The notes beneath the pieces are model-generated. The model was not told where the DNA came from, did not search any database, and saw nothing but the letters and a program-made list of their open reading frames with translations. The position numbers and the translations under genes were made by a program. From a virus, in the IMG/VR virus record IMGVR_UViG_3300023174_005338, positions 248,001 to 312,000 of that record: DNA of 64,000 bases; one strand, written 5' to 3'. Within the stretch, counting starts at the first letter, position 1, and each line of letters begins with the position of its first letter. Shown here piece by piece: positions 1-64,000 of the stretch.

Positions 1-3000
1 TTCCTTCAGCATAACTGGCCACTAGATATGACCACTCAACTATGTCACTGGCGTATTCATAACGATCATACCTGATCGTGGTTTTAATGCTTCTGACTAG
101 ATTGTTGCCCATGACCGGTACCAAGCCATAGCCATAGTTGGCAGTGCTGTCGTTGGTGTCATTGACTGCTATGGACGGCGTGGTCAAATAACTGGTACCA
201 GGTTGAGTCACTGTAACTGTGGCAATGGTTCCATTGGCTCGTAAAACTGCTGTGGCCTGTGCTCGCAGACCTGAATAGGTCAGAGTAGCAGTTCCATTGG
301 CTAGACTTCCACTGGTAAATCTTGGTGCATTGGTTCCTGTGGTGCCAGCCACGGTCACAGTGTACAAATTGTTGCCATAAAACACCTGATCACCCAACGC
401 AAGAGCAGTTGAAGCAGTCCATTCGTTGCCTATGGTTATGTAAGGCACAGCAGAATACGTGGTAGTGGTATCAATCACAGTGATGGCCTGCACACTCAGT
501 CCGTAGTTGTTGAACCAATCACTCCAGGGTCTTTGCAACCAGATCTCTGCATCAGCCGAGGCATCACTGACAAATGATTGTGTCACACTGTTGCTGTAGT
601 CATACGGTGTGAGTACGGGACTCACAAACTGCGGAATGTCCAATGTGGTATTAAAATAGGCCGGAACATCATAGTCAGTTAGAGCTCCTGCATACAGATC
701 TATACCATCATATATGAGATTAAATTGAAGATTCTGCACATGATAAGGCTTGACTTCATTGAGATAGTCCAGCACAAAAGTCTGATTGTCTGGTTGGAAC
801 AGCTCATAGGGCAGTAATCCGCGAATCACATGATCCACAGTGATATAACTGGTTTTGATCAACCATTCTGGAGCACCAAATTCACTGTAAATGAACTTGA
901 ACAACAAGATCAAACTCTGATTGCGTTCGATCAACAAATCATCCACAAACAGTTCTTCATTGATGGCTCGAACGATATAGCGTGTTTCGGTATTGGGTGC
1001 CTGATCAAAATAATTGCCGTCAAATACCTGAGCGTCAAAACCGTAACCACCCAGAGCATAGTTCCACAAAGTTTCACTGAATTCTATGGTACCATCTTGC
1101 AAGACCACACGATCCCATCCAAGATCAGTGCGCAAGTAAATTTCAAATTTGCCTTGGCCGTTGGCAGTGACCTTGACACTGCTGCCTACTGGTGCTGTTT
1201 GCAAATTCAGTGTTTGCAGACCAGCGACATTGGCCACCGTGGCCACAGGCTGTATGCTGGAGTTGTAACCAGGCCGGTACCAGTCAATGTAGTTCCAGTA
1301 CAATGTGGTATCATAGGTCTGCACTTGCACCAGATCCAACACTCGTTGACCTGGCTGGGTGCCAGCGTTGACCTGATATATGGTCCAGCGACCATTTTGA
1401 CTGGCATCATTGGTCACTAGATATCTATAACCCAAGGGCACGACGTACAGATTTTGATAACTCAACACTTCAAGATTGGCCACTTCAAAATCCCAGGCAC
1501 CAGACACCGAGGATGGTATGGGTTCCTGAGAATTCAACAGATTAAAATTACGAGTTTCACTGATGGGAAACTGAGCCAACACTGTGTTGGCGCGACCTAG
1601 ATAGTTTTGCAATGCATTGAAACGATTTTCAAACATGCTCTGTCTAGGGCGGAATTGCACACCATACTGCATGCCTGGACTCAGCAGTGGATCTGGCACC
1701 ACAGCTCCAGTGGTAGTGGTTCCACTCAGACTGTCCAGTAATTTCCTATAGAGATTGGCATTCAAAAACGCATTGGGTTTGCCATCAGGAATAAACTCAT
1801 ATTCCTGGTGCACATCAGCTGTGCCTCCTTGAATCTGTCGATCATATTCCACATGCAAAATTGTGTTGTTGGCCGACAGCAAACTGCCAGCATTGTACAA
1901 GGCTATGGCATTGGCAGTCAAGGCTGCAATGTAAGGCAGACCGCTGCCGGCGGGATTTAAAATATAACTGGCAATGGCAGTGGTACTCAGTGTTTTTCTG
2001 GCCTGTGTGGCCACAGTGCTAATTCCGCGTACCCAGAAGAAATATGTGGTTTGTAATAGACCTTGATTGTCAATAGAAGCATGCACTGTGTAACTGGTAG
2101 TGCTGAATGGTGTTCCTGGGCCAACATAGTTGGCTGGAGGAACACTGCTGGCTGTCCATTGATAAATGTCAATGGTGCTGCCTGGGAAAACCTGACCCCA
2201 TCTGGTGCTGGCATAGATCAGATTGTCTTGATTGGCGTCGATAAATCTCACTGAGTTAGTATCCCACCAGATTTCGCCCTCATGCGCTGGGCCCCAGCTG
2301 GTGCCAATGTTGTGTATGGTACCTGTGTTATAGCTGGCAGGATCAACTGCACCAATGTAGTCAATGTTTCTGCGAGCCACACCCAGTATCTTGCCCTGCA
2401 ACGGATCAATGTAATCAAAATAGGTTTGAGTGCTGTTGAGCAGTTTGTCATAGGAGTACACTGAATTGATCAGGTTCACATCCACTGTGGGTTGTTGGGC
2501 ATGTATCACTTGCCACACTGCGTCATCGTTGGCATTGTCCAACACCGACACGCTGCCGTAATTTGCGCTGCTGTCGCCCAGATCATTGCCAGGGGCCCCA
2601 ACCAAGAGTCGACCACTTCTGTAATTGACTGCAGATCCAAAACGATCTCCAGTGTTCAACGCAGTGGTGTAAACCTGTTGTCCAAACACAAATTTGCCTG
2701 GATTGCTCAAACTGGTGTTTGCACTAGGCAGGTAATCATAGGTGTAAACCACACCGGAATTGGCCACGGAGTCAAAGAACGTGGTGCTGCGATCATCAAA
2801 GTAGGTTTCACCGGCATCAAAAATAGTAGGTTCATACACAATGCCATTGGGCGAACCCACTACCAAATTTTCTGCCCCGGTGTTGACGGCCACTGCGGCT
2901 CCGAACTGTGCAAAATCAGTGGGATTTGGACTCACAATGGTCTGCGTGTAAGCATAGGTAGTAAAGCCAAGATCATAAAATGCTGTGCCAATGGCACTGT

Positions 3001-6000
3001 CGTCGGCAGTGAGTCCAGGCAACACCGTGAGTTTGTTAAAGATAGCAGCAGCTGCAGAGTTTATTACACTCACGGTCATGCGTCCAGACACCACAACAAT
3101 TTCACTGTCAAGAGCCGGGGCCTCTACAAAGATTATGCTCTGATAGTTTGTAGACAATTCGTTGTTGTCATAGGTGTAGTTGACTCCTTCAGTTTGTAGC
3201 ACATCATTCACATACACCACGGTGTTATATGCTGTGGCTGATGAATACATGTTGCCAATGGAATATATTTTTGTGGAGCCGTCACCGGTAAATGTAGCAT
3301 TGGCACTGGCTGTGGCCACCACATTGGGAATATTTGGTTTTATATTGGGGGTTGGTCCATTGATAGCCGCTATCAGACCGGCAACATTGTTTTCAGGGGC
3401 ATTAGGAACAGCCACTTCTTGATTGTTGATTCGAATGGTGTCGCCGGCAGTCAACACCGGATTGGCCACAGTGCTGGTGGTGATTCCATAAATTCTAGAT
3501 TGATTGACCTGGCGCTGAACCATGCCAGCTTGCGGCACTCCAGTGGCGCTGGAATCTAGTGGGGCGCCTACATATACACTACAACTGTTGGAACAGATGT
3601 CCACGCTTTGTCCAAATTCTGATTCATCTATCACTGTGTTTGCTGAAAACTTTTGAACAAATTGGAATTGATTGGTTTCAATTTCCAAAGTATCGCCCGC
3701 CGTCAATGTCACGGAATTTGACAACACCACATCAGAACCGCTGACTGTGAATTGTCCATCAATATATTGATCTGTGTTGGTCAGATACTGATTGTTTAAT
3801 ACAACTGACACTGGATCTGCCGACGATCCTGGTATGCTGTAAGTCAACTGAGAAGGATCGCTGATTATGTATTTTACCACACCGCGGTCAAATGCATACA
3901 CATTGCCAGCATTGAGTATAACATCTCCTTCGGCGTCGGGCGCACTGTCGTTGGGAGCACCAGCCAAAATTTGTCGCCCCAATTGGTCCACTGTCAGGCT
4001 GGTTCCCATGGCAGCATCGTTGTCTATGTAGTTGGCTGATATGGTAGCTGTGTATTGCCAATATGCACCCACAGTGGCCGATTCTACCTGGATGATGGCC
4101 TGCGGTGCTGGCACTGTCAAGAAAGTCAATGTGCCGGTGTTGAATGTGTAGTCAATATAAGCACGTTGCAAAACTCCATTTACCTGCACTGTGAATGAAT
4201 CATAATTGTCAGCGGTGTACAAATAATCAGTCAACGAAAACACAGAAGTATTGTTGACCGCACTGCCTGTGTAGGTGAACGCTGTGATTCCACCGCTGAC
4301 TACCTGGGTCACGGTCACTGTGATGTTGTTGGCCGCGCTGCCGCCTGGATCAACCTGTGTATAGCTGATGGTCAACTGTTCGCCCACTGTGTATGCTGTA
4401 CCCGGTGCTGTGAGAGTCACGTTGTACAGTCCTCGTGTGTTGGTCACTGTAAACACGGCACCTGTGCCTGAACCAGTGGTGCTGTTTTGTGTCACTCCAA
4501 AATAATTATAAAAATCTAGTTGCACCGATTGTCTTCTAGCAATAATCAGTGTTTTTCCTGCAGACGGAGTGGACAGTAATTGCACAACCACACCGGACAA
4601 GGTATAATCTGTGCCCGGCTGTAACAAAACGTTGTCCAAGGTCACAAGTAACTGTGCTGGGTATGTAGAATCAACTTCAATGCTGTCGCTGTAGACAAAT
4701 GTGGCTGTGGTTCCGTCGGTGGTATAAACTATCGACTGCCGAGGCACATCAACTCGACCATATGCATACAACTGATTAGCACCCGGAGCACTGACGTACA
4801 ACCAACGTTCATTGTCGCTGATCTGCACTGCTGTGCCAAATCCAATGGCTGCAAAATTTTCATTGGGCTCGACCAGCAACTGTGTCTGTATGTAATTGTT
4901 GGATCCTGGCACCAGGTACAACACAGTCACATAACCTGCTCCTGAATTGCTGGCACTGGCTCCGGCCACTGCCCAGGTTCTATCACCAAAGTCCACACTG
5001 TTTCCGTAGCCCACAGTACCAGTGGCTGTCAATGATAGTGTGGTATTTTCCACATAATCATTGGTGTCGCCCAGTCTGTATGTGTATACCGCACCCTGAC
5101 CCAGATTGGCCGCTGGAGATCCTACTAGCAGTGCATAATGACTGGAGCTCTGCGAAACACTGGTTCCAAACAAGGAGTTTGGTTCTGGGCTAGTGGCTGT
5201 CAAGGTATCTATAACCGCAAATGGATTGGTTTTTTCCAACACTTGCCAGTGCCCGTTTCCGTCGTTGTCTACCCAGACTGTGGCACCGGGCACCAGTTGT
5301 GTGGCGTATGGTAAATTTACTATGTCACTGGCCTGTGCCACCCGCATGGTCTGTAGATAGAATACCAGTCCTGTGCCTGTGATTGTTGTTTGATTGGTGT
5401 TGACAAATTCGTATTGTATAACCGCGGTGTCAATGGACGGTCTGCTCAAAACTCTGTACACTCCATCTACTGCATCACTGAAGTATCTGATTATGATCAA
5501 GTCGCCAATGGCCAAATCCACTGTGGTTGAGAATTGTGCGCGACTGGTGCCATTGAGGTTGTCGGTCAATTGTGTGAGTCTTCCAGGAATTTGAGCACAC
5601 TGATAAATGTTCCAGTCAAAACTGTTGTCTTGAGCTACCCAGATTCGGGTGCCGTTGCCCACAGTGTTTAGACTGGCAGCAATACTGGCAGGATTGTTGA
5701 GATTGAACACTGTGATATCAACATCGTTGATATTGACATAACCCGCTGAAGGTAATGCAGTGTCTGAATCAGTGACATACGTGGTTGGAAGAATGTCGGT
5801 ATTGGGTATTTTGTAACTTTCAGCCCAGAGATTGTCCAACAACACAGTTTGGTTGGCATCGCTGCTTTCGCCGGGTTGGATGATTTGTAAAGTGCCAGGG
5901 TTGCTGGTCAACTGTGCTTCATTCAAAACCACTTCGAACCAGCTGCGATTGGCATTGGCTCCATAGGTGCCCACCAAAATTCCCCAATTTTCCAGTATAC

Positions 6001-9000
6001 GATATTGTGCAGTTAAAGGGTTAAAATCAACTTGAGTAAACAAGTCTGTGGCCTTGGTGGTTCCTTTGGTTTTGATAAATTGCTGATAAAGATTGACCTG
6101 GCTGGTGTCGTCAAGATCTAGATCTACCATGTACTGTCTTGGTTGAAAGCCAATCAAACCAAAGGCCAACAGGTCATTGTCGTTGTTGAGATTGGCAGTT
6201 TGCGTGTCATAGCTGTTGGCCAACTGATCAGCCTTGGTGGCCAAGTTTTGTAGCAATCCTTGTTCGATGCGATCATAGTTGCTCTTGAGCCAGTCGGTGT
6301 ATTCAAACTTGGATTTGGGTTGCACTATGTTGGCTGCTTGCCAATAGTTATTTTTATAAAGTACAATGTCGCCCTTGGTGTATTTTGTGTTGGGTTTCCA
6401 GGCTACTACATTGTTTTGATTCAAAATAAACCCTTGTGCATTCAACGTGCCATTCCAGTCTGTGGATGTGGCTGCTGACAGGCGCAAACGACTTTGTCTT
6501 TCGGCAGTGGTGGGATTGTAGATCAAGTCATTGAATATGGTTCGGTTGTCCAACACAATCATGTCTTCGTAATCTGTGTATTTCAATTGCAAATAGCTGA
6601 TGGTTTGGCTTCCCCCTGGAGCAGGATTGACCGTGAACGTGTTGCCAATTCTGCGGATGATCAAATTTTTTGCATCAAACGCTTTGCGATTTTGATCCAA
6701 TATCAAGTTTTCAGGAGTGTAGGTCACAATGCTATCAACCACGGCACCTGCACGGAACGATGCGGCCTGCGTGGCCGACGGATTCAAATTGATAATTGTG
6801 CCGGTGTCCCAGCCTTGATTGGCAAAATATAAAAATTCTTGCGCCATCTGCAACCAGTTTAAGGTGTAGCCATTTTCTTGAGCAGTGAATGACAGTCCTT
6901 GACTGGCCAGGTACTCGCCGTAGCTCAGTAAGAAATCAACCACGCCGGCCAAGTTTGTAAATGTATATCCATAAGGAATTTGTACCAATTTGCTGGTGTA
7001 CTGTGATGGAACTGTCACTGAAATATTTCCACCGCTCAAGGTCTGCTGAAGGCCGGTCACACGGCTGACCAAGGTAGGAAAATATGGATCTGTGGCATTA
7101 TATCCATACACAGTGTATCCACCCTCGACTACTTCCACAATCACAGCACTGTAGGATATTCTGTTGAATGGCTGATTTTTGTACAGCAACAGATTGTAAC
7201 TTTCTTCTGGGATCAACAAACTGCTGTTTTCACTGTTGGGACTGCTTTTTTCCAGGTACATGGACAAAGTCTGTGATGCAATAAAAGAGGCTGCGCGATA
7301 ACACAGGCGAACATCAAGATTGGCCAGGTCCGTGGTCAAGGCATCTGTGCTGTCTATGCCCAGTTGTTGGTTGTAGTCCACGATCCAGTTGATGTAGCTG
7401 GCCTTGCTGACACCGTTGCCGTAGACTTCGATGTTTTGTGGCTGTATTCTGTAACGTCCGTTGTAGAGATACTGATCAAACTCTGGGCTGTATTTGTACA
7501 AGTCTCGGTCAGCAAACAGGCTGAAAAATTCTGCTGGGCGTGTGAGAATCAACAAACGCATGACGGCAAATGGATAACTGCTACTCATCCACCAACTTGC
7601 TTCCACTGGGCCGCCGTCACCTACTTGCCAACTCTTTTGGAAACCTTGTGGGTTATAAGCACCCATCACACTGTAGAATGGTGGCAACAACTCGCCTTGA
7701 CTGCCGACTGGAATCACCGATGTCAACCCAGGACGACGATATTTTGGTATCACATAAGGAGCAACAGGATCTGCTACTAGACCTGCTTCAAGGTCGCCCC
7801 ATAGCACCAAATTGTCACTGGTGTAAGGTGTTGGACCGTAGCGGTCGGTCCACCACTCAGGCTGTTCCGAGAATCCCAGCATTTCCCAGGGCGTGGTGTT
7901 TGGCGACATTGTGTCGTAAAAATAACGATAGATTCCACGCCAGGCGCCAAGCAAGGGTTGTTGATCAAGTCTGTTGCCGGCTTGACTGTAGTTGTAGGTA
8001 AATTCATTGTCAGCTACGTAAGTTTGACTGGTGTAATCCAATTTATTGGCACCTACCCAGCTCAGGAAACTTTCACCCAAAATCTGATTGACTTCTGCTT
8101 GAGAATAATCTGTGGTCCTGAAAAAGCCAGGAATCACATCTTCAGCTACCAAGGGAGGTAGATTGCCATCGTTTTTGAGATTGCTAAAAATACGTTGTTC
8201 AAATTCTAACAACACTTGATCTCTGATGTCGCCAAAGGCTGTAGTTATGCTTCCATCATGCCCTTGTATGACCAAGGTAGGATTCACATAGTTGGTATCA
8301 TAAAAGATCCTGGGCTCGTACTTGGGATACAGTCCCAGTTTGGTTGGCGTGTTGGGTACAAAATTGCCGGCGGTGTCGGCATATTCATTGATGGTTACCA
8401 CGTCACCTACGGCCAGAGTTTGTAAAATAGTCAGCGTGGGTCCTTCGGTGCTGACCACATAACCAGTGTCACGAGTCAGCAAGATATTGTTGACGTATAC
8501 ACACAGTCCCAGATAGTTTGATGTGCTAAAGTCATAGGTCTGCACCGTATTGAACGTGTTGATTGTGATGGGGTTAACTGTGTAACTGTTTGAAGTAAAC
8601 ACTGTGCCTGTGGGCAACATGTCACTCCAGTAAAAAGGATTTAGATTGGTTCGGCCAACAGTGATTTGAGCTATGCTACGATCCAATAGTTCAGCCACAG
8701 TCCAATTGCCATAGTCGGATATACCAAACGTGGTCACGGCGTTGAGCAACTGTGATTTGAATTTAATATATTCAGCACTGTTGTAGGCCAAGGATGCAAA
8801 AATATCATAGTTGGCATCACGCATGAAATAGCCGGTCAAGGTCAAGGGCGAGCTTTGTTGCAGTATCTGCAGGCCATACGGTATGATATTGCCCAGATCT
8901 CTAGTGTTGTTGGCGCCTATGGAAGGTCCCGACAATGCAATGAGATTTTCAGCTATGGATGTGTAGTGATTGCGTATGGTGCCCAAAGTAAACTGATCGC

Positions 9001-12000
9001 TGTTGTTGTTCAAAGGATTGTTTGACAAATTTATGGGCACTTCATAGAAACCGGCCACGCTGACCTGATCACTCAGTACCGACACTTCGATCACGTCGCC
9101 GGGCGCATAGATAGTTAACAAATTGATTGTGGTGGTATTGGTACCAACCGTGTATTGATAATTGTCAGCGGACTGAAATTGTCCATTGATATAGATTTGT
9201 ACTGCCGGCACTGTTTGATTTTGATTCACTGCTACATCTAACAGCAGTGGATTTCCATCATAGCTAAACTGAAATTGTTGACGCACCAGGCTGGACGTGA
9301 CGGCTGTTTGCCATCCAATTTCTCTCTGAAAGTCAACGCGATTACTGTACTGTCTCACAAAACCTGTGCTCAAAGGCAAGGTTTGGCCACGGTTGTCTAT
9401 GGTATAGTTGAACGAATCTCGGTAGAAATTGTTGTCAAATACAATGTCACCAATGTTGGTAAGACTTAGGTAAGTTAAAGGAAAGCCCAATACCAAATCT
9501 GGATCGGCATTGCCAATGGCATAACTAAACAACGGACTTCCATTGAAATTAGAACTGGGGTATATGGCCTGATTGCCAAAACTTATGCCATTGCTGTCGT
9601 AGATGTCAAACAATGGTGGTTGGTTCACACTGATTTTTTGTTGTGCTTCAATCCACTCTACTCCATCATAGTAGTAAGATAATCCTTGTTCAGTGATACC
9701 ACTGAGTATGACCACAGTTTGGTCGACCAGTGCCGTGGCTATGGGAGTCAACACAATCACAGGTACATCTACTATGGTTGAGTCTTCGGCATTGGTATCG
9801 ATTATCACAAATTGCACCTGATAAACTGTGCGACGCACATCAATGTCTGTGTCTGCGGCAAAAATAATTGTGCTTCCATTGATCAGCGTGTAACCATCGA
9901 TGCTGTAGCCCAATGATCCATTTACATTGCTCAAGGCATCAGTCTGTGTGAAATCAATAATGTCTACTGGTGCCAGCGCCTGTGTGCCAAAATCAAACAA
10001 TCTTGTACCAGCGCGATATTCCAAGATTGGTCTACGGGCACGAAAATTGTTGTTCAAGACCGGAACAGTGTTGTTGTATTCTGCACTGGCAGTGATCACG
10101 TCAATGTGGAACCAACGATTGCTGCGGGTCCAGGCATTGAGATCTGGACTGGCACGGTTGATAGTCAAGTAATCAGGCACAAGGGGTTGATTGAGACTGC
10201 CATCAAAATTTCCAAAGTCATAGGGAGTGGTATCATAGGGAATGGTCAGGCTGTCTGTGTAAGTTTCAGGTGTGACATAGTTGGTCACCGGCAACAGTTG
10301 AATGGCTGTGCCTACCCCTTCCACATAGTATGTTTGATTTTGGTAAGTGGCAGGATATACATTGCCTCTAAATACTACCTTCATGCCGTTGCTGAACACG
10401 ACTCCATTGGGGCTAACGTAGTTGACCGATCCAATGATTTCATCAACATCAATGGTGTCGGACAGTTCCAGATCAATGAGATTAATGCGTCCAAAAATTT
10501 CTGGATCTGTGCCGTCTTGATAAAATAAAACATTTCTGTCGGCTGTCAACAAAGGAATTTGTTCAAAATATCCGGCGGCATTTTTGTACCAGCCGGTGCT
10601 GGAATATTCAGCGCCAAATCCCACTGCAAACTTGTTGTTGAGATCAACATTTTGTACAAATTGCAATGACATATAGGTACCACCACCCGCGGCAGTTAGA
10701 TACTGTATACGCCATACACTGTATTGTGTAGCTTGGTCTGTGATGTAGGTAGTTTGATCAAATGTTGTAGAATCAAAGGATCCTGTGCCGCTTTGTACAT
10801 TGCCCACATTAAGCAAAGGATCAAAGAATGTGGTCTGTTGCCAGCCGCCGGTCACAGGATTTGAATCTTGTGTGATAAATGCTATGGTGCGATTTTGTAA
10901 ATTTGTGATGCCATCAATGCCAGTGGGATTGGCCTCAAAGAATGGTTCTAAGAATTGATTGTTGATTTGATCAAACTGCAACGTGGTAATCAAATCCACC
11001 GTGCCAATGCTGGGCATGTTGAAGTAAAAATTCTGTGCGTCGGCCAAAGGCACATTAAAGGTTACTGTGCCAAGATCTTCACCGTTGTTGGTCACACCCA
11101 GTACATCTCTACTGCTGATGTTGGGAGTGGCAATTACTCGTCCGTCAATACCGGGGTCTGTTTGAATCCAAAATCCAGGACCTGTGCCCGGTGTGCCATC
11201 CACAATGTTGAGCTGGCCGCGCAGATTAAACTGCAGATCATTGGCGTAATACAGTGTGTCAGGAGCATCTTGTGGCACTGTGAATGTAATAAGTCCTGCA
11301 GCGGCTCCATTGTTGAATACGCCTTGGTTGTAGATGTCTGTGGTTCCGAGACTTGGAGCAGTCTTGATATAGAATGCCCAGGGAAAGGACTGAGTGAGAT
11401 TGAACACATAAGTATTGCCTCTGACCAGGGTCAAGGTGGGATTGGCAGAATAATCTATGTTCCAGCTGCTGGTATCATTGTTGGTCACTCGGAAATTTAC
11501 AGTTTCCTTGTTGTTCTGTGCCACATCAAAAGTATAGGTTCCGCCACGCACCAGTGTTATGGCGGGATTGTTGCCGGCCACGCCAGAAAAAGTATAGACT
11601 CCATTGGCTCGGGTTACCGTAAAATCATCGGTCAACGGAACCGAGGTGGCCGATACATCCACTGCCAATGGACCACCGGGCAACCAATAGTATTGTGCAT
11701 AGTTGACAAACTTGTCCAGTTCAACAAATGGATCCCAGGTATAGTAGTCGCTGGTGTACAATCTGTCAGCGTTGTTGGTAAACGCACCTTGTACCTGCAA
11801 GGCATCGTTGATGCCAGGATAGGTTATGGCATCAACTACTTTGCTGGTGTTGGCAGGATCAACTTGCACAACTCCAGGCTCGAGCTGATAGTCAGTGCGA
11901 GTTTTGGTAGGTTCTACCACGTACTGATCATTGGCATTGACTCCAGGACCAATACGTCGACCTATGAATCCTTGGGTCTGTGTGAATCTGGGATTTTGGA

Positions 12001-12094
12001 TCAGCTGATCCAGGGTGGCCGACAAAAATTGCTCGTTGATCGGAGTCTGGAATATTTCTGGTAGGAATTCTACGCTGCGGACTTGGCGGGCCAT
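1..12094 (-). CDS. Giant baseplate/virion structural protein (partial, C-terminus outside window)
   Basis: The frame opens with an ATG that overlaps the gp6 stop (TAATG) and stays open to the window edge, giving 4031 visible codons. It is the last visible gene of the baseplate operon, the place where T4 has genes 7 and 8, but I cannot align it to either. Two domain types can be seen. Residues about 168-300 (11190-11590) read as two cupredoxin-like strands sets (LTLVRGNTYVFNL, then ITFTVPQDAPDTLYYAND). Residues about 2300-3185 (2540-5190) carry seven FG-GAP-like repeats such as FGTSV...LLVGSPAAN and FGSAV...LLVGAPGND, as in integrin-type propellers. Modules with the pattern GDGST...VYVND also recur and are shared with the fibre genes. 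A structural role at the baseplate periphery is inferred from operon position and composition. The plus-strand open frames over it are shadows. Confidence 0.85.
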   Translation of the reverse strand, partial: MARQVRSVEFLPEIFQTPINEQFLSATLDQLIQNPRFTQTQGFIGRRIGPGVNANDQYVVEPTKTRTDYQLEPGVVQVDPANTSKVVDAITYPGINDALQVQGAFTNNADRLYTSDYYTWDPFVELDKFVNYAQYYWLPGGPLAVDVSATSVPLTDDFTVTRANGVYTFSGVAGNNPAITLVRGGTYTFDVAQNNKETVNFRVTNNDTSSWNIDYSANPTLTLVRGNTYVFNLTQSFPWAFYIKTAPSLGTTDIYNQGVFNNGAAAGLITFTVPQDAPDTLYYANDLQFNLRGQLNIVDGTPGTGPGFWIQTDPGIDGRVIATPNISSRDVLGVTNNGEDLGTVTFNVPLADAQNFYFNMPSIGTVDLITTLQFDQINNQFLEPFFEANPTGIDGITNLQNRTIAFITQDSNPVTGGWQQTTFFDPLLNVGNVQSGTGSFDSTTFDQTTYITDQATQYSVWRIQYLTAAGGGTYMSLQFVQNVDLNNKFAVGFGAEYSSTGWYKNAAGYFEQIPLLTADRNVLFYQDGTDPEIFGRINLIDLELSDTIDVDEIIGSVNYVSPNGVVFSNGMKVVFRGNVYPATYQNQTYYVEGVGTAIQLLPVTNYVTPETYTDSLTIPYDTTPYDFGNFDGSLNQPLVPDYLTINRASPDLNAWTRSNRWFHIDVITASAEYNNTVPVLNNNFRARRPILEYRAGTRLFDFGTQALAPVDIIDFTQTDALSNVNGSLGYSIDGYTLINGSTIIFAADTDIDVRRTVYQVQFVIIDTNAEDSTIVDVPVIVLTPIATALVDQTVVILSGITEQGLSYYYDGVEWIEAQQKISVNQPPLFDIYDSNGISFGNQAIYPSSNFNGSPLFSYAIGNADPDLVLGFPLTYLSLTNIGDIVFDNNFYRDSFNYTIDNRGQTLPLSTGFVRQYSNRVDFQREIGWQTAVTSSLVRQQFQFSYDGNPLLLDVAVNQNQTVPAVQIYINGQFQSADNYQYTVGTNTTTINLLTIYAPGDVIEVSVLSDQVSVAGFYEVPINLSNNPLNNNSDQFTLGTIRNHYTSIAENLIALSGPSIGANNTRDLGNIIPYGLQILQQSSPLTLTGYFMRDANYDIFASLAYNSAEYIKFKSQLLNAVTTFGISDYGNWTVAELLDRSIAQITVGRTNLNPFYWSDMLPTGTVFTSNSYTVNPITINTFNTVQTYDFSTSNYLGLCVYVNNILLTRDTGYVVSTEGPTLTILQTLAVGDVVTINEYADTAGNFVPNTPTKLGLYPKYEPRIFYDTNYVNPTLVIQGHDGSITTAFGDIRDQVLLEFEQRIFSNLKNDGNLPPLVAEDVIPGFFRTTDYSQAEVNQILGESFLSWVGANKLDYTSQTYVADNEFTYNYSQAGNRLDQQPLLGAWRGIYRYFYDTMSPNTTPWEMLGFSEQPEWWTDRYGPTPYTSDNLVLWGDLEAGLVADPVAPYVIPKYRRPGLTSVIPVGSQGELLPPFYSVMGAYNPQGFQKSWQVGDGGPVEASWWMSSSYPFAVMRLLILTRPAEFFSLFADRDLYKYSPEFDQYLYNGRYRIQPQNIEVYGNGVSKASYINWIVDYNQQLGIDSTDALTTDLANLDVRLCYRAASFIASQTLSMYLEKSSPNSENSSLLIPEESYNLLLYKNQPFNRISYSAVIVEVVEGGYTVYGYNATDPYFPTLVSRVTGLQQTLSGGNISVTVPSQYTSKLVQIPYGYTFTNLAGVVDFLLSYGEYLASQGLSFTAQENGYTLNWLQMAQEFLYFANQGWDTGTIINLNPSATQAASFRAGAVVDSIVTYTPENLILDQNRKAFDAKNLIIRRIGNTFTVNPAPGGSQTISYLQLKYTDYEDMIVLDNRTIFNDLIYNPTTAERQSRLRLSAATSTDWNGTLNAQGFILNQNNVVAWKPNTKYTKGDIVLYKNNYWQAANIVQPKSKFEYTDWLKSNYDRIEQGLLQNLATKADQLANSYDTQTANLNNDNDLLAFGLIGFQPRQYMVDLDLDDTSQVNLYQQFIKTKGTTKATDLFTQVDFNPLTAQYRILENWGILVGTYGANANRSWFEVVLNEAQLTSNPGTLQIIQPGESSDANQTVLLDNLWAESYKIPNTDILPTTYVTDSDTALPSAGYVNINDVDITVFNLNNPASIAASLNTVGNGTRIWVAQDNSFDWNIYQCAQIPGRLTQLTDNLNGTSRAQFSTTVDLAIGDLIIIRYFSDAVDGVYRVLSRPSIDTAVIQYEFVNTNQTTITGTGLVFYLQTMRVAQASDIVNLPYATQLVPGATVWVDNDGNGHWQVLEKTNPFAVIDTLTATSPEPNSLFGTSVSQSSSHYALLVGSPAANLGQGAVYTYRLGDTNDYVENTTLSLTATGTVGYGNSVDFGDRTWAVAGASASNSGAGYVTVLYLVPGSNNYIQTQLLVEPNENFAAIGFGTAVQISDNERWLYVSAPGANQLYAYGRVDVPRQSIVYTTDGTTATFVYSDSIEVDSTYPAQLLVTLDNVLLQPGTDYTLSGVVVQLLSTPSAGKTLIIARRQSVQLDFYNYFGVTQNSTTGSGTGAVFTVTNTRGLYNVTLTAPGTAYTVGEQLTISYTQVDPGGSAANNITVTVTQVVSGGITAFTYTGSAVNNTSVFSLTDYLYTADNYDSFTVQVNGVLQRAYIDYTFNTGTLTFLTVPAPQAIIQVESATVGAYWQYTATISANYIDNDAAMGTSLTVDQLGRQILAGAPNDSAPDAEGDVILNAGNVYAFDRGVVKYIISDPSQLTYSIPGSSADPVSVVLNNQYLTNTDQYIDGQFTVSGSDVVLSNSVTLTAGDTLEIETNQFQFVQKFSANTVIDESEFGQSVDICSNSCSVYVGAPLDSSATGVPQAGMVQRQVNQSRIYGITTSTVANPVLTAGDTIRINNQEVAVPNAPENNVAGLIAAINGPTPNIKPNIPNVVATASANATFTGDGSTKIYSIGNMYSSATAYNTVVYVNDVLQTEGVNYTYDNNELSTNYQSIIFVEAPALDSEIVVVSGRMTVSVINSAAAAIFNKLTVLPGLTADDSAIGTAFYDLGFTTYAYTQTIVSPNPTDFAQFGAAVAVNTGAENLVVGSPNGIVYEPTIFDAGETYFDDRSTTFFDSVANSGVVYTYDYLPSANTSLSNPGKFVFGQQVYTTALNTGDRFGSAVNYRSGRLLVGAPGNDLGDSSANYGSVSVLDNANDDAVWQVIHAQQPTVDVNLINSVYSYDKLLNSTQTYFDYIDPLQGKILGVARRNIDYIGAVDPASYNTGTIHNIGTSWGPAHEGEIWWDTNSVRFIDANQDNLIYASTRWGQVFPGSTIDIYQWTASSVPPANYVGPGTPFSTTSYTVHASIDNQGLLQTTYFFWVRGISTVATQARKTLSTTAIASYILNPAGSGLPYIAALTANAIALYNAGSLLSANNTILHVEYDRQIQGGTADVHQEYEFIPDGKPNAFLNANLYRKLLDSLSGTTTTGAVVPDPLLSPGMQYGVQFRPRQSMFENRFNALQNYLGRANTVLAQFPISETRNFNLLNSQEPIPSSVSGAWDFEVANLEVLSYQNLYVVPLGYRYLVTNDASQNGRWTIYQVNAGTQPGQRVLDLVQVQTYDTTLYWNYIDWYRPGYNSSIQPVATVANVAGLQTLNLQTAPVGSSVKVTANGQGKFEIYLRTDLGWDRVVLQDGTIEFSETLWNYALGGYGFDAQVFDGNYFDQAPNTETRYIVRAINEELFVDDLLIERNQSLILLFKFIYSEFGAPEWLIKTSYITVDHVIRGLLPYELFQPDNQTFVLDYLNEVKPYHVQNLQFNLIYDGIDLYAGALTDYDVPAYFNTTLDIPQFVSPVLTPYDYSNSVTQSFVSDASADAEIWLQRPWSDWFNNYGLSVQAITVIDTTTTYSAVPYITIGNEWTASTALALGDQVFYGNNLYTVTVAGTTGTNAPRFTSGSLANGTATLTYSGLRAQATAVLRANGTIATVTVTQPGTSYLTTPSIAVNDTNDSTANYGYGLVPVMGNNLVRSIKTTIRYDRYEYASDIVEWSYLVASYAEG

Positions 12095-15000
12095 TAAATC
12101 ACTCCACTGCCAGGAGCAGTTTGTAAATTGGTGCTGGTCAAGGCCGTGATCACTTCCACATCATTGACCGTGGCGCCATTTACAAATATCTGATTGGGAG
12201 CCGATCTTATTTCATACAAGTCCCCAAAACTTTTTTGTGGGCTCAGTGGCACCAAAACCACACTGCTGACCACATCACCTATGTTTTGATGTATGTACGC
12301 AGCCAACTCGCTGAAATAAAAAGTATCGCCAAAATTCCAATTTTCAATACTGAAGTAGGCATTCATGTTGGCCACTACTAAATTTTTAATGGTGCTGACA
12401 CTGGCTGTGCTACCGGCTGCACGGATCACTTTGACGGTGGCCCGCAGAGCCTGATCTGCTTTTTGTCCAAACAAGGGCTGGAAATCCACGGTGTTAAGGA
12501 TCATGTTGTCCGAGATCATCTTGTATTCTTGTAGTCCTTGATAGACCGTGGTCAGGTCGTTGATGGTGGGTGGTGTTGGTTCTACAACTGTGCCAGTAAC
12601 GTCCTGCAACCAATTGATGTAGGCAGTGTAGTAGGCATTGGTCACAATGTAGATATCTATAATGTTGGTGCTGCCTGGATCAATACGGCTGGTCAACGGA
12701 CTGTTGTGACGATACTGGAAATATAGATCTTGTCGTCCTACCTTGGCCTGATACTCATTGCTCACAGTCAACGTAGGATTGTCTAGACTGTCTACTCCTA
12801 GCACATAAAATGTGCCGGCACTGTAGTCAATGTTTGAAGTGGCACCGGTGGGATTGTAGGCATAAAATACCTGGCCCACAACAAACTGTGACTGCACAGC
12901 CTGTATGGCCGACAAGCTGGGGTAGTTGCTGTTGACAATGCCAGATTCAATCAGCAGATAGCGTTGTAGATTGTCAAAATCCACTGTGGCCTGGAAGAAT
13001 ACCAATTTGTCTGTGGGATCCACTATGGGTGCCACAATGTCATCAAAGAAATCTGGGTTGACTGGTGTGAGATTTCCGGCTCTGGCAAAACTGACCAAGA
13101 CTTGGAAATCATCCACTAGTCCGTCACTGAGCACAGGTTGATCAATGATGGTCAGCACATTGTCCGATCCCATGGGCACCGGCGAGTCAGGACGACTATT
13201 GACCTTGAGCACGTTGATGTAGTCGCGGATCACAGTGCCTGTGCGGCTGTCATAGATGGGATCGCTAGTATAAAAGAAAAATCTGGTCTGTAGCACGCTG
13301 CCAAAATAGTATTCCAAGCTTCTTGATACTACGGTGTAAGTGGCCCCGTCAAAGGTGGCCTGCACCAACCAACTAGCATCACTGTTGGTGCCTGCTGTGC
13401 TTTGTGCGTTGGACAAACTGAAACTGGCATTGGTGGCCAAGTTGCCAGCAGTGATCACATACCAGGTGTTGGTTAGGTTGTTGTAGCCCAGACCAAAATT
13501 TTGATTCAAAGAAATTTGTTCTACTATGCTTTGTTGCACAGTGGTGGGTATGTCCGTGGCAAACACCGGAATGACCTGAGTAGGAATGGCTCTGGTGGGC
13601 ACAAAATTGTTCAGGACCACCGGACCCAGACCATTGGGCAAATTGCCCAGGCCTTCTGCTGTGCCAGATAGGTACACCGCTGTGGGGCTGGCCCAGATGG
13701 TGGTTTTTTCGTCGGGGTTGCTGGGCGTGCCCACTTGCAAACGGTTGTTGGCATCAAAATATTCACCTGTGGGTGCCACAAATTTGACCAGACTACCTTC
13801 AGTAATATATTTGCCATTGTTGCTGGCATAGGTACCAATGGCCACAGGGTTGCCTAGGGCATTTTCAAAATAGCCAGTGGTTTCATTGGCCAGACTGGTG
13901 CTTTGATTCCAGGTGTAGTTCAACACGGACAGATCGGGTCTGGGAAAATTTGCATAATAAAATTGTTGCAGACCATCGCGCAAAGTCAACGGATTGATCT
14001 GATTGATCACAGCATCAGAAATGTCATTGCTGGTCAGCCACGAGAATCGGAATGCAAACAGATCATTGCTTTCATACAAGGCACCATCGCTGGCAAAAAT
14101 ATTTGTGCTGCTGTATTTGCCAGTGGGATCCACCAGATCAAGATAGCGACTGGTTCCAATGCTGGCACGATTTACGGCCGAGCTTTTGAGAATACTGGTG
14201 TATTGTGTGAACGGGAAATTGGTATAGTCCTCGCCGTTGACCATCCTGTTCTGAGTATAGTATTGTGCAGGTGCACGCTGTTTAATTTCTTGTATGGTTT
14301 CTCGTGCCTGTGCATTGGTCACAGGTTCTGTGATGCCGCAGGTAAATGTTATGGTTTCAATCTGTCCTGTGCGACTCACATAGCTGATAGGCACGCTGAC
14401 ACTCTGCATCTCCACAGGATTGATAATGTAGGTCAGACCATTTGAAGCACGCACATAGGTACGGAAGGTGCCCACTGGTATAGTGGCAAATATGCCGTCA
14501 CCAAAGTTTAGTGTGATTTGATCATTGGTGCGACTGGCCACACTGTAGATATCTCTGGTGCCGGGAGCCAGTTGTTCCACAGCAGCCGCATACACACTCT
14601 GTACCTTTTCCCAGTAGTTGGAAACGTTGCCTAGATTGTCCAACTGATACAGCCATACGTCGGTGTTATTGATGCCTTCGATGTTGATGGCCACTGCACG
14701 ATTTGTGATGCGTTCGGCTAGGTTGAAATCTTGATTCTGCAACACACCTTGTTTGAACAGGAAAAAGAAACCAGTGTTGCCGCTGAGAAACCCTTGCTGA
14801 TCATTGCGGAACAACACATTGAATTGTCCATTGGGCAAGGGTGGAGGTTCATACACAAAGTCTGTTCCTGCTGATGTGGCATTGACCACTTCAAAAGGCA
14901 TGTTGACTGTGTCAACTGTGGCAGTGTAAGGTATCACGGGCAAGAATCCAGGCACAAGATTTATTGTGTATTCCTGTGTGTCTACTCCCAGTATGTCCTG

Positions 15001-15528
15001 ACGATTGCCTGGATTTCCAAACTGTTGTGTATTGACCAAGGCCGCATTGAGTATGACCGTGAACTGTTCTTGCCAGTCAAGATTGGTAGGATCTGCCCAG
15101 TTGACCGTGATGTTGGCCAGATTGATGCCGTTGTAGTCGGTGACGTTTTCTGTAGTGCTCACAGAAAATACCTTGAGATACCCGGATGCTTCGGTGTTGC
15201 GATTGGGACTATAACTGACCAAGTTTGCCAGCCGTACCACACTGTCTCGCCGTTCAGCTGTGTCTAGGTAATTTTCTCTGGTGTTGAGGTCTGTGCGAAA
15301 CGCCAGACTCTGCCCCATGAATGCCATGACATCCAACAAGGCAATAAATTCTGAACTTTCAATGTAGTCATTGAAGGTTTCTGGATAATACAGGCGCAAA
15401 TAGTCCACAAAACTCTTGCGCAGGGTTTCAAAATCATAGCTTTGGAAGTCGGCTTCCTGGTAGGTTTGATAGATCCTTTTCCAGTCTTCTACCCCAAAAA
15501 TTGCTGTTTGTCTTGACGTTGTGGCCAT
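12094..15528 (-). CDS. gp6: Baseplate wedge subunit, T4 gp6-like
   Basis: A protein of 1144 residues, longer than T4 gp6 (about 660). The N-terminus carries the typical wedge signature: a segment reading SFVDYLRLYYPETFNDYIES followed by EFIALLDVMAFMGQSLAFR and an arginine/aspartate-rich stretch with RRDSVVRLANLVSYSPNR. In T4, gp6 forms the inner ring of the baseplate wedges and controls sheath contraction. The C-terminal part (IDIYIVTNAYY, DLYEIRSAPNQIFVNGA) also matches the family style. The gene lies directly downstream of gp25, as in many T4-like genomes, and its TAA overlaps the ATG of the giant gene. A late-type box on the minus strand (ACTAAATA at 15554-15547) sits 18 nt upstream of the ATG, which is preceded by GGGA. 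Confidence 0.93.
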   Translation of the reverse strand: MATTSRQTAIFGVEDWKRIYQTYQEADFQSYDFETLRKSFVDYLRLYYPETFNDYIESSEFIALLDVMAFMGQSLAFRTDLNTRENYLDTAERRDSVVRLANLVSYSPNRNTEASGYLKVFSVSTTENVTDYNGINLANITVNWADPTNLDWQEQFTVILNAALVNTQQFGNPGNRQDILGVDTQEYTINLVPGFLPVIPYTATVDTVNMPFEVVNATSAGTDFVYEPPPLPNGQFNVLFRNDQQGFLSGNTGFFFLFKQGVLQNQDFNLAERITNRAVAINIEGINNTDVWLYQLDNLGNVSNYWEKVQSVYAAAVEQLAPGTRDIYSVASRTNDQITLNFGDGIFATIPVGTFRTYVRASNGLTYIINPVEMQSVSVPISYVSRTGQIETITFTCGITEPVTNAQARETIQEIKQRAPAQYYTQNRMVNGEDYTNFPFTQYTSILKSSAVNRASIGTSRYLDLVDPTGKYSSTNIFASDGALYESNDLFAFRFSWLTSNDISDAVINQINPLTLRDGLQQFYYANFPRPDLSVLNYTWNQSTSLANETTGYFENALGNPVAIGTYASNNGKYITEGSLVKFVAPTGEYFDANNRLQVGTPSNPDEKTTIWASPTAVYLSGTAEGLGNLPNGLGPVVLNNFVPTRAIPTQVIPVFATDIPTTVQQSIVEQISLNQNFGLGYNNLTNTWYVITAGNLATNASFSLSNAQSTAGTNSDASWLVQATFDGATYTVVSRSLEYYFGSVLQTRFFFYTSDPIYDSRTGTVIRDYINVLKVNSRPDSPVPMGSDNVLTIIDQPVLSDGLVDDFQVLVSFARAGNLTPVNPDFFDDIVAPIVDPTDKLVFFQATVDFDNLQRYLLIESGIVNSNYPSLSAIQAVQSQFVVGQVFYAYNPTGATSNIDYSAGTFYVLGVDSLDNPTLTVSNEYQAKVGRQDLYFQYRHNSPLTSRIDPGSTNIIDIYIVTNAYYTAYINWLQDVTGTVVEPTPPTINDLTTVYQGLQEYKMISDNMILNTVDFQPLFGQKADQALRATVKVIRAAGSTASVSTIKNLVVANMNAYFSIENWNFGDTFYFSELAAYIHQNIGDVVSSVVLVPLSPQKSFGDLYEIRSAPNQIFVNGATVNDVEVITALTSTNLQTAPGSGVI

Positions 15529-15546
15529 AAGTGTTCCCAGTTTTAA

Positions 15547-15554
15547 TATTTAGT
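15547..15554 (-). promoter_or_regulatory. T4-like late promoter box for gp6
   Basis: On the minus strand the sequence reads ACTAAATA followed by TTAAAAC, 18 nt before the gp6 ATG. It resembles the T4 late consensus TATAAATA. The same spacing is seen for the tube-cap gene at 23543-23550. Confidence 0.55.
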
Positions 15555-15573
15555 TTGGTTATAAACTGGGTAG

Positions 15574-15948
15574 TTAAACGTAAGTGGCAGAACGTTGTTG
15601 TTGGTCAAAAAATATGCTCAATTGTTGTGCTGTAGTACTGGGCACAACCGCCAGACCCAGCTGTATCAAGATGCCGTTTTCTTGCGGAAACATCTGCATG
15701 CCACTGATGAATATTCTAGGATCTCCGGCGCAAACACGTTGTATTTCCTGTTGCAACAGGGCTTGTGTTTCTTGTGTTTGATTTTCAAACAGATAGTTCC
15801 AGATCACAGTGCCATAGCCGGGTCTTCCCGGCAATTCGCCCTGTCGTATGTTGAAAGCATTGAGCAGATCAATCTTGATCAGATCAAAATCCACGGCTGT
15901 GAATTTTTTGTTTTGGTCGATGGTGTTGAATCCAATGAATGTGGGCAT
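15574..15948 (-). CDS. gp25: Baseplate wedge subunit, T4 gp25 / GPW-gp25 family
   Basis: A 124-residue protein, close to T4 gp25 (132). It has the family pattern: an N-terminal DQNKKFTAVDFDLIKIDLLN, then the glycine-rich core GELPGRPGYGTVIWNYLFEN, and a C-terminal hydrophobic strand. gp25 is the central connector of the wedge and contacts gp6 and the hub; the fold is related to GpW/gp25 proteins of contractile systems, not an active lysozyme. The gene lies between a 543-residue tail protein and gp6. The 16-nt spacer upstream is almost entirely a late-type box, and no Shine-Dalgarno sequence precedes the ATG. The start fits the family N-terminus. Confidence 0.95.
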   Translation of the reverse strand: MPTFIGFNTIDQNKKFTAVDFDLIKIDLLNAFNIRQGELPGRPGYGTVIWNYLFENQTQETQALLQQEIQRVCAGDPRIFISGMQMFPQENGILIQLGLAVVPSTTAQQLSIFFDQQQRSATYV

Positions 15949-15952
15949 GATG

Positions 15953-15960
15953 TATTTACT
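15953..15960 (-). promoter_or_regulatory. Possible late promoter box immediately before gp25
   Basis: The minus strand reads AGTAAATA, then CATC, then the gp25 ATG. The box fills the spacer between the upstream stop and gp25. With only 4 nt to the ATG, a transcript from here would be leaderless, so it may instead be a chance match. Confidence 0.35.
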
Positions 15961-15964
15961 TTCT

Positions 15965-17596
15965 CTAGACCAAGGTGCCAGCGCCGGGATTAAAAACCGT
16001 GGTAGCAGATCTGGTCAAGGTTGTGACCTGTGAAGTGAGTCCACCAAAACTGCTGCCTATGGCATTTTGCACGCCGCCAAGTAATCTGTTGCCTTGTCCT
16101 TGCAGGTCTTTTAGAACTGTTTGTGCTTTTGCGATATCTAACGCCGCGCCAATTGAGGCTGCATCAGGCACCGCAGATCCCAAACTGGGCACAGGTATTT
16201 TACTGCTGCCAAATATCTTGGTCATGGCCACATCCACTGTTGCTCGATTAACTGTGTTACTAAATCCAGCGGCTTTTTGCACAGATGCCACCAGGCTGTC
16301 CCCGGTTCCACCCAGTAGATTGCTTATGTTGATATTGCTGAAATTGCCAGCCAAGGAAGTGAGTTGGCCTTGTGCTTGGCCCAACAACGCCGTGGCCTGT
16401 CCTTGCAGTTGGCCAGCTAGAGCCGTGGCCTGACCTGTGAGTTGGCCAGTTAGCGCCGACACATTGGGTAAACCGGCAGTGAGACTGCCAACATTTAAAT
16501 TAGAAAGATTGCCAATGCCACTGGTCAACGAACTGACCGCTGTGGTGGCAAACTGCGAAGCTTTGCCTAGACTGTTCATGGCTGTCTGCACCGAGGCCAG
16601 GTTGGGAGTAATGCCCGATGTCAATGATCCCAGACTAGGAAATGCTGACAAATTGGCCAGGGAACCAATGCCCTTGATGCTGGTGAGATTTGAAGTCAAG
16701 CTGGTCAATGATGGCAGTCCCTGCGCCCATTGTGCTGTGAGTTGTGTGCCAAATCGGCTGGAGTTGGCCACAAGACTGCCTATCTGACTGTTGACACTGT
16801 TGGTCAGGAACGATGTTGCTGTGACCAATGACGTGGTTGCACCAGTATACACTACTCCTCGCACAGCCGATATAGATTGTGCGGCTGGTGTTTCAATCAC
16901 TCCTGCGGCCTGCAGACTGTTGTAGCCTTGAGTCATTAATTGTGCTTGTGCAGTGTGCTGTATGGCATTGTTGTTGAGAAAATCAGAGGCATTGTTTACT
17001 CCGCCCAGTCCAGTCCAGATACCAGGAGCATCTAACACATCGGTCAGGGTGCTTGAGCCATTTTGCAAGAACTGTTGCCAGGTTCCGGGCTTGACATAAC
17101 CGGCCATTTCCAACTGCTGGCAGGACAGACCATATTGCCCTACACCTTTGTCGTTGGTCATTTCTGTGGGATCTTGCTCTACTGAATTGGCCACTTGTGC
17201 CATGATGGCCTGTGTTTGACTTGACGTGAGTGATCCGATGGCAGGGGCAGTAAATCCGCTAGCGGTAATTTCAGCTAGATCCGCAGAAGTGATGGGATTC
17301 TCCAAGGGAGTATCTATCAGCACAGGCAAATTTGTTGTCACAGTTGGCAGGCCATTGACGATGGCCAAGATCACACGATCATTTACACCTGCTGTGCCAC
17401 GATCTAGTCTGCCAAGGTCAAATCTGATATTATTGATGCTGTCGCCGCTGATGCTTTGTCCAGGCACAAACCCAGTCAGGGCGCCGGCTGCAACTTGACT
17501 GTAAAAGATAAAATCAGCCTGTGAAGGTGTGGTTTCAGCAGATGCTTGTAGTGTAAAATTTGCACCAGATGGCAGAGTGTATTTGAATTGGCTCAT
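15965..17596 (-). CDS. Tail/baseplate protein with a lysozyme-like or wall-binding segment
   Basis: A 543-residue protein of unknown exact role in the baseplate operon, between the gp5 spike gene and gp25. Residues about 150-240 contain GQYGLSCQQLEMAGYVKPGT followed by a region with VLDAPGIWTGLGGV and LMTQGYNSLQAAG. I recall this pattern from phage tail proteins associated with peptidoglycan-active or hub proteins, but I see no catalytic motif I can name with confidence. The last 250 residues are rich in Gly, Ser, Leu, Gln and Thr, with imperfect repeats such as LTGQLTGQATALAGQLQGQA, suggesting an extended helical or fibrous segment. It ends in GAGTLV. Because the gp5 gene next door lacks the T4 lysozyme insert, this protein is one candidate for supplying that activity. 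Confidence 0.7.
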   Translation of the reverse strand: MSQFKYTLPSGANFTLQASAETTPSQADFIFYSQVAAGALTGFVPGQSISGDSINNIRFDLGRLDRGTAGVNDRVILAIVNGLPTVTTNLPVLIDTPLENPITSADLAEITASGFTAPAIGSLTSSQTQAIMAQVANSVEQDPTEMTNDKGVGQYGLSCQQLEMAGYVKPGTWQQFLQNGSSTLTDVLDAPGIWTGLGGVNNASDFLNNNAIQHTAQAQLMTQGYNSLQAAGVIETPAAQSISAVRGVVYTGATTSLVTATSFLTNSVNSQIGSLVANSSRFGTQLTAQWAQGLPSLTSLTSNLTSIKGIGSLANLSAFPSLGSLTSGITPNLASVQTAMNSLGKASQFATTAVSSLTSGIGNLSNLNVGSLTAGLPNVSALTGQLTGQATALAGQLQGQATALLGQAQGQLTSLAGNFSNINISNLLGGTGDSLVASVQKAAGFSNTVNRATVDVAMTKIFGSSKIPVPSLGSAVPDAASIGAALDIAKAQTVLKDLQGQGNRLLGGVQNAIGSSFGGLTSQVTTLTRSATTVFNPGAGTLV

Positions 17597-17601
17597 GTCA
17601 T

Positions 17602-19122
17602 TTAACCCGTGGATGTAATGGTCACCCCAGCCGGCACCGGTGGAGTATCGGGTGGCGGAGTAGGAGCTCCACTAAATTTAACCGACACACTTACACCTTG
17701 ATTGTGATACGGGTAAGGCTCATGCGTGGGCGCACGAGTCACTATGCTTTCCGTACCCACTGGATCCGCAATCCAACCCACTGTAGAATTAAATTCAACC
17801 TTAGGTAGTAGATATTTGGTCAGACCCTTAGGTGTTTGTACTTCAATGCGTGGGCCACCATTGAGTTGTATCTGTCCACTGTTAAAACTAAGAGTAGAAG
17901 CGGCTGCCCAACTGCCCAGTTGACTGGTCATGGCCAAGGCTCCTGTAGTTTTTAATCCTATGTTGCTTTGACTGAACAAGGTCATGGCACCTTTGTTGGA
18001 CAGGCTGATATCGCCGTCACTTTGCATGGTGGTGCCTTGTGTGCTTTTCATGTTGATGTTTCGTCCAGCAAACATGTTGATGTCTTCATCCGCATGTAAG
18101 TTTATAGTGCCTTGAGTGCGTAGATTTACGCTGTTGGTGGTGTACACATCCAGGGTGCCTTCTTGGCCCAGTTCAATCCAGGCTTGGCCATTGGCATGAC
18201 AGATGTACAAGCAGTTGCCATCGTCGCTCATGGTGATTTGATGACCTTTGCTGGTGCGTATCCTAATTAAATTGTCATTGCCGTTGAGATCTCCGTCATC
18301 CATGACCAAGGTATGGCCACCACGTCGCGCAACCACATTGACCGCAGATGGTTGCGCTGCCTGTAGTTCTTGATCGGTAATGCCAGCATCGCCGCCTGCG
18401 CCACCGCCTATACCGCCCAGATATATGGCACGACCTGGTGTACTGATGCCATAGCATCCACTGGGACTTTCACGCTGGCTGGTGCTACCGATTGATCCAC
18501 GCACCTGATCATTGATCAAGCCTTGCTGGAACAAGATGCCGGCCACGTAGCTGTGTACTGGTTTTGGTTGATCAAAATACTTGGGATTGTTGACAATGGC
18601 ATCGTTGCTGTTGTTGATCTCGGTCACAGGCAATCTGGTGCTGCCGGCAAAATAGCTGGCCTGCGTGGCATTTTGTGTGACTGCTTGATTTTTTTCCACT
18701 GATCCCACAGCCGGAATCATGTGCGTTATGCCTTGGTCTGGAATACAACCTACATAGTAACCTTGACTGGGATCGCCGCCCACAAAGAAACACAACACCT
18801 GTACACCAAGGTCAGGTGGAGTAAACCACATGCCATAGCTTTGTGGATTGCCTTGTTCAAAAGATCCAGTGCCAGCAGCAGCACCGGCAGGAGTTGTGCC
18901 GTAGAATGGTGGACAGTAGTTGACCGTGCGCCACAGACTGGTATCATCAGGGTTGTCGCCGCCAAATAGTTCAATGTAAACCTGCAAGCGACCGCTGCGA
19001 GTGGCATCCACATTGTTTTTGACCACACCAATAAATGGACCCATTTCCACCGGCATGCCGCCGCGGTCCATTTTGTAGTTGCGTGGTTGTCCGCGATTGC
19101 GTTGTGTATTTTCTCCGGCCAT
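17602..19122 (-). CDS. gp5: Baseplate central spike, T4 gp5/VgrG-like, without T4-type lysozyme domain
   Basis: A 506-residue protein. Residues about 25-140 form an OB-fold (MGPFIGVVKNNVDATRSGRL, then FTPPDLGVQVLCFFVGGDPS with GYYVGCIPD), as in gp5 and VgrG. Residues about 265-420 form a repetitive beta-helix with VgrG-like text: GGHTLVMDDGD, IRIRTSKGHQITMSDDG, INLHADEDINMFAGRNINM. Together these make the cell-puncturing spike at the tip of the tail tube. T4 gp5 has a lysozyme domain of about 170 residues between these parts; here the linker (residues about 145-260) is short and has no visible lysozyme motif. The proline-rich C-terminus (PTPPPDTPPVPAG) is unusual. The start codon overlaps the stop of the upstream hub gene by one base. 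Confidence 0.9.
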   Translation of the reverse strand: MAGENTQRNRGQPRNYKMDRGGMPVEMGPFIGVVKNNVDATRSGRLQVYIELFGGDNPDDTSLWRTVNYCPPFYGTTPAGAAAGTGSFEQGNPQSYGMWFTPPDLGVQVLCFFVGGDPSQGYYVGCIPDQGITHMIPAVGSVEKNQAVTQNATQASYFAGSTRLPVTEINNSNDAIVNNPKYFDQPKPVHSYVAGILFQQGLINDQVRGSIGSTSQRESPSGCYGISTPGRAIYLGGIGGGAGGDAGITDQELQAAQPSAVNVVARRGGHTLVMDDGDLNGNDNLIRIRTSKGHQITMSDDGNCLYICHANGQAWIELGQEGTLDVYTTNSVNLRTQGTINLHADEDINMFAGRNINMKSTQGTTMQSDGDISLSNKGAMTLFSQSNIGLKTTGALAMTSQLGSWAAASTLSFNSGQIQLNGGPRIEVQTPKGLTKYLLPKVEFNSTVGWIADPVGTESIVTRAPTHEPYPYHNQGVSVSVKFSGAPTPPPDTPPVPAGVTITSTG

Positions 19123-20747
19123 TATGTTTCCTTGTTCATGTTTTGTGGTGCTTGTGTAGTAACGTTAGATCCAGTTTCCCCTACTTGATCAGCCATGGGC
19201 GGTGATGTTCCTGCTAAACCTGCGGCAAAATCTATGTCGCCCGAACTGCTAGGAGGTCCCGGAGGAGACGCTGGTTGTGGAGACGGAATAGCATTGCCAC
19301 CTGAGGTACCTGTTGGATCATATAGATCACCATACTCGTTTTGTCTGAGGTTTGACACAGCGCCGGTTTCGTCACGTACTTCGTAGCCCAGAGATGCATC
19401 GTCGATCCTTTCGTTGCCGGTGCGCGAAGACTCGCGTGAATTTGTGGCCGCAGTAACCTGGGTGGGTCTACTGTTGGTGGCTGGTGGCGCATTTGTGGTA
19501 GGTGGTTGCAGTGCCCCTACTAGTTCCTGTGTGAACTGCCCTTTGCTGAAAACATTTTTACAACTCTTGGCCTGGAATCTGAATGTTTCTTGCGGTGCAC
19601 CAGTGCTACTATTGGTATTCATGATGCCAGTGTTGAAGTCATAGTCGGTGGGGCGATTGAAACTCACTGAGTATGTGACCTGTTGGCTGTCGTAGTTGAT
19701 GGCACCGTCTGAGTTGAAAGCACTGAACTCAAAGTTTTTTGCACTGACTCCGTAGGCCACTTCGCCTTGTTGCATCCAGGCAGGATCGCCCAGGATCCGC
19801 ATGCGTACTTCGGCAAAGTCGGCTATGCTGTATAAAAATGCCGCGGCACTGTCGGCTGCTGCATTGGTATAGTTGGCCTGGCCTTGAGTGCGTTGCTCGC
19901 TGGTGGCCAGCACGGCCTGCTTCATTTGATCACGCCCAGTGGGTGGTGCGGAAGCCAGACCACTGGAACTCTGTGTGACTGTGGTATAATAGGCCTGATT
20001 GTACTCTTGTTCATAGCTAAGGATCTGTGTGTTCAAGCCAGTGAACCAGTAGTCATAGGCCTTGTGTGGACCAAGATACTTGCTGTCATTGAAATAAATG
20101 CTGCACATTTGATTTATTTTGTAAGCACTGATCAGGAAAGTGATGCGGTACGCATGATCTCGACGGAATGTATCGTACTTGAGTTGTTGAGCGCCAACAC
20201 TGATCTTGTACCAGGCCGTGACGCCACCTGGATTGGCTTTTTGATTTTTTTCATTTGTTCCATCGTCCTCAACAGTGACTTTGGCCTGATCTGTGATGTA
20301 ACTGCTGCTGCGCATGATCTGATCAATCAGTTGCACTATCTGTGTGCCGGCCAAGATTGACCAGGTCTGACTGTTGACATTGACCGAATCTGTGTTGTTG
20401 TCAAGTTTGTCTGCGGCTGTTCTTATGTTTTTGGCCGCGGTGTTCTTGTAGTTCACTGGTTGAGCAGGTGGCACCACTTTGGAAGTACCGATCTCTGGAG
20501 GGCTGAACTCAAACACATACTCATCGGCCACATAACCAGGATGCTGTTTTTCTAGATCTTTTTGATGCTTGTTGAGTGCGTCGGCCAGCCCGGTGAACAG
20601 ATTGCTCTGTCCCTTGGTTGGAGCATCTGTGGCCTTGGGCGGCGCTGCTGAAGGAGCCGTAGATTCTGTGTAGCCTCTTACTGTTGCTCCAGTGGCCTCG
20701 GACACTGCCTGGGATCCGCCAAATTCTAGATCAAATGTGTTGGCCAT
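19122..20747 (-). CDS. Baseplate hub structural protein (gp27-region, unassigned)
   Basis: A 541-residue protein with a structured N-terminal half and a Pro/Thr/Asn/Gly-rich tail. Residues about 80-110 read YVADEYVFEFSPPEIGTSKV, and a later block contains YRITFLISAYKIN and YWFTGLNTQILSYEQEYNQA. I recall such sequences from hub proteins of marine T4-like phages but cannot prove which T4 hub protein it replaces (gp27 is most likely by position). Its ATG lies 2 nt from the previous stop and its stop overlaps the gp5 start, so it is translationally coupled to the spike gene it would carry. Residues beyond about 405 look disordered. Confidence 0.75.
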   Translation of the reverse strand: MANTFDLEFGGSQAVSEATGATVRGYTESTAPSAAPPKATDAPTKGQSNLFTGLADALNKHQKDLEKQHPGYVADEYVFEFSPPEIGTSKVVPPAQPVNYKNTAAKNIRTAADKLDNNTDSVNVNSQTWSILAGTQIVQLIDQIMRSSSYITDQAKVTVEDDGTNEKNQKANPGGVTAWYKISVGAQQLKYDTFRRDHAYRITFLISAYKINQMCSIYFNDSKYLGPHKAYDYWFTGLNTQILSYEQEYNQAYYTTVTQSSSGLASAPPTGRDQMKQAVLATSEQRTQGQANYTNAAADSAAAFLYSIADFAEVRMRILGDPAWMQQGEVAYGVSAKNFEFSAFNSDGAINYDSQQVTYSVSFNRPTDYDFNTGIMNTNSSTGAPQETFRFQAKSCKNVFSKGQFTQELVGALQPPTTNAPPATNSRPTQVTAATNSRESSRTGNERIDDASLGYEVRDETGAVSNLRQNEYGDLYDPTGTSGGNAIPSPQPASPPGPPSSSGDIDFAAGLAGTSPPMADQVGETGSNVTTQAPQNMNKET

Positions 20748-20749
20748 GA

Positions 20750-22078
20750 TTATGGAGCCACTATATTGAAGGGACTGGTTGTGTCACCAGTGAAATTGCC
20801 GTTTTGGTCAACCTGTGCTCGTGCTTGATCTTGTGCAATTCCGGAATTGATCAAGTTGTCTATGTTGGCCGGCTGTGGTTGAGTTTGTCGGCCATCATCG
20901 CGGCGATTGTTTACGGCCAATGGACCTCCTTGCAACAGTTGGCTGACCGTGGTTCCGGCCAACTCAAAAGCAAATGGTATGGTACCACGTGCCTGTGCTG
21001 TGCCAGTGTCATAGGGCACTGGGCTGGCTACCACGTGGTATTCAACTTGATTGGCCACTGTGCGGAACATGATATTTCTAAGCAAAAATGGATAGTATTT
21101 TCTTATTGTGGCCTGTGCACCGGTGCCACTGCTGCCCTTGATTGGTGCGGCCAGGTTGCCCTGGCTGTCGTAGCCGTAGAACTCTATGGTAAGACAGTAT
21201 TGTGCGGCTGCATAGTTGGGCACAGCACGGCTGGTCTGATTGGCTGACACCTGGGCTCCGGCGGCTACCGAAGCAGTGGGAGCAGGATTCTTGTAGGCAA
21301 AACTCACTGCATCAAACAGCCGTTGGATCAAGGTCAGTCCATTGGGTTCTACGACCTTGAATCTGATCTCCATGGCATTGGTGCTCATGTTGGTACCTTT
21401 GCCCATGAGAAAGCTTTCAATTTCAAGATCGTCAAAATAAAAATCATCAGGAAAAAACTGGCTCCGGCCGGCTATGGGGGCACCGCCACTTTGAATCAAC
21501 AAGGTCCAATTGCCAGTGCCCGGAGCTGGTGCCCGTCGTCCGGCTGCACCCAGATTGTTGTACTGTTCGGGTGTGAGCAACCACCATGAAATCGCATAGG
21601 TATAACTGGCATACTGATCTAGTTCATTGGGTCTAGGCGAGATAATCTGTGCGGCAAAGGCCGTGTTGATGGCCTGTTGCGTGGTGCTGCGCGATGCTGG
21701 AGGAGTATTATCGGGTCCGCGACTATCGAATGCATTGGAACTGGTCCCAGCACCCACACCACCTGATGTGGGAGCCTGTGTGGGGCCATCATCTCTGGCG
21801 TTAGGGGCTGGTGTGCTTTGACTTTGACCAGTGGTGACAGTGGGGCTGGCCAAATCAGAGTTAGCATATTGCTCTCTGAGATTTGTTAACTGATCAATCG
21901 TTGATTGATTTTCTGTAGAAAGTTGTACCGCTTCGTCCTGAAGTTGATCTGCCAGTTGAGTATTGCCGGATTCTCTGGCAGCTTTGCTTTGAGCCAATAG
22001 CTCCTGCGCTCTTGCATTGGTTGCCTGTGCTTGTTGCAGAAGATCCTGATACCCGGGTATAGCACTAAGACTGGTCAT
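20750..22078 (-). CDS. Baseplate hub-associated structural protein
   Basis: A 442-residue protein. Residues about 10-75 form an Ala/Gln/Glu-rich helix of coiled-coil type (LLQQAQATNARAQELLAQSK). Residues about 76-130 are a Pro/Thr/Ser/Gly-rich linker. The folded part begins near SYTYAISWWLLTPEQYNNLG and includes FFPDDFYFDDLEIESFLMG and EFYGYDSQGNLAAPI, with YYPFLLRNIMFRTVANQVEY near residue 340. The domain layout (DDFYFDDLEI, then NGLTLIQRLFDA) suggests a hub or tube-attachment protein of the gp27 type, possibly working with the next gene. It sits 1 nt from gp53 upstream and 2 nt from the hub gene downstream. I do not recognise a single T4 counterpart. Confidence 0.7.
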   Translation of the reverse strand: MTSLSAIPGYQDLLQQAQATNARAQELLAQSKAARESGNTQLADQLQDEAVQLSTENQSTIDQLTNLREQYANSDLASPTVTTGQSQSTPAPNARDDGPTQAPTSGGVGAGTSSNAFDSRGPDNTPPASRSTTQQAINTAFAAQIISPRPNELDQYASYTYAISWWLLTPEQYNNLGAAGRRAPAPGTGNWTLLIQSGGAPIAGRSQFFPDDFYFDDLEIESFLMGKGTNMSTNAMEIRFKVVEPNGLTLIQRLFDAVSFAYKNPAPTASVAAGAQVSANQTSRAVPNYAAAQYCLTIEFYGYDSQGNLAAPIKGSSGTGAQATIRKYYPFLLRNIMFRTVANQVEYHVVASPVPYDTGTAQARGTIPFAFELAGTTVSQLLQGGPLAVNNRRDDGRQTQPQPANIDNLINSGIAQDQARAQVDQNGNFTGDTTSPFNIVAP

Positions 22079-22079
22079 G

Positions 22080-22379
22080 TCAGAATCCCAACACGGTTTT
22101 GAGTGTGCTCAATTTAGGCAGGTATATCACAGCGCCGGCTTCAAAGTCCATGGGCGGTGCAGTCAAGGTATTGGGATTGCGCTGATAAAACACCCACCAT
22201 AGACCGGCATCACTGTACAGGTCAAAGGCCAACAAGTCTGGTCGGTATTCATAAGTGGTATTGATGGTAAACAAGATGTCGTCGGCCGATCTCGGTATGG
22301 GTCTGTTGACCATGACATCCAAGAAGAACTGGCTGTAGCCAGTTTCAGCATAGGGGCTGGTTGCGTTGTAGTTGGCCAT
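22080..22379 (-). CDS. gp53: Baseplate wedge protein, T4 gp53-like
   Basis: A compact 99-residue protein. The segment DLLAFDLYSDAGLWWVFYQR followed by NPNTLTAPPMDFEAG and IYLPKLSTL is the typical gp53 pattern, in which the C-terminal part is LysM-like. In T4, gp53 links neighbouring wedges and is needed for the first assembly steps. Its ATG overlaps the stop of the upstream tube-cap gene, and the next gene starts 1 nt after its stop, so all three are coupled. Confidence 0.85.
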   Translation of the reverse strand: MANYNATSPYAETGYSQFFLDVMVNRPIPRSADDILFTINTTYEYRPDLLAFDLYSDAGLWWVFYQRNPNTLTAPPMDFEAGAVIYLPKLSTLKTVLGF

Positions 22380-23524
22380 TACCAGAATCCTCCTTTTAAT
22401 AGATTGCCATTGGCAAAGTTTTTCAAGCTGAACTGTTTGCTGACCTGGCTACGACTCTGCACTGGCAACAGACTCAACTGTATGTCAATCTTGCTGGGCA
22501 CATAGGTAGGATTGCTCAGCAGGGCCTGCAGGGGAGCGGGTCTTTCATTTTCTGCACCACGTGGCAGGAAGGCCGAGGCTAATCTAGTGACCGTGGGTGC
22601 TACAGCATTGAGTGTGGTGCTGTACAAATTCTGCAGGGGTTGTAGATTCAGGCCCAGATTGTTGGGCGAACCCGAACTTATGTAGTCTACATCAGCCGGC
22701 AACACATAGTTGAACTGGCTGACCACGCAGGGATGATTGTTGAACTGATAGTCGCCCAGACCGCTGAGGTAAACCAAGGGCGGCGGACTTCCTCGATTTG
22801 CACCCTGGCCATAGAACATCTTGGTCACACTGCGGAAAAAGTGTATGACTGCCAGCACATAGGCCGCATCGGCGGTGCTCTGTGCTGTGAATGTGGCATT
22901 GAGTTGCAAGGTATCGGTATAGCTGTTCTGATAAAAGTAGCCACGATAGTTGCTGTGTGTGAGATTGTACTCGGAATAGTTGGCCTTGTAGGCCGTGGTT
23001 ATGCTGGGCGTGTAAGGGAATACCACACCATTGGTGGTTTTGAGTGGTTGCAACAGACCCGCATCGGATGCTGCATAAAGATAGTCGGCTCCGGGTGCCA
23101 AGCGTAACACCACACGCCAGTCGCTGTTGACCGGAAACTGTGCCAGAGCGCGATTGTTTGGTTGATTCCGAGCCTGGCGAACTTGGCTGCTGACGCCGCC
23201 CTGATTCAACGGCAACCCAGTTTCGTCATCTATCTCGGCTGCGCGATACAAGGCACCGTTTTTAAACGTGTTGCCCAAGCTGTCGGTAGTGAATTGATCT
23301 CCAGACTCTTCAGGTTCGTCACCGTAGCCCACTGCTGATGCCGGCGAGATGGGCGTTGCACTGGTGCGCACATCAGCGGTTGGCACTGCCAGCTCGTTTT
23401 GTTCACCGTAGGGACTGGTGGTAGGGTCTGCCTGCTCTTGTATGTCGTTGATGGGCACTGCTGGTGGTTCACCGGCGCCGGTCTGGGGATCTACATCGGG
23501 ATTGACTGGATTTGGATCTGCCAT
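22379..23524 (-). CDS. Baseplate tail-tube cap/initiator, gp48/gp54-like
   Basis: A 381-residue protein and first gene of the minus-strand baseplate operon. Residues 1-120 are acidic and Pro/Thr-rich and look disordered. The folded part contains DWRVVLRLAPGADYLYA, YKANYSEYNLTHSNYRGYFY, AAYVLAVIHFFRSVTKMFYG and a typical YLSGLGDYQFNNHPCVVSQF block ending in LPADVDYI. I associate this combination with the tube cap/initiator proteins (gp48 or gp54) of T4-like cyanophages and pelagiphages, which polymerise the tail tube from the hub; I cannot decide between the two. A late-type box lies 18 nt upstream of the ATG. Confidence 0.72.
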   Translation of the reverse strand: MADPNPVNPDVDPQTGAGEPPAVPINDIQEQADPTTSPYGEQNELAVPTADVRTSATPISPASAVGYGDEPEESGDQFTTDSLGNTFKNGALYRAAEIDDETGLPLNQGGVSSQVRQARNQPNNRALAQFPVNSDWRVVLRLAPGADYLYAASDAGLLQPLKTTNGVVFPYTPSITTAYKANYSEYNLTHSNYRGYFYQNSYTDTLQLNATFTAQSTADAAYVLAVIHFFRSVTKMFYGQGANRGSPPPLVYLSGLGDYQFNNHPCVVSQFNYVLPADVDYISSGSPNNLGLNLQPLQNLYSTTLNAVAPTVTRLASAFLPRGAENERPAPLQALLSNPTYVPSKIDIQLSLLPVQSRSQVSKQFSLKNFANGNLLKGGFW

Positions 23525-23542
23525 GTTTGTTTTCCTATCACA

Positions 23543-23550
23543 TATTTACC
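23543..23550 (-). promoter_or_regulatory. T4-like late promoter box for the baseplate operon
   Basis: The minus strand reads GGTAAATA followed by TGTG, 18 nt before the ATG at 23524. Same spacing as the box upstream of gp6. It lies back to back with the sigma70-type promoter of gp55. Confidence 0.55.
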
Positions 23551-23582
23551 GAGAAAATAAACCACCTATATTATGATTCAGG

Positions 23583-23610
23583 TTGACATGTTGGGTTTTT
23601 GTGCTACAAT
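23583..23610 (+). promoter_or_regulatory. Sigma70-type promoter of gp55
   Basis: TTGACA at 23583-23588 and TACAAT at 23605-23610, separated by 16 nt. A strong host-like promoter, 24 nt before the GTG start of gp55, with AGGAG in between (near 23622-23626). Confidence 0.75.
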
Positions 23611-23634
23611 AAATAACTACCCAGGAGAATTTTA

Positions 23635-24537
23635 GTGTCAACCACACCCACAAGGACCCCAGCAAAAACCAACTATCTCAACAACAGAGATATCCTAAAA
23701 CAAATACACCTCAGCAAAAATAGCTACTGTACATACCTAGATCCAGTGACAGATCACCAGTATGACATCATCTTGCCCACAGTGGAACGAATCAATCAAA
23801 GAACCACAGCCGAGGCACGCAGAAACCGTGCTGAACGTATCAAGCGAGAAACTGGGCAGGTCATAGATCCCAAAAAAATCCCCAACACAGACTTGGTGTT
23901 CCGCATAACCTGCTGGGAACACATACCCATGGCGCCTAAAAAAGTGCCCAAGAGTTCGGCCAAGAAAAACAAAATTGAAGACATATTTGAACTGGACGTG
24001 TTGGAGGAAGACGATCCCTTGGCCGAGCTGATCGAAGAGCCTGTGCTGGATCCCAAACATGTGAGATTGAATTTTCCTCCGTTTTATCACTACCGCATAG
24101 ATAACAACAAACAACCGTACATCGTGGGCAAAAGCCACTGGAAGGGTGACCTGGAGCAGGGAGAGTTCAGCAAGGATCATGGCACCATGACCCGTACCTT
24201 GGCCACCATGTTTATCAAGCTGTGCGAACGCTATGCCACCCGATCAAACTGGCGTGGCTACACCTACAACGAGGAAATGCGTGGTCAGGCCTTACTACAG
24301 TTAAGCCAGATTGGCCTGCAGTTTGACGAGTCAAAAAGCCAAAATCCATTTGCTTATTACACCGCGGCCATTACCAACAGTTTCACACGTATCCTAAACT
24401 TGGAAAAGAAAAATCAAAACATCCGCGATGACATGTTGGAACAGGCCGGACTCAATCCATCATGGACTCGTCAGAATGCCGGTCGTAAGAATCCAGCACA
24501 GGCACCCGGAGAGGTTGTAATTGTCACAGAAGAATAG
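23635..24537 (+). CDS. gp55: Late-transcription sigma factor, T4 gp55-like, with N-terminal extension
   Basis: A 300-residue protein starting at GTG, with an AGGAG ribosome site about 8 nt upstream. Residues about 185-270 carry the gp55 core: LATMFIKLCERYATRSNWRG, YTYNEEMRGQALLQLSQIG, then SQNPFAYYTAAITNSFTRIL and NLEKKNQNIRDDML. This corresponds to sigma region 2, which recognises the -10-like late box. T4 gp55 is about 185 residues, so roughly 120-150 extra residues lie at the N-terminus, including a Lys-rich then very acidic stretch (residues 100-140). The gene is followed 12 nt later by gp47. The late boxes listed in this annotation are its probable targets. Confidence 0.88.
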   Translation: MSTTPTRTPAKTNYLNNRDILKQIHLSKNSYCTYLDPVTDHQYDIILPTVERINQRTTAEARRNRAERIKRETGQVIDPKKIPNTDLVFRITCWEHIPMAPKKVPKSSAKKNKIEDIFELDVLEEDDPLAELIEEPVLDPKHVRLNFPPFYHYRIDNNKQPYIVGKSHWKGDLEQGEFSKDHGTMTRTLATMFIKLCERYATRSNWRGYTYNEEMRGQALLQLSQIGLQFDESKSQNPFAYYTAAITNSFTRILNLEKKNQNIRDDMLEQAGLNPSWTRQNAGRKNPAQAPGEVVIVTEE

Positions 24538-24543
24538 TATACT
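24515..24543 (+). promoter_or_regulatory. Possible sigma70-type promoter of gp47
   Basis: TTGTAA at 24515-24520, a 17-nt spacer, and TATACT at 24538-24543. The box overlaps the gp55 stop and ends 6 nt before the gp47 ATG, so any transcript would have almost no leader. Confidence 0.45.
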
Positions 24544-24549
24544 AGCTGA

Positions 24550-25563
24550 ATGAGTCTATTCCGTAAAGTTGCTGTCTGCACCGATATACACTTTGGTCTC
24601 AAGTCCAACAGCCTACAACACAATCAAGATTGCAGTGATTTCATTGATTGGTTCATAGCCACAGCTCGAGCCAATGGTTGCGAGACCGGCATGTTCCTAG
24701 GCGACTGGAGCCATCAGCGTGCGGCCATTAACATGCAGACCTTGCAGTATAGCCTGCGTAGCTTGGAGAAGCTGAGTGCGGCATTTGACAGATTTTATTT
24801 TATTCCAGGCAACCATGATCTGTATTATCGTGACAAACGTGATATCTACAGCACAGAGTGGGCCCGTCACATACCCAACATCCAAATTGTTAATGATTGG
24901 TTCCAGGATGGCGACGTTGTGATCGCACCATGGCTGGTCGGGGACGATCACAAGCGTATCCCAAAACTCAAGGGTCAGTACATGTTTGGACACTTTGAAC
25001 TGCCACACTTCAAGATGAATGCCATGGTAGAAATGCCCGATCACGGTGACATACAGGTAGATCACTTTGGTGGGTTCGAACGTGTGTTCAGCGGACACTT
25101 CCACTTGAGACAGCAAAAGAAAAACATCAACTACATCGGCAACTGCTTTCCGCACAACTATGCCGATGCCGGTGATTCAGCACGTGGCATGATGACTCTG
25201 ACGTGGGGTCAAGAACCTGTGTTCCATGCCTGGCCCGGGCAACCTCTTTACAAGGTGCTGAAACTCAGCCAGGTCATAGATTCAGCTCCGTCATTGTTGG
25301 CCGCCAACATGCATGTGCGTGTGGAACTGGACATTGATATTTCGTATGAAGAAGCCAATTTCATCAAAGACACCTTTGTCAAGGATTACGATCTCAGAGA
25401 GATGGCCTTGATTCCAGTAAAGAGCACCGCAGTAGATGCCGACATGGCGCCCGGAGAAGTCAAATTCGAAAGTGTGGATCAGATTGTAACCGATCAGATC
25501 ACCAACATTGAAAGCGAATTCTATGATCCTAAATTATTGTTGAGGATATATCAATCCTTATAA
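24550..25563 (+). CDS. gp47: Recombination endonuclease subunit, T4 gp47 / SbcD-like
   Basis: A 337-residue calcineurin-like phosphoesterase. The metal-binding motifs are visible in order: TDIHFG (residues about 11-16), GDWSHQ, GNHDLYY (about 92-98) and GHFHLR. With gp46 it forms the Mre11/Rad50-type nuclease that resects DNA ends for recombination-dependent replication and degrades host DNA. In T4 genes 46 and 47 are close together; here the partner gene 46 lies 4.3 kb away, beyond an inserted metabolic cassette. No Shine-Dalgarno precedes the ATG; a possible -10 element ends 6 nt upstream. Confidence 0.95.
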   Translation: MSLFRKVAVCTDIHFGLKSNSLQHNQDCSDFIDWFIATARANGCETGMFLGDWSHQRAAINMQTLQYSLRSLEKLSAAFDRFYFIPGNHDLYYRDKRDIYSTEWARHIPNIQIVNDWFQDGDVVIAPWLVGDDHKRIPKLKGQYMFGHFELPHFKMNAMVEMPDHGDIQVDHFGGFERVFSGHFHLRQQKKNINYIGNCFPHNYADAGDSARGMMTLTWGQEPVFHAWPGQPLYKVLKLSQVIDSAPSLLAANMHVRVELDIDISYEEANFIKDTFVKDYDLREMALIPVKSTAVDADMAPGEVKFESVDQIVTDQITNIESEFYDPKLLLRIYQSL

Positions 25564-25566
25564 ATA
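25559..25566 (+). promoter_or_regulatory. TATAAATA box upstream of the metabolic cassette
   Basis: An exact match to the T4 late consensus, overlapping the gp47 stop and ending 38 nt before the ligase ATG. It could also act as a sigma70 -10 (TATAAA) with TTGTTG 16 nt upstream, so the timing class is ambiguous. Confidence 0.5.
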
Positions 25567-25604
25567 TTGGATTGTTGTAGCATCTTACATTTATTTTCAT
25601 TACT

Positions 25605-27131
25605 ATGAGTCAACAAGTTCTCTCTCGGCATCTTTTGTGTCCCGATTTGAAATTTTATCAACACAATTTCGACACCAACCAAACTGCGGTCTTTGACTAC
25701 GACCAGTTCAGCCGCATGGTAGATTATTGGAAATTTATGTTGGTTGAAAAATACAATGTTCAACACGGGCAAACCGTGATGATTGAATTTAATCTCACCA
25801 ACATATACTATTTTACAGCTATTTTTGCGGCCTGGGAACTGGGTCTCGTGCTCATAGTTGATTGGATTCATGCGTACAGCGAACAGGAATGTCACGGAAA
25901 AAGTTTTACCATACACGGACAAATAGATCACGCCATAGTTTACAGTGAACAACTAAATCCCAACAACAAGAAATTTTATCTAGAATGGGATGTGTATCGC
26001 ACTCGTTTACACTGTCGTAATGTCATAACCGAAATAGATTTTAATAATTATGAAATTAAGGATCACAGTAAATTTGCGGAAATAGCTGAAACCGTTTACG
26101 CCAGGCCTGACAGCCAGGCCATTTGGACCGCAACCAGTGGTAGCACAGGCGATCCTAAACAACAACGCATAGACCACAGATCAGTGTTTCTACAGGCCAA
26201 ACGATTAATCAATCACCTGAATTTTAAACCAGAGCAATCGGTACTTCATACTCACAATGTGCATCACGGTGCTAGTGCTTGCTATCATTTTTTACCCAGT
26301 CTGATGACTTCTACCAACCATTATGTTATGAATTACGAGCATTGGAACGACACTCACAACAAACAATTGGCAGACTTTATTGAAAGTAGAAAGATAAACA
26401 AAATATTTTTGTACACGCCCGACAAGATCTTGGCTTATCTAAACTCTACTGATCCACTCCAGCATGAAGTAGAAATTACTACCTTGTATTTTTGCACCAA
26501 AGAAATTGTAAATTTAGCCAAAGAAAAAAATATCAAAGGCATTTATAGTGTGTTTGGTGACACAACCATTGCCTATGGGTTTTTGGTCAAGGTCGTAGAT
26601 TTGCAACAGTCGTTAAACACTTATGAACCCAGTTGTATAGGACCGCAACTAGACGATTTTTTTGATTTCAAGATTCAAGATGGTCATCTTTACATTCGAA
26701 GCAGTGGCTTAGGCAAAACAGAGTGGCAGACCAGTAAAGACAATTTTGAACTGAAAGATAACAAATATTATTTCCTAGGGCGCGGAACCGATTACCGCAT
26801 CAACGATGAATGGATCAATCACAACGAAATTGAAAGCAGGATCAATGAACTGTTTACTATCGATCAAAAAGAAGGTGCTACCATAGTAATTGACAACGAA
26901 GAACAACAGGTTTATTTGGCTATATGGATTGAAAATCCGCAAGCCGAACTTGAATTTGATCGTTGGTTAGCACAACGTTATAAAACTGTGACTATCACAA
27001 AACGAGCACGAGACTTAAACAAAAACGAATTCCTAGGGTCGAGAAAAGTCAGTCGGCAACTATTAAAGGAATACTTTAGATCCAAAGTCCAACGAATTTA
27101 CAGTTTCACTGATCCTTGGATATTATCTTAA
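25605..27131 (+). CDS. AMP-forming adenylate ligase (acyl/aryl-CoA synthetase-like)
   Basis: A 508-residue member of the ANL (adenylate-forming) superfamily. The P-loop TSGSTGDPK lies at residues 177-185. Next come YSVFGDTTIAYG (motif A5 position), YYFLGRGTDYRINDEWINHN (hinge region; the usual GRxDD reads GRGTD) and a C-terminal LGSRKVSRQLL that would supply the catalytic lysine. Such enzymes activate a carboxylic acid with ATP, usually to a CoA thioester. The substrate cannot be read; the downstream dioxygenase suggests an aromatic or related acid. The base composition is visibly more AT-rich than the phage structural genes. No Shine-Dalgarno is obvious. The next gene starts 35 nt downstream. 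Confidence 0.85.
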   Translation: MSQQVLSRHLLCPDLKFYQHNFDTNQTAVFDYDQFSRMVDYWKFMLVEKYNVQHGQTVMIEFNLTNIYYFTAIFAAWELGLVLIVDWIHAYSEQECHGKSFTIHGQIDHAIVYSEQLNPNNKKFYLEWDVYRTRLHCRNVITEIDFNNYEIKDHSKFAEIAETVYARPDSQAIWTATSGSTGDPKQQRIDHRSVFLQAKRLINHLNFKPEQSVLHTHNVHHGASACYHFLPSLMTSTNHYVMNYEHWNDTHNKQLADFIESRKINKIFLYTPDKILAYLNSTDPLQHEVEITTLYFCTKEIVNLAKEKNIKGIYSVFGDTTIAYGFLVKVVDLQQSLNTYEPSCIGPQLDDFFDFKIQDGHLYIRSSGLGKTEWQTSKDNFELKDNKYYFLGRGTDYRINDEWINHNEIESRINELFTIDQKEGATIVIDNEEQQVYLAIWIENPQAELEFDRWLAQRYKTVTITKRARDLNKNEFLGSRKVSRQLLKEYFRSKVQRIYSFTDPWILS

Positions 27132-27166
27132 AATTATGAATACATTTGTTATCAAGGAAATTTAAA

Positions 27167-28144
27167 ATGACATTTATTACCAAAATTTTTGACGGCTCAC
27201 AATCAGTAATAAAATTGTTGCTTGCAATTTTGTTGACGTGGGCAATTCCATCGTGGTCTGCAACATATCCATCGAAACCAGTGAAAATTATCATCAGCTT
27301 GCCGATAGGCAGTGGTCCAGATGCACAATTACGACGGGTGGCAGAAATACTGTCAGAAAAATGGAACCAACCTGTGGTTGTAGAAAATCGACCCGGAGCA
27401 TCTGGAATAGTGGCCATGAATCAAGTGGTAAATGAACCTGCCGATGGATATACATTAGGACTGTTTCACATGGGAGATATTGTGCCATTTCCTATTTTAT
27501 ACAACAACAACAAAGCTCTAGACAACCTAGTAGTACTGGCTCCATTTTTTACAGCAGACATGGCATTGTTTGTTAGCACCGGTGTTAAAAATCTTGAAGA
27601 GCTCAAACAACTTTTAAAAAGAAATCCCAATTATGGTTCCTGGGGAATAGGAAGCATACAGCATGTTGTCGGTGCAGAGTTTGTTAGTTTGTATGTTGAT
27701 AATGCCACCCATATTCCTTATCGAGACGGTAACTTGTTCACCGATGTAAGCACCAAAACATTGAGCTTTGGTTTTACTAGTCTGGGGTCTGGCAATGCTA
27801 TGTATCGTGCTAACAAGATTCATTATTTGGCCATTGCTACTGACCAACGGCACAAACAATTTCCTGATGTCCCGACTATTAGAGAACTAACTGGTAAAAA
27901 AATTGTGGCTCAGAGCTGGCTAGCATTCTTCGTAAAAAAAGGAATTCCTGATCCAGTCCGTCAACAAATAGAAAAAGATCTACGTGTAGCTATTGCAGAT
28001 CAAAGAATGCAAGATTTTTTACTTGAAAATTATTTTATACCTCTCAACAACACAAGTTTAAATCAGTTTGTAAAACAAATTGAGCACGAACGTTCGGTTT
28101 ACAAAAACAATCTTCAACGACACAAAATCAGTCTTACGCAATGA
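27167..28144 (+). CDS. Exported solute-binding protein, Bug/TctC family
   Basis: 325 residues from the ATG at 27167, chosen because AAGGAA lies 7 nt upstream; an earlier TTG at 27146 has no such site. Residues 1-33 form a signal peptide: a hydrophobic segment IKLLLAILLTWAIP, then SWSA before the likely cut. The mature protein has the Bug pattern: YPSKPVKIIISLPIGSGPDA, QPVVVENRPGASG, NEPADGYTLG, and later PDVPTIREL. Bug proteins bind small carboxylates in the periplasm and usually deliver them to a TctAB membrane partner, which is absent here. Its stop overlaps the dioxygenase alpha start (ATGA). Its job in an infected cell is unknown; helping uptake through host TctAB is an inference. Confidence 0.9.
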   Translation: MTFITKIFDGSQSVIKLLLAILLTWAIPSWSATYPSKPVKIIISLPIGSGPDAQLRRVAEILSEKWNQPVVVENRPGASGIVAMNQVVNEPADGYTLGLFHMGDIVPFPILYNNNKALDNLVVLAPFFTADMALFVSTGVKNLEELKQLLKRNPNYGSWGIGSIQHVVGAEFVSLYVDNATHIPYRDGNLFTDVSTKTLSFGFTSLGSGNAMYRANKIHYLAIATDQRHKQFPDVPTIRELTGKKIVAQSWLAFFVKKGIPDPVRQQIEKDLRVAIADQRMQDFLLENYFIPLNNTSLNQFVKQIEHERSVYKNNLQRHKISLTQ

Positions 28145-29409
28145 CCCATTACTGGCCCGATCAAAACACCAGCAGAATTCCCTATTGGGCCTATACCGAC
28201 ACTGATGTATATCAGCAAGAATTACAAAAAATTTGGTATGGACCGCATTGGTGTTATGTTGGGCTTGAATGCGAAATACCCAACACGAATGATTTCAAAC
28301 TCGGCTGGGTAGGAGAGCGCGAAGTAATAGTTACTAGAGATCTAGATGGCATCCATGTGGTAGAAAATCGGTGCGCTCACAGAGGTGTTCGTTTTTGTCA
28401 AAAACAAACAGGAAATACCGAGAAATTTGTGTGTGCATATCATCAATGGAGGTACAATCTCAAGGGAGATCTTGTCAGTGTACCTTTTGAAAAAGGCGCA
28501 CCCAAAAATGGAGAAATCTGTGGAGGCATGCCAGATAATTTTGACAAGCATAATCATGGGCTGGTAAAATTGCATGTGGCTGTTTTGCACGGAGTGATAT
28601 TTGCCACGTTTGATGACAGTGTGTGTGGCATAGAACAATATTTAGGACCCGAAATACTGCCTTGGTTTGAAAGAACATTCAAAGGTCGGACACTGAAATT
28701 GCTAGGACATAATCGTCAAGAAATCAAAGGCAATTGGAAATTGATGATGGAAAACATCAAAGATCCTTATCACCCTGGTTTATTGCACACATGGTTTGTG
28801 ACTTTTGGTTTGTTCAGGGCCGATCAATCCACAAGCAGAATGGTCATTGACAAAGAAGGACGTCATGCAGTCATGTTGAATCGTCGCAATCGTGGAATAG
28901 CCAACGAAGTAACCAAAGGAGTTGAATCGTTCAAGCCCAAAATGCAGTTGAACGATACTAGATTATTAGACATAGTCGAAGAGCCATGGTGGACTGTGCC
29001 AGACCCCAATGACCCCAAACAACCCATCAACCCTACAAACTGCATGCAAACAATTTTTCCTAGCCTGATAATTCAACAACAGATCAACAGCATGAGCACA
29101 CGACATATTGTGCCTCGCGGTCCCGGGTGTTTTGAATTTACCTGGACCCATTTTGCTTTTTCAGACGACTCAGAGGACATGATTCAACGCAGACTTAGAC
29201 AAGCAAATCTTTTTGGACCAGCCGGATTTGTCAGCGCCGACGATGGTGAAGTGTTGGAGTTATCACAGCAAGGTTTTAATCAATGGCGCACAGATGGAGA
29301 ATTACTGGTAGAATTAGGTGGGCCAGATTCTGGACAAACTACCGAGCACATGGTCACAGAAACTCTGATCAGGGGCATGTATAGATACTACAGAAAAATA
29401 ATGGCATGA
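28141..29409 (+). CDS. Rieske non-haem iron ring-hydroxylating dioxygenase, alpha subunit
   Basis: A 422-residue oxygenase. The Rieske 2Fe-2S centre is complete: C78 and H80 in NRCAHRGVRF, and C98 and H101 in FVCAYHQWRYN. The mononuclear iron site has D208, H211 and H216 in DPYHPGLLHTWF, and D367 or D368 in SADDGEVLE as the probable third ligand. Enzymes of this family add O2 to an aromatic ring to give a cis-dihydrodiol or hydroxylated product. All key residues are present, so it looks functional. Electrons would have to come from a reductase/ferredoxin that is not encoded in the window. It is coupled by ATGA overlaps to the genes on both sides. Confidence 0.93.
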   Translation: MTHYWPDQNTSRIPYWAYTDTDVYQQELQKIWYGPHWCYVGLECEIPNTNDFKLGWVGEREVIVTRDLDGIHVVENRCAHRGVRFCQKQTGNTEKFVCAYHQWRYNLKGDLVSVPFEKGAPKNGEICGGMPDNFDKHNHGLVKLHVAVLHGVIFATFDDSVCGIEQYLGPEILPWFERTFKGRTLKLLGHNRQEIKGNWKLMMENIKDPYHPGLLHTWFVTFGLFRADQSTSRMVIDKEGRHAVMLNRRNRGIANEVTKGVESFKPKMQLNDTRLLDIVEEPWWTVPDPNDPKQPINPTNCMQTIFPSLIIQQQINSMSTRHIVPRGPGCFEFTWTHFAFSDDSEDMIQRRLRQANLFGPAGFVSADDGEVLELSQQGFNQWRTDGELLVELGGPDSGQTTEHMVTETLIRGMYRYYRKIMA

Positions 29410-29879
29410 AGGATCTGGAACTTAAATTTCAAATTGATCAACTAAATGCCTGCTATGGCGATGCGTTGGATCGACATGATTACAACACATGGATGAATTT
29501 TTTTGAAGAAGAATGTTTGTATTTGGTGCAAAGTCGAGAAAATTTTGATCGCAACTTGCCTCTTGCATTGATACGATTGGAAAGCCATCGTATGATGCAA
29601 GATCGAGTTTATGGTTGCATGGACACAATTTTTCATCAAGAATATTATCAGCGTCATATAATTTCAGGTTGTGTGATTAGCAAAATAGAAAATAACAAAA
29701 TTTTTACTAGAACAAATTACACAGTTTTTAGAACCAAACCCACAGAATCTTCAGAAGTATTCAATGTTGGGTGCTATCACGATGTCTGGTCGCAACGACA
29801 CACCGGGCCAAAGTTGGCTGAACGCAAATGTGTTTACGACAGCGAAATGATTTTGAATGCGTTAATATATCCAATTTAA
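29406..29879 (+). CDS. Ring-hydroxylating dioxygenase, beta subunit
   Basis: A 157-residue protein of the SnoaL/NTF2-like fold, typical size for the small subunit. It has the family pattern: an N-terminal helix region with YGDALDRHDYNTWMNFFEEE, then LPLALIRLESHRMMQDRVYG and RHIISGCVISKIENN, ending in a beta sheet with YDSEMILNAL. Beta subunits are structural partners in the alpha3beta3 holoenzyme. The start overlaps the alpha stop by ATGA. It ends the cassette; gp46 follows 37 nt later from its own promoter. Confidence 0.88.
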   Translation: MKDLELKFQIDQLNACYGDALDRHDYNTWMNFFEEECLYLVQSRENFDRNLPLALIRLESHRMMQDRVYGCMDTIFHQEYYQRHIISGCVISKIENNKIFTRTNYTVFRTKPTESSEVFNVGCYHDVWSQRHTGPKLAERKCVYDSEMILNALIYPI

Positions 29880-29899
29880 TAGTTTTTTTTCACATTCAA

Positions 29900-29908
29900 T
29901 GTTATACT
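29900..29908 (+). promoter_or_regulatory. Extended -10 promoter element of gp46
   Basis: TGTTATACT at 29900-29908 is an extended -10 (TGnTATACT). No good -35 is visible. It ends 8 nt before the gp46 ATG. Confidence 0.45.
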
Positions 29909-29916
29909 GAAAAACA

Positions 29917-31680
29917 ATGATTCAAATAAAAAATCTCACAGTAAAAAACTTTATGAGCGTGGGCAACGCCACGCAAGGCATCGACTTTGATCGACGCGAC
30001 TTGACACTTGTGTTGGGCGAGAACTTGGATCTTGGTGGCGACGGAAGCCGCAACGGCACAGGTAAAACTACTATAATCAATGCTCTTAGCTACAGCTTGT
30101 ATGGGCAAGCATTAAGTAACATCCGCAAGGACAACTTAGTCAACAAAACCAACAACAAAAACATGTTGGTCAGTTTGGATTTCAGTGTGGACGGCAAAGA
30201 TTACCGGATTGAACGAGGCCGTAAACCCAACCTGCTGAGATTCTTTGTAAACAATCAAGAGCAAGTGGTCACAGACGAAGCACAAGGCGACAGCCGAGAA
30301 ACACAGGATGCCATTGAACATACCTTGGGCCTCAGTCACGACATGTTCAAACACATTCTGGCACTCAACACTTACACAGAACCGTTTCTGAGTCTCAAAG
30401 CCACAGATCAAAGAACCATCATTGAACAACTCCTGGGCATAACCATGCTGAGCGAGCGTGCCGATCGAATCAAAGAACACAACAGATCCACCAAAGAAGC
30501 CATACAGCAAGAAGAATTCCGTATTCGAGCTGTTCAAGAAGCCAATAAAAGGATAGAAGAACAGATTGAGGCTTTACGACGTAGACAGACATTATGGGTG
30601 ACTAAACATGAAGAAGAGATTACCAAACTCGAAACCGCGCTCGAAGAACTCAAAAAGATTGACATTGAAGCCGAGATTGCGGCCCACAAGGCGCACAAAG
30701 TATGGGATCAGAAGCGCAAGGACCTTAACGACCTGGCTGGACAGATCTCCCGCACGAAGCTTGATAAGGACCGCGAGAACAAAAGCATTGAGAAGCTTGG
30801 CAAGGAGATTGCGACACTTGAAGATCACACATGTCACACTTGCGGGCAGGCTTTCCACGACCATAAGCACCAACAGGTCCTGGCGGGTAAGCAGGCTGAT
30901 CTGGCAAGAGCGCGAGAAGCGTGCCAAGAACATACACAGCTCCTTTCAGAACTCGAGACTGCCCACACAGCCTTGGGCACGTTAGGGCGACCACCTGCTA
31001 TGTTCTATGATAGTGAAGAGGATGCCATACAACATCGTAGCAGCATGGCTGCCTTGCAAACTCAATTGACAAACAAACAGGCCGAAACAGATCCCTACGG
31101 CGAGCAGATAGCGGACATGCAAGGTCAGGCTTTGCAGGTAGTAAGCTATGACACACTCAATGAGCTGACCAGACTTCAGGAACATCAAGACTTCTTGCTC
31201 AAACTTTTGACCAGCAAGGATTCATTCATACGCAAAAAAATCATTGAACAGAATTTGAGTTATTTGAATGCCAGACTCACACACTACCTGGATAGGATTG
31301 GCCTGCCGCATACCGTGGTGTTCCAGAACGATTTGACTGTGAGCATCGAGGAGCTGGGTCGTGAGCTGGACTTTGACAATTTGAGTCGTGGCGAACGCAA
31401 CAGATTGATCTTGAGCATGAGCTGGGCCTTTCGTGATGTGTTTGAAAGCCTATACCAGCCCATCAATGTGCTGTTCATAGACGAAATGATTGATTCGGGC
31501 CTGGACACACAGGGTGTAGAAAATGCTCTTGCGTTGCTGAAGCACATGAGCCGCGAACGGCACAAGAGTATTTGGTTGGTCAGCCACAGAGATGAGCTAG
31601 CCGGAAGAGTTGAAAACATACTCCGAGTGGTCAAAGAAGGCGGCTTTACCAGTTACAACACGGATGTAGAAATTGCGTAG
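29917..31680 (+). CDS. gp46: Recombination endonuclease ATPase subunit, T4 gp46 / SbcC/Rad50-like
   Basis: A 587-residue SMC-like ATPase. Walker A is at residues about 43-53 (GSRNGTGKTTIINAL). Long charged coiled-coil arms flank a zinc hook, CHTCGQAF, near residue 305. The ABC signature LSRGERNRLILSMSW and the Walker B VLFIDEMIDSG lie near residues 490-530, and the C-terminal histidine switch is in IWLVSHRDEL. It pairs with gp47. There is no Shine-Dalgarno before the ATG. The downstream radical SAM gene begins inside its last codons. Confidence 0.96.
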   Translation: MIQIKNLTVKNFMSVGNATQGIDFDRRDLTLVLGENLDLGGDGSRNGTGKTTIINALSYSLYGQALSNIRKDNLVNKTNNKNMLVSLDFSVDGKDYRIERGRKPNLLRFFVNNQEQVVTDEAQGDSRETQDAIEHTLGLSHDMFKHILALNTYTEPFLSLKATDQRTIIEQLLGITMLSERADRIKEHNRSTKEAIQQEEFRIRAVQEANKRIEEQIEALRRRQTLWVTKHEEEITKLETALEELKKIDIEAEIAAHKAHKVWDQKRKDLNDLAGQISRTKLDKDRENKSIEKLGKEIATLEDHTCHTCGQAFHDHKHQQVLAGKQADLARAREACQEHTQLLSELETAHTALGTLGRPPAMFYDSEEDAIQHRSSMAALQTQLTNKQAETDPYGEQIADMQGQALQVVSYDTLNELTRLQEHQDFLLKLLTSKDSFIRKKIIEQNLSYLNARLTHYLDRIGLPHTVVFQNDLTVSIEELGRELDFDNLSRGERNRLILSMSWAFRDVFESLYQPINVLFIDEMIDSGLDTQGVENALALLKHMSRERHKSIWLVSHRDELAGRVENILRVVKEGGFTSYNTDVEIA

Positions 31681-32539
31681 AATACGAGTCTTACACATTG
31701 AACCCACCGACGTTTGTCAGGCTGCATGCCCGTTGTGTGCCCGAGAGACTGACCCAAACTTTAATAAAAGTTTAAAGCATCATCTCAGAGTAGAGCACAT
31801 ACAAAAACATTTTTCAGAACAAGTAATTTCCAAACTGGATAAAATGTTCATGTGTGGCAATTATGGTGATCCGGCTGCAGGCTACTATACCATGGACATC
31901 TACAACCACTTTAGAAAAGTCAATCCAGAAATTGTGTTGGGTATGAACACCAATGGTGCTGTGCAAAGCACGTTCTTTTGGCATGCGTTGGGACGATTGT
32001 TCAATCAGCCCAAAGATTATTGTGTGTTTAGCATAGACGGATTAGAGGATACCAATCACGTTTATCGTAAAAATGTCAATTGGGCCAAGCTAATGAGCAA
32101 CGTTCAAGCCTACATTGCCGCAGGTGGAAGTGCCCATTGGGACATGCTGGTGTACAAACACAATCAACATCAAGTGGATGCTTGCCAGCAACTGGCTCGT
32201 GACATGGGATTCAAGTGGTTCCGTGCCAAGGTCAGCAAGCGTGGATTCACTGATCATTTAGAATTTCCCATCGGGTGGCAACCGCCTGCGGTCAAGGCGG
32301 GGCCCATCAAATGCCATGTGATTAATGAAAAAAGCATGTACATTGATGCGCAAGGTCGTGCCAGTGCCTGTTGCTGGCTTGGTGCCACGCAACAAGATTT
32401 TGTCAAAGATGATTTGGCAACTGTAAAATTAACTTGGAAAACAGACACACCCAATCCGGTGTGTGTCAGTGCTTGTTCCACAAACAAAAATAAAACCGTA
32501 TTCCAAGACCAATGGCAACGCGAGGTACAACTGTGTTAG
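31673..32539 (+). CDS. Radical SAM protein with twitch-type auxiliary cysteines (first of pair)
   Basis: 288 residues from a TTG that overlaps the gp46 end by 8 nt; no ATG is available upstream of the conserved motif. The cluster motif C15-x3-C19-x2-C22 (CQAACPLC) binds the 4Fe-4S centre that cleaves SAM. Later come NYGDP, a barrel strand IDGLEDTNHVYR, and a C-terminal cysteine set (IKCHVIN, ASACCWLG, PVCVSACS) of the kind that holds an auxiliary cluster in SPASM/twitch enzymes. These are peptide or small-molecule modifiers in known cases. The substrate is unknown. The stop lies within the start of the second radical SAM gene. Confidence 0.85.
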   Translation: MRRIRVLHIEPTDVCQAACPLCARETDPNFNKSLKHHLRVEHIQKHFSEQVISKLDKMFMCGNYGDPAAGYYTMDIYNHFRKVNPEIVLGMNTNGAVQSTFFWHALGRLFNQPKDYCVFSIDGLEDTNHVYRKNVNWAKLMSNVQAYIAAGGSAHWDMLVYKHNQHQVDACQQLARDMGFKWFRAKVSKRGFTDHLEFPIGWQPPAVKAGPIKCHVINEKSMYIDAQGRASACCWLGATQQDFVKDDLATVKLTWKTDTPNPVCVSACSTNKNKTVFQDQWQREVQLC

Positions 32540-33543
32540 CCACCTGGCATTTTCATATCGAAATCAGTTCAAAGTGTACCCTGCGTTGCCCACGCTGTGC
32601 CAGACAAGAGGTTCCCGACAGTTTAGTAAACACTGAACTGGATTTAGAATTTTTTAAAAGAAACTTTACCGCAGAGTTTGTTCTTGACAATGTAGAAAAG
32701 ATCACATTTTGTGGTGACGACGGTGATCCTATCTATGCTCACGACCTTATACCAGTGATTCAATACATCAAGTCAATCAAACCTGTTGAGATTGTAGTTG
32801 TCACAAATGGATCACACAAGAAACCAGAATGGTGGCGTGAACTTGGTGGCGTGCTTAGTGAGCAAGATACTGTACACTTTAGCATCGACGGTTGGGACTA
32901 CCCAAGCAACAATCTGTATCGTGTCAACAGTGATTTCAACAGTATTGTCGACGGAATCACTGCACTACGATCAACCTCTGAGTGCCACCTTGTGTGGGCT
33001 GCCATTGTCTTTGGGTTCAATGAACACCAACTGGGCGCTATGAAAAATCATGCACGTTTGCTAGATATGGATGTATTTCAACTTACCAAGAGCACCAAGT
33101 TTGGCTCCGTTTATCTCTCCTACGGTCCAATCGATGAGCTAGAGCCCAGCCGGCCGTTTGTCAGCAGTTCACACAGATTTGAGAGAGATGTTACACCGAT
33201 AAGCTCGCGTGGACTCAATTCACAGACAAACACCAAGAACATACAATTATACAAATCTGCTGTAGAGATCAACGGTGTAAAACCCCTGTGTGAAATTGGC
33301 AACAAAGGACTTTATATTGACGCCCAAGGTAGATTATTCCCTTGCTGTTGGGTAGCAAACCGCTACAGTCACAATTCAGAATGGAAAGCTATTGCTAACA
33401 AATTTGATTTGAATCGTCGCACACTGGCCGACGCTGTAACTGACGATTTTTGGTCAACAACATTTAAAACCTTTGGGTGGCAAGAGTGCCAGACTAAGTG
33501 TGTAGCGAGCAGGGTAAATGAAAAATATGCAACTGAGTGGTAA
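32512..33543 (+). CDS. Radical SAM protein with twitch-type auxiliary cysteines (second of pair)
   Basis: 343 residues if started at ATG 32512. A GTG at 32533, preceded by GAGGT, is an equally good start and would remove 7 residues. The SAM motif is C22-x3-C26-x2-C29 (CTLRCPRC). Then GDDGDPIYAHDLIP, a VVVTNGSH strand, HFSIDGWD, and C-terminal cysteines in PLCEIGNKGLYIDAQG, LFPCCWVANRY and QECQTKC. The layout parallels the preceding gene (IDAQGR...CCW in both), so the two are paralogues or partners; overlap suggests co-translation. No candidate precursor peptide is evident next to them. Confidence 0.86.
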   Translation: MATRGTTVLATWHFHIEISSKCTLRCPRCARQEVPDSLVNTELDLEFFKRNFTAEFVLDNVEKITFCGDDGDPIYAHDLIPVIQYIKSIKPVEIVVVTNGSHKKPEWWRELGGVLSEQDTVHFSIDGWDYPSNNLYRVNSDFNSIVDGITALRSTSECHLVWAAIVFGFNEHQLGAMKNHARLLDMDVFQLTKSTKFGSVYLSYGPIDELEPSRPFVSSSHRFERDVTPISSRGLNSQTNTKNIQLYKSAVEINGVKPLCEIGNKGLYIDAQGRLFPCCWVANRYSHNSEWKAIANKFDLNRRTLADAVTDDFWSTTFKTFGWQECQTKCVASRVNEKYATEW

Positions 33544-33561
33544 AATGATAAATTATAGTCC

Positions 33562-33990
33562 ATGGTATGGCTGTACGAAAACACTCCGATTGAACAACTA
33601 CCCGAAGACTGTGTTGGTTTTGTTTATTTGATCACAAATAACGTTACCGGCAGAAAGTACATTGGAAAAAAATTAGCAAAGTTTAGCAAGACCTCATATC
33701 GAGTAGTAAAATTAAAGAACGGCTACAAGAAACGTAAAAAGATAAGAAGCAAAATAGATTCAGACTGGCAACTATACTATGGCAGCAACGATCAACTCAA
33801 CCGAGACATTGCAGAGCTGGGCTCAGACAACTTCACAAGAGAAATATTGTTTTATTGCCGATCAAAAGCAGAATGCAGTTATGTTGAAGCACGCGAACAA
33901 TTCAATCATAAAGTATTGGAATCAGATGACTACTACAATGGACAGATTGTTTGCCGTATACACGGAAGTCATATAAAAAACAAAATTTAA
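33562..33990 (+). CDS. GIY-YIG family endonuclease-like protein
   Basis: A 142-residue protein. The N-terminal GFVYLITNNVTGRKYIGKK is a GIY-YIG motif (here FVY...YIG). It is followed by a Lys-rich stretch, DWQLYYGSNDQLNRDIAELG, then REILFYCRSKAECSYVEARE with the expected glutamate. In T4-like phages such proteins are Seg-like homing or repair nucleases. It follows the radical SAM genes by 18 nt and directly precedes the structured non-coding region, an arrangement that recalls homing endonucleases near introns. No clear Shine-Dalgarno is seen. Confidence 0.8.
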   Translation: MVWLYENTPIEQLPEDCVGFVYLITNNVTGRKYIGKKLAKFSKTSYRVVKLKNGYKKRKKIRSKIDSDWQLYYGSNDQLNRDIAELGSDNFTREILFYCRSKAECSYVEAREQFNHKVLESDDYYNGQIVCRIHGSHIKNKI

Positions 33991-34386
33991 ACTTAGATAG
34001 GCAACAACATGACTCTGCGGTAGGACTACCTACCCCCATTGAGGAACGGTGAGATACCCGGTCCAGATTCTTGGGTGTCAAAGGCAATTGCTAACTTAAG
34101 GCAACAAATGGTTTGAGCTCTGTGAAAAAGACACAACTCATGCTCATAGGACTTGGTTCTTCTCGGGTCACTAGGGTTCCGTTGATATGTGAAGCTTGAG
34201 TAGGGGGTACCGGTCAACCGCCTCCGCGTCGCGAGACAATCTCATTAGAAACGAAGTGACTGCTCCGACTCGGATAATGCGGCCTTTTTCACCCGGCAAC
34301 GGGTGAATTGTGACCACATGATCTGGATAATACGGAAAAAGAAATCATTGATGAGCGACAGCGAATCAATAGATCTCTAAGAGATC
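33991..34386 (+). ncRNA. Unclassified structured non-coding region
   Basis: No convincing gene lies here. Several RNA-like hairpins are visible on the plus strand: GGTAGG-ACTA-CCTACC at 34019-34034; an 8-bp stem TTCACCCG/CGGGTGAA with a GCAA (GNRA) tetraloop at 34288-34307; CTTTTTC (34284-34290) facing GAAAAAG (34335-34341); ATTGAT/ATCAAT at 34347-34370; and AGATCTC-TAA-GAGATCT at 34371-34387. TACCCCC near 34031 could pair with GGGGGTA near 34204. Short motifs repeat (GGATAATGCGG and GGATAATACGG). I could not match it to a tRNA, tmRNA, RNase P RNA or the core of a group I intron. The strand is inferred from the flanking plus-strand gene and the GNRA loop. Confidence 0.4.
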
Positions 34387-34722
34387 TCAGAACTGATCAG
34401 GAAAGTCTCGGAAAAGTGCGTGCTGAATGTTGCCACTCACAAACTGATTAAAACTTTTGTGTTTGGTTTCTAGTTCACCTTCAAGTGGTGCGACTCTTCG
34501 GAATGCCGCGTCCATTTGACCCATGTCCTTGAATTCCATTAGTATCATGAATTCAGGCATGTCTGCAATACTACGAAAACCCATCTTGCATCTAGTGATT
34601 CTATATGATTCCATTTTTCCTTCTGAGATCAAATGATCAAAGAAACTTTTCATTCCGTTGACCCAGTCCAGGTCTGAGATATTGCCTTCTTTGTCTGCCC
34701 AAATTGTATATAAGTCTGCCAT
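34387..34722 (-). CDS. DUF6614-like small protein
   Basis: A 111-residue protein. The N-terminus MADLYTIWADKEGNISDLDW, the middle MESYRITRCKMGFRS and EFMILMEFKDMGQMDAAF, and the ending HALFRDFPDQF match my memory of the DUF6614 family, a ferredoxin-like dimeric fold of unknown function found in bacteria. Its start overlaps the stop of the acyltransferase-like gene by one base (TAATG), so the two are coupled. It ends at a small inverted repeat bordering the structured region. Confidence 0.7.
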   Translation of the reverse strand: MADLYTIWADKEGNISDLDWVNGMKSFFDHLISEGKMESYRITRCKMGFRSIADMPEFMILMEFKDMGQMDAAFRRVAPLEGELETKHKSFNQFVSGNIQHALFRDFPDQF

Positions 34723-35156
34723 TATTGTATAGGTCCTAAAATTTCAAAGCCTTCGAGGCCTTGTTTGTACAAGTGTGCTTGATCCAAGTACAAGTAGCTA
34801 AAACCGCGATCTCTGTAGATAGCACATTCGGTCTTCAAACTCTCAACCCCGAGTCTAGTTTTTGGATTGTGATATGTCCACGCAAACTGACTGGCCAATA
34901 CATTTTTATCATTCAGCCGCTTCATCAAACTAAAAGCCACCAGCTCATTGTGCTCTTTGTAGCCGATTACATCGGTCATGGCATCGGTGAACTGGCTGTC
35001 AAACAAGGGCATGACGCTGGCAAAGTGTTTGTAGATGCAGTAGGTCCTGTAGATGTCTTTGAGCTGTGCGATGTTGGGCTCACGTAGATATTCCCAGGCC
35101 ACTGTGGCCTTGTAGGTGGTTTTTCTCAAATCAATTCTAGCAAACTGATAGGTCAT
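34722..35156 (-). CDS. Possible GNAT-like acyltransferase
   Basis: A 144-residue protein. The segment VIGYKEHNELVAFSLMKRLN followed by ASQFAWTYHNP and a C-terminal YRDRGFSYLYLDQAHLYKQG with FEILGPIQ looks like the N-acyltransferase (GNAT) or Leu/Arg-tRNA-protein transferase-like fold, where the last strand carries LGP. The acetyl-CoA loop motif is not clear, so this is a weak assignment. It overlaps both neighbours by a few bases, forming a three-gene unit with them. Confidence 0.6.
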   Translation of the reverse strand: MTYQFARIDLRKTTYKATVAWEYLREPNIAQLKDIYRTYCIYKHFASVMPLFDSQFTDAMTDVIGYKEHNELVAFSLMKRLNDKNVLASQFAWTYHNPKTRLGVESLKTECAIYRDRGFSYLYLDQAHLYKQGLEGFEILGPIQ

Positions 35157-35656
35157 GTTCTGGGATCCTGTCTGTGCTGGAATAGTTCTTGCAGGTAATT
35201 TTCAGGCCAGGTCGCGTAAAATCCCTGACGTGCCATTGACCGTGCTTTTTGATCCAGGTCACTGAGACTCTGTACCAAGGCCAAGGCATAGGTACCTTGA
35301 TTCATGCTCACGCCGTTGACCATTTCTGGCAAGCCCGGATGATCCTCCAAGGCCAACAAGTCTTGGTTCAATAAAAATTCTTGGTTGGCCGAGTCAATGT
35401 GAACATGAAACTGCTCGGCAGTATAAGCTGTTGATTCATATACAAAAATTATGACACTTTTGGCAATGCCAGTCTGCGACACGACTTTCAAATCAAAATA
35501 AGGATTCATGCCCAGCCTGACTTCAAAGTCACGATCCAGCCGTGCCCGGCGGGCATACGGACACGGAGCCCAGCCGCCCAGGGCCGGATGTGGAACCTCC
35601 ACAAACGTGGCCATCCAGCGTTCAATGTCATAGGTAACAGTTTCTAAATTTAACAT
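35153..35656 (-). CDS. Conserved-looking phage protein of unknown function
   Basis: A 167-residue soluble protein that I do not recognise. Visible features: PHPALGGWAPCPYARRARLD near residue 22, a hydrophobic strand KSVIIFVYES, DHPGLPEMVNGVSMNQGTYA, and a C-terminal helix with DLDQKARSMA and YLQELF. The cysteine-containing CPYARRAR motif looks conserved in style, but no metal site can be assigned. Its ATG follows the gp51 stop by 3 nt and its stop overlaps the next gene, so it travels with the hub genes gp26-gp51 in one transcript. Confidence 0.65.
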   Translation of the reverse strand: MLNLETVTYDIERWMATFVEVPHPALGGWAPCPYARRARLDRDFEVRLGMNPYFDLKVVSQTGIAKSVIIFVYESTAYTAEQFHVHIDSANQEFLLNQDLLALEDHPGLPEMVNGVSMNQGTYALALVQSLSDLDQKARSMARQGFYATWPENYLQELFQHRQDPRT

Positions 35657-35659
35657 TTT

Positions 35660-35836
35660 TTAAAAGAAAGGCAGGCCCGTCTTCTTTGTGGTTTCTAAGT
35701 TTTCTTTGATCAAGTTGCTGATAGTGTTGCGCTCTTGTACACTGAGATGTAGAGCTTGATCGTAGCTGATGCCGCCACGCATGTACCAGGCCACTTTGAT
35801 CGCTTCTTGTCTTATGTCCTGTGTTTCTTTGTCCAT
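35660..35836 (-). CDS. gp51: Baseplate hub assembly protein, T4 gp51-like
   Basis: 58 residues from the ATG at 35836. The protein reads MDKETQDIRQEAIKVAWYMR, then GGISYDQALHLSVQERN and ends LETTKKTGLPFF, the typical short gp51 form of marine T4-like phages (about 60 residues). gp51 is a catalyst of hub assembly, not part of the finished virion. The frame stays open upstream into gp26 (to 35950), and a TTG directly after the gp26 stop could add 12 residues; the ATG was preferred for its family-like length. Confidence 0.7.
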   Translation of the reverse strand: MDKETQDIRQEAIKVAWYMRGGISYDQALHLSVQERNTISNLIKENLETTKKTGLPFF

Positions 35837-35874
35837 CTGATCCACGACTTTGGAAATCTGGTCAGAGTCCAAGA

Positions 35875-36708
35875 CTAAGAGGCGGGCACGAAAAAACTGG
35901 CCATGTCCAAGGTCAACACCTGCTCGTACTGGTGTTTGCAGGCCGTGCATTCCAGGTTGAGTGGTTGAAGTTCGCTTTGTTCACGCAGTCGCAACACATG
36001 ATCACGTATCTGATTGAACAGATCTCGATCGCAGTTTTTCAGGAATTCTTCAATGAAAGCTGGTTCTCGGACCAGGGCCTGTGGAGTTTTAATTGTGACA
36101 ATGCTGATGGCCAGGCTTCGCACAGTGATTTCAGTCAGCTGTCTGAATGCTTGGTTAAGGGCAGCCATCTTGTCGGCTTCAGATATTGTGCTGTCAGGTA
36201 TGACCTGCAACAGTTTTTGTTGTTCGTACTGCAATGCACTGTTGTCATTGAGATTTTTATAGCTCAACGGACGGAAATAGATCTCCAAATCGCCGTGTGC
36301 AATGTGTGCCGCGTAGTCAGGCGCTCGCAGGGCATCCAACATGGTTCTTAAATCTATGGTGCGTTCTGACGTGTCGTTACAGGCCGGGCACGTGGTTGCA
36401 AACTCCATGTCATGTCCGTAGCTGGCTATGCGTATGGCTATAAGGATGGTGTCTAGATCAATACCGGGCACTGCCCAGGCATCTCGGATGTTTGGCACAC
36501 AGCTCTGTATCACGTTGACAGTGGCCTGTCCGTTGAACAAGGCATCTGGTGTGCGATAGGTAATTTCGTCTATGGCAGTCATGGGATACACTGGCAATTC
36601 ACCATTGGCTGGCATGTTTAACGTGCCAGCAGGATAGTTCTGCCCGCCACTGGGCAACTTTATGTAGATGCTGGGTTGTCGGAAATACTGACTTAAAGGA
36701 TTGCTCAT
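35875..36708 (-). CDS. gp26: Baseplate hub subunit, T4 gp26-like
   Basis: A 277-residue protein of the T4 baseplate-protein family. Key parts: IKLPSGGQNYPAG, YPMTAIDEITYRTPDALFNG, SCVPNIRDAW and IAIRIASYGHDMEF. Two cysteine pairs, CPAC (residues about 107-110) and CTAC (about 254-257), are placed to form a zinc ribbon across the domain. In T4-like phages this hub protein is needed for assembly of the hub with gp51. It is transcribed away from the tape measure gene; the 43-bp divergent gap holds a late box facing the other way. Its ribosome site is GGTGG, 4 nt from the ATG. Confidence 0.88.
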   Translation of the reverse strand: MSNPLSQYFRQPSIYIKLPSGGQNYPAGTLNMPANGELPVYPMTAIDEITYRTPDALFNGQATVNVIQSCVPNIRDAWAVPGIDLDTILIAIRIASYGHDMEFATTCPACNDTSERTIDLRTMLDALRAPDYAAHIAHGDLEIYFRPLSYKNLNDNSALQYEQQKLLQVIPDSTISEADKMAALNQAFRQLTEITVRSLAISIVTIKTPQALVREPAFIEEFLKNCDRDLFNQIRDHVLRLREQSELQPLNLECTACKHQYEQVLTLDMASFFVPAS

Positions 36709-36716
36709 TTTACCAC

Positions 36717-36724
36717 CATAAATA
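36717..36724 (+). promoter_or_regulatory. T4-like late promoter box for the tape measure gene
   Basis: CATAAATA followed by TTGTGC, 27 nt before the ATG at 36752, in the divergent gap between gp26 and the tape measure gene. Confidence 0.5.
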
Positions 36725-36751
36725 TTGTGCTAATACTTATACGTGGAAAAC

Positions 36752-38821
36752 ATGGACCCAAATGAATTACAAGCCGTATCCGAAGCCCTAGAACAACTGC
36801 GCCAAGGCGGTACTATTTCGGCCGAAACCTTGGCCAAACTGGGCGGAACCACGCAGAGTGTCAACAAGGCCCTAGAAGGTTACACCAAACGACTGCTGGG
36901 CGCGACCTCGGCCATAGGTGGCATGGCCAAGCAAGTGGCCGACGGCGAAGGCAGTTTCAAATCTCTAGGTGGTGCTATTTCGGGATTGACCGGCGTGGTT
37001 GGAAAACTGGCCAGTGCCATACCCTTGGTTGGTGGTGCAGCCAAGGCTCTGGCCGAAGGTGTAGGCGAAGCGGCCAAGTTTGTGCTGGATCAGTTGGATG
37101 TCATGGCCAAGAACTACCAAACTCTGGGCGACGCCAGCGCCACTGCTGCTGACGGGGTAGACGGATTATTACGCCAGTTCAATCAGATGGGCAACTACAG
37201 CCTACCGGCTTTTGCCAAAGCAGTAAAGGCCAACACTCAAGGACTGGCAGCACTTAGTGGAACAGCTGCCCTGGGTGCCGAAGAGCTCAGCAAAGTGTCC
37301 GGAGTATTGACCACCGGCGACACTGCCAGAAAGTTTTTAAAACTGGGCATAGGATTAGATGCTGTGGGAGATGCCACAGCACAGTACCTAGCTGACAGTG
37401 CCAGATATGGCATTACTCAAGGCGCTACTACGGAACAATTGACCAAAAAAACACAAGACTACATTGTAGAAGTCGACAAGATAGCCCGACTCACAGGACA
37501 GACACGAGAACAACAACAACGAGAAGCACAGAAAAGTCTAGTGGATGCTAGATTCCGCGCCAAGCTGGCAGAAATGACAGCCAATGGACAAAAGGATCAA
37601 GCAGACCAGTTGAGATTGTACGTAGACGGGCTGGGCGGAGCTGCTGGAGATGCTGCCCGTGCCTTGGTCACAGGAATTCCGTTGACCAAAGAGGCTGCAG
37701 AAGCCAACTTGTTTACCGGTGATGCCCTTAGACAAAATACACAAGATATCATAGCAGGAAACAAAAGATCTGTGCAGGCCATAGCCGACACTGAAGAAGC
37801 CATGTCAAGAGGAGCAGACACATTTGGCACTCTAGCTCAATACGGCAAAGATTTAGGCGGCCTCACTGTGCAGAGCTTGGATGCCAAGGCCAGAATACAA
37901 AACAAAACATCCTTGCAACGTCAGCAAGAAATTTCAGACGCCCAAGAAAAAACAGCCAATGCAGCAGGCAAGGCCACAGAAGAGTTTACAGACGCACAGT
38001 TGGCCACAGCCGGCGCCAGCAAAAATCTACAAAGCCTGGGCTTTAGTCTAGCTACCTATGCCGTGCCCGCAGTCAACAAGTTTGCCTCGGCATTGGAATC
38101 AGTTACCGGCAGCATGAACAAGTATCTTGGAGTAGGCGGCACCAAATCAACTCCTGCTGGTGTGGATCGTGGTGCTGCCGGCGGACCCAGAGCTGCCATG
38201 GGCGGTGTGGTTCCGGGTAGATCGGTAACCATTGGTGATCAAACTAGAACTGGAGGCGACCGCAACTGGCGCAATAACAATCCAGGCAATATTGAATATG
38301 GACCATTTGCCATCAAATATGGTGCCATTGGCAGCGACGGCAGATTTGCCATATTCCCCACAGAAGAACAAGGTCGCATGGCACAAGATGCCTTGCTCAA
38401 AAGCAAAAACTATGCCAACTTGAGCCTGGCAGATGCTGTCAAACGTTATGCTCCATCCAACGAAAACGACCCCAAATCATATGCTCGCCAGATAATGGCT
38501 CAGACTGGCATTGACCAAAACATGCGATATGCTGATCTCACTCCAGAACAACAAAGTCGAGTATTGGATGCCATGAAACGCATCGAAGGCGGACGAGCCG
38601 GTACAATCAGTGGACCTTCGGGCAATTATTCCAGTACCATGTCTGGGGTCAATCCACCATCGGCCGGTGTCACCACACAAGCACAAGCTGATGCCAATTC
38701 TGAAGAAGTTAGGTCCGTTAATCCGCTGAACAAAATGGTCACTCTGTTGACCGAATTGGTAAGAACCGAGCAACAGGCCACGGCCTATCAACGACAAATA
38801 TTACAGAATAGCAAGGCATAG
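36752..38821 (+). CDS. Tail tape measure-like protein with C-terminal RNNNPGNI domain
   Basis: 689 residues from ATG 36752 (GGA upstream); a GTG at 36743 would add three residues but has no ribosome site. Residues 1-480 are Ala/Gly/Gln-rich and largely helical, with a hydrophobic segment (LTGVVGKLASAIPLVGGAAK), as in tape measure proteins (T4 gp29 is 590). Residues about 503-590 hold NWRNNNPGNIEYGPFAIKYG, FPTEEQGRMAQDALL and LADAVKRYAP, a domain known from virion proteins linked to peptidoglycan digestion. The gene lies directly before the portal gene, where T4 has gene 19. Identity as tape measure is by composition and size; the lytic-type domain is clearer. Confidence 0.78.
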   Translation: MDPNELQAVSEALEQLRQGGTISAETLAKLGGTTQSVNKALEGYTKRLLGATSAIGGMAKQVADGEGSFKSLGGAISGLTGVVGKLASAIPLVGGAAKALAEGVGEAAKFVLDQLDVMAKNYQTLGDASATAADGVDGLLRQFNQMGNYSLPAFAKAVKANTQGLAALSGTAALGAEELSKVSGVLTTGDTARKFLKLGIGLDAVGDATAQYLADSARYGITQGATTEQLTKKTQDYIVEVDKIARLTGQTREQQQREAQKSLVDARFRAKLAEMTANGQKDQADQLRLYVDGLGGAAGDAARALVTGIPLTKEAAEANLFTGDALRQNTQDIIAGNKRSVQAIADTEEAMSRGADTFGTLAQYGKDLGGLTVQSLDAKARIQNKTSLQRQQEISDAQEKTANAAGKATEEFTDAQLATAGASKNLQSLGFSLATYAVPAVNKFASALESVTGSMNKYLGVGGTKSTPAGVDRGAAGGPRAAMGGVVPGRSVTIGDQTRTGGDRNWRNNNPGNIEYGPFAIKYGAIGSDGRFAIFPTEEQGRMAQDALLKSKNYANLSLADAVKRYAPSNENDPKSYARQIMAQTGIDQNMRYADLTPEQQSRVLDAMKRIEGGRAGTISGPSGNYSSTMSGVNPPSAGVTTQAQADANSEEVRSVNPLNKMVTLLTELVRTEQQATAYQRQILQNSKA

Positions 38822-38823
38822 CC

Positions 38824-38831
38824 GCTAAATA
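38824..38831 (+). promoter_or_regulatory. Late promoter box directly before the portal gene
   Basis: GCTAAATA followed by TACTACC and the ATG. Only 7 nt separate box and start, and there is no Shine-Dalgarno. Confidence 0.45.
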
Positions 38832-38838
38832 TACTACC

Positions 38839-40662
38839 ATGGCAGACAACGACAACAACCGCAAGCGCGGCTGGAAAAAGTACTTTAGAGTAGCCAACAC
38901 CGGCGGACAGCTCAGTCCAATTTCAGGACAAAATCAATTTGGCCTGCCCAACTATCCCAGACAAACCGGTGTAGGATACTCAGACGGCACTGGAACACCC
39001 AATGACTTTGCGTTTCGCAACTATGCGTCACGCCTGCCCGAAGTATATTCGGGTCATCCCAACCGTATTGAACGCTACAATCAGTATGAAAACATGGACT
39101 GCGATTCGGAAGTCAATGCCTGTTTAGATATCATAGCTGAATTCTCGACGCAGATAAATCCTGACAACAAAACGCCGTTTGACATTGTGTTCAACGACAA
39201 GCCCACTGATCACGAAGTGGAAATCATCAAAAAACAACTGCAACAGTGGACCAAGTTAAATCAGCTGGATCAGCGCATATTCAAACTGTTCCGCAACACC
39301 ATCAAGTATGGCGATCAGGTGTTTGTGCGCGACCCAGAAACCTTTGAAATGATGTGGGTGGACATGGTCAAAGTGGCACGTGTGATCGTCAACGAAAGCG
39401 AAGGCAAGCGCCCTGAACAGTACATCATACGCGACATAAATCCCAATTTCCAAAACATGAGCGTGGCACAAAAGACCACAAGTGACTACTATGTGAGTCG
39501 TGCCACAGGTGTAGCAGGTCAAAACAACTATACCGCACCCAATGGTGGTGGCTATGGTGGCGCAGGTGGCGGCACTGGCAACAGCAGATTCACACAGGCC
39601 ATGAATGAAACCTGTATTGATGCACGGCACGTGGTGCATTTGAGCTTGAACGAAGGCTTGGATTTCTTTTGGCCGTTTGGACAAAGTATCCTGGAAAACA
39701 TATTCAAAGTGTTCAAACAAAAAGAACTGCTGGAAGATTCAGTGCTGATCTATCGTGTGCAACGTGCTCCAGAGCGCAGAATCTTCAAAATTGACGTGGG
39801 CAACATGCCCAGCCACATGGCCATGCAGTTTGTGGAACGGGTCAAAAACGAAATGCATCAGCGTCGTATTCCTACCAACACCGGCGGTGGTGCCAACATG
39901 ATGGATGCCAGTTATAATCCGTTGAGCATCAACGAAGACTACTTTTTTCCTGTAGGCGAAGGTGGTCGCGGATCTGACGTGACCACTCTGCCGGGTGGCT
40001 CAAACCTGGGCGAAATTGACGATTTGAAATACTTCAACAACAAGATGGCCCGCGGTCTGCGTGTGCCTTCAAGCTATCTGCCCACTGGCCCCGACGACTC
40101 TGATCGTGCCATGAACGATGGACGTGTGGGCACAGCACTCATACAAGAATACCGATTTAACCAATACTGTATGCGTCTGCAACGTGCCATAATGCAGAAG
40201 TTGGACGACGAGTTCAAGATGTTCCTACGCTGGAGAGGATTCAACATCGATGCAGGTCTGTTTGCTATCACGTTCTGCGAGCCGCAGAATTTTGCATCGT
40301 ATCGTCAAAGCGAGTTGGACACCAGTCGCATAGCTTCGTTCTCACAACTGGAACCCATGCCCTACATGAGCAAACGCTTTATGATGAAACGCTATCTGGG
40401 CCTCAGCGACGAAGAGATCCTGGAAAACGAGCAAATGTGGCAAGAAGAACGCGACGAGCCCGAACTCAGCACCACACAAGGTCAAGATCTGCGAAGCATT
40501 GGTATCACTCCAGCCGGCCTTGAGCAAGACATTGCCACCGGACAAGAACTAGCCGGCGCTGAAACAGGCGTAGAAGCTGGCGCCCCACAGGGCGGTGTTG
40601 CACCAGTCACAGCGCCAGGCACAGCGGCTCCGGCCGGTGCTCCTCCAATACCCACAATCTAA
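38839..40662 (+). CDS. gp20: Portal vertex protein, T4 gp20-like
   Basis: A 607-residue portal protein. Diagnostic stretches are YENMDCDSEVNACLDIIAEF (residues about 87-106), FRNTIKYGDQVFVRDPETFE, ARHVVHLSLNEGLDFFWPFG, SVLIYRVQRAPERRIFKIDV and LKYFNNKMARGLRVPSSYLP. The dodecamer sits at the unique capsid vertex and is the channel for packaging and ejection. Residues about 235-250 carry a Gly-rich insert (GGGYGGAGGGTG), and the C-terminus is Ala/Pro/Gly-rich. It is the first gene of the standard head block 20-(67/68)-21-22-23. Confidence 0.97.
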   Translation: MADNDNNRKRGWKKYFRVANTGGQLSPISGQNQFGLPNYPRQTGVGYSDGTGTPNDFAFRNYASRLPEVYSGHPNRIERYNQYENMDCDSEVNACLDIIAEFSTQINPDNKTPFDIVFNDKPTDHEVEIIKKQLQQWTKLNQLDQRIFKLFRNTIKYGDQVFVRDPETFEMMWVDMVKVARVIVNESEGKRPEQYIIRDINPNFQNMSVAQKTTSDYYVSRATGVAGQNNYTAPNGGGYGGAGGGTGNSRFTQAMNETCIDARHVVHLSLNEGLDFFWPFGQSILENIFKVFKQKELLEDSVLIYRVQRAPERRIFKIDVGNMPSHMAMQFVERVKNEMHQRRIPTNTGGGANMMDASYNPLSINEDYFFPVGEGGRGSDVTTLPGGSNLGEIDDLKYFNNKMARGLRVPSSYLPTGPDDSDRAMNDGRVGTALIQEYRFNQYCMRLQRAIMQKLDDEFKMFLRWRGFNIDAGLFAITFCEPQNFASYRQSELDTSRIASFSQLEPMPYMSKRFMMKRYLGLSDEEILENEQMWQEERDEPELSTTQGQDLRSIGITPAGLEQDIATGQELAGAETGVEAGAPQGGVAPVTAPGTAAPAGAPPIPTI

Positions 40663-40668
40663 TAAATA
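40661..40668 (+). promoter_or_regulatory. Late promoter box before the 73-residue head-region gene
   Basis: AATAAATA overlaps the portal stop and ends 5 nt before the ATG at 40674; no Shine-Dalgarno is present. Confidence 0.45.
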
Positions 40669-40673
40669 CTGAC

Positions 40674-40895
40674 ATGATACTCAAAGAAATCTACGAACGT
40701 AGTCCCGAAGCTTATCAGGATGTGAGCCAAGACAACAGCCAACCCAGACTGGGTGATCTGCGTAAAACACGCCTGACCCTGCGCCAGCTCAACAAACTGC
40801 GCCAGATGAACGACGTAAGAACCTACGAATACAAAGAAAAACTCAAGCAGGTCAAGAAGCAATACGCACCACCGGCTGCCCCGCCAGCACTGTAA
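40674..40895 (+). CDS. Small basic head-region protein (gp67-position)
   Basis: A 73-residue basic protein: LRKTRLTLRQLNKLRQMND followed by YKEKLKQVKKQYAPPA. It is predicted helical with an Ala/Pro end. By position between portal and scaffold genes it corresponds to the small prohead core proteins of T4-like phages, and I recall similar short proteins with a KVKKQY(G/A)PP ending there. The exact role is not known. It has its own late-type box. Confidence 0.75.
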   Translation: MILKEIYERSPEAYQDVSQDNSQPRLGDLRKTRLTLRQLNKLRQMNDVRTYEYKEKLKQVKKQYAPPAAPPAL

Positions 40896-40954
40896 CAAAA
40901 AAGTCAAAAAACACCCAGTTTTCCACCTCAAAACTACTAATATTACTTGTTAAT

Positions 40955-40962
40955 AGTAAATA
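40955..40962 (+). promoter_or_regulatory. T4-like late promoter box for the acidic core protein
   Basis: AGTAAATA followed by TCTAAC, 32 nt before the ATG at 40995, which has a strong AAGGAG (40984-40989). Confidence 0.5.
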
Positions 40963-40994
40963 TCTAACGAGCCATAACCTACGAAGGAGATAAT

Positions 40995-41855
40995 ATGACA
41001 TCGAAATTTGAACAGTTGATCGAATACGTGATCAACGACGAAGAGGCGAAAGCCAAAGAACTTTTCCACGATATCGTGGTAGAAAAGTCACGTGAAATCT
41101 ACGAAAACCTCATGAGCGAAGAAGAGCTTGATGAAGCCGAGTCCACAGACAAAGAAGACGAAAAAGCTGAAAAAGCCGGCGAAAAAGTCACCAAGGACAT
41201 CGAATACGACGACAAAAAAGATCGTAAAGAGCGCATGGACGAGGAAGAAGACGAAGAGATGGATGAAGGCATGATGGGCGGCGACGCCAGTGATGACTTG
41301 ATCGACGACGTTGAAGCCGAAGAAACCGGCATGGAAATGGCCGAAGGCGAAGGCGAAGAAGATTTGGAAGATCGCGTAGTTGACTTGGAAGACAAGCTCG
41401 ACGAACTCATGGCCGAATTTGAATCACTTATGGGTGACAACGGCGACTCAGTAGGTGACGAAATGGGCGGTGACGACTTAGAAATGGACGACACAGAAAC
41501 AGCCGATTTTGACATGGGCGACGGTGAAGAAGAAGAGTCTGATTCAGAAGAAATTGAAATGGGCATGATGGAAGCTATTAACCTAGCCAAAGCTCCTGCT
41601 CCTGTAACGTCTGAGCCAGCCGGTACTAACACCAAAAGCACAAACGCCAACAACAGTGGCGCCAAAGGTGCAATGGCACACCCTGTAAAAATGACAGGTG
41701 ACACAGCAGAAGGTCGCCCAGCTCCTAAAGCTGGTGAGTTGATCGGTAAAGTGCAAAACAGCGTAGGCGGTGACAAGAAAATGACACCGGCTACCAAGCC
41801 ACATCTTGCACAAGCCACTGGTGTAAACACAAAAACTCCATTTCCCAAGGCATAA
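40995..41855 (+). CDS. Acidic prohead core protein (gp67/gp68-like scaffold component)
   Basis: A 286-residue, extremely acidic protein. Residues 1-40 form a helix (FEQLIEYVINDEEAKAKELF), followed by Glu/Asp/Lys-rich segments (EEDEEMDEGMMGG, EEEESDSEEIEMGMME) and a Ser/Asn/Lys-containing C-terminal third. Highly charged internal core proteins are typical of T4-like proheads, where they are cleaved by the gp21 protease and expelled. It lies between the 73-residue gene and gp21 with a strong ribosome site. The Ser-rich open frame on the opposite strand (41099-41848) is a shadow of its GAA/GAC codons. Confidence 0.8.
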   Translation: MTSKFEQLIEYVINDEEAKAKELFHDIVVEKSREIYENLMSEEELDEAESTDKEDEKAEKAGEKVTKDIEYDDKKDRKERMDEEEDEEMDEGMMGGDASDDLIDDVEAEETGMEMAEGEGEEDLEDRVVDLEDKLDELMAEFESLMGDNGDSVGDEMGGDDLEMDDTETADFDMGDGEEEESDSEEIEMGMMEAINLAKAPAPVTSEPAGTNTKSTNANNSGAKGAMAHPVKMTGDTAEGRPAPKAGELIGKVQNSVGGDKKMTPATKPHLAQATGVNTKTPFPKA

Positions 41856-41864
41856 TAGTTAGAT

Positions 41865-42503
41865 ATGGCTCGCTATCTAAGAGAACATCTAAGCTTCACT
41901 CAGGCAAGAGCAGAAATCTTGCTTGAGGAAGCTGCGGATGGATCTGGCAAGAACCTGTACCTCAAAGGCATCTGCATTGAGGGCGGTGTTCGCAACGCCA
42001 ACGAACGAGTATATCCTGTCAACGAAATAGCCAAGGCAGTAGACACCATCAACGAACAGATCAAGACTGGTCACAGTGTCCTGGGTGAAGTAGATCACCC
42101 CGAAGACTTGAAGATCAATCTGGATCGTGTTAGTCACATGATCTGCAATATGTGGATGGATGGCCCTGCTGGATATGGAAAATTAAAGATATTGCCCACA
42201 CCCATGGGCGAGCTGGTCAAAACCATGCTCACTAGCGGTGTGAAATTAGGTGTTAGCAGTCGTGGCAGCGGTAACGTCAACGACGCCAACGGACATGTCA
42301 GTGATTTTGAAATTGTCACTGTAGATGTGGTCGCTCAGCCCAGCGCTCCCAATGCATATCCCACAGCAATCTACGAAGGCCTGTTAAATCATGCCGGCGG
42401 AGCCAGACTGTTGGAAATGTTCAAGGACCCAGCCAAGAGCGGCAAAGCACAGAGATACGTAAAAAGCGAAGTAATGCGCCTGATACGTGGTCTCAAAATC
42501 TAG
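41865..42503 (+). CDS. gp21: Prohead core protease, T4 gp21-like
   Basis: A 212-residue serine protease of the herpesvirus-assemblin/T4 gp21 type. The catalytic histidine lies in LGEVDHPEDLKI (residue about 78) and the serine in KLGVSSRGSGNV (residue about 130), followed by DFEIVTVDVVAQPSAPNAYP, a strong family marker. It cleaves core proteins and the N-terminus of the capsid protein during maturation. It starts 9 nt after the acidic core protein. Confidence 0.95.
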   Translation: MARYLREHLSFTQARAEILLEEAADGSGKNLYLKGICIEGGVRNANERVYPVNEIAKAVDTINEQIKTGHSVLGEVDHPEDLKINLDRVSHMICNMWMDGPAGYGKLKILPTPMGELVKTMLTSGVKLGVSSRGSGNVNDANGHVSDFEIVTVDVVAQPSAPNAYPTAIYEGLLNHAGGARLLEMFKDPAKSGKAQRYVKSEVMRLIRGLKI

Positions 42504-42514
42504 GAGAAATAAGC

Positions 42515-43615
42515 ATGCAAGATGCTATTAAACCGTTACTAGATAGCGAACTATTAAGCGAAGAAGCTCAGCAAGAAATCACTGAGGCTTGGGAAACCAA
42601 GTTAAATGAAGCCCGCGAACAAGTACGTGCAGAACTCCGCGAAGAGTTTGCACAACGCTATGAGCATGACAAACAAGTGATGGTGGAAGCCCTGGATCGT
42701 ATGGTAACAGAAGGTCTCACCGCAGAAGTCCAAGCAGTGCAAGCCGAAAAGCAAGCACTGGCCGAAGACCGTGTCAAATTCCAAGCTCGTATCAAAGAAG
42801 ATGCTACCAAGTTTAACAACTTCATGATCACCAAATTAGCTGAAGAAATTGGCGAACTGCGCCGAGATCGCAAGACACACAACGAAGGAATAGAGAAGTT
42901 AGAATCATTCGTTGTTCACGCTCTTGCACGCGAGATTCAAGAATTTGCCGAAGACAAACAAGATGTGGTCAACACAAAAGTGCGTCTAGTGGCCGAAGCT
43001 CGCACCAAGTTGGAACAATTGAAAAGCCGTTTCGTCGCAGAATCAGCCCGTAAAATGTCCAACGCTGTTAGCCAACATCTCAAGGCTGAACTCAACCAAC
43101 TCAAAGAAGATATCCAAGTTGCTCGCGAGAACAATTTTGGACGCAGAATCTTTGAAGCATACGCCACTGAATTTGGTGCAACTCATCTCAATGAGAAAGC
43201 CGAAGTGCGTAAACTACATGACATCATTGCAAGCAAAGATGCCAAGTTGGCTGAAGCCGTCCAATTCACCCAGAAAGCCAAAGTTCTGGTTGAATCAAAA
43301 GAACGCGAGATCCGCATGATACGTGAATCCAATCAACGCGAAAGCGCCATGGAAGAACTGCTCGCTCCTCTCAATGAAGAGAAGCGCGAAATCATGAAGA
43401 ACTTGCTCGAAAGCGTACAGACAAGTCGTTTGTCCAATGCTTTTGAAAAGTATCTACCAGCTGTACTAGCCGAAGGTACTGTGAAAGCCCGTAAAGTGAT
43501 CACAGAAACTGTTAGCGTGGCCACTGGCGATAAATCTGCCCGCAGTCCAGATGCAGATCAAGCGGCTGACAATGTCAGCAACGTGATCGATCTCAAGCGT
43601 TTGGCAGGGCTGTAA
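42515..43615 (+). CDS. gp22: Prohead scaffold protein, T4 gp22-like
   Basis: A 366-residue, almost wholly helical coiled-coil protein rich in Glu, Lys, Ala and Arg (EAREQVRAELREEFAQRYEH; EKQALAEDRVKFQARIKEDA). The C-terminal part has EELLAPLNEEKREIMKNLLE, similar to the conserved end of T4-like scaffold proteins. It is the main prohead core component and lies between the protease and the capsid gene, as expected. It has a GGAGA ribosome site upstream of the ATG. Confidence 0.92.
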   Translation: MQDAIKPLLDSELLSEEAQQEITEAWETKLNEAREQVRAELREEFAQRYEHDKQVMVEALDRMVTEGLTAEVQAVQAEKQALAEDRVKFQARIKEDATKFNNFMITKLAEEIGELRRDRKTHNEGIEKLESFVVHALAREIQEFAEDKQDVVNTKVRLVAEARTKLEQLKSRFVAESARKMSNAVSQHLKAELNQLKEDIQVARENNFGRRIFEAYATEFGATHLNEKAEVRKLHDIIASKDAKLAEAVQFTQKAKVLVESKEREIRMIRESNQRESAMEELLAPLNEEKREIMKNLLESVQTSRLSNAFEKYLPAVLAEGTVKARKVITETVSVATGDKSARSPDADQAADNVSNVIDLKRLAGL

Positions 43616-43642
43616 CCCAAGACATAATAAAAGGAGACTTAA

Positions 43643-44839
43643 ATGTCACAAGAATTATTAGAAGGCCGTTGGGACGAAACCAAAGATGCACTCTTGGAAG
43701 GTTTATCCGGATCCAAGCGTAGCTCAATGAGTGTAATCCTTGAAAATACCAAGAAGTACTTGCGTGAGAACGCTTCTTCTGGTTCCACAGTATCTGGCAA
43801 CATCGCTACATTAAACCGTGTGATTCTGCCAGTGATCCGTCGTGTTATGCCAACCGTTATCGCTAACGAGTTGGTTGGTGTTCAACCAATGACAGGTCCT
43901 GTAGGTCAAATCCACACATTACGTGTTCGCTATGCACAGAGCTTGAATGACACATCAGCAGCCGCCACAAGCGTTGCAGCTGGTTCTGAAGCTTTGAGCC
44001 CATTCACAATCGCTACAGCTTACTCTACTGTACCTCAAGCTACCGCAACAGCTACAGGTTACACAGGTAACAACACAGCGACCATGGAAGGCACAGGCGG
44101 TAAGCAAATTTCCGTACAGATCTTGAAGCAAGCTGTTGAAGCTAAGACACGCAAACTCCAAGCTCGTTGGACATTTGAATCTGCACAAGACGCACAAGCC
44201 ATGCATGGCATTGACGTTGAAGCAGAAATCATGGCTGCTCTTGCACAAGAGATCACAGCTGAGATCGACCAAGAAATCCTGTTGAGCTTGAGCACATTGG
44301 CTGCTACAGAGTTTACATACAACCAAGCTACTGTGTCTGGTACAGCAACATTCGTTGGTGATGAGCATGCCGCTTTGGCAGTGTTGATCAACCGCGTTGC
44401 TAACTTGATCGCTCAGCGTACACGTCGTGGCGCTGGTAACTTTGCTGTTGTATCTCCAGCAAGTTTGACAGTGTTGCAATCTGCAACAACATCAGCTTTT
44501 GCTCGCACAACAGAAGGCACATTTGAAGCACCCACAAACACCAAGTTTGTTGGTACACTCAATGGCGCAATGCGTGTGTTCTGCAACAGCTACGCCGCTG
44601 ACACAGCTAGTGTGTTGGTAGGTTATAAGGGTACGAGCGAGGCAGATGCTGCCGCGTTCTATTGCCCATATATTCCTTTAATGAGCAGCGGTGTTGTTCT
44701 TGATCCATCAACATTCGAACCAGTCGTATCATTTATGACGAGATATGGCTTCGTAGAATTGACAAATACTGCAAGTTCCTTCGGTAACGCTGCAGATTAT
44801 GTGGGAGAAATAGCAGTACAAAATTTATCATTCTCATGA
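43643..44839 (+). CDS. gp23: Major capsid protein, T4 gp23-like
   Basis: A 398-residue protein, shorter than T4 gp23 (521). Recognisable stretches: LNRVILPVIRRVMPTVIANE, LVGVQPMTGPVGQIHTLRVR, and TFESAQDAQAMHGIDVEAEI followed by AQEITAEIDQEIL, with a C-terminal RYGFVELTN. Codon use is visibly biased toward CGT, GCT and GTT compared with its neighbours, as expected for the most highly expressed gene. A strong AAGGAGA lies 5 nt before the ATG. The rho-independent terminator downstream limits read-through. Confidence 0.97.
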   Translation: MSQELLEGRWDETKDALLEGLSGSKRSSMSVILENTKKYLRENASSGSTVSGNIATLNRVILPVIRRVMPTVIANELVGVQPMTGPVGQIHTLRVRYAQSLNDTSAAATSVAAGSEALSPFTIATAYSTVPQATATATGYTGNNTATMEGTGGKQISVQILKQAVEAKTRKLQARWTFESAQDAQAMHGIDVEAEIMAALAQEITAEIDQEILLSLSTLAATEFTYNQATVSGTATFVGDEHAALAVLINRVANLIAQRTRRGAGNFAVVSPASLTVLQSATTSAFARTTEGTFEAPTNTKFVGTLNGAMRVFCNSYAADTASVLVGYKGTSEADAAAFYCPYIPLMSSGVVLDPSTFEPVVSFMTRYGFVELTNTASSFGNAADYVGEIAVQNLSFS

Positions 44840-44890
44840 TCAAATCAGTACTACATTTCTAAATGTAAAATTCTCAGGGATGGGAAGCAG

Positions 44891-44914
44891 AAAAGCGCCG
44901 AAAGGCGCTTTTTT
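44891..44914 (+). terminator. Rho-independent terminator after gp23
   Basis: The stem AAGCGCC / GGCGCTT with loop GAAA is followed by TTTT. It ends the head-gene transcript. Confidence 0.9.
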
Positions 44915-44948
44915 GTTGATTACAAGTTTAGGTAAAAGTGAGGTTTAT

Positions 44949-44956
44949 CATAAATA
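44949..44956 (+). promoter_or_regulatory. Late promoter box before the HNH endonuclease gene
   Basis: CATAAATA ends 5 nt before the ATG at 44962; no Shine-Dalgarno. It lies downstream of the gp23 terminator, so the HNH gene may be transcribed separately. Confidence 0.45.
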
Positions 44957-44961
44957 ATATT

Positions 44962-45720
44962 ATGAACAAATACAAAACTTGGTATAACAACATTACTGAA
45001 AACGCCAAAACTCGTATATCGGATGGATATACGGAACGGCATCACATTATCCCTCGAAGCCTAGGCGGATCTGACAGTAAAGAAAACTTAGTTGATCTCA
45101 CAGCCAGAGAACATTTCATATGTCATTGGTTACTGATTAAAATGCATACTGGCGAATCAAAAGCTAAAATGATTTATGCTCTAAATGGTATGAAACGAAA
45201 TGGCAGATTTAACGAAAGATATGAAACCAAAATAACAAGTAGAGTTTATGAAAAGCTCAAACAAGAATTTTCTCTTATACACTCTGCCAACATGAAAGGT
45301 CGCACTGCCCACAATAAAGGTGTTCCTGCCACAGAAGAACAAAAAGAAAAAAATAGGCTGGCCGCAAAAGGTAGGAAGATGAGTCCAGAATCAATCGCGA
45401 AAGGTGTAGCCAAGCGCCGCGGACAAAAAAGAACAGAAGAGCAAAAGGCAAAAATTGCAAAATCAGTAAAAGAAGCACTTGCTAAAAACCCAAGAGGCCC
45501 AATGAGCGATGAACATAAGTTAAAAAGGTCATTAGCATCATTGGGTAAACCAAAGCCAGCTGGGCATACTGAAAGAAGACTTGCGACTCTTGCCAAGCAG
45601 TTGGCAGAAGGCACGCATTATAGTCAACAAAAAAAGACCTGTCCACACTGCGGAGTAGTTGCAAGTAAAGGTCCTTACACAAGGTATCACGGACCTCACT
45701 GCCAGGCCCTCAAACCTTAA
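44962..45720 (+). CDS. HNH homing endonuclease with NUMOD-type repeats
   Basis: 252 residues from ATG 44962 (a GTG at 44938 would add 8). Residues about 25-55 contain the HNH core: YTERHHIIPRSLGGSDSKEN, LVDLTAREHFICHWLL. Residues about 105-190 contain NUMOD3-like DNA-binding repeats (SPESIAKGVAKRRGQKRTEE, SDEHKLKRSLASLGKPKPAG). A zinc-finger-like CPHCG lies near the end. Free-standing homing endonucleases of this kind spread into conserved phage genes; gp23 directly upstream is a usual target. It converges with, and overlaps by 4 nt, the glycosyltransferase gene. Confidence 0.9.
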   Translation: MNKYKTWYNNITENAKTRISDGYTERHHIIPRSLGGSDSKENLVDLTAREHFICHWLLIKMHTGESKAKMIYALNGMKRNGRFNERYETKITSRVYEKLKQEFSLIHSANMKGRTAHNKGVPATEEQKEKNRLAAKGRKMSPESIAKGVAKRRGQKRTEEQKAKIAKSVKEALAKNPRGPMSDEHKLKRSLASLGKPKPAGHTERRLATLAKQLAEGTHYSQQKKTCPHCGVVASKGPYTRYHGPHCQALKP

Positions 45721-46883
45721 ACCTTGAACCAGCCCAGGTACTGATGTATACGATCTGTGACCGACGCCCAGTCACCCATGGCAGGTTGACGGAACAGTCG
45801 GGCAGTGGTATACCATGGACTGCTGTCACGATCCAGCAACCAACGCCAATCCAAGGCAAATTGACTCAGCATGACCCAGACCGGACGACCCAGAGCACCA
45901 GCCAAGTGTGCCACAGCAGTGTCTACCGCAAGTACCACATCCATGTGCATGATCAAGGCCGCCGAGTCTGCAAAACTTTGTATGGCACCCGGGTAGGCCT
46001 TGACGCCGGCAGACAACAACTCAGCTTCTTCCTCTGCGGTGCAATCAACCTGTAGGTTGACCCACTCGTAGTGGGGATTTCTTTTTATCAATGACAACAT
46101 TTCGCCAAAGGGCATGGCCTTGTGTCGATTGATCCAGGTATCTCTGCGACCCGACCAACAAAATCCCACACGCAGGCGTGTTTTTGGACCCAACTGTTGT
46201 TGCCAGGCCTGTTGCAATTTGGCATCAGCGGTTAGATAGTACTGTACACTGGCAAGATTTTCCAGGGTCGATCCAACGATGCCTGGGATACTCATGATAG
46301 GAGTCCAATAGTCAAATGCCGGCAATGTTTCACCAAATGCAACAATGGTCTTGATTTCTGGACTTTGAAACAACGGTATCAACAATTTGTCAACAACCAA
46401 CACAGACTGTGCACCTCTTGCGGTAATGTCGGTTACAAATCTCACAAACTGTATGTTATCGCCATGCCCCTGCTCGCCAATGATCAACACGGTTTTGCCC
46501 GTGATGTCCTGGCCAGTCCAACGCGGCTGATCAAATTTTGGCAGTGTGCCAGCTAGATGTTCGTAGTTCCAGCGTGTTTCGTACTGCGGCCAACCACGGG
46601 CATAATCACCCATCAACAGATAGGCCACGGCCAAATTAAATGGAGCGGTAGGATGGCCTGGAGCCAACTGCATGCTTCGTTGCAAAAACGGAACAGCACC
46701 TGCAGGATCACCGCACTCGCGTAGCACATTGCCATAGTTGTTGAATGCACTGGCCGAATTTCTATCTTGAATCAAGGCCTGTGCATAGTATTGTAGAGCC
46801 AGTTCGGGGGTGTTGTTTTCCCGGGCTTGATTGCCTAACGCTATGAGTTCTTCTGTGTGCATGGTTCTATTTAATTTGTGCAT
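45717..46883 (-). CDS. TPR-containing glycosyltransferase (GT9/heptosyltransferase-like)
   Basis: A 388-residue two-domain protein. Residues about 8-110 carry tetratricopeptide repeats (NNTPELALQYYAQALIQDRN, SAFNNYGNVLRECGD, MQLAPGHPTAPFNLAVAYLL). Residues about 130-388 are Rossmann-like: TVLIIGEQGHGDNIQFVRFV and a second half with GFCWSGRRDTWINRHKAMPF and DVVLAVDTAVAHLAGALGRP, the pattern of GT9-like transferases. A GGAG site lies 5 nt before the ATG. It may glycosylate a virion protein or modify host surface sugars; the substrate is not visible. It lies alone on the minus strand between the HNH gene and the decoration genes. Confidence 0.85.
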   Translation of the reverse strand: MHKLNRTMHTEELIALGNQARENNTPELALQYYAQALIQDRNSASAFNNYGNVLRECGDPAGAVPFLQRSMQLAPGHPTAPFNLAVAYLLMGDYARGWPQYETRWNYEHLAGTLPKFDQPRWTGQDITGKTVLIIGEQGHGDNIQFVRFVTDITARGAQSVLVVDKLLIPLFQSPEIKTIVAFGETLPAFDYWTPIMSIPGIVGSTLENLASVQYYLTADAKLQQAWQQQLGPKTRLRVGFCWSGRRDTWINRHKAMPFGEMLSLIKRNPHYEWVNLQVDCTAEEEAELLSAGVKAYPGAIQSFADSAALIMHMDVVLAVDTAVAHLAGALGRPVWVMLSQFALDWRWLLDRDSSPWYTTARLFRQPAMGDWASVTDRIHQYLGWFKV

Positions 46884-46907
46884 AGATCTCCAAAATATTT
46901 GTTGTTG

Positions 46908-46915
46908 AATAAATA
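46908..46915 (+). promoter_or_regulatory. T4-like late promoter box for the 47007 gene
   Basis: AATAAATA followed by CTTGTC. The leader of about 85 nt contains a hairpin GCGGCT/AGCCGC (46942-46960) and a strong AAGGAG (46993-46998). Confidence 0.6.
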
Positions 46916-47006
46916 CTTGTCAACGCAATCCTGCGTTTTATGCGGCTCTAACCCAGCCGCGTAGTCGCTAGAACCGACATTGGGCTTCTTTAAGGAGAAA
47001 ACAAAA

Positions 47007-47798
47007 ATGGGACGTCCTCTCAAAATTAAAAAAATTATCGAAACTGGTTATAATTCTACTACCGGTGCAAACCCTGGTGTTGACATCGGTTTCAATGCAC
47101 TAACTAGTTTGACAGCACCTGTGTACCCTAGTCCTGTATGGGATTCGGCCACAGAATATCTAGGCGTGGTTGGCGGAGCTCAGCCTCCTACCGTGGCCAG
47201 CACCAACTATCCTATCGTCAAGTGCCGTGTGTTTGTCACAGGTTTTGCCGAAGCAGATGGTCAAATTATTCGTCAAAAAGGCGCACACAAGTTCTTGGTA
47301 GCAGATACAACCAGCAGAACAGCACTGGTGGCCAATCAGGCCTATCGCATTACTACAGTAGGCAACACAGACTGGGCCAGCTATGGTGCTCCCAACGCAC
47401 AGATTGGCACAATCTTCACAGCCACAGCGGCCTTGGGCAATACAGGCACAGGTCGTGTCAACGCGGTTGGCATCTGTGTGTTGGCCAACGATTTGAGCCC
47501 CACAGCCGGCAACATGAGCATCAGCTACTTTGATAATTCATCCACCGAAGTTGCAATCAGCAAGCTAACCAACAAGTTCTTGCAGAATTTCAACGGCGGC
47601 GAAGCTGGTGGCAATGCCGATACTGGCAACGTTTGGGATTACACACAAGTGGTCAACAACGTTACCTATGCTGCCAACTTCTTCAGCGACGAAGGGGTCA
47701 CAGCCAAATCGGGTGCAGAAGTTGACACCTGGGCAGGCACCAGCCAGCTCAGCAGCGGCAACTTGGATCTTGCTATTGTAGAAAACTACAATACTTAA
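47007..47798 (+). CDS. Virion structural/decoration protein
   Basis: 263 residues from ATG 47007, chosen because AAGGAG lies 8 nt upstream; the earlier TTG at 46980 would include that site in coding sequence. It begins MGRPLKIKKIIETGYNS, has VKCRVFVTGFAEADGQIIRQ, and includes a module common in phage fibres and decoration proteins: YRITTVGNTDWASYGAPNAQ then GTIFTATAALGNTGTGRV. The end has NVTYAANFFSDEGVT. I do not recognise a T4 counterpart. The strong ribosome site, own late box and terminator suggest high expression as a separate unit. Confidence 0.8.
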   Translation: MGRPLKIKKIIETGYNSTTGANPGVDIGFNALTSLTAPVYPSPVWDSATEYLGVVGGAQPPTVASTNYPIVKCRVFVTGFAEADGQIIRQKGAHKFLVADTTSRTALVANQAYRITTVGNTDWASYGAPNAQIGTIFTATAALGNTGTGRVNAVGICVLANDLSPTAGNMSISYFDNSSTEVAISKLTNKFLQNFNGGEAGGNADTGNVWDYTQVVNNVTYAANFFSDEGVTAKSGAEVDTWAGTSQLSSGNLDLAIVENYNT

Positions 47799-47816
47799 TT
47801 TTTTTGTAGCCAACCC

Positions 47817-47850
47817 AAAATCCCCACAATAAGTACTGTGGGGATTTTTT
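47817..47850 (+). terminator. Rho-independent terminator after the 47007 gene
   Basis: Stem AATCCCCACA / TGTGGGGATT, loop of 8 nt, then TTTT. The T tract runs straight into the ATG of the next gene at 47851. Confidence 0.9.
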
Positions 47851-48438
47851 ATGAGCACAGCATTTGTATTGGGCAACGGTGTCAGCCGCAGAGACGTCAG
47901 CGTGGTAACTCTGGCCAGGTGCGGCCGCATCTACGGGTGCAATGCTCTGTATCGAGAACACACTCCGGATGTGTTGGTCTCAACCGACAGACCCATAGCC
48001 GAACACATACAAAAAAGTGGGTACAGTGCCCAACACGAGTTTTACACACGCAGACCCTTGCCCGATCTGGGAGCTCGAATTGTGCCCAAGCCCTATTTTG
48101 GCTACAGTAGTGGACCCATAGCCCTGGGCCTGGCAGCCATGCAAGGCAATGACTTGATCTACATGCTGGGCTATGACATGGGCCCCAGTGCCACCAACAC
48201 CATCAACAATTTGTATGCTGGTACCGAATTCTACAAACCTATCACAGCCTCGCCCACTTTTACCGGCAACTGGCTCAAACAACTTGTACAGGTGATTACC
48301 GATCACAAAAACACGCAGTTTGTACGGGTCACTGGGCCTACCACAGCACGTCTAGCCGAGCTGGAAGCCCTGCGCAATCTAGAACACCTGGACATGCACA
48401 TGTTTTTAGACCGCATAAATAATCAAAAGGATCTATAA
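47851..48438 (+). CDS. Rossmann-like protein, possibly glycan-related (first of two)
   Basis: A 195-residue protein. It opens with STAFVLGNGVSRRDV, a short strand-glycine loop of nucleotide-sugar or DUF115/MptE-like type, followed by IYGCNALYREHTPDVLVSTD. Further on: GPIALGLAAMQGNDLIYMLG with YDMGPS, then NNLYAGTEFYKP and GNWLKQLVQVI. I recall similar proteins as unassigned genes of marine T4-like phages. The ATG lies directly after the T tract of a terminator with no ribosome site, so expression must rely on read-through or on an unseen mechanism. A distant relative lies at 58792-59454, on the other side of the fibre genes. Confidence 0.7.
   Translation: MSTAFVLGNGVSRRDVSVVTLARCGRIYGCNALYREHTPDVLVSTDRPIAEHIQKSGYSAQHEFYTRRPLPDLGARIVPKPYFGYSSGPIALGLAAMQGNDLIYMLGYDMGPSATNTINNLYAGTEFYKPITASPTFTGNWLKQLVQVITDHKNTQFVRVTGPTTARLAELEALRNLEHLDMHMFLDRINNQKDL
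48414..48421 (+). promoter_or_regulatory. T4-like late promoter box for the 48439 gene
   Basis: CATAAATA inside the end of the preceding gene, 17 nt before ATG 48439, with AAAAGGA in between. Confidence 0.55.
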
Positions 48439-49047
48439 ATGACCACGAGTTACAAAACTGTCAACGGCGATTATACCATCACCTGCAATGAAGGCCTTGG
48501 TATTTTCACGGTTAATGCAGCCAATTTGATATTCAACGGCAATATCACTCAAAGCGGAAACACCACCATTGTTGATCCGTTTTTGGTAGTGGCAGCCAAC
48601 AACACCGGTACAATCACAGACATGGGTGTGCTGGCACAAACCGGTCCAACAACCTTTGCTGGTCTGCGCTTTGATGTTACTGCCAATGCCTGGCAGATCA
48701 GCAACAGTGTCAACGGATCCGGCGGCGCCATTGCCAGTTATGCCAACATATTGACCACAGTTACCGCAGTGGCAGTTGGGGGCTCTAACACACAGATACA
48801 GTTCAACGATTCAGGTGCTTTTGGAGCATCGGCCAATTTGTCGTTTAACAAAGCCACTAATCGACTGTTTTTGGGTGGACATCAAGTTTTTGCCAACACA
48901 GTCGCTCCGGCCAATGTGGCCAATGCTGTGGCACTGTACAGCAATGCAGTCAGCAGCGGCGGCACAGGATTGTATTTTACATCGGCCGCGGCCAACGACG
49001 AACTGGTCAGCAAAAGTGCAGCCATAGTATTTGCAATCATATTTTAA
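48439..49047 (+). CDS. Tail-fibre-like structural protein
   Basis: A 202-residue beta-rich protein. It begins YKTVNGDYTITCNEGLGIFT and contains LIFNGNITQSGNTTIVDPFL and QIQFNDSGAFGASANLSFNK, modules that also occur in the longer fibre genes downstream. The C-terminus reads GGTGLYFTSAAANDELVSKS with AAIVFAIIF. Probably a short fibre or fibre-connector component. AAAAGGA is its ribosome site, and the next gene follows after 9 nt. Confidence 0.75.
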   Translation: MTTSYKTVNGDYTITCNEGLGIFTVNAANLIFNGNITQSGNTTIVDPFLVVAANNTGTITDMGVLAQTGPTTFAGLRFDVTANAWQISNSVNGSGGAIASYANILTTVTAVAVGGSNTQIQFNDSGAFGASANLSFNKATNRLFLGGHQVFANTVAPANVANAVALYSNAVSSGGTGLYFTSAAANDELVSKSAAIVFAIIF

Positions 49048-49056
49048 GGAACATAA

Positions 49057-49374
49057 ATGACAATAACAACACAGGTAATTTCTAACACAGTGGTAGGCAA
49101 CACAGTTTATACCAGCGGCGGAAACACTGCTATCACCTGGATGAGTCTCAACAACTGGGGCCCAGCCAACGTGACTGCCAATGTGTTTGTAGTGCCTAAC
49201 GGCAATACCGCAACAACCAGCAATCAGATTTTGTATGCATTGCCATTGGCCAGTGGTGACACCTATCAACTATATGCTGCTGGAGAAAAATTATTGTTGG
49301 GCTCCGGCGACTTTGTGCGAGTCATAACTTCGGCTAACACAGTGACCGCGGTAACTTCGTATACCTCGATTTAA
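49057..49374 (+). CDS. Small beta-rich virion protein
   Basis: A 105-residue protein rich in Thr, Val, Asn and Gly: VVGNTVYTSGGNTAITWMSL, then VFVVPNGNTATTSNQ and YAAGEKLLLGSGDFVRVIT. The composition and position suggest a structural capsid or fibre accessory protein (a beta-sandwich is likely). AAGGA lies 6 nt before the ATG, and the stop overlaps the next start (TAATG). Confidence 0.7.
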   Translation: MTITTQVISNTVVGNTVYTSGGNTAITWMSLNNWGPANVTANVFVVPNGNTATTSNQILYALPLASGDTYQLYAAGEKLLLGSGDFVRVITSANTVTAVTSYTSI

Positions 49375-49772
49375 TGGGATATTTTGTAAAAAATCGGCAG
49401 TTGCAGAGCGGCAGTTCTGGGGTGGTTCTTCCCTCTGGCGACAGCGCCCAGCGTCCACAAAATCCAGCATTTGGACTCATACGCTACAACACCGATTCGT
49501 CGGGCTTTGTGGAGTTTTTCAACGGCACCGAATTTGTGGCCCTGAGCTCAGGAGACGTTCAATACACTGTGGACAATTTTGTTGGCAACGGAGTGCAAAC
49601 AGACTTTACCATGAGCGTGGCCGAAAGCACAGCCACACAGATCATGGTATATGTGGGATCAATCTATCAAGAACCCACCACGGCCTACACAGTCAACGGC
49701 TCAGTGACCTTATCTTTTACCAGCGCACCTCCAAACACAGTACCAATCAACGTGATACACACCAGCTCTTGA
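49374..49772 (+). CDS. Fibre-module protein
   Basis: A 132-residue protein built of two modules that also occur in the long fibre: a head-piece module (GDSAQRPQNPAFGLIRYNTD then VEFFNGTEFVAL) and a beta module (DNFVGNGVQTDFTMSV, QIMVYVGSIYQEPTTAYTVN, then TLSFTSAPPNTVPI). The latter follows the pattern GDG-x-T...V-x-VNG...F-x-x-AP seen repeatedly in this genome. It is coupled to the preceding gene. Likely a small fibre or fibre-attachment protein. Confidence 0.72.
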   Translation: MGYFVKNRQLQSGSSGVVLPSGDSAQRPQNPAFGLIRYNTDSSGFVEFFNGTEFVALSSGDVQYTVDNFVGNGVQTDFTMSVAESTATQIMVYVGSIYQEPTTAYTVNGSVTLSFTSAPPNTVPINVIHTSS

Positions 49773-49774
49773 CC

Positions 49775-49782
49775 GATAAATA
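49775..49782 (+). promoter_or_regulatory. T4-like late promoter box for the 49801 fibre gene
   Basis: GATAAATA followed by CCTTG, 18 nt before ATG 49801, with AAGGA in between. Confidence 0.6.
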
Positions 49783-49800
49783 CCTTGACAAGGACCATCT

Positions 49801-50841
49801 ATGGCAGTTAATTTAGTCAAAGGGCAAATACTTTCCAGCATTCTTGAACGCGATGGCATTGACATCAGCATAGCCAATGCCAATGTGGGTATCAATACCA
49901 ATTCGCCCACAGTCAGACTTGAAGTAGTTGGCAACGTAATAGTTGGAAATTTCAGCACAGCTGGCAATGTGGCCACAGGAAATCTGCTTACCAATAACCT
50001 GCTGTATGCCAATGGCACACCTTGGGATCTACAACAGCCAGCAGGCAACAACACAGAAATACAATTCAACAACAACAGCCAATTTGGCGCCAGTGCCAAC
50101 TTGACCTTTGATACCACGGCCAACTTGCTGACAGTAAATGCCACGGCCAACATAGCCAATCTCAATGTTGCTGGTAACACAAGCGTGGGCGGTAACATCA
50201 CAGGTGGCAATTTACTGACCAATGGCAATGTCAGTGCCACTGGCAACGTTACTGGCAATTATTTCTTTGGTACATTTGTTGGTAACATATCGGGCAATTT
50301 AACGGTACCTGGATCTAGCACACAGGTTATCTACAACTACAACGGAAACGCCGCAGCAAGCCCGGGGTTTACCTTTGACCAATCCTCAAATGCCGTGGTG
50401 GTTACCGGCAACGTGACAGCTGGCAATGTAAACACAGTTGGCAATGTCACAACTGGTAATTTAAACACAGTTGGCAATGTCACGGCTGGCAATGTCTTGG
50501 TTGGAAATATTCTTGTTCCTGCTGTGGGCAACATCAGTGCCGGTAACGTAAACATCAATAATCTGTCAGATCCAGCGGCCAATCAAGATGCAGCCACCAA
50601 ATACTATGTAGACCAAAGTATAAGCAATACAGCAGTTACCAATCAAATCTTGTACGGCAACAATGTGGCCACCACATTTACCTTAAATCGGAGTACCACC
50701 ACAGCTGCGGTCTTGATCATGCTCAACGGTATCACACAAGTGCCAGATCAGTCCTATGCCATGGTTCCTAGCCCTAGCACCAATTTGGTGTTTTCAGAAG
50801 CTCCTGAAACAGGCGATGTCATAGACATTAGATTCCTGTAA
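49801..50841 (+). CDS. Tail fibre protein with Gly-Asn-Val repeats
   Basis: A 346-residue fibre. The middle consists of short repeats of the type (A/T)GNV-x-(T/A)GN, e.g. GNVTAGNVNTVGNVTTGNLN, typical of a beta-stranded trimeric shaft. It contains TEIQFNNNSQFGASANLTFD, a module shared with the neighbouring fibres, then AATKYYVDQSISN and a C-terminal beta module (TLNRSTTTAAVLIMLNGITQ ... FSEAPETGDVIDIRFL). It has its own late box and ribosome site. The open frame on the opposite strand is a shadow. Confidence 0.82.
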   Translation: MAVNLVKGQILSSILERDGIDISIANANVGINTNSPTVRLEVVGNVIVGNFSTAGNVATGNLLTNNLLYANGTPWDLQQPAGNNTEIQFNNNSQFGASANLTFDTTANLLTVNATANIANLNVAGNTSVGGNITGGNLLTNGNVSATGNVTGNYFFGTFVGNISGNLTVPGSSTQVIYNYNGNAAASPGFTFDQSSNAVVVTGNVTAGNVNTVGNVTTGNLNTVGNVTAGNVLVGNILVPAVGNISAGNVNINNLSDPAANQDAATKYYVDQSISNTAVTNQILYGNNVATTFTLNRSTTTAAVLIMLNGITQVPDQSYAMVPSPSTNLVFSEAPETGDVIDIRFL

Positions 50842-50870
50842 AAATATCCCTGCTACGTCACGGATTTTTT
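50839..50870 (+). terminator. Probable rho-independent terminator after the 49801 gene
   Basis: AAAATATCCCTG ... CACGGATTTTTT can form a stem with one mismatch, followed by the T run. Weaker than the other three. Confidence 0.5.
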
Positions 50871-50877
50871 GCTGAGA

Positions 50878-50885
50878 AATAAATA
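50878..50885 (+). promoter_or_regulatory. T4-like late promoter box 1 of the long fibre leader
   Basis: AATAAATA followed by CAGTATCC, just after the terminator and about 205 nt before ATG 51092. The leader 50842-51091 carries no gene. Confidence 0.5.
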
Positions 50886-50989
50886 CAGTATCCTTCCAAC
50901 AGACCACTGCTGTCTACCCAGCAACACCGTCTCTCCAGAGCGAATAGCTCCAAAAAATCGTGTTGCAATATCCAAAATATCCGGACTCT

Positions 50990-50997
50990 GGTAAATA
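50990..50997 (+). promoter_or_regulatory. T4-like late promoter box 2 of the long fibre leader
   Basis: GGTAAATA followed by CATC, 94 nt before ATG 51092. A second start region would give a shorter leader containing the hairpin at 51037-51059. Confidence 0.4.
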
Positions 50998-51036
50998 CAT
51001 CATAGCCCGTGAATTTTCACGAGCTTAAAATTTAAG

Positions 51037-51059
51037 GTTGATGACATTGAGTCATCAAC
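51037..51059 (+). other. Perfect 9-bp hairpin in the leader of the long fibre gene
   Basis: GTTGATGAC-ATTGA-GTCATCAAC, 32 nt upstream of the start codon. No T run follows, so it is not a terminator; it may stabilise the 5' end or influence translation. Confidence 0.5.
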
Positions 51060-51091
51060 AGTGTTGTAAAAAGGCAATCGGAGATAAAAAA

Positions 51092-54000
51092 ATGCCAGTC
51101 ACACGAATTAATAACAATCAAGTCACAGACGCTTCAGCAGGCAATACCATTGTTGGTATCAACGCAGGCACCAAACTGCAAAATTACTCGATCACTGCTA
51201 CCAAGATCGCCAACAACTTGACCTATGGTTCGGATTTGACTATCACAGGTAATTTGACCGTCCAAGGCAATACCACAGCCATTGACACCACGACAACTAC
51301 CATTGAAGATCCGTTGTTGTTGTTGGCCTCAACACAAACAGGAGCCCCATCAGTAGACATTGGTTATATTGGCGAGCGCGGCACCAGCGAAAATATTGCA
51401 TTTGTATGGGACGAAAGTGCCAGCGAATTTGTTACGGCTTTTACCAGCACAACTGATTCCAACACAACCATAACTATCACCAGCTATGCCAATGCTCGCG
51501 TGGGCAACATGGTAGTAGGTGGCACTACCAGTTTATCTGGCAACGTGATTGGCACAGCAAACTTCACAGGCAACGTTAATGCAGGCAACGTGAGTGCAGT
51601 TGGCACTATGAGAGCTGCTTCAACTGTGGGCGGTGTGATAACCGGTTCGAGTGCAAGTGTCACAGGTGGAGTCACTGCCGCATCGGTTGCAGGTGGAGTC
51701 ATTACAGGTACAAGTACAAGTGTCACTGGCACACAAACAGCTGCGAGTACAGTGGGTGGAGTCATAACTGGCACAAGCGCAAGTGTCACAGGTGGAGTCA
51801 CTGCCGCATCAGTGGCAGGTGGCGTTATCACCGGAACTTCTACTTCAGTAACAGGAACACAAACCGCCGCCTCAACAGTGGGTGGCGTCATAACCGGTTC
51901 GAGTGCAAGTGTCACAGGTGGAGTCACTGCCGCATCGGTTGCAGGTGGCGTTATCACCGGAACTTCTACTTCTGTAACTGGCACACAAACTGCTGCTTCG
52001 ACAGTGGGTGGTGTAATCACCGGAACTTCTACTTCTGTAACTGGCACACAAACCGCCGCCTCAACAGTGGGTGGTGTTATTACTGGTTCCAATGTCAGTG
52101 TCTCTGGCAACGTTGTTGCTGCAGGGAACGTAAGTGCCGCTTGGTTGATTGGTAACATACAAGGTTCAGTGACATCACCTGGTGCCAACACACAGATCTT
52201 GTTCAACGACAGCGGAGTGGCCAATGCCACTGGCGGATTCACATTCAACAAAACATCAAACTTGGTCACTGTAGGTGGCAACGTCAACGCAACCAATTTC
52301 AATGGCAATGTGTTTGGCACAAGTGTCAGTGCAAGTGGTACGGTAACAGCTGCCTCAACTGTGGGTGGAGTTATCACAGGTACATCAACTTCTGTAACTG
52401 GCACACAAACTGCTGCTAGTACAGTGGGCGGTGTGATTACAGGTTCAAGTTCAAGTGTCACAGGAACACAAACAGCTGCCTCAACAGTGGGTGGCGTAAT
52501 CACCGGAAGTTCTACTTCCGTAACTGGTAGTCAAACAGCTGCCTCCACAGTGGGCGGCGTAATCACTGGATCAAGTGTCAGTGTCACAGGCACAGCCACT
52601 GCGGCCTCAACTGCGGGCGGTGTGATCACTGGATCAACCATCAGTACCACAGGCAACATCACAGGTCCCAATGTCAATGCAGCACAACTTTACAATGCCA
52701 CTGCGGTCACGGTCAAAGCCGGCACAGGCAACATTAATCTTGATACCACTTCAGGCAACATCGTGGTCAACAATACCTACATCAACGGTGTACAATTAAA
52801 CCCAGTACAGAACTCGGACGTGGCATCTAAGTATTATGTTGACCTCCAGGCTTCAACAGCATTGACCTTCCACTCAGCAGTGCAAGCGGCCACCACAACG
52901 ACCCTGGCCACAACCACGGGTGGTACTATAACCTACGCACAACCCAATGGTGTTGCCAATGGCGTTGGTGCTACGTTAACTACAACTGGCTCGTTCAACC
53001 TCATCGACACAGCCAACGTTCAAACCGTGGGCACAAGAATCTTGGTCAAGAACGAAGGCAATGGTGTATTCAACGGCGTTTACACCTGGAGCAATGCCAC
53101 AGTGATCACACGTGCCACAGATGCTGACGTTTACGGACCCAACGATGCAGAAGAGCTCAGCCTCAACGACTATTTCTTTGTGGCTGGCGGCAACGTCAAC
53201 GTGGGATCTGCCTGGGTGGTTGATGCTCCACAAGGAGTCATCACATTTGGCACTAGCAACATCCAATTTGCCCAGTTCAGCCAAGCCCAGATTTATTCAG
53301 CCAATACCTCAGCTGGTTTGAGCCTAATAGGCACAGTGTTCTCAGCCAAGGTCGACAACAATACCACGGCCTTTGACGGACAAGGCAATATTTCAGTCAA
53401 AGCTGGCGCAAACCTGACCACACCCAACATTGGTGCTGCCACAGGTACAAGTTTAAGCGTCACTGGCACAGTCACAGCCGCATCAACCGTGGGTGGAGTC
53501 ATAACTGGCACAAGCGCAAGTGTCACAGGTGGCGTCACAGCCGCATCGGTGGCAGGTGGTGTGATAACAGGTACAAGTACAAGTGTCACTGGCACACAAA
53601 CAGCTGCGAGTACAGTGGGTGGAGTCATAACTGGCACAAGCGCAAGTGTCACAGGTGGAGTCACTGCCGCATCAGTGGCAGGTGGCGTTATAACAGGTAC
53701 ATCAACAAGTGTCACTGGCTCACAAACAGCAGCCTCAACAGTGGGTGGTGTGATTACGGGTACAAGCGTCAGCGTTTCTGGCAACGTAACAGCTGGCAAC
53801 ACCAACAGCAACTTGTATGGAACCACAGTCAGTGCCAGTGGCACTGTGACTGCTGCTAGTACTGTGGGTGGAGTAATCACAGGAACTTCTACGTCTGTAA
53901 CCGGCACACAAACTGCCGCGAGTACAGTGGGTGGTGTAATTACTGGATCAAGTGTGTCAGTCACAGGTGGTGTAACAGCCGCTTCAGTGGCAGGTGGAGT

Positions 54001-56395
54001 GATCACTGGCACAAGTACCAGCGTAACTGGCACACAAACAGCGGCATCTACAGTGGGTGGTGTCATAACAGGAACATCTGCTTCATTGAGTGGTAACGTC
54101 ACTGGTGGCAACATCCTAACCAGCGGCAACGTAAGTGCCACAGGCAATGTCACAGGTGCTTGGTTGATTGGTAACATACAAGGATCGGTCACATCTCCTG
54201 GTGCCAATACCCAGATTTTGTTCAACGACAGCGGTGTAGCCAATGCCACAGCAGGATTCACGTTTAACAAGACCTCAAACTTGGTCACTGTGGGTGGCAA
54301 TGTCAATGCCACCAATTTCAATGGCAATGTGTTTGGCACCTCAGTCAGTGCTAGTGGCACAGTTACAGCCGCGTCTACGGTGGGCGGAGTCATAACCGGA
54401 TCAAGTGCTAGTGTAACAGGTACTGTGACTGCTGCATCAACAGTGGGTGGTGTGATTACCGGATCAACAGCCAGCCTTAGTGGCAATATAACTGGAGCCA
54501 ATCTCATACTGTCATCGGGCTTTGTAGATGGTCCAGCCGCAGGCAGGATCACCATCAATGGAAGAGACTTTGATACAGACTTTGCTGTGGATGGCAATAC
54601 TGCAGCCAACGTGTTCTATGTGGATGCCGGCACAGGCACAGCCAGCTTTGGCAACAGCACACAGGTCACCAATGCATTGGTATCTTTCCAGAGCACAAAC
54701 TCAATCCGGACGCCAGTAGGCAACACAGCACAGCGTCCAAGTGTGGGTGTCACAGGTATGTTGCGTTTCAATACCACTACCAACGCTGTGGAAGTCTATG
54801 ACAACAGTCAATGGACCTCGGTGGGTGTTCCAGTGTTCACAGTGATAGCTGACCAACAGTTTGCGGGTGATGGCAGCACAGTAGCATTTACACTGGGCAG
54901 CACACAGACAACCAACAGTTGTATTGTTTCGATCAACGGTGTGGTACAGATTCCAACCCTGGCCTATGCAGTAGCAGGCACCAATCCAACCTGCGTGCTC
55001 ACATTCACAGAAGCTCCGGCTGCTGGTGACGTGATTGATGTGCGCCAGATCACCACAACAACCACAGTTACTCAGATCAGCAATAGCAGCGGCAATGCTG
55101 CGGTCTCAACCAGTCCTAGCTCTGCACAGGTCAATGTCACTGGAGACCTCAGTGTCAGTGGAAGTATCTTGGGTGGTAATATCAACAGCACTGCTATCAC
55201 CAATGGCACATCAAACATGTCAGTGGTCAGCAGTGGTGGCAACATACGTGGCAACGTGGGCGGCACCACAGTCATGACCATAAGCCCAGGTCTAGTAGAC
55301 ATTGTGGGCGACTTGACTGTGTCGGGCAATGCCACACTCAGCGGCAACATCCTGGGCGATCGTGTACAGAATGGTACAACCAGCATTGACATCCAAACAC
55401 CCAATGGCAATGCCAACATCAGTATTGCTGGCACAAGCAACGTGGCTGTGTTTACCACCACTGGTGTAAGTGTCGCTGGCAACGTTTCGGCTGGCAATGT
55501 TCTAATCAGTGGCAATATTGTTGACACAAATGCGTTAAGCATTATTACAGGTAGCAACGGTAACATTGCTTTGGCACCCAATGGCTCAGGCATAGTCACA
55601 GTGAGTTCTGCTTTGAGTGCCACCGGCAACATCACAGGTGGCAATCTTAGATTGGGATCGGGCAGCAATGCGGTATTGGATTTTGCCAGCGCCAATCTGC
55701 ACATAACAAACAACAATGCCAGTGGCAATATCACTTTGTTTACCAATTTTGGTGGCAGTGGTGTTGTTGAGGTCTTCAAAGTACTTGGCACAGGCACACA
55801 GGGGGTGTTTACCAATGGAGATATTACACTCAGTGGCAACATCAGTGACACTGGTGCACTTAACATTAACACAGGCAGCAACGGTAACCTGACTCTTAAT
55901 GCTGGCAGTGGTAGTATTATAATCAACAGTGGCATCCTCAACGGTCAAGCCAATGCCACAGGCAATATTGGTAGCGCCACCAGTTATTTCAACACCATAT
56001 TTGCCAAAGCCACTTCAGCACAGTACGCTGACTTGGCCGAGAAATACACCGCAGACGCAGAATATGCACCGGGTACAGTGGTACAGTTTGGTGGCTCAGC
56101 TGAAGTTACCTTGTGTGTCGACGATGGCTGTGCAAGAGTGGCAGGTGTAGTTTCTACCAACCCCAGCTACAGAATGAACGATGGCTTGCAAAGTGCGCAT
56201 ACTGCCATGGTAGCACTCACTGGTCGTGTGCCTACAAGCGTAACTGGCACAGTGCGCAAAGGTGACATGATGGTGTCAGCTGGCAACGGCACAGCAAGAG
56301 CTGAAGCCAATCCACAGGTAGGAACAGTGATTGGCAAAGCCCTGGCTGACAGCGAAGGCGATGCAGTTATAGAAGTAGTAGTCGGCCGCGTTTAA
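51092..56395 (+). CDS. Giant repeat tail fibre
   Basis: 1767 residues from ATG 51092, chosen for GGAGA 7 nt upstream; a TTG at 51038 adds 18 untypical residues. The N-terminal part has GNLTVQGNTTAIDTTTTTIE, a module common in phage fibres. The shaft holds 24 copies of a 21-residue repeat (core AASTVGGVITG-x-S-x-SVTG) in five blocks, broken by GNV-type stretches and by a module AWLIGNIQGSVTSPGANTQI that occurs twice. Residues about 580-790 carry a domain with VGTRILVKNEGNGVFNGVYT that is also at the start of the next fibre. The C-terminal 128 residues begin SAQYADLAEKYTADAEYAPG and match the end of the next fibre; this resembles autocleaving (peptidase G2-like) or trimerising fibre tips. A receptor-binding role is inferred. 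Confidence 0.9.
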   Translation: MPVTRINNNQVTDASAGNTIVGINAGTKLQNYSITATKIANNLTYGSDLTITGNLTVQGNTTAIDTTTTTIEDPLLLLASTQTGAPSVDIGYIGERGTSENIAFVWDESASEFVTAFTSTTDSNTTITITSYANARVGNMVVGGTTSLSGNVIGTANFTGNVNAGNVSAVGTMRAASTVGGVITGSSASVTGGVTAASVAGGVITGTSTSVTGTQTAASTVGGVITGTSASVTGGVTAASVAGGVITGTSTSVTGTQTAASTVGGVITGSSASVTGGVTAASVAGGVITGTSTSVTGTQTAASTVGGVITGTSTSVTGTQTAASTVGGVITGSNVSVSGNVVAAGNVSAAWLIGNIQGSVTSPGANTQILFNDSGVANATGGFTFNKTSNLVTVGGNVNATNFNGNVFGTSVSASGTVTAASTVGGVITGTSTSVTGTQTAASTVGGVITGSSSSVTGTQTAASTVGGVITGSSTSVTGSQTAASTVGGVITGSSVSVTGTATAASTAGGVITGSTISTTGNITGPNVNAAQLYNATAVTVKAGTGNINLDTTSGNIVVNNTYINGVQLNPVQNSDVASKYYVDLQASTALTFHSAVQAATTTTLATTTGGTITYAQPNGVANGVGATLTTTGSFNLIDTANVQTVGTRILVKNEGNGVFNGVYTWSNATVITRATDADVYGPNDAEELSLNDYFFVAGGNVNVGSAWVVDAPQGVITFGTSNIQFAQFSQAQIYSANTSAGLSLIGTVFSAKVDNNTTAFDGQGNISVKAGANLTTPNIGAATGTSLSVTGTVTAASTVGGVITGTSASVTGGVTAASVAGGVITGTSTSVTGTQTAASTVGGVITGTSASVTGGVTAASVAGGVITGTSTSVTGSQTAASTVGGVITGTSVSVSGNVTAGNTNSNLYGTTVSASGTVTAASTVGGVITGTSTSVTGTQTAASTVGGVITGSSVSVTGGVTAASVAGGVITGTSTSVTGTQTAASTVGGVITGTSASLSGNVTGGNILTSGNVSATGNVTGAWLIGNIQGSVTSPGANTQILFNDSGVANATAGFTFNKTSNLVTVGGNVNATNFNGNVFGTSVSASGTVTAASTVGGVITGSSASVTGTVTAASTVGGVITGSTASLSGNITGANLILSSGFVDGPAAGRITINGRDFDTDFAVDGNTAANVFYVDAGTGTASFGNSTQVTNALVSFQSTNSIRTPVGNTAQRPSVGVTGMLRFNTTTNAVEVYDNSQWTSVGVPVFTVIADQQFAGDGSTVAFTLGSTQTTNSCIVSINGVVQIPTLAYAVAGTNPTCVLTFTEAPAAGDVIDVRQITTTTTVTQISNSSGNAAVSTSPSSAQVNVTGDLSVSGSILGGNINSTAITNGTSNMSVVSSGGNIRGNVGGTTVMTISPGLVDIVGDLTVSGNATLSGNILGDRVQNGTTSIDIQTPNGNANISIAGTSNVAVFTTTGVSVAGNVSAGNVLISGNIVDTNALSIITGSNGNIALAPNGSGIVTVSSALSATGNITGGNLRLGSGSNAVLDFASANLHITNNNASGNITLFTNFGGSGVVEVFKVLGTGTQGVFTNGDITLSGNISDTGALNINTGSNGNLTLNAGSGSIIINSGILNGQANATGNIGSATSYFNTIFAKATSAQYADLAEKYTADAEYAPGTVVQFGGSAEVTLCVDDGCARVAGVVSTNPSYRMNDGLQSAHTAMVALTGRVPTSVTGTVRKGDMMVSAGNGTARAEANPQVGTVIGKALADSEGDAVIEVVVGRV
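51596..54510 (+). repeat. 63-bp coding repeats in the fibre shaft
   Basis: 24 in-frame units of 63 bp in five blocks (8, 5, 5, 4 and 2 units). Most differ by synonymous changes, but a 125-nt stretch at 51704-51828 is repeated exactly at 53567-53691. The module at about 52140-52345 recurs at about 54155-54360 with mostly synonymous differences. Confidence 0.88.
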
Positions 56396-56410
56396 TAGCT
56401 TAAAGCTGTG

Positions 56411-56443
56411 AAAAATAGGACTGGTCACAGTCCTATTTTTTTT
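56411..56443 (+). terminator. Rho-independent terminator after the giant fibre
   Basis: Stem AAATAGGACTG / CAGTCCTATTT with loop GTCA, followed by TTTTT. Very strong. Confidence 0.92.
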
Positions 56444-56444
56444 G

Positions 56445-56452
56445 GCTAAATA
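56445..56452 (+). promoter_or_regulatory. T4-like late promoter box for the second fibre
   Basis: GCTAAATA followed by TTAAAC, immediately downstream of the terminator and 21 nt before ATG 56474. Confidence 0.6.
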
Positions 56453-56473
56453 TTAAACATTAATGGAACTACA

Positions 56474-58792
56474 ATGGGATTAACCAAACCGCGTGCCGCG
56501 CAGATATTTAATTTAGATTACAAACAAAGTACGCGAGTCGTTACCGCCACCAACATCACCTTGAGTGGCGGTGCCCCTAACAGTGTAGATGGCATAAATC
56601 TCAGCTTGAATGACCGTGTGCTGGTAACAGGTCAAACAGCAGGCAGCCAAAACGGACTTTACCTGGTGACCACACTGGGTTCTGGTAGTAACGGAACCTG
56701 GGCTAGAACCAGCGACGGCAACGAAAACGGCGAAATTGAAGCTGGCATGATTGTCATGGTCACCGAAGGCATCATCTATGCCGACACACAGTGGAAACTG
56801 ATCACCGACGATCCTATAGTGATTGGCACCACGGCCCTGACGTTTACGCAAAACTACATGGCCAACTCAATATCGAGCGGTACATCAAACGTGGTGGTTG
56901 GTAGTAATGCCAATGTGACCATCAGTTCAGCAGGCACCGCCAATGTGTTGACTGTAAGTTCAACAGGTACAGTTACATCGGGCACAGGATCAGTTACCGG
57001 AAATATCACAGGTGGTAATATCCTAACTGGTGGCCAGGTAAGTGCCACAGGTAACATCACTGCCAACTACTTTTTGGGCAACGTGGCCTGTGCTTCGGGC
57101 ATATTTTCATCCAGAATATTCAACGGTACTAGTGAAGCCAACATTGGAGCATCGGGTGGCAATGCCAACATCAGCATAGGTGGCACATCAAACGTGGCAG
57201 TATTTGCCACCACAGGTCAATTCGTAACTGGACTGATTAGTGCCACAGGCAACATTACAGGTGGTAACGTTTTGAGCGGAGCCAACATCAATGCTACTAC
57301 TTACACAGGAACTACAGTTTCAGCCACAGCCAACATCACTGGCGGCAACGTATTAACCGGGGGGATCGCAAGTGCCACAGGCAACATCACAGGCGGCAAT
57401 ATTCGCACAGCCGGCACGGTTTCGGCCACAGGCTGTGTTTATGGTATTGAACTTTATTCAACTCAAAGCAGCGGAGATGAAGGTGGCCAGTTAAATCTAG
57501 CATTGGCCGCCACAAATACAACGTTGTCAACTTCGGTGGCCATAGATATTTTTCAAAACCGAGTAAGGATTTTTGAAACTGGCGGAACCAACCGTGGTGG
57601 ATATTTTGATCTGTCAACCTGTAATGCTGGTGTTGGCACTAACTTTGCAGCTGGTGGTGGCGGGGGCGGAACTCCTGGAGGAGCCAACACACAAGTTCAA
57701 TATAATAATTTAGGGGCTTTTGGCGCCAGTGCAGCCTTTACCTTCAACAATGTATCTAATGCTGTGGTTGTTACTGGCAATATCACCGGCGGTAACTTAT
57801 TGACTGCTGGTTTAATTAGTGCCACTGGCAATATCACCGGCGGCAACATCTTGGGCGGAGCCAATGTCAATGCAACCACGCATACAGGAACCAGTGTAAG
57901 TGTAAGTGGTGGTGTAACCGCTGCTAGTGTGGCTGGTGGTGTGATCACAGGAACATCAACATCGGTAAGTGGAGGAGTTACAGCCGCATCAGTAAGTGGT
58001 GGTGTGATCACAGGCTCAAGTGTCAGCGTGTCTGGAACTGTGACAGGTGCAAGTTTGGCTGGAACCATAACTACTGCCAGCCAAACAAATATCACCGCTG
58101 TTGGCACATTGGGCAGTTTGAGTGTGACAGCCAACACAACTGTTGGTAACTTATTGACCGGAGGTTTGATTTCGGCCACAGGCAACATCAGCGGGGGTAA
58201 TTTTAATATTACAGGTAACATTGTTGACACAGGTGCATTGGCCATCATCACCAGCTCCAACGGTAACATTACCTTGTCACCCAATGGCACCGGCGTAATC
58301 GTAGTCAACACCGATATTAGAAATGGTCAAGCCAATGCCACAGGTAACATTGGTAGTGCTACAAACTACTTCAATACTGTGTTTGCCAAAGCCACTAGTG
58401 CTCAATATGCCGACTTGGCAGAAATGTATGCCAGTGACCAGCCGTATTCTCCTGGCACCGTAGTAGAATTTGGAGGATCTGCAGAAATCACACAATCTAC
58501 CCAAAGTCATAACACACGTGTGACTGGTATAGTATCCACCAATCCTAGTTACTTGATGAATGCCACACTCACGGGCGATCATGTGTTGCCAGTGGCCTTG
58601 GTGGGACGAGTCCCTTGTCAGGTTGTTGGAACCATTGTCAAAGGCGATCGCCTGGTGGCCAGCGACAAGCCCGGTGTTGCCACAGCCCTGGATGGGGCCA
58701 AGTATCAGCCGGCTTGCATTATTGGTAAGGCCTTGGAAAACTATGATTCTACAGAAGTTGGAACCATAGAAGTGGCCGTGGGCAGGACCTGA
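56474..58792 (+). CDS. Second tail fibre, paralogous to the giant fibre
   Basis: A 772-residue fibre. Residues 1-130 form the domain also found inside the giant fibre (LSLNDRVLVTGQTAGSQNGL, YLVTTLGSGSNGTWARTSDG). The shaft has (S/A)ATGNITGGN repeats and two copies of the AASVAGGVITG type repeat. A distinct insert near residues 315-400 contains GIELYSTQSSGDEGG and a Gly-rich loop (AGGGGGGTPGG). The C-terminal 130 residues (SAQYADLAEMYASDQPYSPG, VVEFGGSAEIT, GIVSTNPSYLMN, VALVGRVPCQV) match the end of the giant fibre. Shared ends suggest the same trimerising or processing step. The stop overlaps the next start (TGATG). Confidence 0.88.
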   Translation: MGLTKPRAAQIFNLDYKQSTRVVTATNITLSGGAPNSVDGINLSLNDRVLVTGQTAGSQNGLYLVTTLGSGSNGTWARTSDGNENGEIEAGMIVMVTEGIIYADTQWKLITDDPIVIGTTALTFTQNYMANSISSGTSNVVVGSNANVTISSAGTANVLTVSSTGTVTSGTGSVTGNITGGNILTGGQVSATGNITANYFLGNVACASGIFSSRIFNGTSEANIGASGGNANISIGGTSNVAVFATTGQFVTGLISATGNITGGNVLSGANINATTYTGTTVSATANITGGNVLTGGIASATGNITGGNIRTAGTVSATGCVYGIELYSTQSSGDEGGQLNLALAATNTTLSTSVAIDIFQNRVRIFETGGTNRGGYFDLSTCNAGVGTNFAAGGGGGGTPGGANTQVQYNNLGAFGASAAFTFNNVSNAVVVTGNITGGNLLTAGLISATGNITGGNILGGANVNATTHTGTSVSVSGGVTAASVAGGVITGTSTSVSGGVTAASVSGGVITGSSVSVSGTVTGASLAGTITTASQTNITAVGTLGSLSVTANTTVGNLLTGGLISATGNISGGNFNITGNIVDTGALAIITSSNGNITLSPNGTGVIVVNTDIRNGQANATGNIGSATNYFNTVFAKATSAQYADLAEMYASDQPYSPGTVVEFGGSAEITQSTQSHNTRVTGIVSTNPSYLMNATLTGDHVLPVALVGRVPCQVVGTIVKGDRLVASDKPGVATALDGAKYQPACIIGKALENYDSTEVGTIEVAVGRT

Positions 58793-59454
58793 TGCAAGCC
58801 CGATATCGCACAGACTACGCTGGCGAATTTGTCATACTAGAAACACGCTGGACCGGTGGCCGTAAAACTGAAAACAGAGAGTGGATTGCTAATCCCATTG
58901 AAAATCATCATATCTCGGGCCGGGCTGCTTGTATTGGCAGCGATCTAGATATCTGGCAGTTTGATCATTGTCGACTGCAACGACATCGTGGTGGTTTGCT
59001 GGGTTCAAAAAAATTGCAGACCTATGGCACCGGTGCTATAGCTCAACAGATGCGCTTGGATTTTACTGTGGCTACCAGTCAGTCTGATCTGGACCTGATC
59101 ATGGCACAGCAATATCAAACTCAAAATATCGTTTACACCAGCCCTCGTCATTGCATCCTAAATCCGGGCGAATTTTATTTAATTCCCTACAGGCCTAGGA
59201 TTACCGACATGGCCACCATCATATATCTGGCCGCATTCGATGGTCACAAAGAAATATTTTTATTGGGCTACAATGACGAACTGCCAGGCGGCCACAACGA
59301 ATGGGTACAGCAGATCTCCAAGATATTTGAAGCCTACAGTGGTGTTAAATTTTATTTGATAGGTCAAAAAACACGCATGCCAGATGTCTGGTTGAATTGT
59401 GCCAATGTGCAAAACATGACTTATCGCGACTTCATTGGCTACTGCGATTGTTGA
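58792..59454 (+). CDS. Rossmann-like protein, possibly glycan-related (second of two)
   Basis: A 220-residue protein translationally coupled to the fibre gene (TGATG). It has no recognised catalytic motif, but its second half, DMATIIYLAAFDGHKEIFLL with GYNDELPGGHNEWVQQISKI and KFYLIGQKTRMPD, parallels the same region of the 47851 protein (GPIALGLAAMQGNDLIYMLG, GNWLKQLVQVI). The N-terminal half has ARYRTDYAGEFVILETRWTG and AACIGSDLDIWQF. A role in building or recognising sugars, or in fibre modification or assembly, is possible from context only. Its end overlaps the convergent Nudix gene by 16 nt. Confidence 0.68.
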   Translation: MQARYRTDYAGEFVILETRWTGGRKTENREWIANPIENHHISGRAACIGSDLDIWQFDHCRLQRHRGGLLGSKKLQTYGTGAIAQQMRLDFTVATSQSDLDLIMAQQYQTQNIVYTSPRHCILNPGEFYLIPYRPRITDMATIIYLAAFDGHKEIFLLGYNDELPGGHNEWVQQISKIFEAYSGVKFYLIGQKTRMPDVWLNCANVQNMTYRDFIGYCDC

Positions 59455-59879
59455 ACCGTGGCCTCAATGGTCATTATTTTACTTTGCACTGCTTGAAAAT
59501 TCACGGTTGACCAAAGTCCTGGGTGCATGGGTCTAGGCCAGGTTCCAGAATCAATCCAGGCATAACCCAGATGCTCGCTGTTGAGTGTAGGTTGGAATTC
59601 CTGATCGACCACACAGAAAAAAGTGTGATATTCAAATCCCGCATCGGCGGTGGTGAATTTTTCCAAAGGTATCAGTCTGAAATAGTCGGGCACAAAGCCC
59701 ATTTCTTCACGGCATTCGCGATTCATAGCTGCCAAAAGAGTTTCTCCGTGTTCCACACGACCGCCAGGAAGACCCCAGCTGCCTGGATGCTTAGGATCAC
59801 TGCGCATTAGATATAGATAGCGTTGAGTGTTTATGGCATAGAACCATACACCCACAGCAGTTACAGTACTAGACTCCAT
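59439..59879 (-). CDS. Nudix hydrolase
   Basis: A 146-residue protein with a full Nudix box, GGRVEHGETLLAAMNRECRE followed by EMGF (residues about 40-63), matching GX5EX7REUXEEXGU. It starts AVGVWFYAINTQRYLYLMRS, and the motif is preceded by PGSWGLPGG, as in NDP-sugar and GDP-mannose type Nudix enzymes. These hydrolyse a nucleoside diphosphate linked to another group. The substrate is not visible. It overlaps the gp15 end by 19 nt and is last in the gp14-gp15 operon. T4 itself has a Nudix gene (nudE) elsewhere. Confidence 0.9.
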   Translation of the reverse strand: MESSTVTAVGVWFYAINTQRYLYLMRSDPKHPGSWGLPGGRVEHGETLLAAMNRECREEMGFVPDYFRLIPLEKFTTADAGFEYHTFFCVVDQEFQPTLNSEHLGYAWIDSGTWPRPMHPGLWSTVNFQAVQSKIMTIEATVQQSQ

Positions 59880-61237
59880 TCGCCTCCGGGATAAAGACCC
59901 TGATATGATTTGATCCAGGCACTGCCAGTCCAGCGATATTGTAGCTCTGTGGTGAGATTGGTGACATACTGTATATTATCTGGACTTGATGCCGAGTCAA
60001 AACTTATTTGCCACCGTGAGCCATCGTATTCCACTATGTCATTGGCCTGGGCCACCAAAGGTTGTCCGCTCACACCTTCCCAGGCGTCAGGATTGGTCAA
60101 GCCAGGATTGTTGTAGTTGCCGGTGGCCTGCGTGAACAAATAACGCTGACCTGCGGCGGCCGCTGGTAGTCCAAATCCCGGACCACTGATCAAGGGATCG
60201 ATCACGGCCGTGATAGGTGCCAGGGTATTGGGTGGCACAGTGCCTTCGTTGACCGTGAACAACAGGAATCGGTCATCGGTTGGATCATAGGCCACTGTTC
60301 CGGTGATTTCGGTGCCATCTGGTTGTTCCAGGGTGATGTAACTGATACCCGGACGCAGAGTGCCATACAAGTTGACCACACTTTGCCACAACAAATTGCT
60401 GGAAGGACTGTCGGGCGGGGTCAAACTAGCATTGGGTTCGTCTACGACCTGTTGTTTTCTCAAGGCCTGTAGTTTGTTGTCGATCAGCAACACTTGATAC
60501 CCGTATGGAGTAAATCTTTGTCGTGTGCCCAGCAGGAGGTCACTGTTGGTCAGGCTTTCAGCCAAGTCACCTTGCACGTCATACACACTGGCAATGATAC
60601 GTTCAATCACACCCAGTTTTTTGACCTTGGCCGGAGGAGTTATCCACATGGGCAAGGTAAACGACAAAGTGGCTATGTCAATGGGGTTGTCGGCGTTTAC
60701 AGGAATAGTTCGACTGCTCCAGCGCACATCTTTGAGATACAGCACTGTCAAACTGGTCCAGTCTATGTAGTTGTCGGTGCTTTGAATTTCCAGACCCGGA
60801 TTGAACAAGGTCAGGATTTGTTCCAACAACTGCATTTTTTGATTGGTGTTTGATGTCCAGATATCCAGGTTTATGGTCATCTCATAGGGCACAGGCATGG
60901 CACGCTCAATGGTAAATGCATTGCCCTGCGTGGTTTCGTAAGTGTCAGTGTCAGCATCATAGGTTCGTTGTCGCACCTGTATGTTGTTGACAAAGTAAGG
61001 TTCTTGCATTCTAGGACGATCATACTTGAGATCCGTGACGTAAAATGTCATCAAGGGCGTTGCTGGCATGTCGTTGGCCGAGTTGTTTTGCAAGATAGTT
61101 TGGGCCTGTCGACTGGCATCACCGTAGCGCACAGGCACACGTACCAGAGTGTCTACGTCTGAACCAGGTCCTTGTCCAGCCTGGTTGGCACCATACTCCA
61201 CATCAAAATTAGAAAATACTCGCGCAAACTGCAACAA
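59861..61237 (-). CDS. gp15: Tail sheath stabilizer, T4 gp15-like
   Basis: 458 residues from the first conventional codon, TTG 61237. The core is unmistakable: FARVFSNFDVEYG, RVPVRYGDASRQAQTILQNN, ERAMPVPYEMTINLDIWTSN, FNPGLEIQSTDNYIDWTSLT and PMWITPPAKVKKLGVIERII. gp15 caps the tail and locks the sheath to the neck. The frame continues in a conserved-looking way upstream (AQFFYDAQIRRFLLQFARVF) to 61279, where an ATC overlaps the gp14 stop, so the real start is probably there, at a non-standard codon. The C-terminal 220 residues (LEQPDGTEITGTVAYDPTDD and a Gly/Pro-rich region) are an addition compared with T4 gp15 (272). Confidence 0.92.
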   Translation of the reverse strand: MLQFARVFSNFDVEYGANQAGQGPGSDVDTLVRVPVRYGDASRQAQTILQNNSANDMPATPLMTFYVTDLKYDRPRMQEPYFVNNIQVRQRTYDADTDTYETTQGNAFTIERAMPVPYEMTINLDIWTSNTNQKMQLLEQILTLFNPGLEIQSTDNYIDWTSLTVLYLKDVRWSSRTIPVNADNPIDIATLSFTLPMWITPPAKVKKLGVIERIIASVYDVQGDLAESLTNSDLLLGTRQRFTPYGYQVLLIDNKLQALRKQQVVDEPNASLTPPDSPSSNLLWQSVVNLYGTLRPGISYITLEQPDGTEITGTVAYDPTDDRFLLFTVNEGTVPPNTLAPITAVIDPLISGPGFGLPAAAAGQRYLFTQATGNYNNPGLTNPDAWEGVSGQPLVAQANDIVEYDGSRWQISFDSASSPDNIQYVTNLTTELQYRWTGSAWIKSYQGLYPGGEWSLVL

Positions 61238-61278
61238 GAAGCGACGGATTTGAGCGTCGTAGAAAAATTGAGCGATGA

Positions 61279-62631
61279 TTATCTCCCTGGAGGTCTTGGG
61301 TTGGGTGGTGTAATATTGCCACCTTGGTCACCGTTGTCGGCTTGTATTTCCAGGATCTTGCTCAAACTCTGGCGGCTTGGAATGTTTCCAATGTCTGTGG
61401 TAGGAACTGTGTAGGTGTTGTTGACAAAGCTGGCACGCTGAGTCAAGGCCTGGGTGGCATAGTCTAAGTCAGTCCTTACATTGTCAGTGATGGCCAGCCA
61501 AGCCTGTCCGTTGTAACGGAACAAGCGATTGGGGAAATAATCCAGTCTCAGACAGTAATCTCCCAAGATCGGTGTGGGAGGAAATTGTGTGCCAGGCGTG
61601 ACCGGAAGACCATTGGGTGCATGAGTTGATCCGGTGAGGTACCCTTGTGCATAGCCGAAGCCGTTGGGTGTGATTCCTTCTCCGGTTTGTGTGCCATCCA
61701 CGGTGTTAGTAGTGTTGTCAGCAGTGAGTCCGGCACTGGCAGGTTCACCATTGGGCCCGGTGGGCAGGATGTAAAATTTAACGTTATCATAGCCCGAAAG
61801 TGGAACTTCTTCATAGGCCTGTGTGAGTATGGCATCGTTGATGGCCAAGTCTTTGGGTCGTGTGCTTTGCTTGTCACCCACGGTGTTGGGCGTGGTGATT
61901 ACCGCCCAGTATGCGGTGTTTGAGATGTCTGTGCCAGGTGGTACATTCTGTGCGGCCTGATAATAGGTGCCGCCGTTGTTGACTATTTCGCCTGCAGGAT
62001 AAAAGTTGCCAGGATCCCAGATGTTTTCAGGCATGAATGGTTGATCAATGATTTGGCTGTATTCTTGTGCATTGACCATGGGCGTGGCCTTGATGCGCCA
62101 CAGGTGTGGTTGCCAGGTCTGGCTGAATCCTTCGCTGGCAAAATTGCCATCTTGTATCACATAGTATCTGGCCAGGCTCTTGACCAAGGTGGTATCCAGG
62201 GGATGATAATCTCGAAGATTGGGTATTTCAATTACATCGCCACTCATGAGCTTGCGACCCAGGGTGTCTATCATGTCGTTGTAGTGGAAGGTGATAAACA
62301 AGGTATCACCGTTGAGAAACAGGCCAAACTGCGTAAGGTCAAAATCTATGTCTTGGGTTCTATAAACACCGCGCATGACAAACACATCAGGAGCATACAC
62401 TCGATCGCGGTTTTCCAACAACAGGAGATCTTCGATAAAAAGTGGATTGGTACTGTTGTAGTTGGGTATAGTGGCATCATTGTTGCCGTTGTCGGTGCCA
62501 GCACCCTGCGGACCAAGATATTTGTGCACCAGGATATCAATGCCGCCCACAGTGAACATTTCACTGATGTTGCGATCAAGATATTGGTAATCGTAGGTTC
62601 GATTGGGGCGATAAAGGCTCAAGCGTGGCAT
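61279..62631 (-). CDS. gp14: Neck protein, T4 gp14-like
   Basis: 450 residues from the ATG at 62631, which starts MPRLSLYRPNRTYDYQYLDR; the open frame continues to 62886, but the extra 85 residues are untypical. Diagnostic segments are EMFTVGGIDILVHKYLGPQG, FIEDLLLLENRDRVYAPDVF, VMRGVYRTQDIDFDLTQFGL and TFHYNDMIDTLGRKLMSGDV. gp14 joins head and tail. An insertion at residues about 225-340 has a module of carbohydrate-binding type (GNFYPAGEIVNNGGTYYQAA), which is unusual for a neck protein. A late-type box lies 7 nt upstream of the ATG. Confidence 0.88.
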   Translation of the reverse strand: MPRLSLYRPNRTYDYQYLDRNISEMFTVGGIDILVHKYLGPQGAGTDNGNNDATIPNYNSTNPLFIEDLLLLENRDRVYAPDVFVMRGVYRTQDIDFDLTQFGLFLNGDTLFITFHYNDMIDTLGRKLMSGDVIEIPNLRDYHPLDTTLVKSLARYYVIQDGNFASEGFSQTWQPHLWRIKATPMVNAQEYSQIIDQPFMPENIWDPGNFYPAGEIVNNGGTYYQAAQNVPPGTDISNTAYWAVITTPNTVGDKQSTRPKDLAINDAILTQAYEEVPLSGYDNVKFYILPTGPNGEPASAGLTADNTTNTVDGTQTGEGITPNGFGYAQGYLTGSTHAPNGLPVTPGTQFPPTPILGDYCLRLDYFPNRLFRYNGQAWLAITDNVRTDLDYATQALTQRASFVNNTYTVPTTDIGNIPSRQSLSKILEIQADNGDQGGNITPPNPRPPGR

Positions 62632-62638
62632 AGTCTTG

Positions 62639-62646
62639 TATTTATG
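62639..62646 (-). promoter_or_regulatory. Late promoter box before gp14
   Basis: The minus strand reads CATAAATA, then CAAGACT and the ATG. Only 7 nt separate box and start, with no Shine-Dalgarno. Confidence 0.5.
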
Positions 62647-62653
62647 GGGCAAA

Positions 62654-62682
62654 TTGACTTGACATGCCAAAGCAGTTATAAT
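62654..62682 (+). promoter_or_regulatory. Sigma70-type promoter of the 62690 gene
   Basis: TTGACT at 62654-62659, a 17-nt spacer and TATAAT at 62677-62682. The predicted start of transcription falls at about the ATG (62690). Confidence 0.7.
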
Positions 62683-62689
62683 TACAAGC

Positions 62690-62944
62690 ATGGATGAACT
62701 ACTAGAACGTCTGGACCAAATTGAGCGCAAAATACCACAGATCCGCAACAAAGTGGCCCGCAGAGATCTAATGAAAATGCTCAAAAACATTGATGCGGCC
62801 ATTAATGAGATCAGCCGCGAAAGTGTAGAGTGTCGTAGATTGCATAAAGAAACCCTGCGCCACAAGGAATTGGTCCAGCAGGTCAAAACATTGATTGCTA
62901 ATCTGGAGCAACACCTAACATTTGCGGCCTTATTAAACGGTTGA
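62690..62944 (+). CDS. Small coiled-coil protein of unknown function
   Basis: An 84-residue charged helical protein (LLERLDQIERKIPQIRNKVA, then INEISRESVECRRLHKETLR). It has heptad-like spacing of Leu, Ile and Val. I do not recognise it. Its promoter is sigma70-type and the start codon sits at the likely transcription start, so the mRNA would be leaderless. The gene's stop codon forms part of the next promoter. Confidence 0.7.
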   Translation: MDELLERLDQIERKIPQIRNKVARRDLMKMLKNIDAAINEISRESVECRRLHKETLRHKELVQQVKTLIANLEQHLTFAALLNG

Positions 62945-62969
62945 CCAAAAATGAGTCACATGTTATAAT
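62941..62969 (+). promoter_or_regulatory. Sigma70-type promoter of the 62993 gene
   Basis: TTGACC at 62941-62946, a 17-nt spacer and TATAAT at 62964-62969 with an upstream TG (extended -10). AGGAGA follows before the ATG. Confidence 0.78.
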
Positions 62970-62992
62970 AATCAAATAACCTAGGAGAACCC

Positions 62993-64000
62993 ATGAACGC
63001 ACGAGCCGCAACTGTGATCAAACCTTTGAATCCCAAAGGCGCTGAAACCAAATATGTTGGGCACGAACCCGACTGGAAATTCCAACCCACAGAAGATAAT
63101 CGCATCAGTGCATTCAGCAAGGCCTTTGCCTGGTACAACTATCACTATGGCAAAAAAGATGCCAAGGACATGCTGTGTCAGTATCTGGACGTCAATCACC
63201 GAAGCAAGGATGCCAAACTCATGCGTGGCATTCCGGACAGCCAGATTCGTTTGACCCCGGCCTGGGTGTGCAGGATGACCTTGATGGGTCTGACGCTCAA
63301 CGAGCATGAACAATGTATCATTGACGAACAGATCGCCACGATGCTGAAAATCAAACAAGAAGTCAAAAAGGTCATTGATGAAGCCGAAGTGGCTGTGGCA
63401 AAACTGACCATACAGGATCATCTGCGTGAGAAAGTGTCCGAGTGTGCTGGCGAGCTAGAAGGCATGTTTGATGACTTTATCTCAGCTGGCGCCAAGATGA
63501 CGGCGGACTGGAAACCCATTGCTCAGATCCGTGGCATGAACATCAGTCCCAACATGGTGGGCACCATTGCTGATGTGTGGAAAAAGAAGTTGGCTGAATT
63601 TGAGGAAGTGCTAGAAGGAACCGATGCTGACTTGGCTGAAGGTTACAGTCATTTAAACAAAAATCAAATCAAACAGTGCATCAAATTCATTGAACAGGTC
63701 ATTGCTGACTGTGGCAACTATGTGCAGATCAAAAAAGTGGAACGCAAACCTAGGGCCAAGAAAGCGGTTAGCCCTGAAAAACTATCAGCCAAGTTCAAGT
63801 ACATGAAAGACTTTGCCGAGCTTAAACTGACCAGCATAGCACCTGCACAATTGGTCAATGCCAGCGAAGCTTGGTTGTACGACACCAAGAAACGCAAGTT
63901 GATCCATGTGATGTGTGACAGTCACTTGGGTTCGTTCAGTGTCAAAGGATCGGCCATTGTGGGTTTTGACACCATGCAAACTGTACAAAAAACTCTACGC
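62993..64000 (+). CDS. Unknown phage protein (partial, C-terminus outside window)
   Basis: 336 codons are visible and the frame remains open. The start ATG has AGGAGA 7 nt upstream and a strong sigma70-type promoter. The protein begins MNARAATVIKPLNPKGAETK and has HEPDWKFQPTEDNRISAFSK, AFAWYNYHYGKKDAKDM and a central helical region (MLKIKQEVKKVIDEAEVAVA). A basic stretch, KVERKPRAKKAV, follows, then KFKYMKDFAELKLTSIAPAQ, and near the visible end LIHVMCDSHLGSFSVKGSAI. I recall similar proteins as unassigned in T4-like phages of marine bacteria. The early-type promoter suggests a role in replication or host takeover, but nothing in the sequence proves this. Confidence 0.75.
   Translation, partial: MNARAATVIKPLNPKGAETKYVGHEPDWKFQPTEDNRISAFSKAFAWYNYHYGKKDAKDMLCQYLDVNHRSKDAKLMRGIPDSQIRLTPAWVCRMTLMGLTLNEHEQCIIDEQIATMLKIKQEVKKVIDEAEVAVAKLTIQDHLREKVSECAGELEGMFDDFISAGAKMTADWKPIAQIRGMNISPNMVGTIADVWKKKLAEFEEVLEGTDADLAEGYSHLNKNQIKQCIKFIEQVIADCGNYVQIKKVERKPRAKKAVSPEKLSAKFKYMKDFAELKLTSIAPAQLVNASEAWLYDTKKRKLIHVMCDSHLGSFSVKGSAIVGFDTMQTVQKTLR

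Follow-up and report, generated by a model that had tools for sequence, protein, structure and literature searches.

The window analysed here, a 64-kb stretch of a 337,119-base IMG/VR virus record, comes from a T4-like jumbo phage and carries T4-type gp23, portal, prohead protease, baseplate and sigma genes. Within it a 4.3-kb AT-rich block on the + strand (39% GC, range 0.38-0.41, against ~48% in the surroundings) separates the genes for the two subunits of the gp47/gp46 recombination nuclease, in an operon whose first gene, upstream of gp47, encodes the gp55-like sigma factor (Table 1). The block consists of four ORFs, termed LIG, BUG, alpha and beta, all of whose Pfam matches exceed the gathering cut-offs. 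The initial annotation had placed these four genes and assigned them to families, had set them between gp47 and gp46 and had described ATGA overlaps among the last three; the ORF list, the Pfam matches and the phrog_100 and phrog_77 matches of the flanking genes agree with it throughout, with an overlap of 4 nt at both the BUG/alpha and the alpha/beta border.

Table 1. The cassette, its flanking genes and the candidate promoter (positions in the window).
Feature	Position	Strand	Basis
Late-transcription sigma factor (gp55-like)	23635..24537	+	phrog_12791, E 5e-75
gp47/SbcD recombination nuclease subunit, left border of hotspot	24550..25563	+	phrog_100, E 9e-55
LIG, class I adenylate-forming enzyme (acyl/aryl-CoA ligase or adenylation type)	25605..27131	+	PF00501, 43 bits
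BUG, Bug/TctC-family solute-binding protein, predicted exported	27146..28144	+	PF03401, 134 bits; TTG start
Rieske oxygenase alpha, NagG-like	28141..29409	+	PF00355 + PF00848; 7c8z_A, 555 bits
Rieske oxygenase beta, NagH-like	29406..29879	+	PF00866, 50 bits; 7c8z_B, 126 bits
Extended -10-like TGTTATACT before gp46, probable promoter	29900..29908	+	TATAAT-like hexamer enrichment
gp46/SbcC recombination nuclease subunit, right border of hotspot	29917..31680	+	phrog_77, E 3e-100

The best solved relative of the alpha subunit is the salicylate 5-hydroxylase NagG of Ralstonia sp. U2 (7c8z, 60.6% identity), and that of the beta subunit is its partner NagH. Most of the catalytic residues named in the initial annotation stand, namely the Rieske ligands C78/H80/C98/H101 and the iron ligands H211 and H216. 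D208, which had been listed with the latter, is instead the bridging Asp, and the third iron ligand is D368, as assigned by alignment to TphA2 D356. The Rieske and iron-site residues are invariant in the four phage copies of alpha that we found (see below), and all four phages also keep R321 and M245, the counterparts of NagG Arg323 and Met257. Across the group the arginine anchors the substrate carboxylate (TphA2 R309, NagG R323), while NagG Met257 stands in place of the serine that contacts the second carboxylate of terephthalate (PMC9060491). With both counterparts kept, a monocarboxylate aromatic acid is therefore the best prediction for the substrate of the alpha/beta pair. Two named enzymes were considered and set aside. 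Terephthalate dioxygenase (TphA2A3) is unlikely because a Met sits in the column of Ser243, the second-carboxylate contact, and alpha is just 40% identical to TphA2 (300 bits, behind NagG). For the anthranilate 1,2-dioxygenase AndAcAd, the NCBIfam scores of 358 bits (NF041684, AndAc) and 115 bits (AndAd) fall below the equivalog cut-offs of 750 and 230. By sequence the oxygenase belongs to the aryl-carboxylate (NagG/AndAc/TphA2) group, with action on an aromatic acid as the best guess. NagG Q316 and S367, which we take to matter for salicylate binding, are likewise identical in phage alpha.

LIG carries the P-loop TSGSTGDPK and a catalytic-type (A10-type) lysine, Lys481, that is invariant in an alignment of six phage homologues, and its PF00501 score of 43 bits compares with a gathering score of 29.9. 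An AlphaFold model (pLDDT 80.6) matches NRPS A domains, ACSM2A, MenE and anthranilate- and benzoate-CoA ligases in Foldseek at E ~1e-20. Judged by its motifs and modelled fold, LIG is certainly a class I adenylate-forming enzyme. An assignment of substrate from structure was rejected, the protein being too divergent: the best fold match is an NRPS adenylation domain, at global TM-scores of just 0.5-0.6 at which many subfamilies tie, and the best PDB identity is 12-16%. Nor did the curated equivalog profiles place LIG in an aryl-CoA ligase subfamily (HbdA 29.7 bits against a cut-off of 1000, MenE 27.5 against 330); among NCBIfam profiles the amino-acid adenylation domain scores best, though far under its cut-off. 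LIG found no match in phage and plasmid records.

BUG scores 134 bits against a PF03401 gathering score of 27, and its matches in the PDB include Bug27, BugD and the terephthalate-binding protein (TBP structures 8hka-8hkb). A hydrophobic, signal-peptide-like N-terminus is seen in the phage copies aligned or listed, identifying BUG as a Bug/TctC solute-binding protein that is predicted to be exported. Phage BUGs are 28-55% identical between lineages (many >35%) and at most ~33% identical to the bacterial BUGs sampled, which were taken from four genomes and from plasmids.

An IMG/VR search with alpha recovered three more contigs, of 63.8, 8.7 and 84.6 kb and under different metagenome ids, in each of which BUG-alpha-beta lies between gp47 and gp46 (L002, L003 and L004) and alpha is 69-71% identical to that of the window. 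LIG is more restricted: among these four contigs it occurs only in the window and L004 (62% identity), its place being taken by nothing in L002 and by three other ORFs in L003. The initial annotation had feared that the genes might reflect a chimaeric assembly or a host contig, and the GC step at the block borders is in keeping with such an origin. Chimaerism or contamination is nevertheless ruled out for practical purposes because the same junction recurs in the three independent contigs; relatives with empty sites and the precise edges of cassette transfer, both described below, also speak against it. Comparison of L002 with L003 gives dN/dS values of 0.02 for alpha, 0.05 for BUG and 0.12 for beta, while in most other comparisons synonymous sites are saturated and pN is far below pS. 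BUG, alpha and beta are thus under strong purifying selection and the cassette genes are intact. The cassette is real viral metabolic cargo on a bona fide phage genome.

The position of the block is not peculiar to these phages. With gp46 as bait, 80 relatives (78-95% identical) were collected, and among 84 contigs the gp47/gp46 junction is empty in 22, filled in 53, where both borders are present around 0.5-4.9 kb of cargo, and truncated in the rest. At an empty junction the two genes overlap in ATGA, which holds the stop of gp47 and the start of gp46. Two contigs, L089 and L090, are empty although their gp46 is 95% identical to that of the window, and the cultured Pseudomonas phage Paride (gp46 52% identical) shows the empty order sigma-SbcD-SbcC. 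The junction is a fixed cargo hotspot, which the initial annotation had not noted. Filling it appears to have a consequence for the gene downstream: a TATAAT-like hexamer lies at -11 to -16 before gp46 in 27 of 55 distinct cargo-bearing junctions (shuffled controls, mean 6.4, maximum 16), and from this excess the cargo seems to bring a promoter that restores gp46 expression. In the window, TGTTATACT is probably such a promoter, expressing gp46 independently of the cargo.

Elsewhere the junction holds genes for a radical SAM protein, a UDP-sugar dehydrogenase, a DegT aminotransferase, epimerases, a methyltransferase, a hexapeptide transferase and a sulfotransferase. Biosynthetic cargo of this kind brings up a reading in which the oxygenase hydroxylates an aryl acid and LIG activates it, so that it can be attached to a surface glycan, peptide or small molecule made by other phage cargo. 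The resemblance of LIG to NRPS adenylation domains in fold, and to amino-acid adenylation domains in its sub-threshold best profile, is in line with such a role. We consider it improbable: the neighbourhood of LIG shows neither an acyl carrier protein nor a condensation domain, and it is hard to see what a periplasmic binding protein would do in such a pathway.

The cassette itself is built from parts that occur separately. In at least six further lineages LIG and BUG are neighbours at this junction with no oxygenase beside them: L103, L128, L145, L171, L173, L177 (where the arrangement is LIG-BUG-LIG), L178-L182 and L183. BUG-alpha-beta, in turn, occurs without LIG in L002 and L003. In nine phages the pairwise identities of LIG and BUG are strongly correlated with each other (r = 0.92, Mantel P = 0.0005) and uncorrelated with those of gp46 (r = 0.01 and 0.00), so that the co-inherited pair ignores phage phylogeny. 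Two comparisons capture recent movement. The L145 and L173 cassettes are 94-98% identical between gp47 and gp46 genes that are mostly 65-75% identical, with identity climbing over the last ~100 nt of gp47 and dropping ~40 nt inside gp46. The BUG-alpha-beta blocks of L002 and L003 are 96-98% identical between flanks of ~85-90%, with dS of 0.10-0.14 in the block against 0.57 in gp46. Such near-identical cassettes between diverged flanks show that the cassettes move between phages as units, with edges no more than about 100 nt from the gene borders. The idea that the block was co-transferred from SegE, the gene downstream, was rejected, since the identity of L145 and L173 already falls ~40 nt inside gp46 and the moved block therefore does not reach SegE. 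The simplest route of transfer would be recombination at the ends of gp47 and gp46, where short stretches are conserved.

The bacterial relatives of the oxygenase are arranged differently. The best 80 bacterial relatives of alpha (60-67% identity) belong almost entirely to Comamonadaceae and close Burkholderiales, and most of them have the pair next to mutL, dedA and/or the amidase gene amiC: 78 of the 80 loci show at least one of the tested neighbours, and 44 exactly these three. The two loci from Ferrovibrio have another setting, and in one of them genes for urate oxidase and OHCU decarboxylase are close by. In a maximum-likelihood tree with the Comamonadaceae relatives the alphas of all four phages group together in a single clade (100/99), whose tie to a Limnohabitans-type group is weakly supported (60/87). 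These sequence comparisons relate phage alpha/beta to orphan pairs of Comamonadaceae, and by this gene kinship we infer a Comamonadaceae-type host.

The initial annotation had read the four genes as one bacterial operon, a view that did not survive the comparison: LIG-BUG recurs alone, BUG-alpha-beta lacks LIG in two phages, and the nearest bacterial pairs sit beside mutL/dedA/amiC without such a BUG. Capture of a whole catabolic operon in one step from a Burkholderiales host is very unlikely, even though Comamonadaceae are rich in members of the alpha and BUG families and the order Bug - RO alpha - RO beta resembles bacterial tph-type operons. In none of the best 80 bacterial loci does a phage-type BUG adjoin alpha/beta, the BUG matches reaching at most ~33% identity; most bacterial pairs keep their mutL/dedA/amiC neighbourhood; LIG-BUG is a separate phage-borne unit; and, on the whole, one phage BUG resembles another more than it does the bacterial BUGs sampled. 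A bolder proposal, which we advance tentatively and rate at slightly under even, is that LIG-BUG constitutes an undescribed, phage-specific two-gene module of periplasmic receptor and adenylating enzyme that spreads between distant jumbo phages by junction replacement and is combined with other enzymes into small-molecule pathways found in no bacterial operon.

Taken together, the block is on balance probably mobile auxiliary-metabolism cargo of uncultured T4-like jumbo phages, assembled inside the phages from two modules, the co-inherited LIG-BUG pair that circulates among them and an alpha/beta Rieske oxygenase resembling salicylate 5-hydroxylase, and it would serve to capture and hydroxylate an aryl carboxylate that may feed host metabolism. 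The initial annotation's uptake, activation and ring oxidation of an aromatic acid is thereby kept in part: an aromatic acid is likely, given the assigned group of the oxygenase, and the single operon is not. During infection BUG would be exported, would capture an aromatic carboxylate in the periplasm and would hand it to a host permease of the TctAB type. An alpha3beta3 oxygenase may then hydroxylate the ring with electrons from the ferredoxin and reductase of the host, by analogy with the conversion of salicylate to gentisate, and LIG may adenylate or CoA-activate the acid or its product, so that the products could flow into the central metabolism of the host and favour phage production in Bug-rich hosts. 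The 337-kb phage record gave no match to Fer2, NAD_binding_1 or TctA, in a search whose first filter could miss divergent ferredoxins, and electrons and membrane transport would therefore have to come from the host, a gap that the initial annotation had not remarked on. Comamonadaceae genomes, with 66-150 Bug matches each, suggest that such hosts are well equipped. Two observations fit this scheme poorly: NagG acts on the free acid, leaving the fit between LIG and the oxygenase unexplained, and BUG-alpha-beta also occurs without LIG.

The oxygenase and BUG might instead clear an aromatic acid resembling salicylate, anthranilate or a phenolic compound that, as an inhibitor or a signal, harms the infected cell or phage production. 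Acids of the salicylate type are substrates of the NagG-like monooxygenase group, and a single hydroxylation would suffice with no further degradation pathway. We regard this as unlikely, as an uptake protein would bring the toxin in and the recurrence of LIG-BUG without the oxygenase suits acquisition better than clearance.

The auxiliary metabolism of phages has been described chiefly for photosynthesis, phosphate, nitrogen and sulfur. With a complete alpha/beta Rieske oxygenase and a dedicated binding protein, its range would come to include the turnover of aromatic acids, a central process for dissolved organic matter. The initial annotation knew of no described phage with the combination of LIG, BUG, alpha and beta, and none was found here: no close match turned up in 50,697 phage records, and the open literature yielded nothing on Rieske oxygenases as phage auxiliary genes. 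INPHARED matches named Acinetobacter phage MD-2021a were discarded; they are benA/antA-type genes at 25-28% identity that by annotation look like host DNA. The junction also illustrates how phages can put gene sets together, with a cargo port in a recombination operon for which empty, filled and recently swapped examples exist. It offers a testable system, as both the substrate group and the junction are defined and the need for electron-transfer and permease partners of the host is clear.

Among known systems, the phage pair shares with NagGH all Rieske and iron ligands, Arg323, Met257 and a beta subunit, but is phage-borne, in a cassette with LIG and BUG, and the phage record has no match to the NagAa reductase or the NagAb ferredoxin. 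The orphan Comamonadaceae pairs beside mutL/dedA/amiC are its nearest sequence relatives, but are chromosomal, without LIG and without an adjoining phage-type BUG. The terephthalate set (TphC, TphA2A3) likewise pairs a Bug-type binding protein with an alpha/beta Rieske oxygenase acting on an aryl carboxylate, genes that stand together in the tph operon, whereas TphB and TphA1 are absent from the phage cassette. The idea that aquatic phages carry auxiliary metabolic genes for pollutant or aromatic catabolism (Ru et al. 2023, cited in PMC13343209) is also the one raised by the present cassette. Another parallel is the PstS of cyanophages, which is believed to work with the phosphate system of the host (PMC6359870). 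There a T4-like phage likewise supplies a periplasmic binding protein that needs a host permease, but for another class of ligand, whereas the phage BUG adjoins an adenylating enzyme and an oxygenase and is mobile at a fixed junction.

A TATAAT-like element lies very near the gp46 start in the window and at 26 other distinct junctions, and is enriched at cargo-bearing junctions over both shuffles and control positions. With the element so close, the transcript would be nearly leaderless. The gp46 protein itself varies in length: relative to the window protein, those of L004 (a contig with BUG and both oxygenase subunits at the hotspot) and L179 (a phage contig with LIG-BUG cargo) carry ~100 extra residues and have an enlarged middle region.

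Features at the hotspot and downstream
Contig	Coordinates	Feature
Window	29900-29908	TATAAT-like element
Window		gp46, 587 aa
L004	11806-13881	gp46, 691 aa
L179	6011-8092	gp46, 693 aa
L177	3484-7395	LIG-BUG-LIG at hotspot
L169	6020-7165	~400-aa family
Window	31673-33543	second variable stretch, containing two radical SAM genes
Window	33562-33990	SegE-type GIY-YIG gene

In L177 (phage, without oxygenase) the LIG genes flanking the single BUG are divergent (39% identical). The hotspots of L097, L102, L105 and L107 carry a ~400-aa cargo family, shared with L169, which has no Pfam match and by eye resembles amidinotransferases. Between gp46 and the SegE-type gene lies a second variable stretch, occupied in L002, L004, L173 and L179 by other radical SAM, SDR or PLP-like genes. 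The top PHROG of the SegE-type protein, phrog_447, is labelled NAD synthetase, probably wrongly.

INPHARED records CAKLQF/CAKLQH (Acinetobacter phage MD-2021a), labelled phage, contain benA/antA-type genes and look like host chromosome. Among the best bacterial relatives of alpha (L005-L084), no reductase or ferredoxin gene was noticed beside the Comamonadaceae alpha/beta pair in the loci inspected; this orphan NagGH-like pair adjoins mutL/dedA/amiC, a conserved chromosomal position, in Ramlibacter, Polaromonas, Hydrogenophaga and Limnohabitans.
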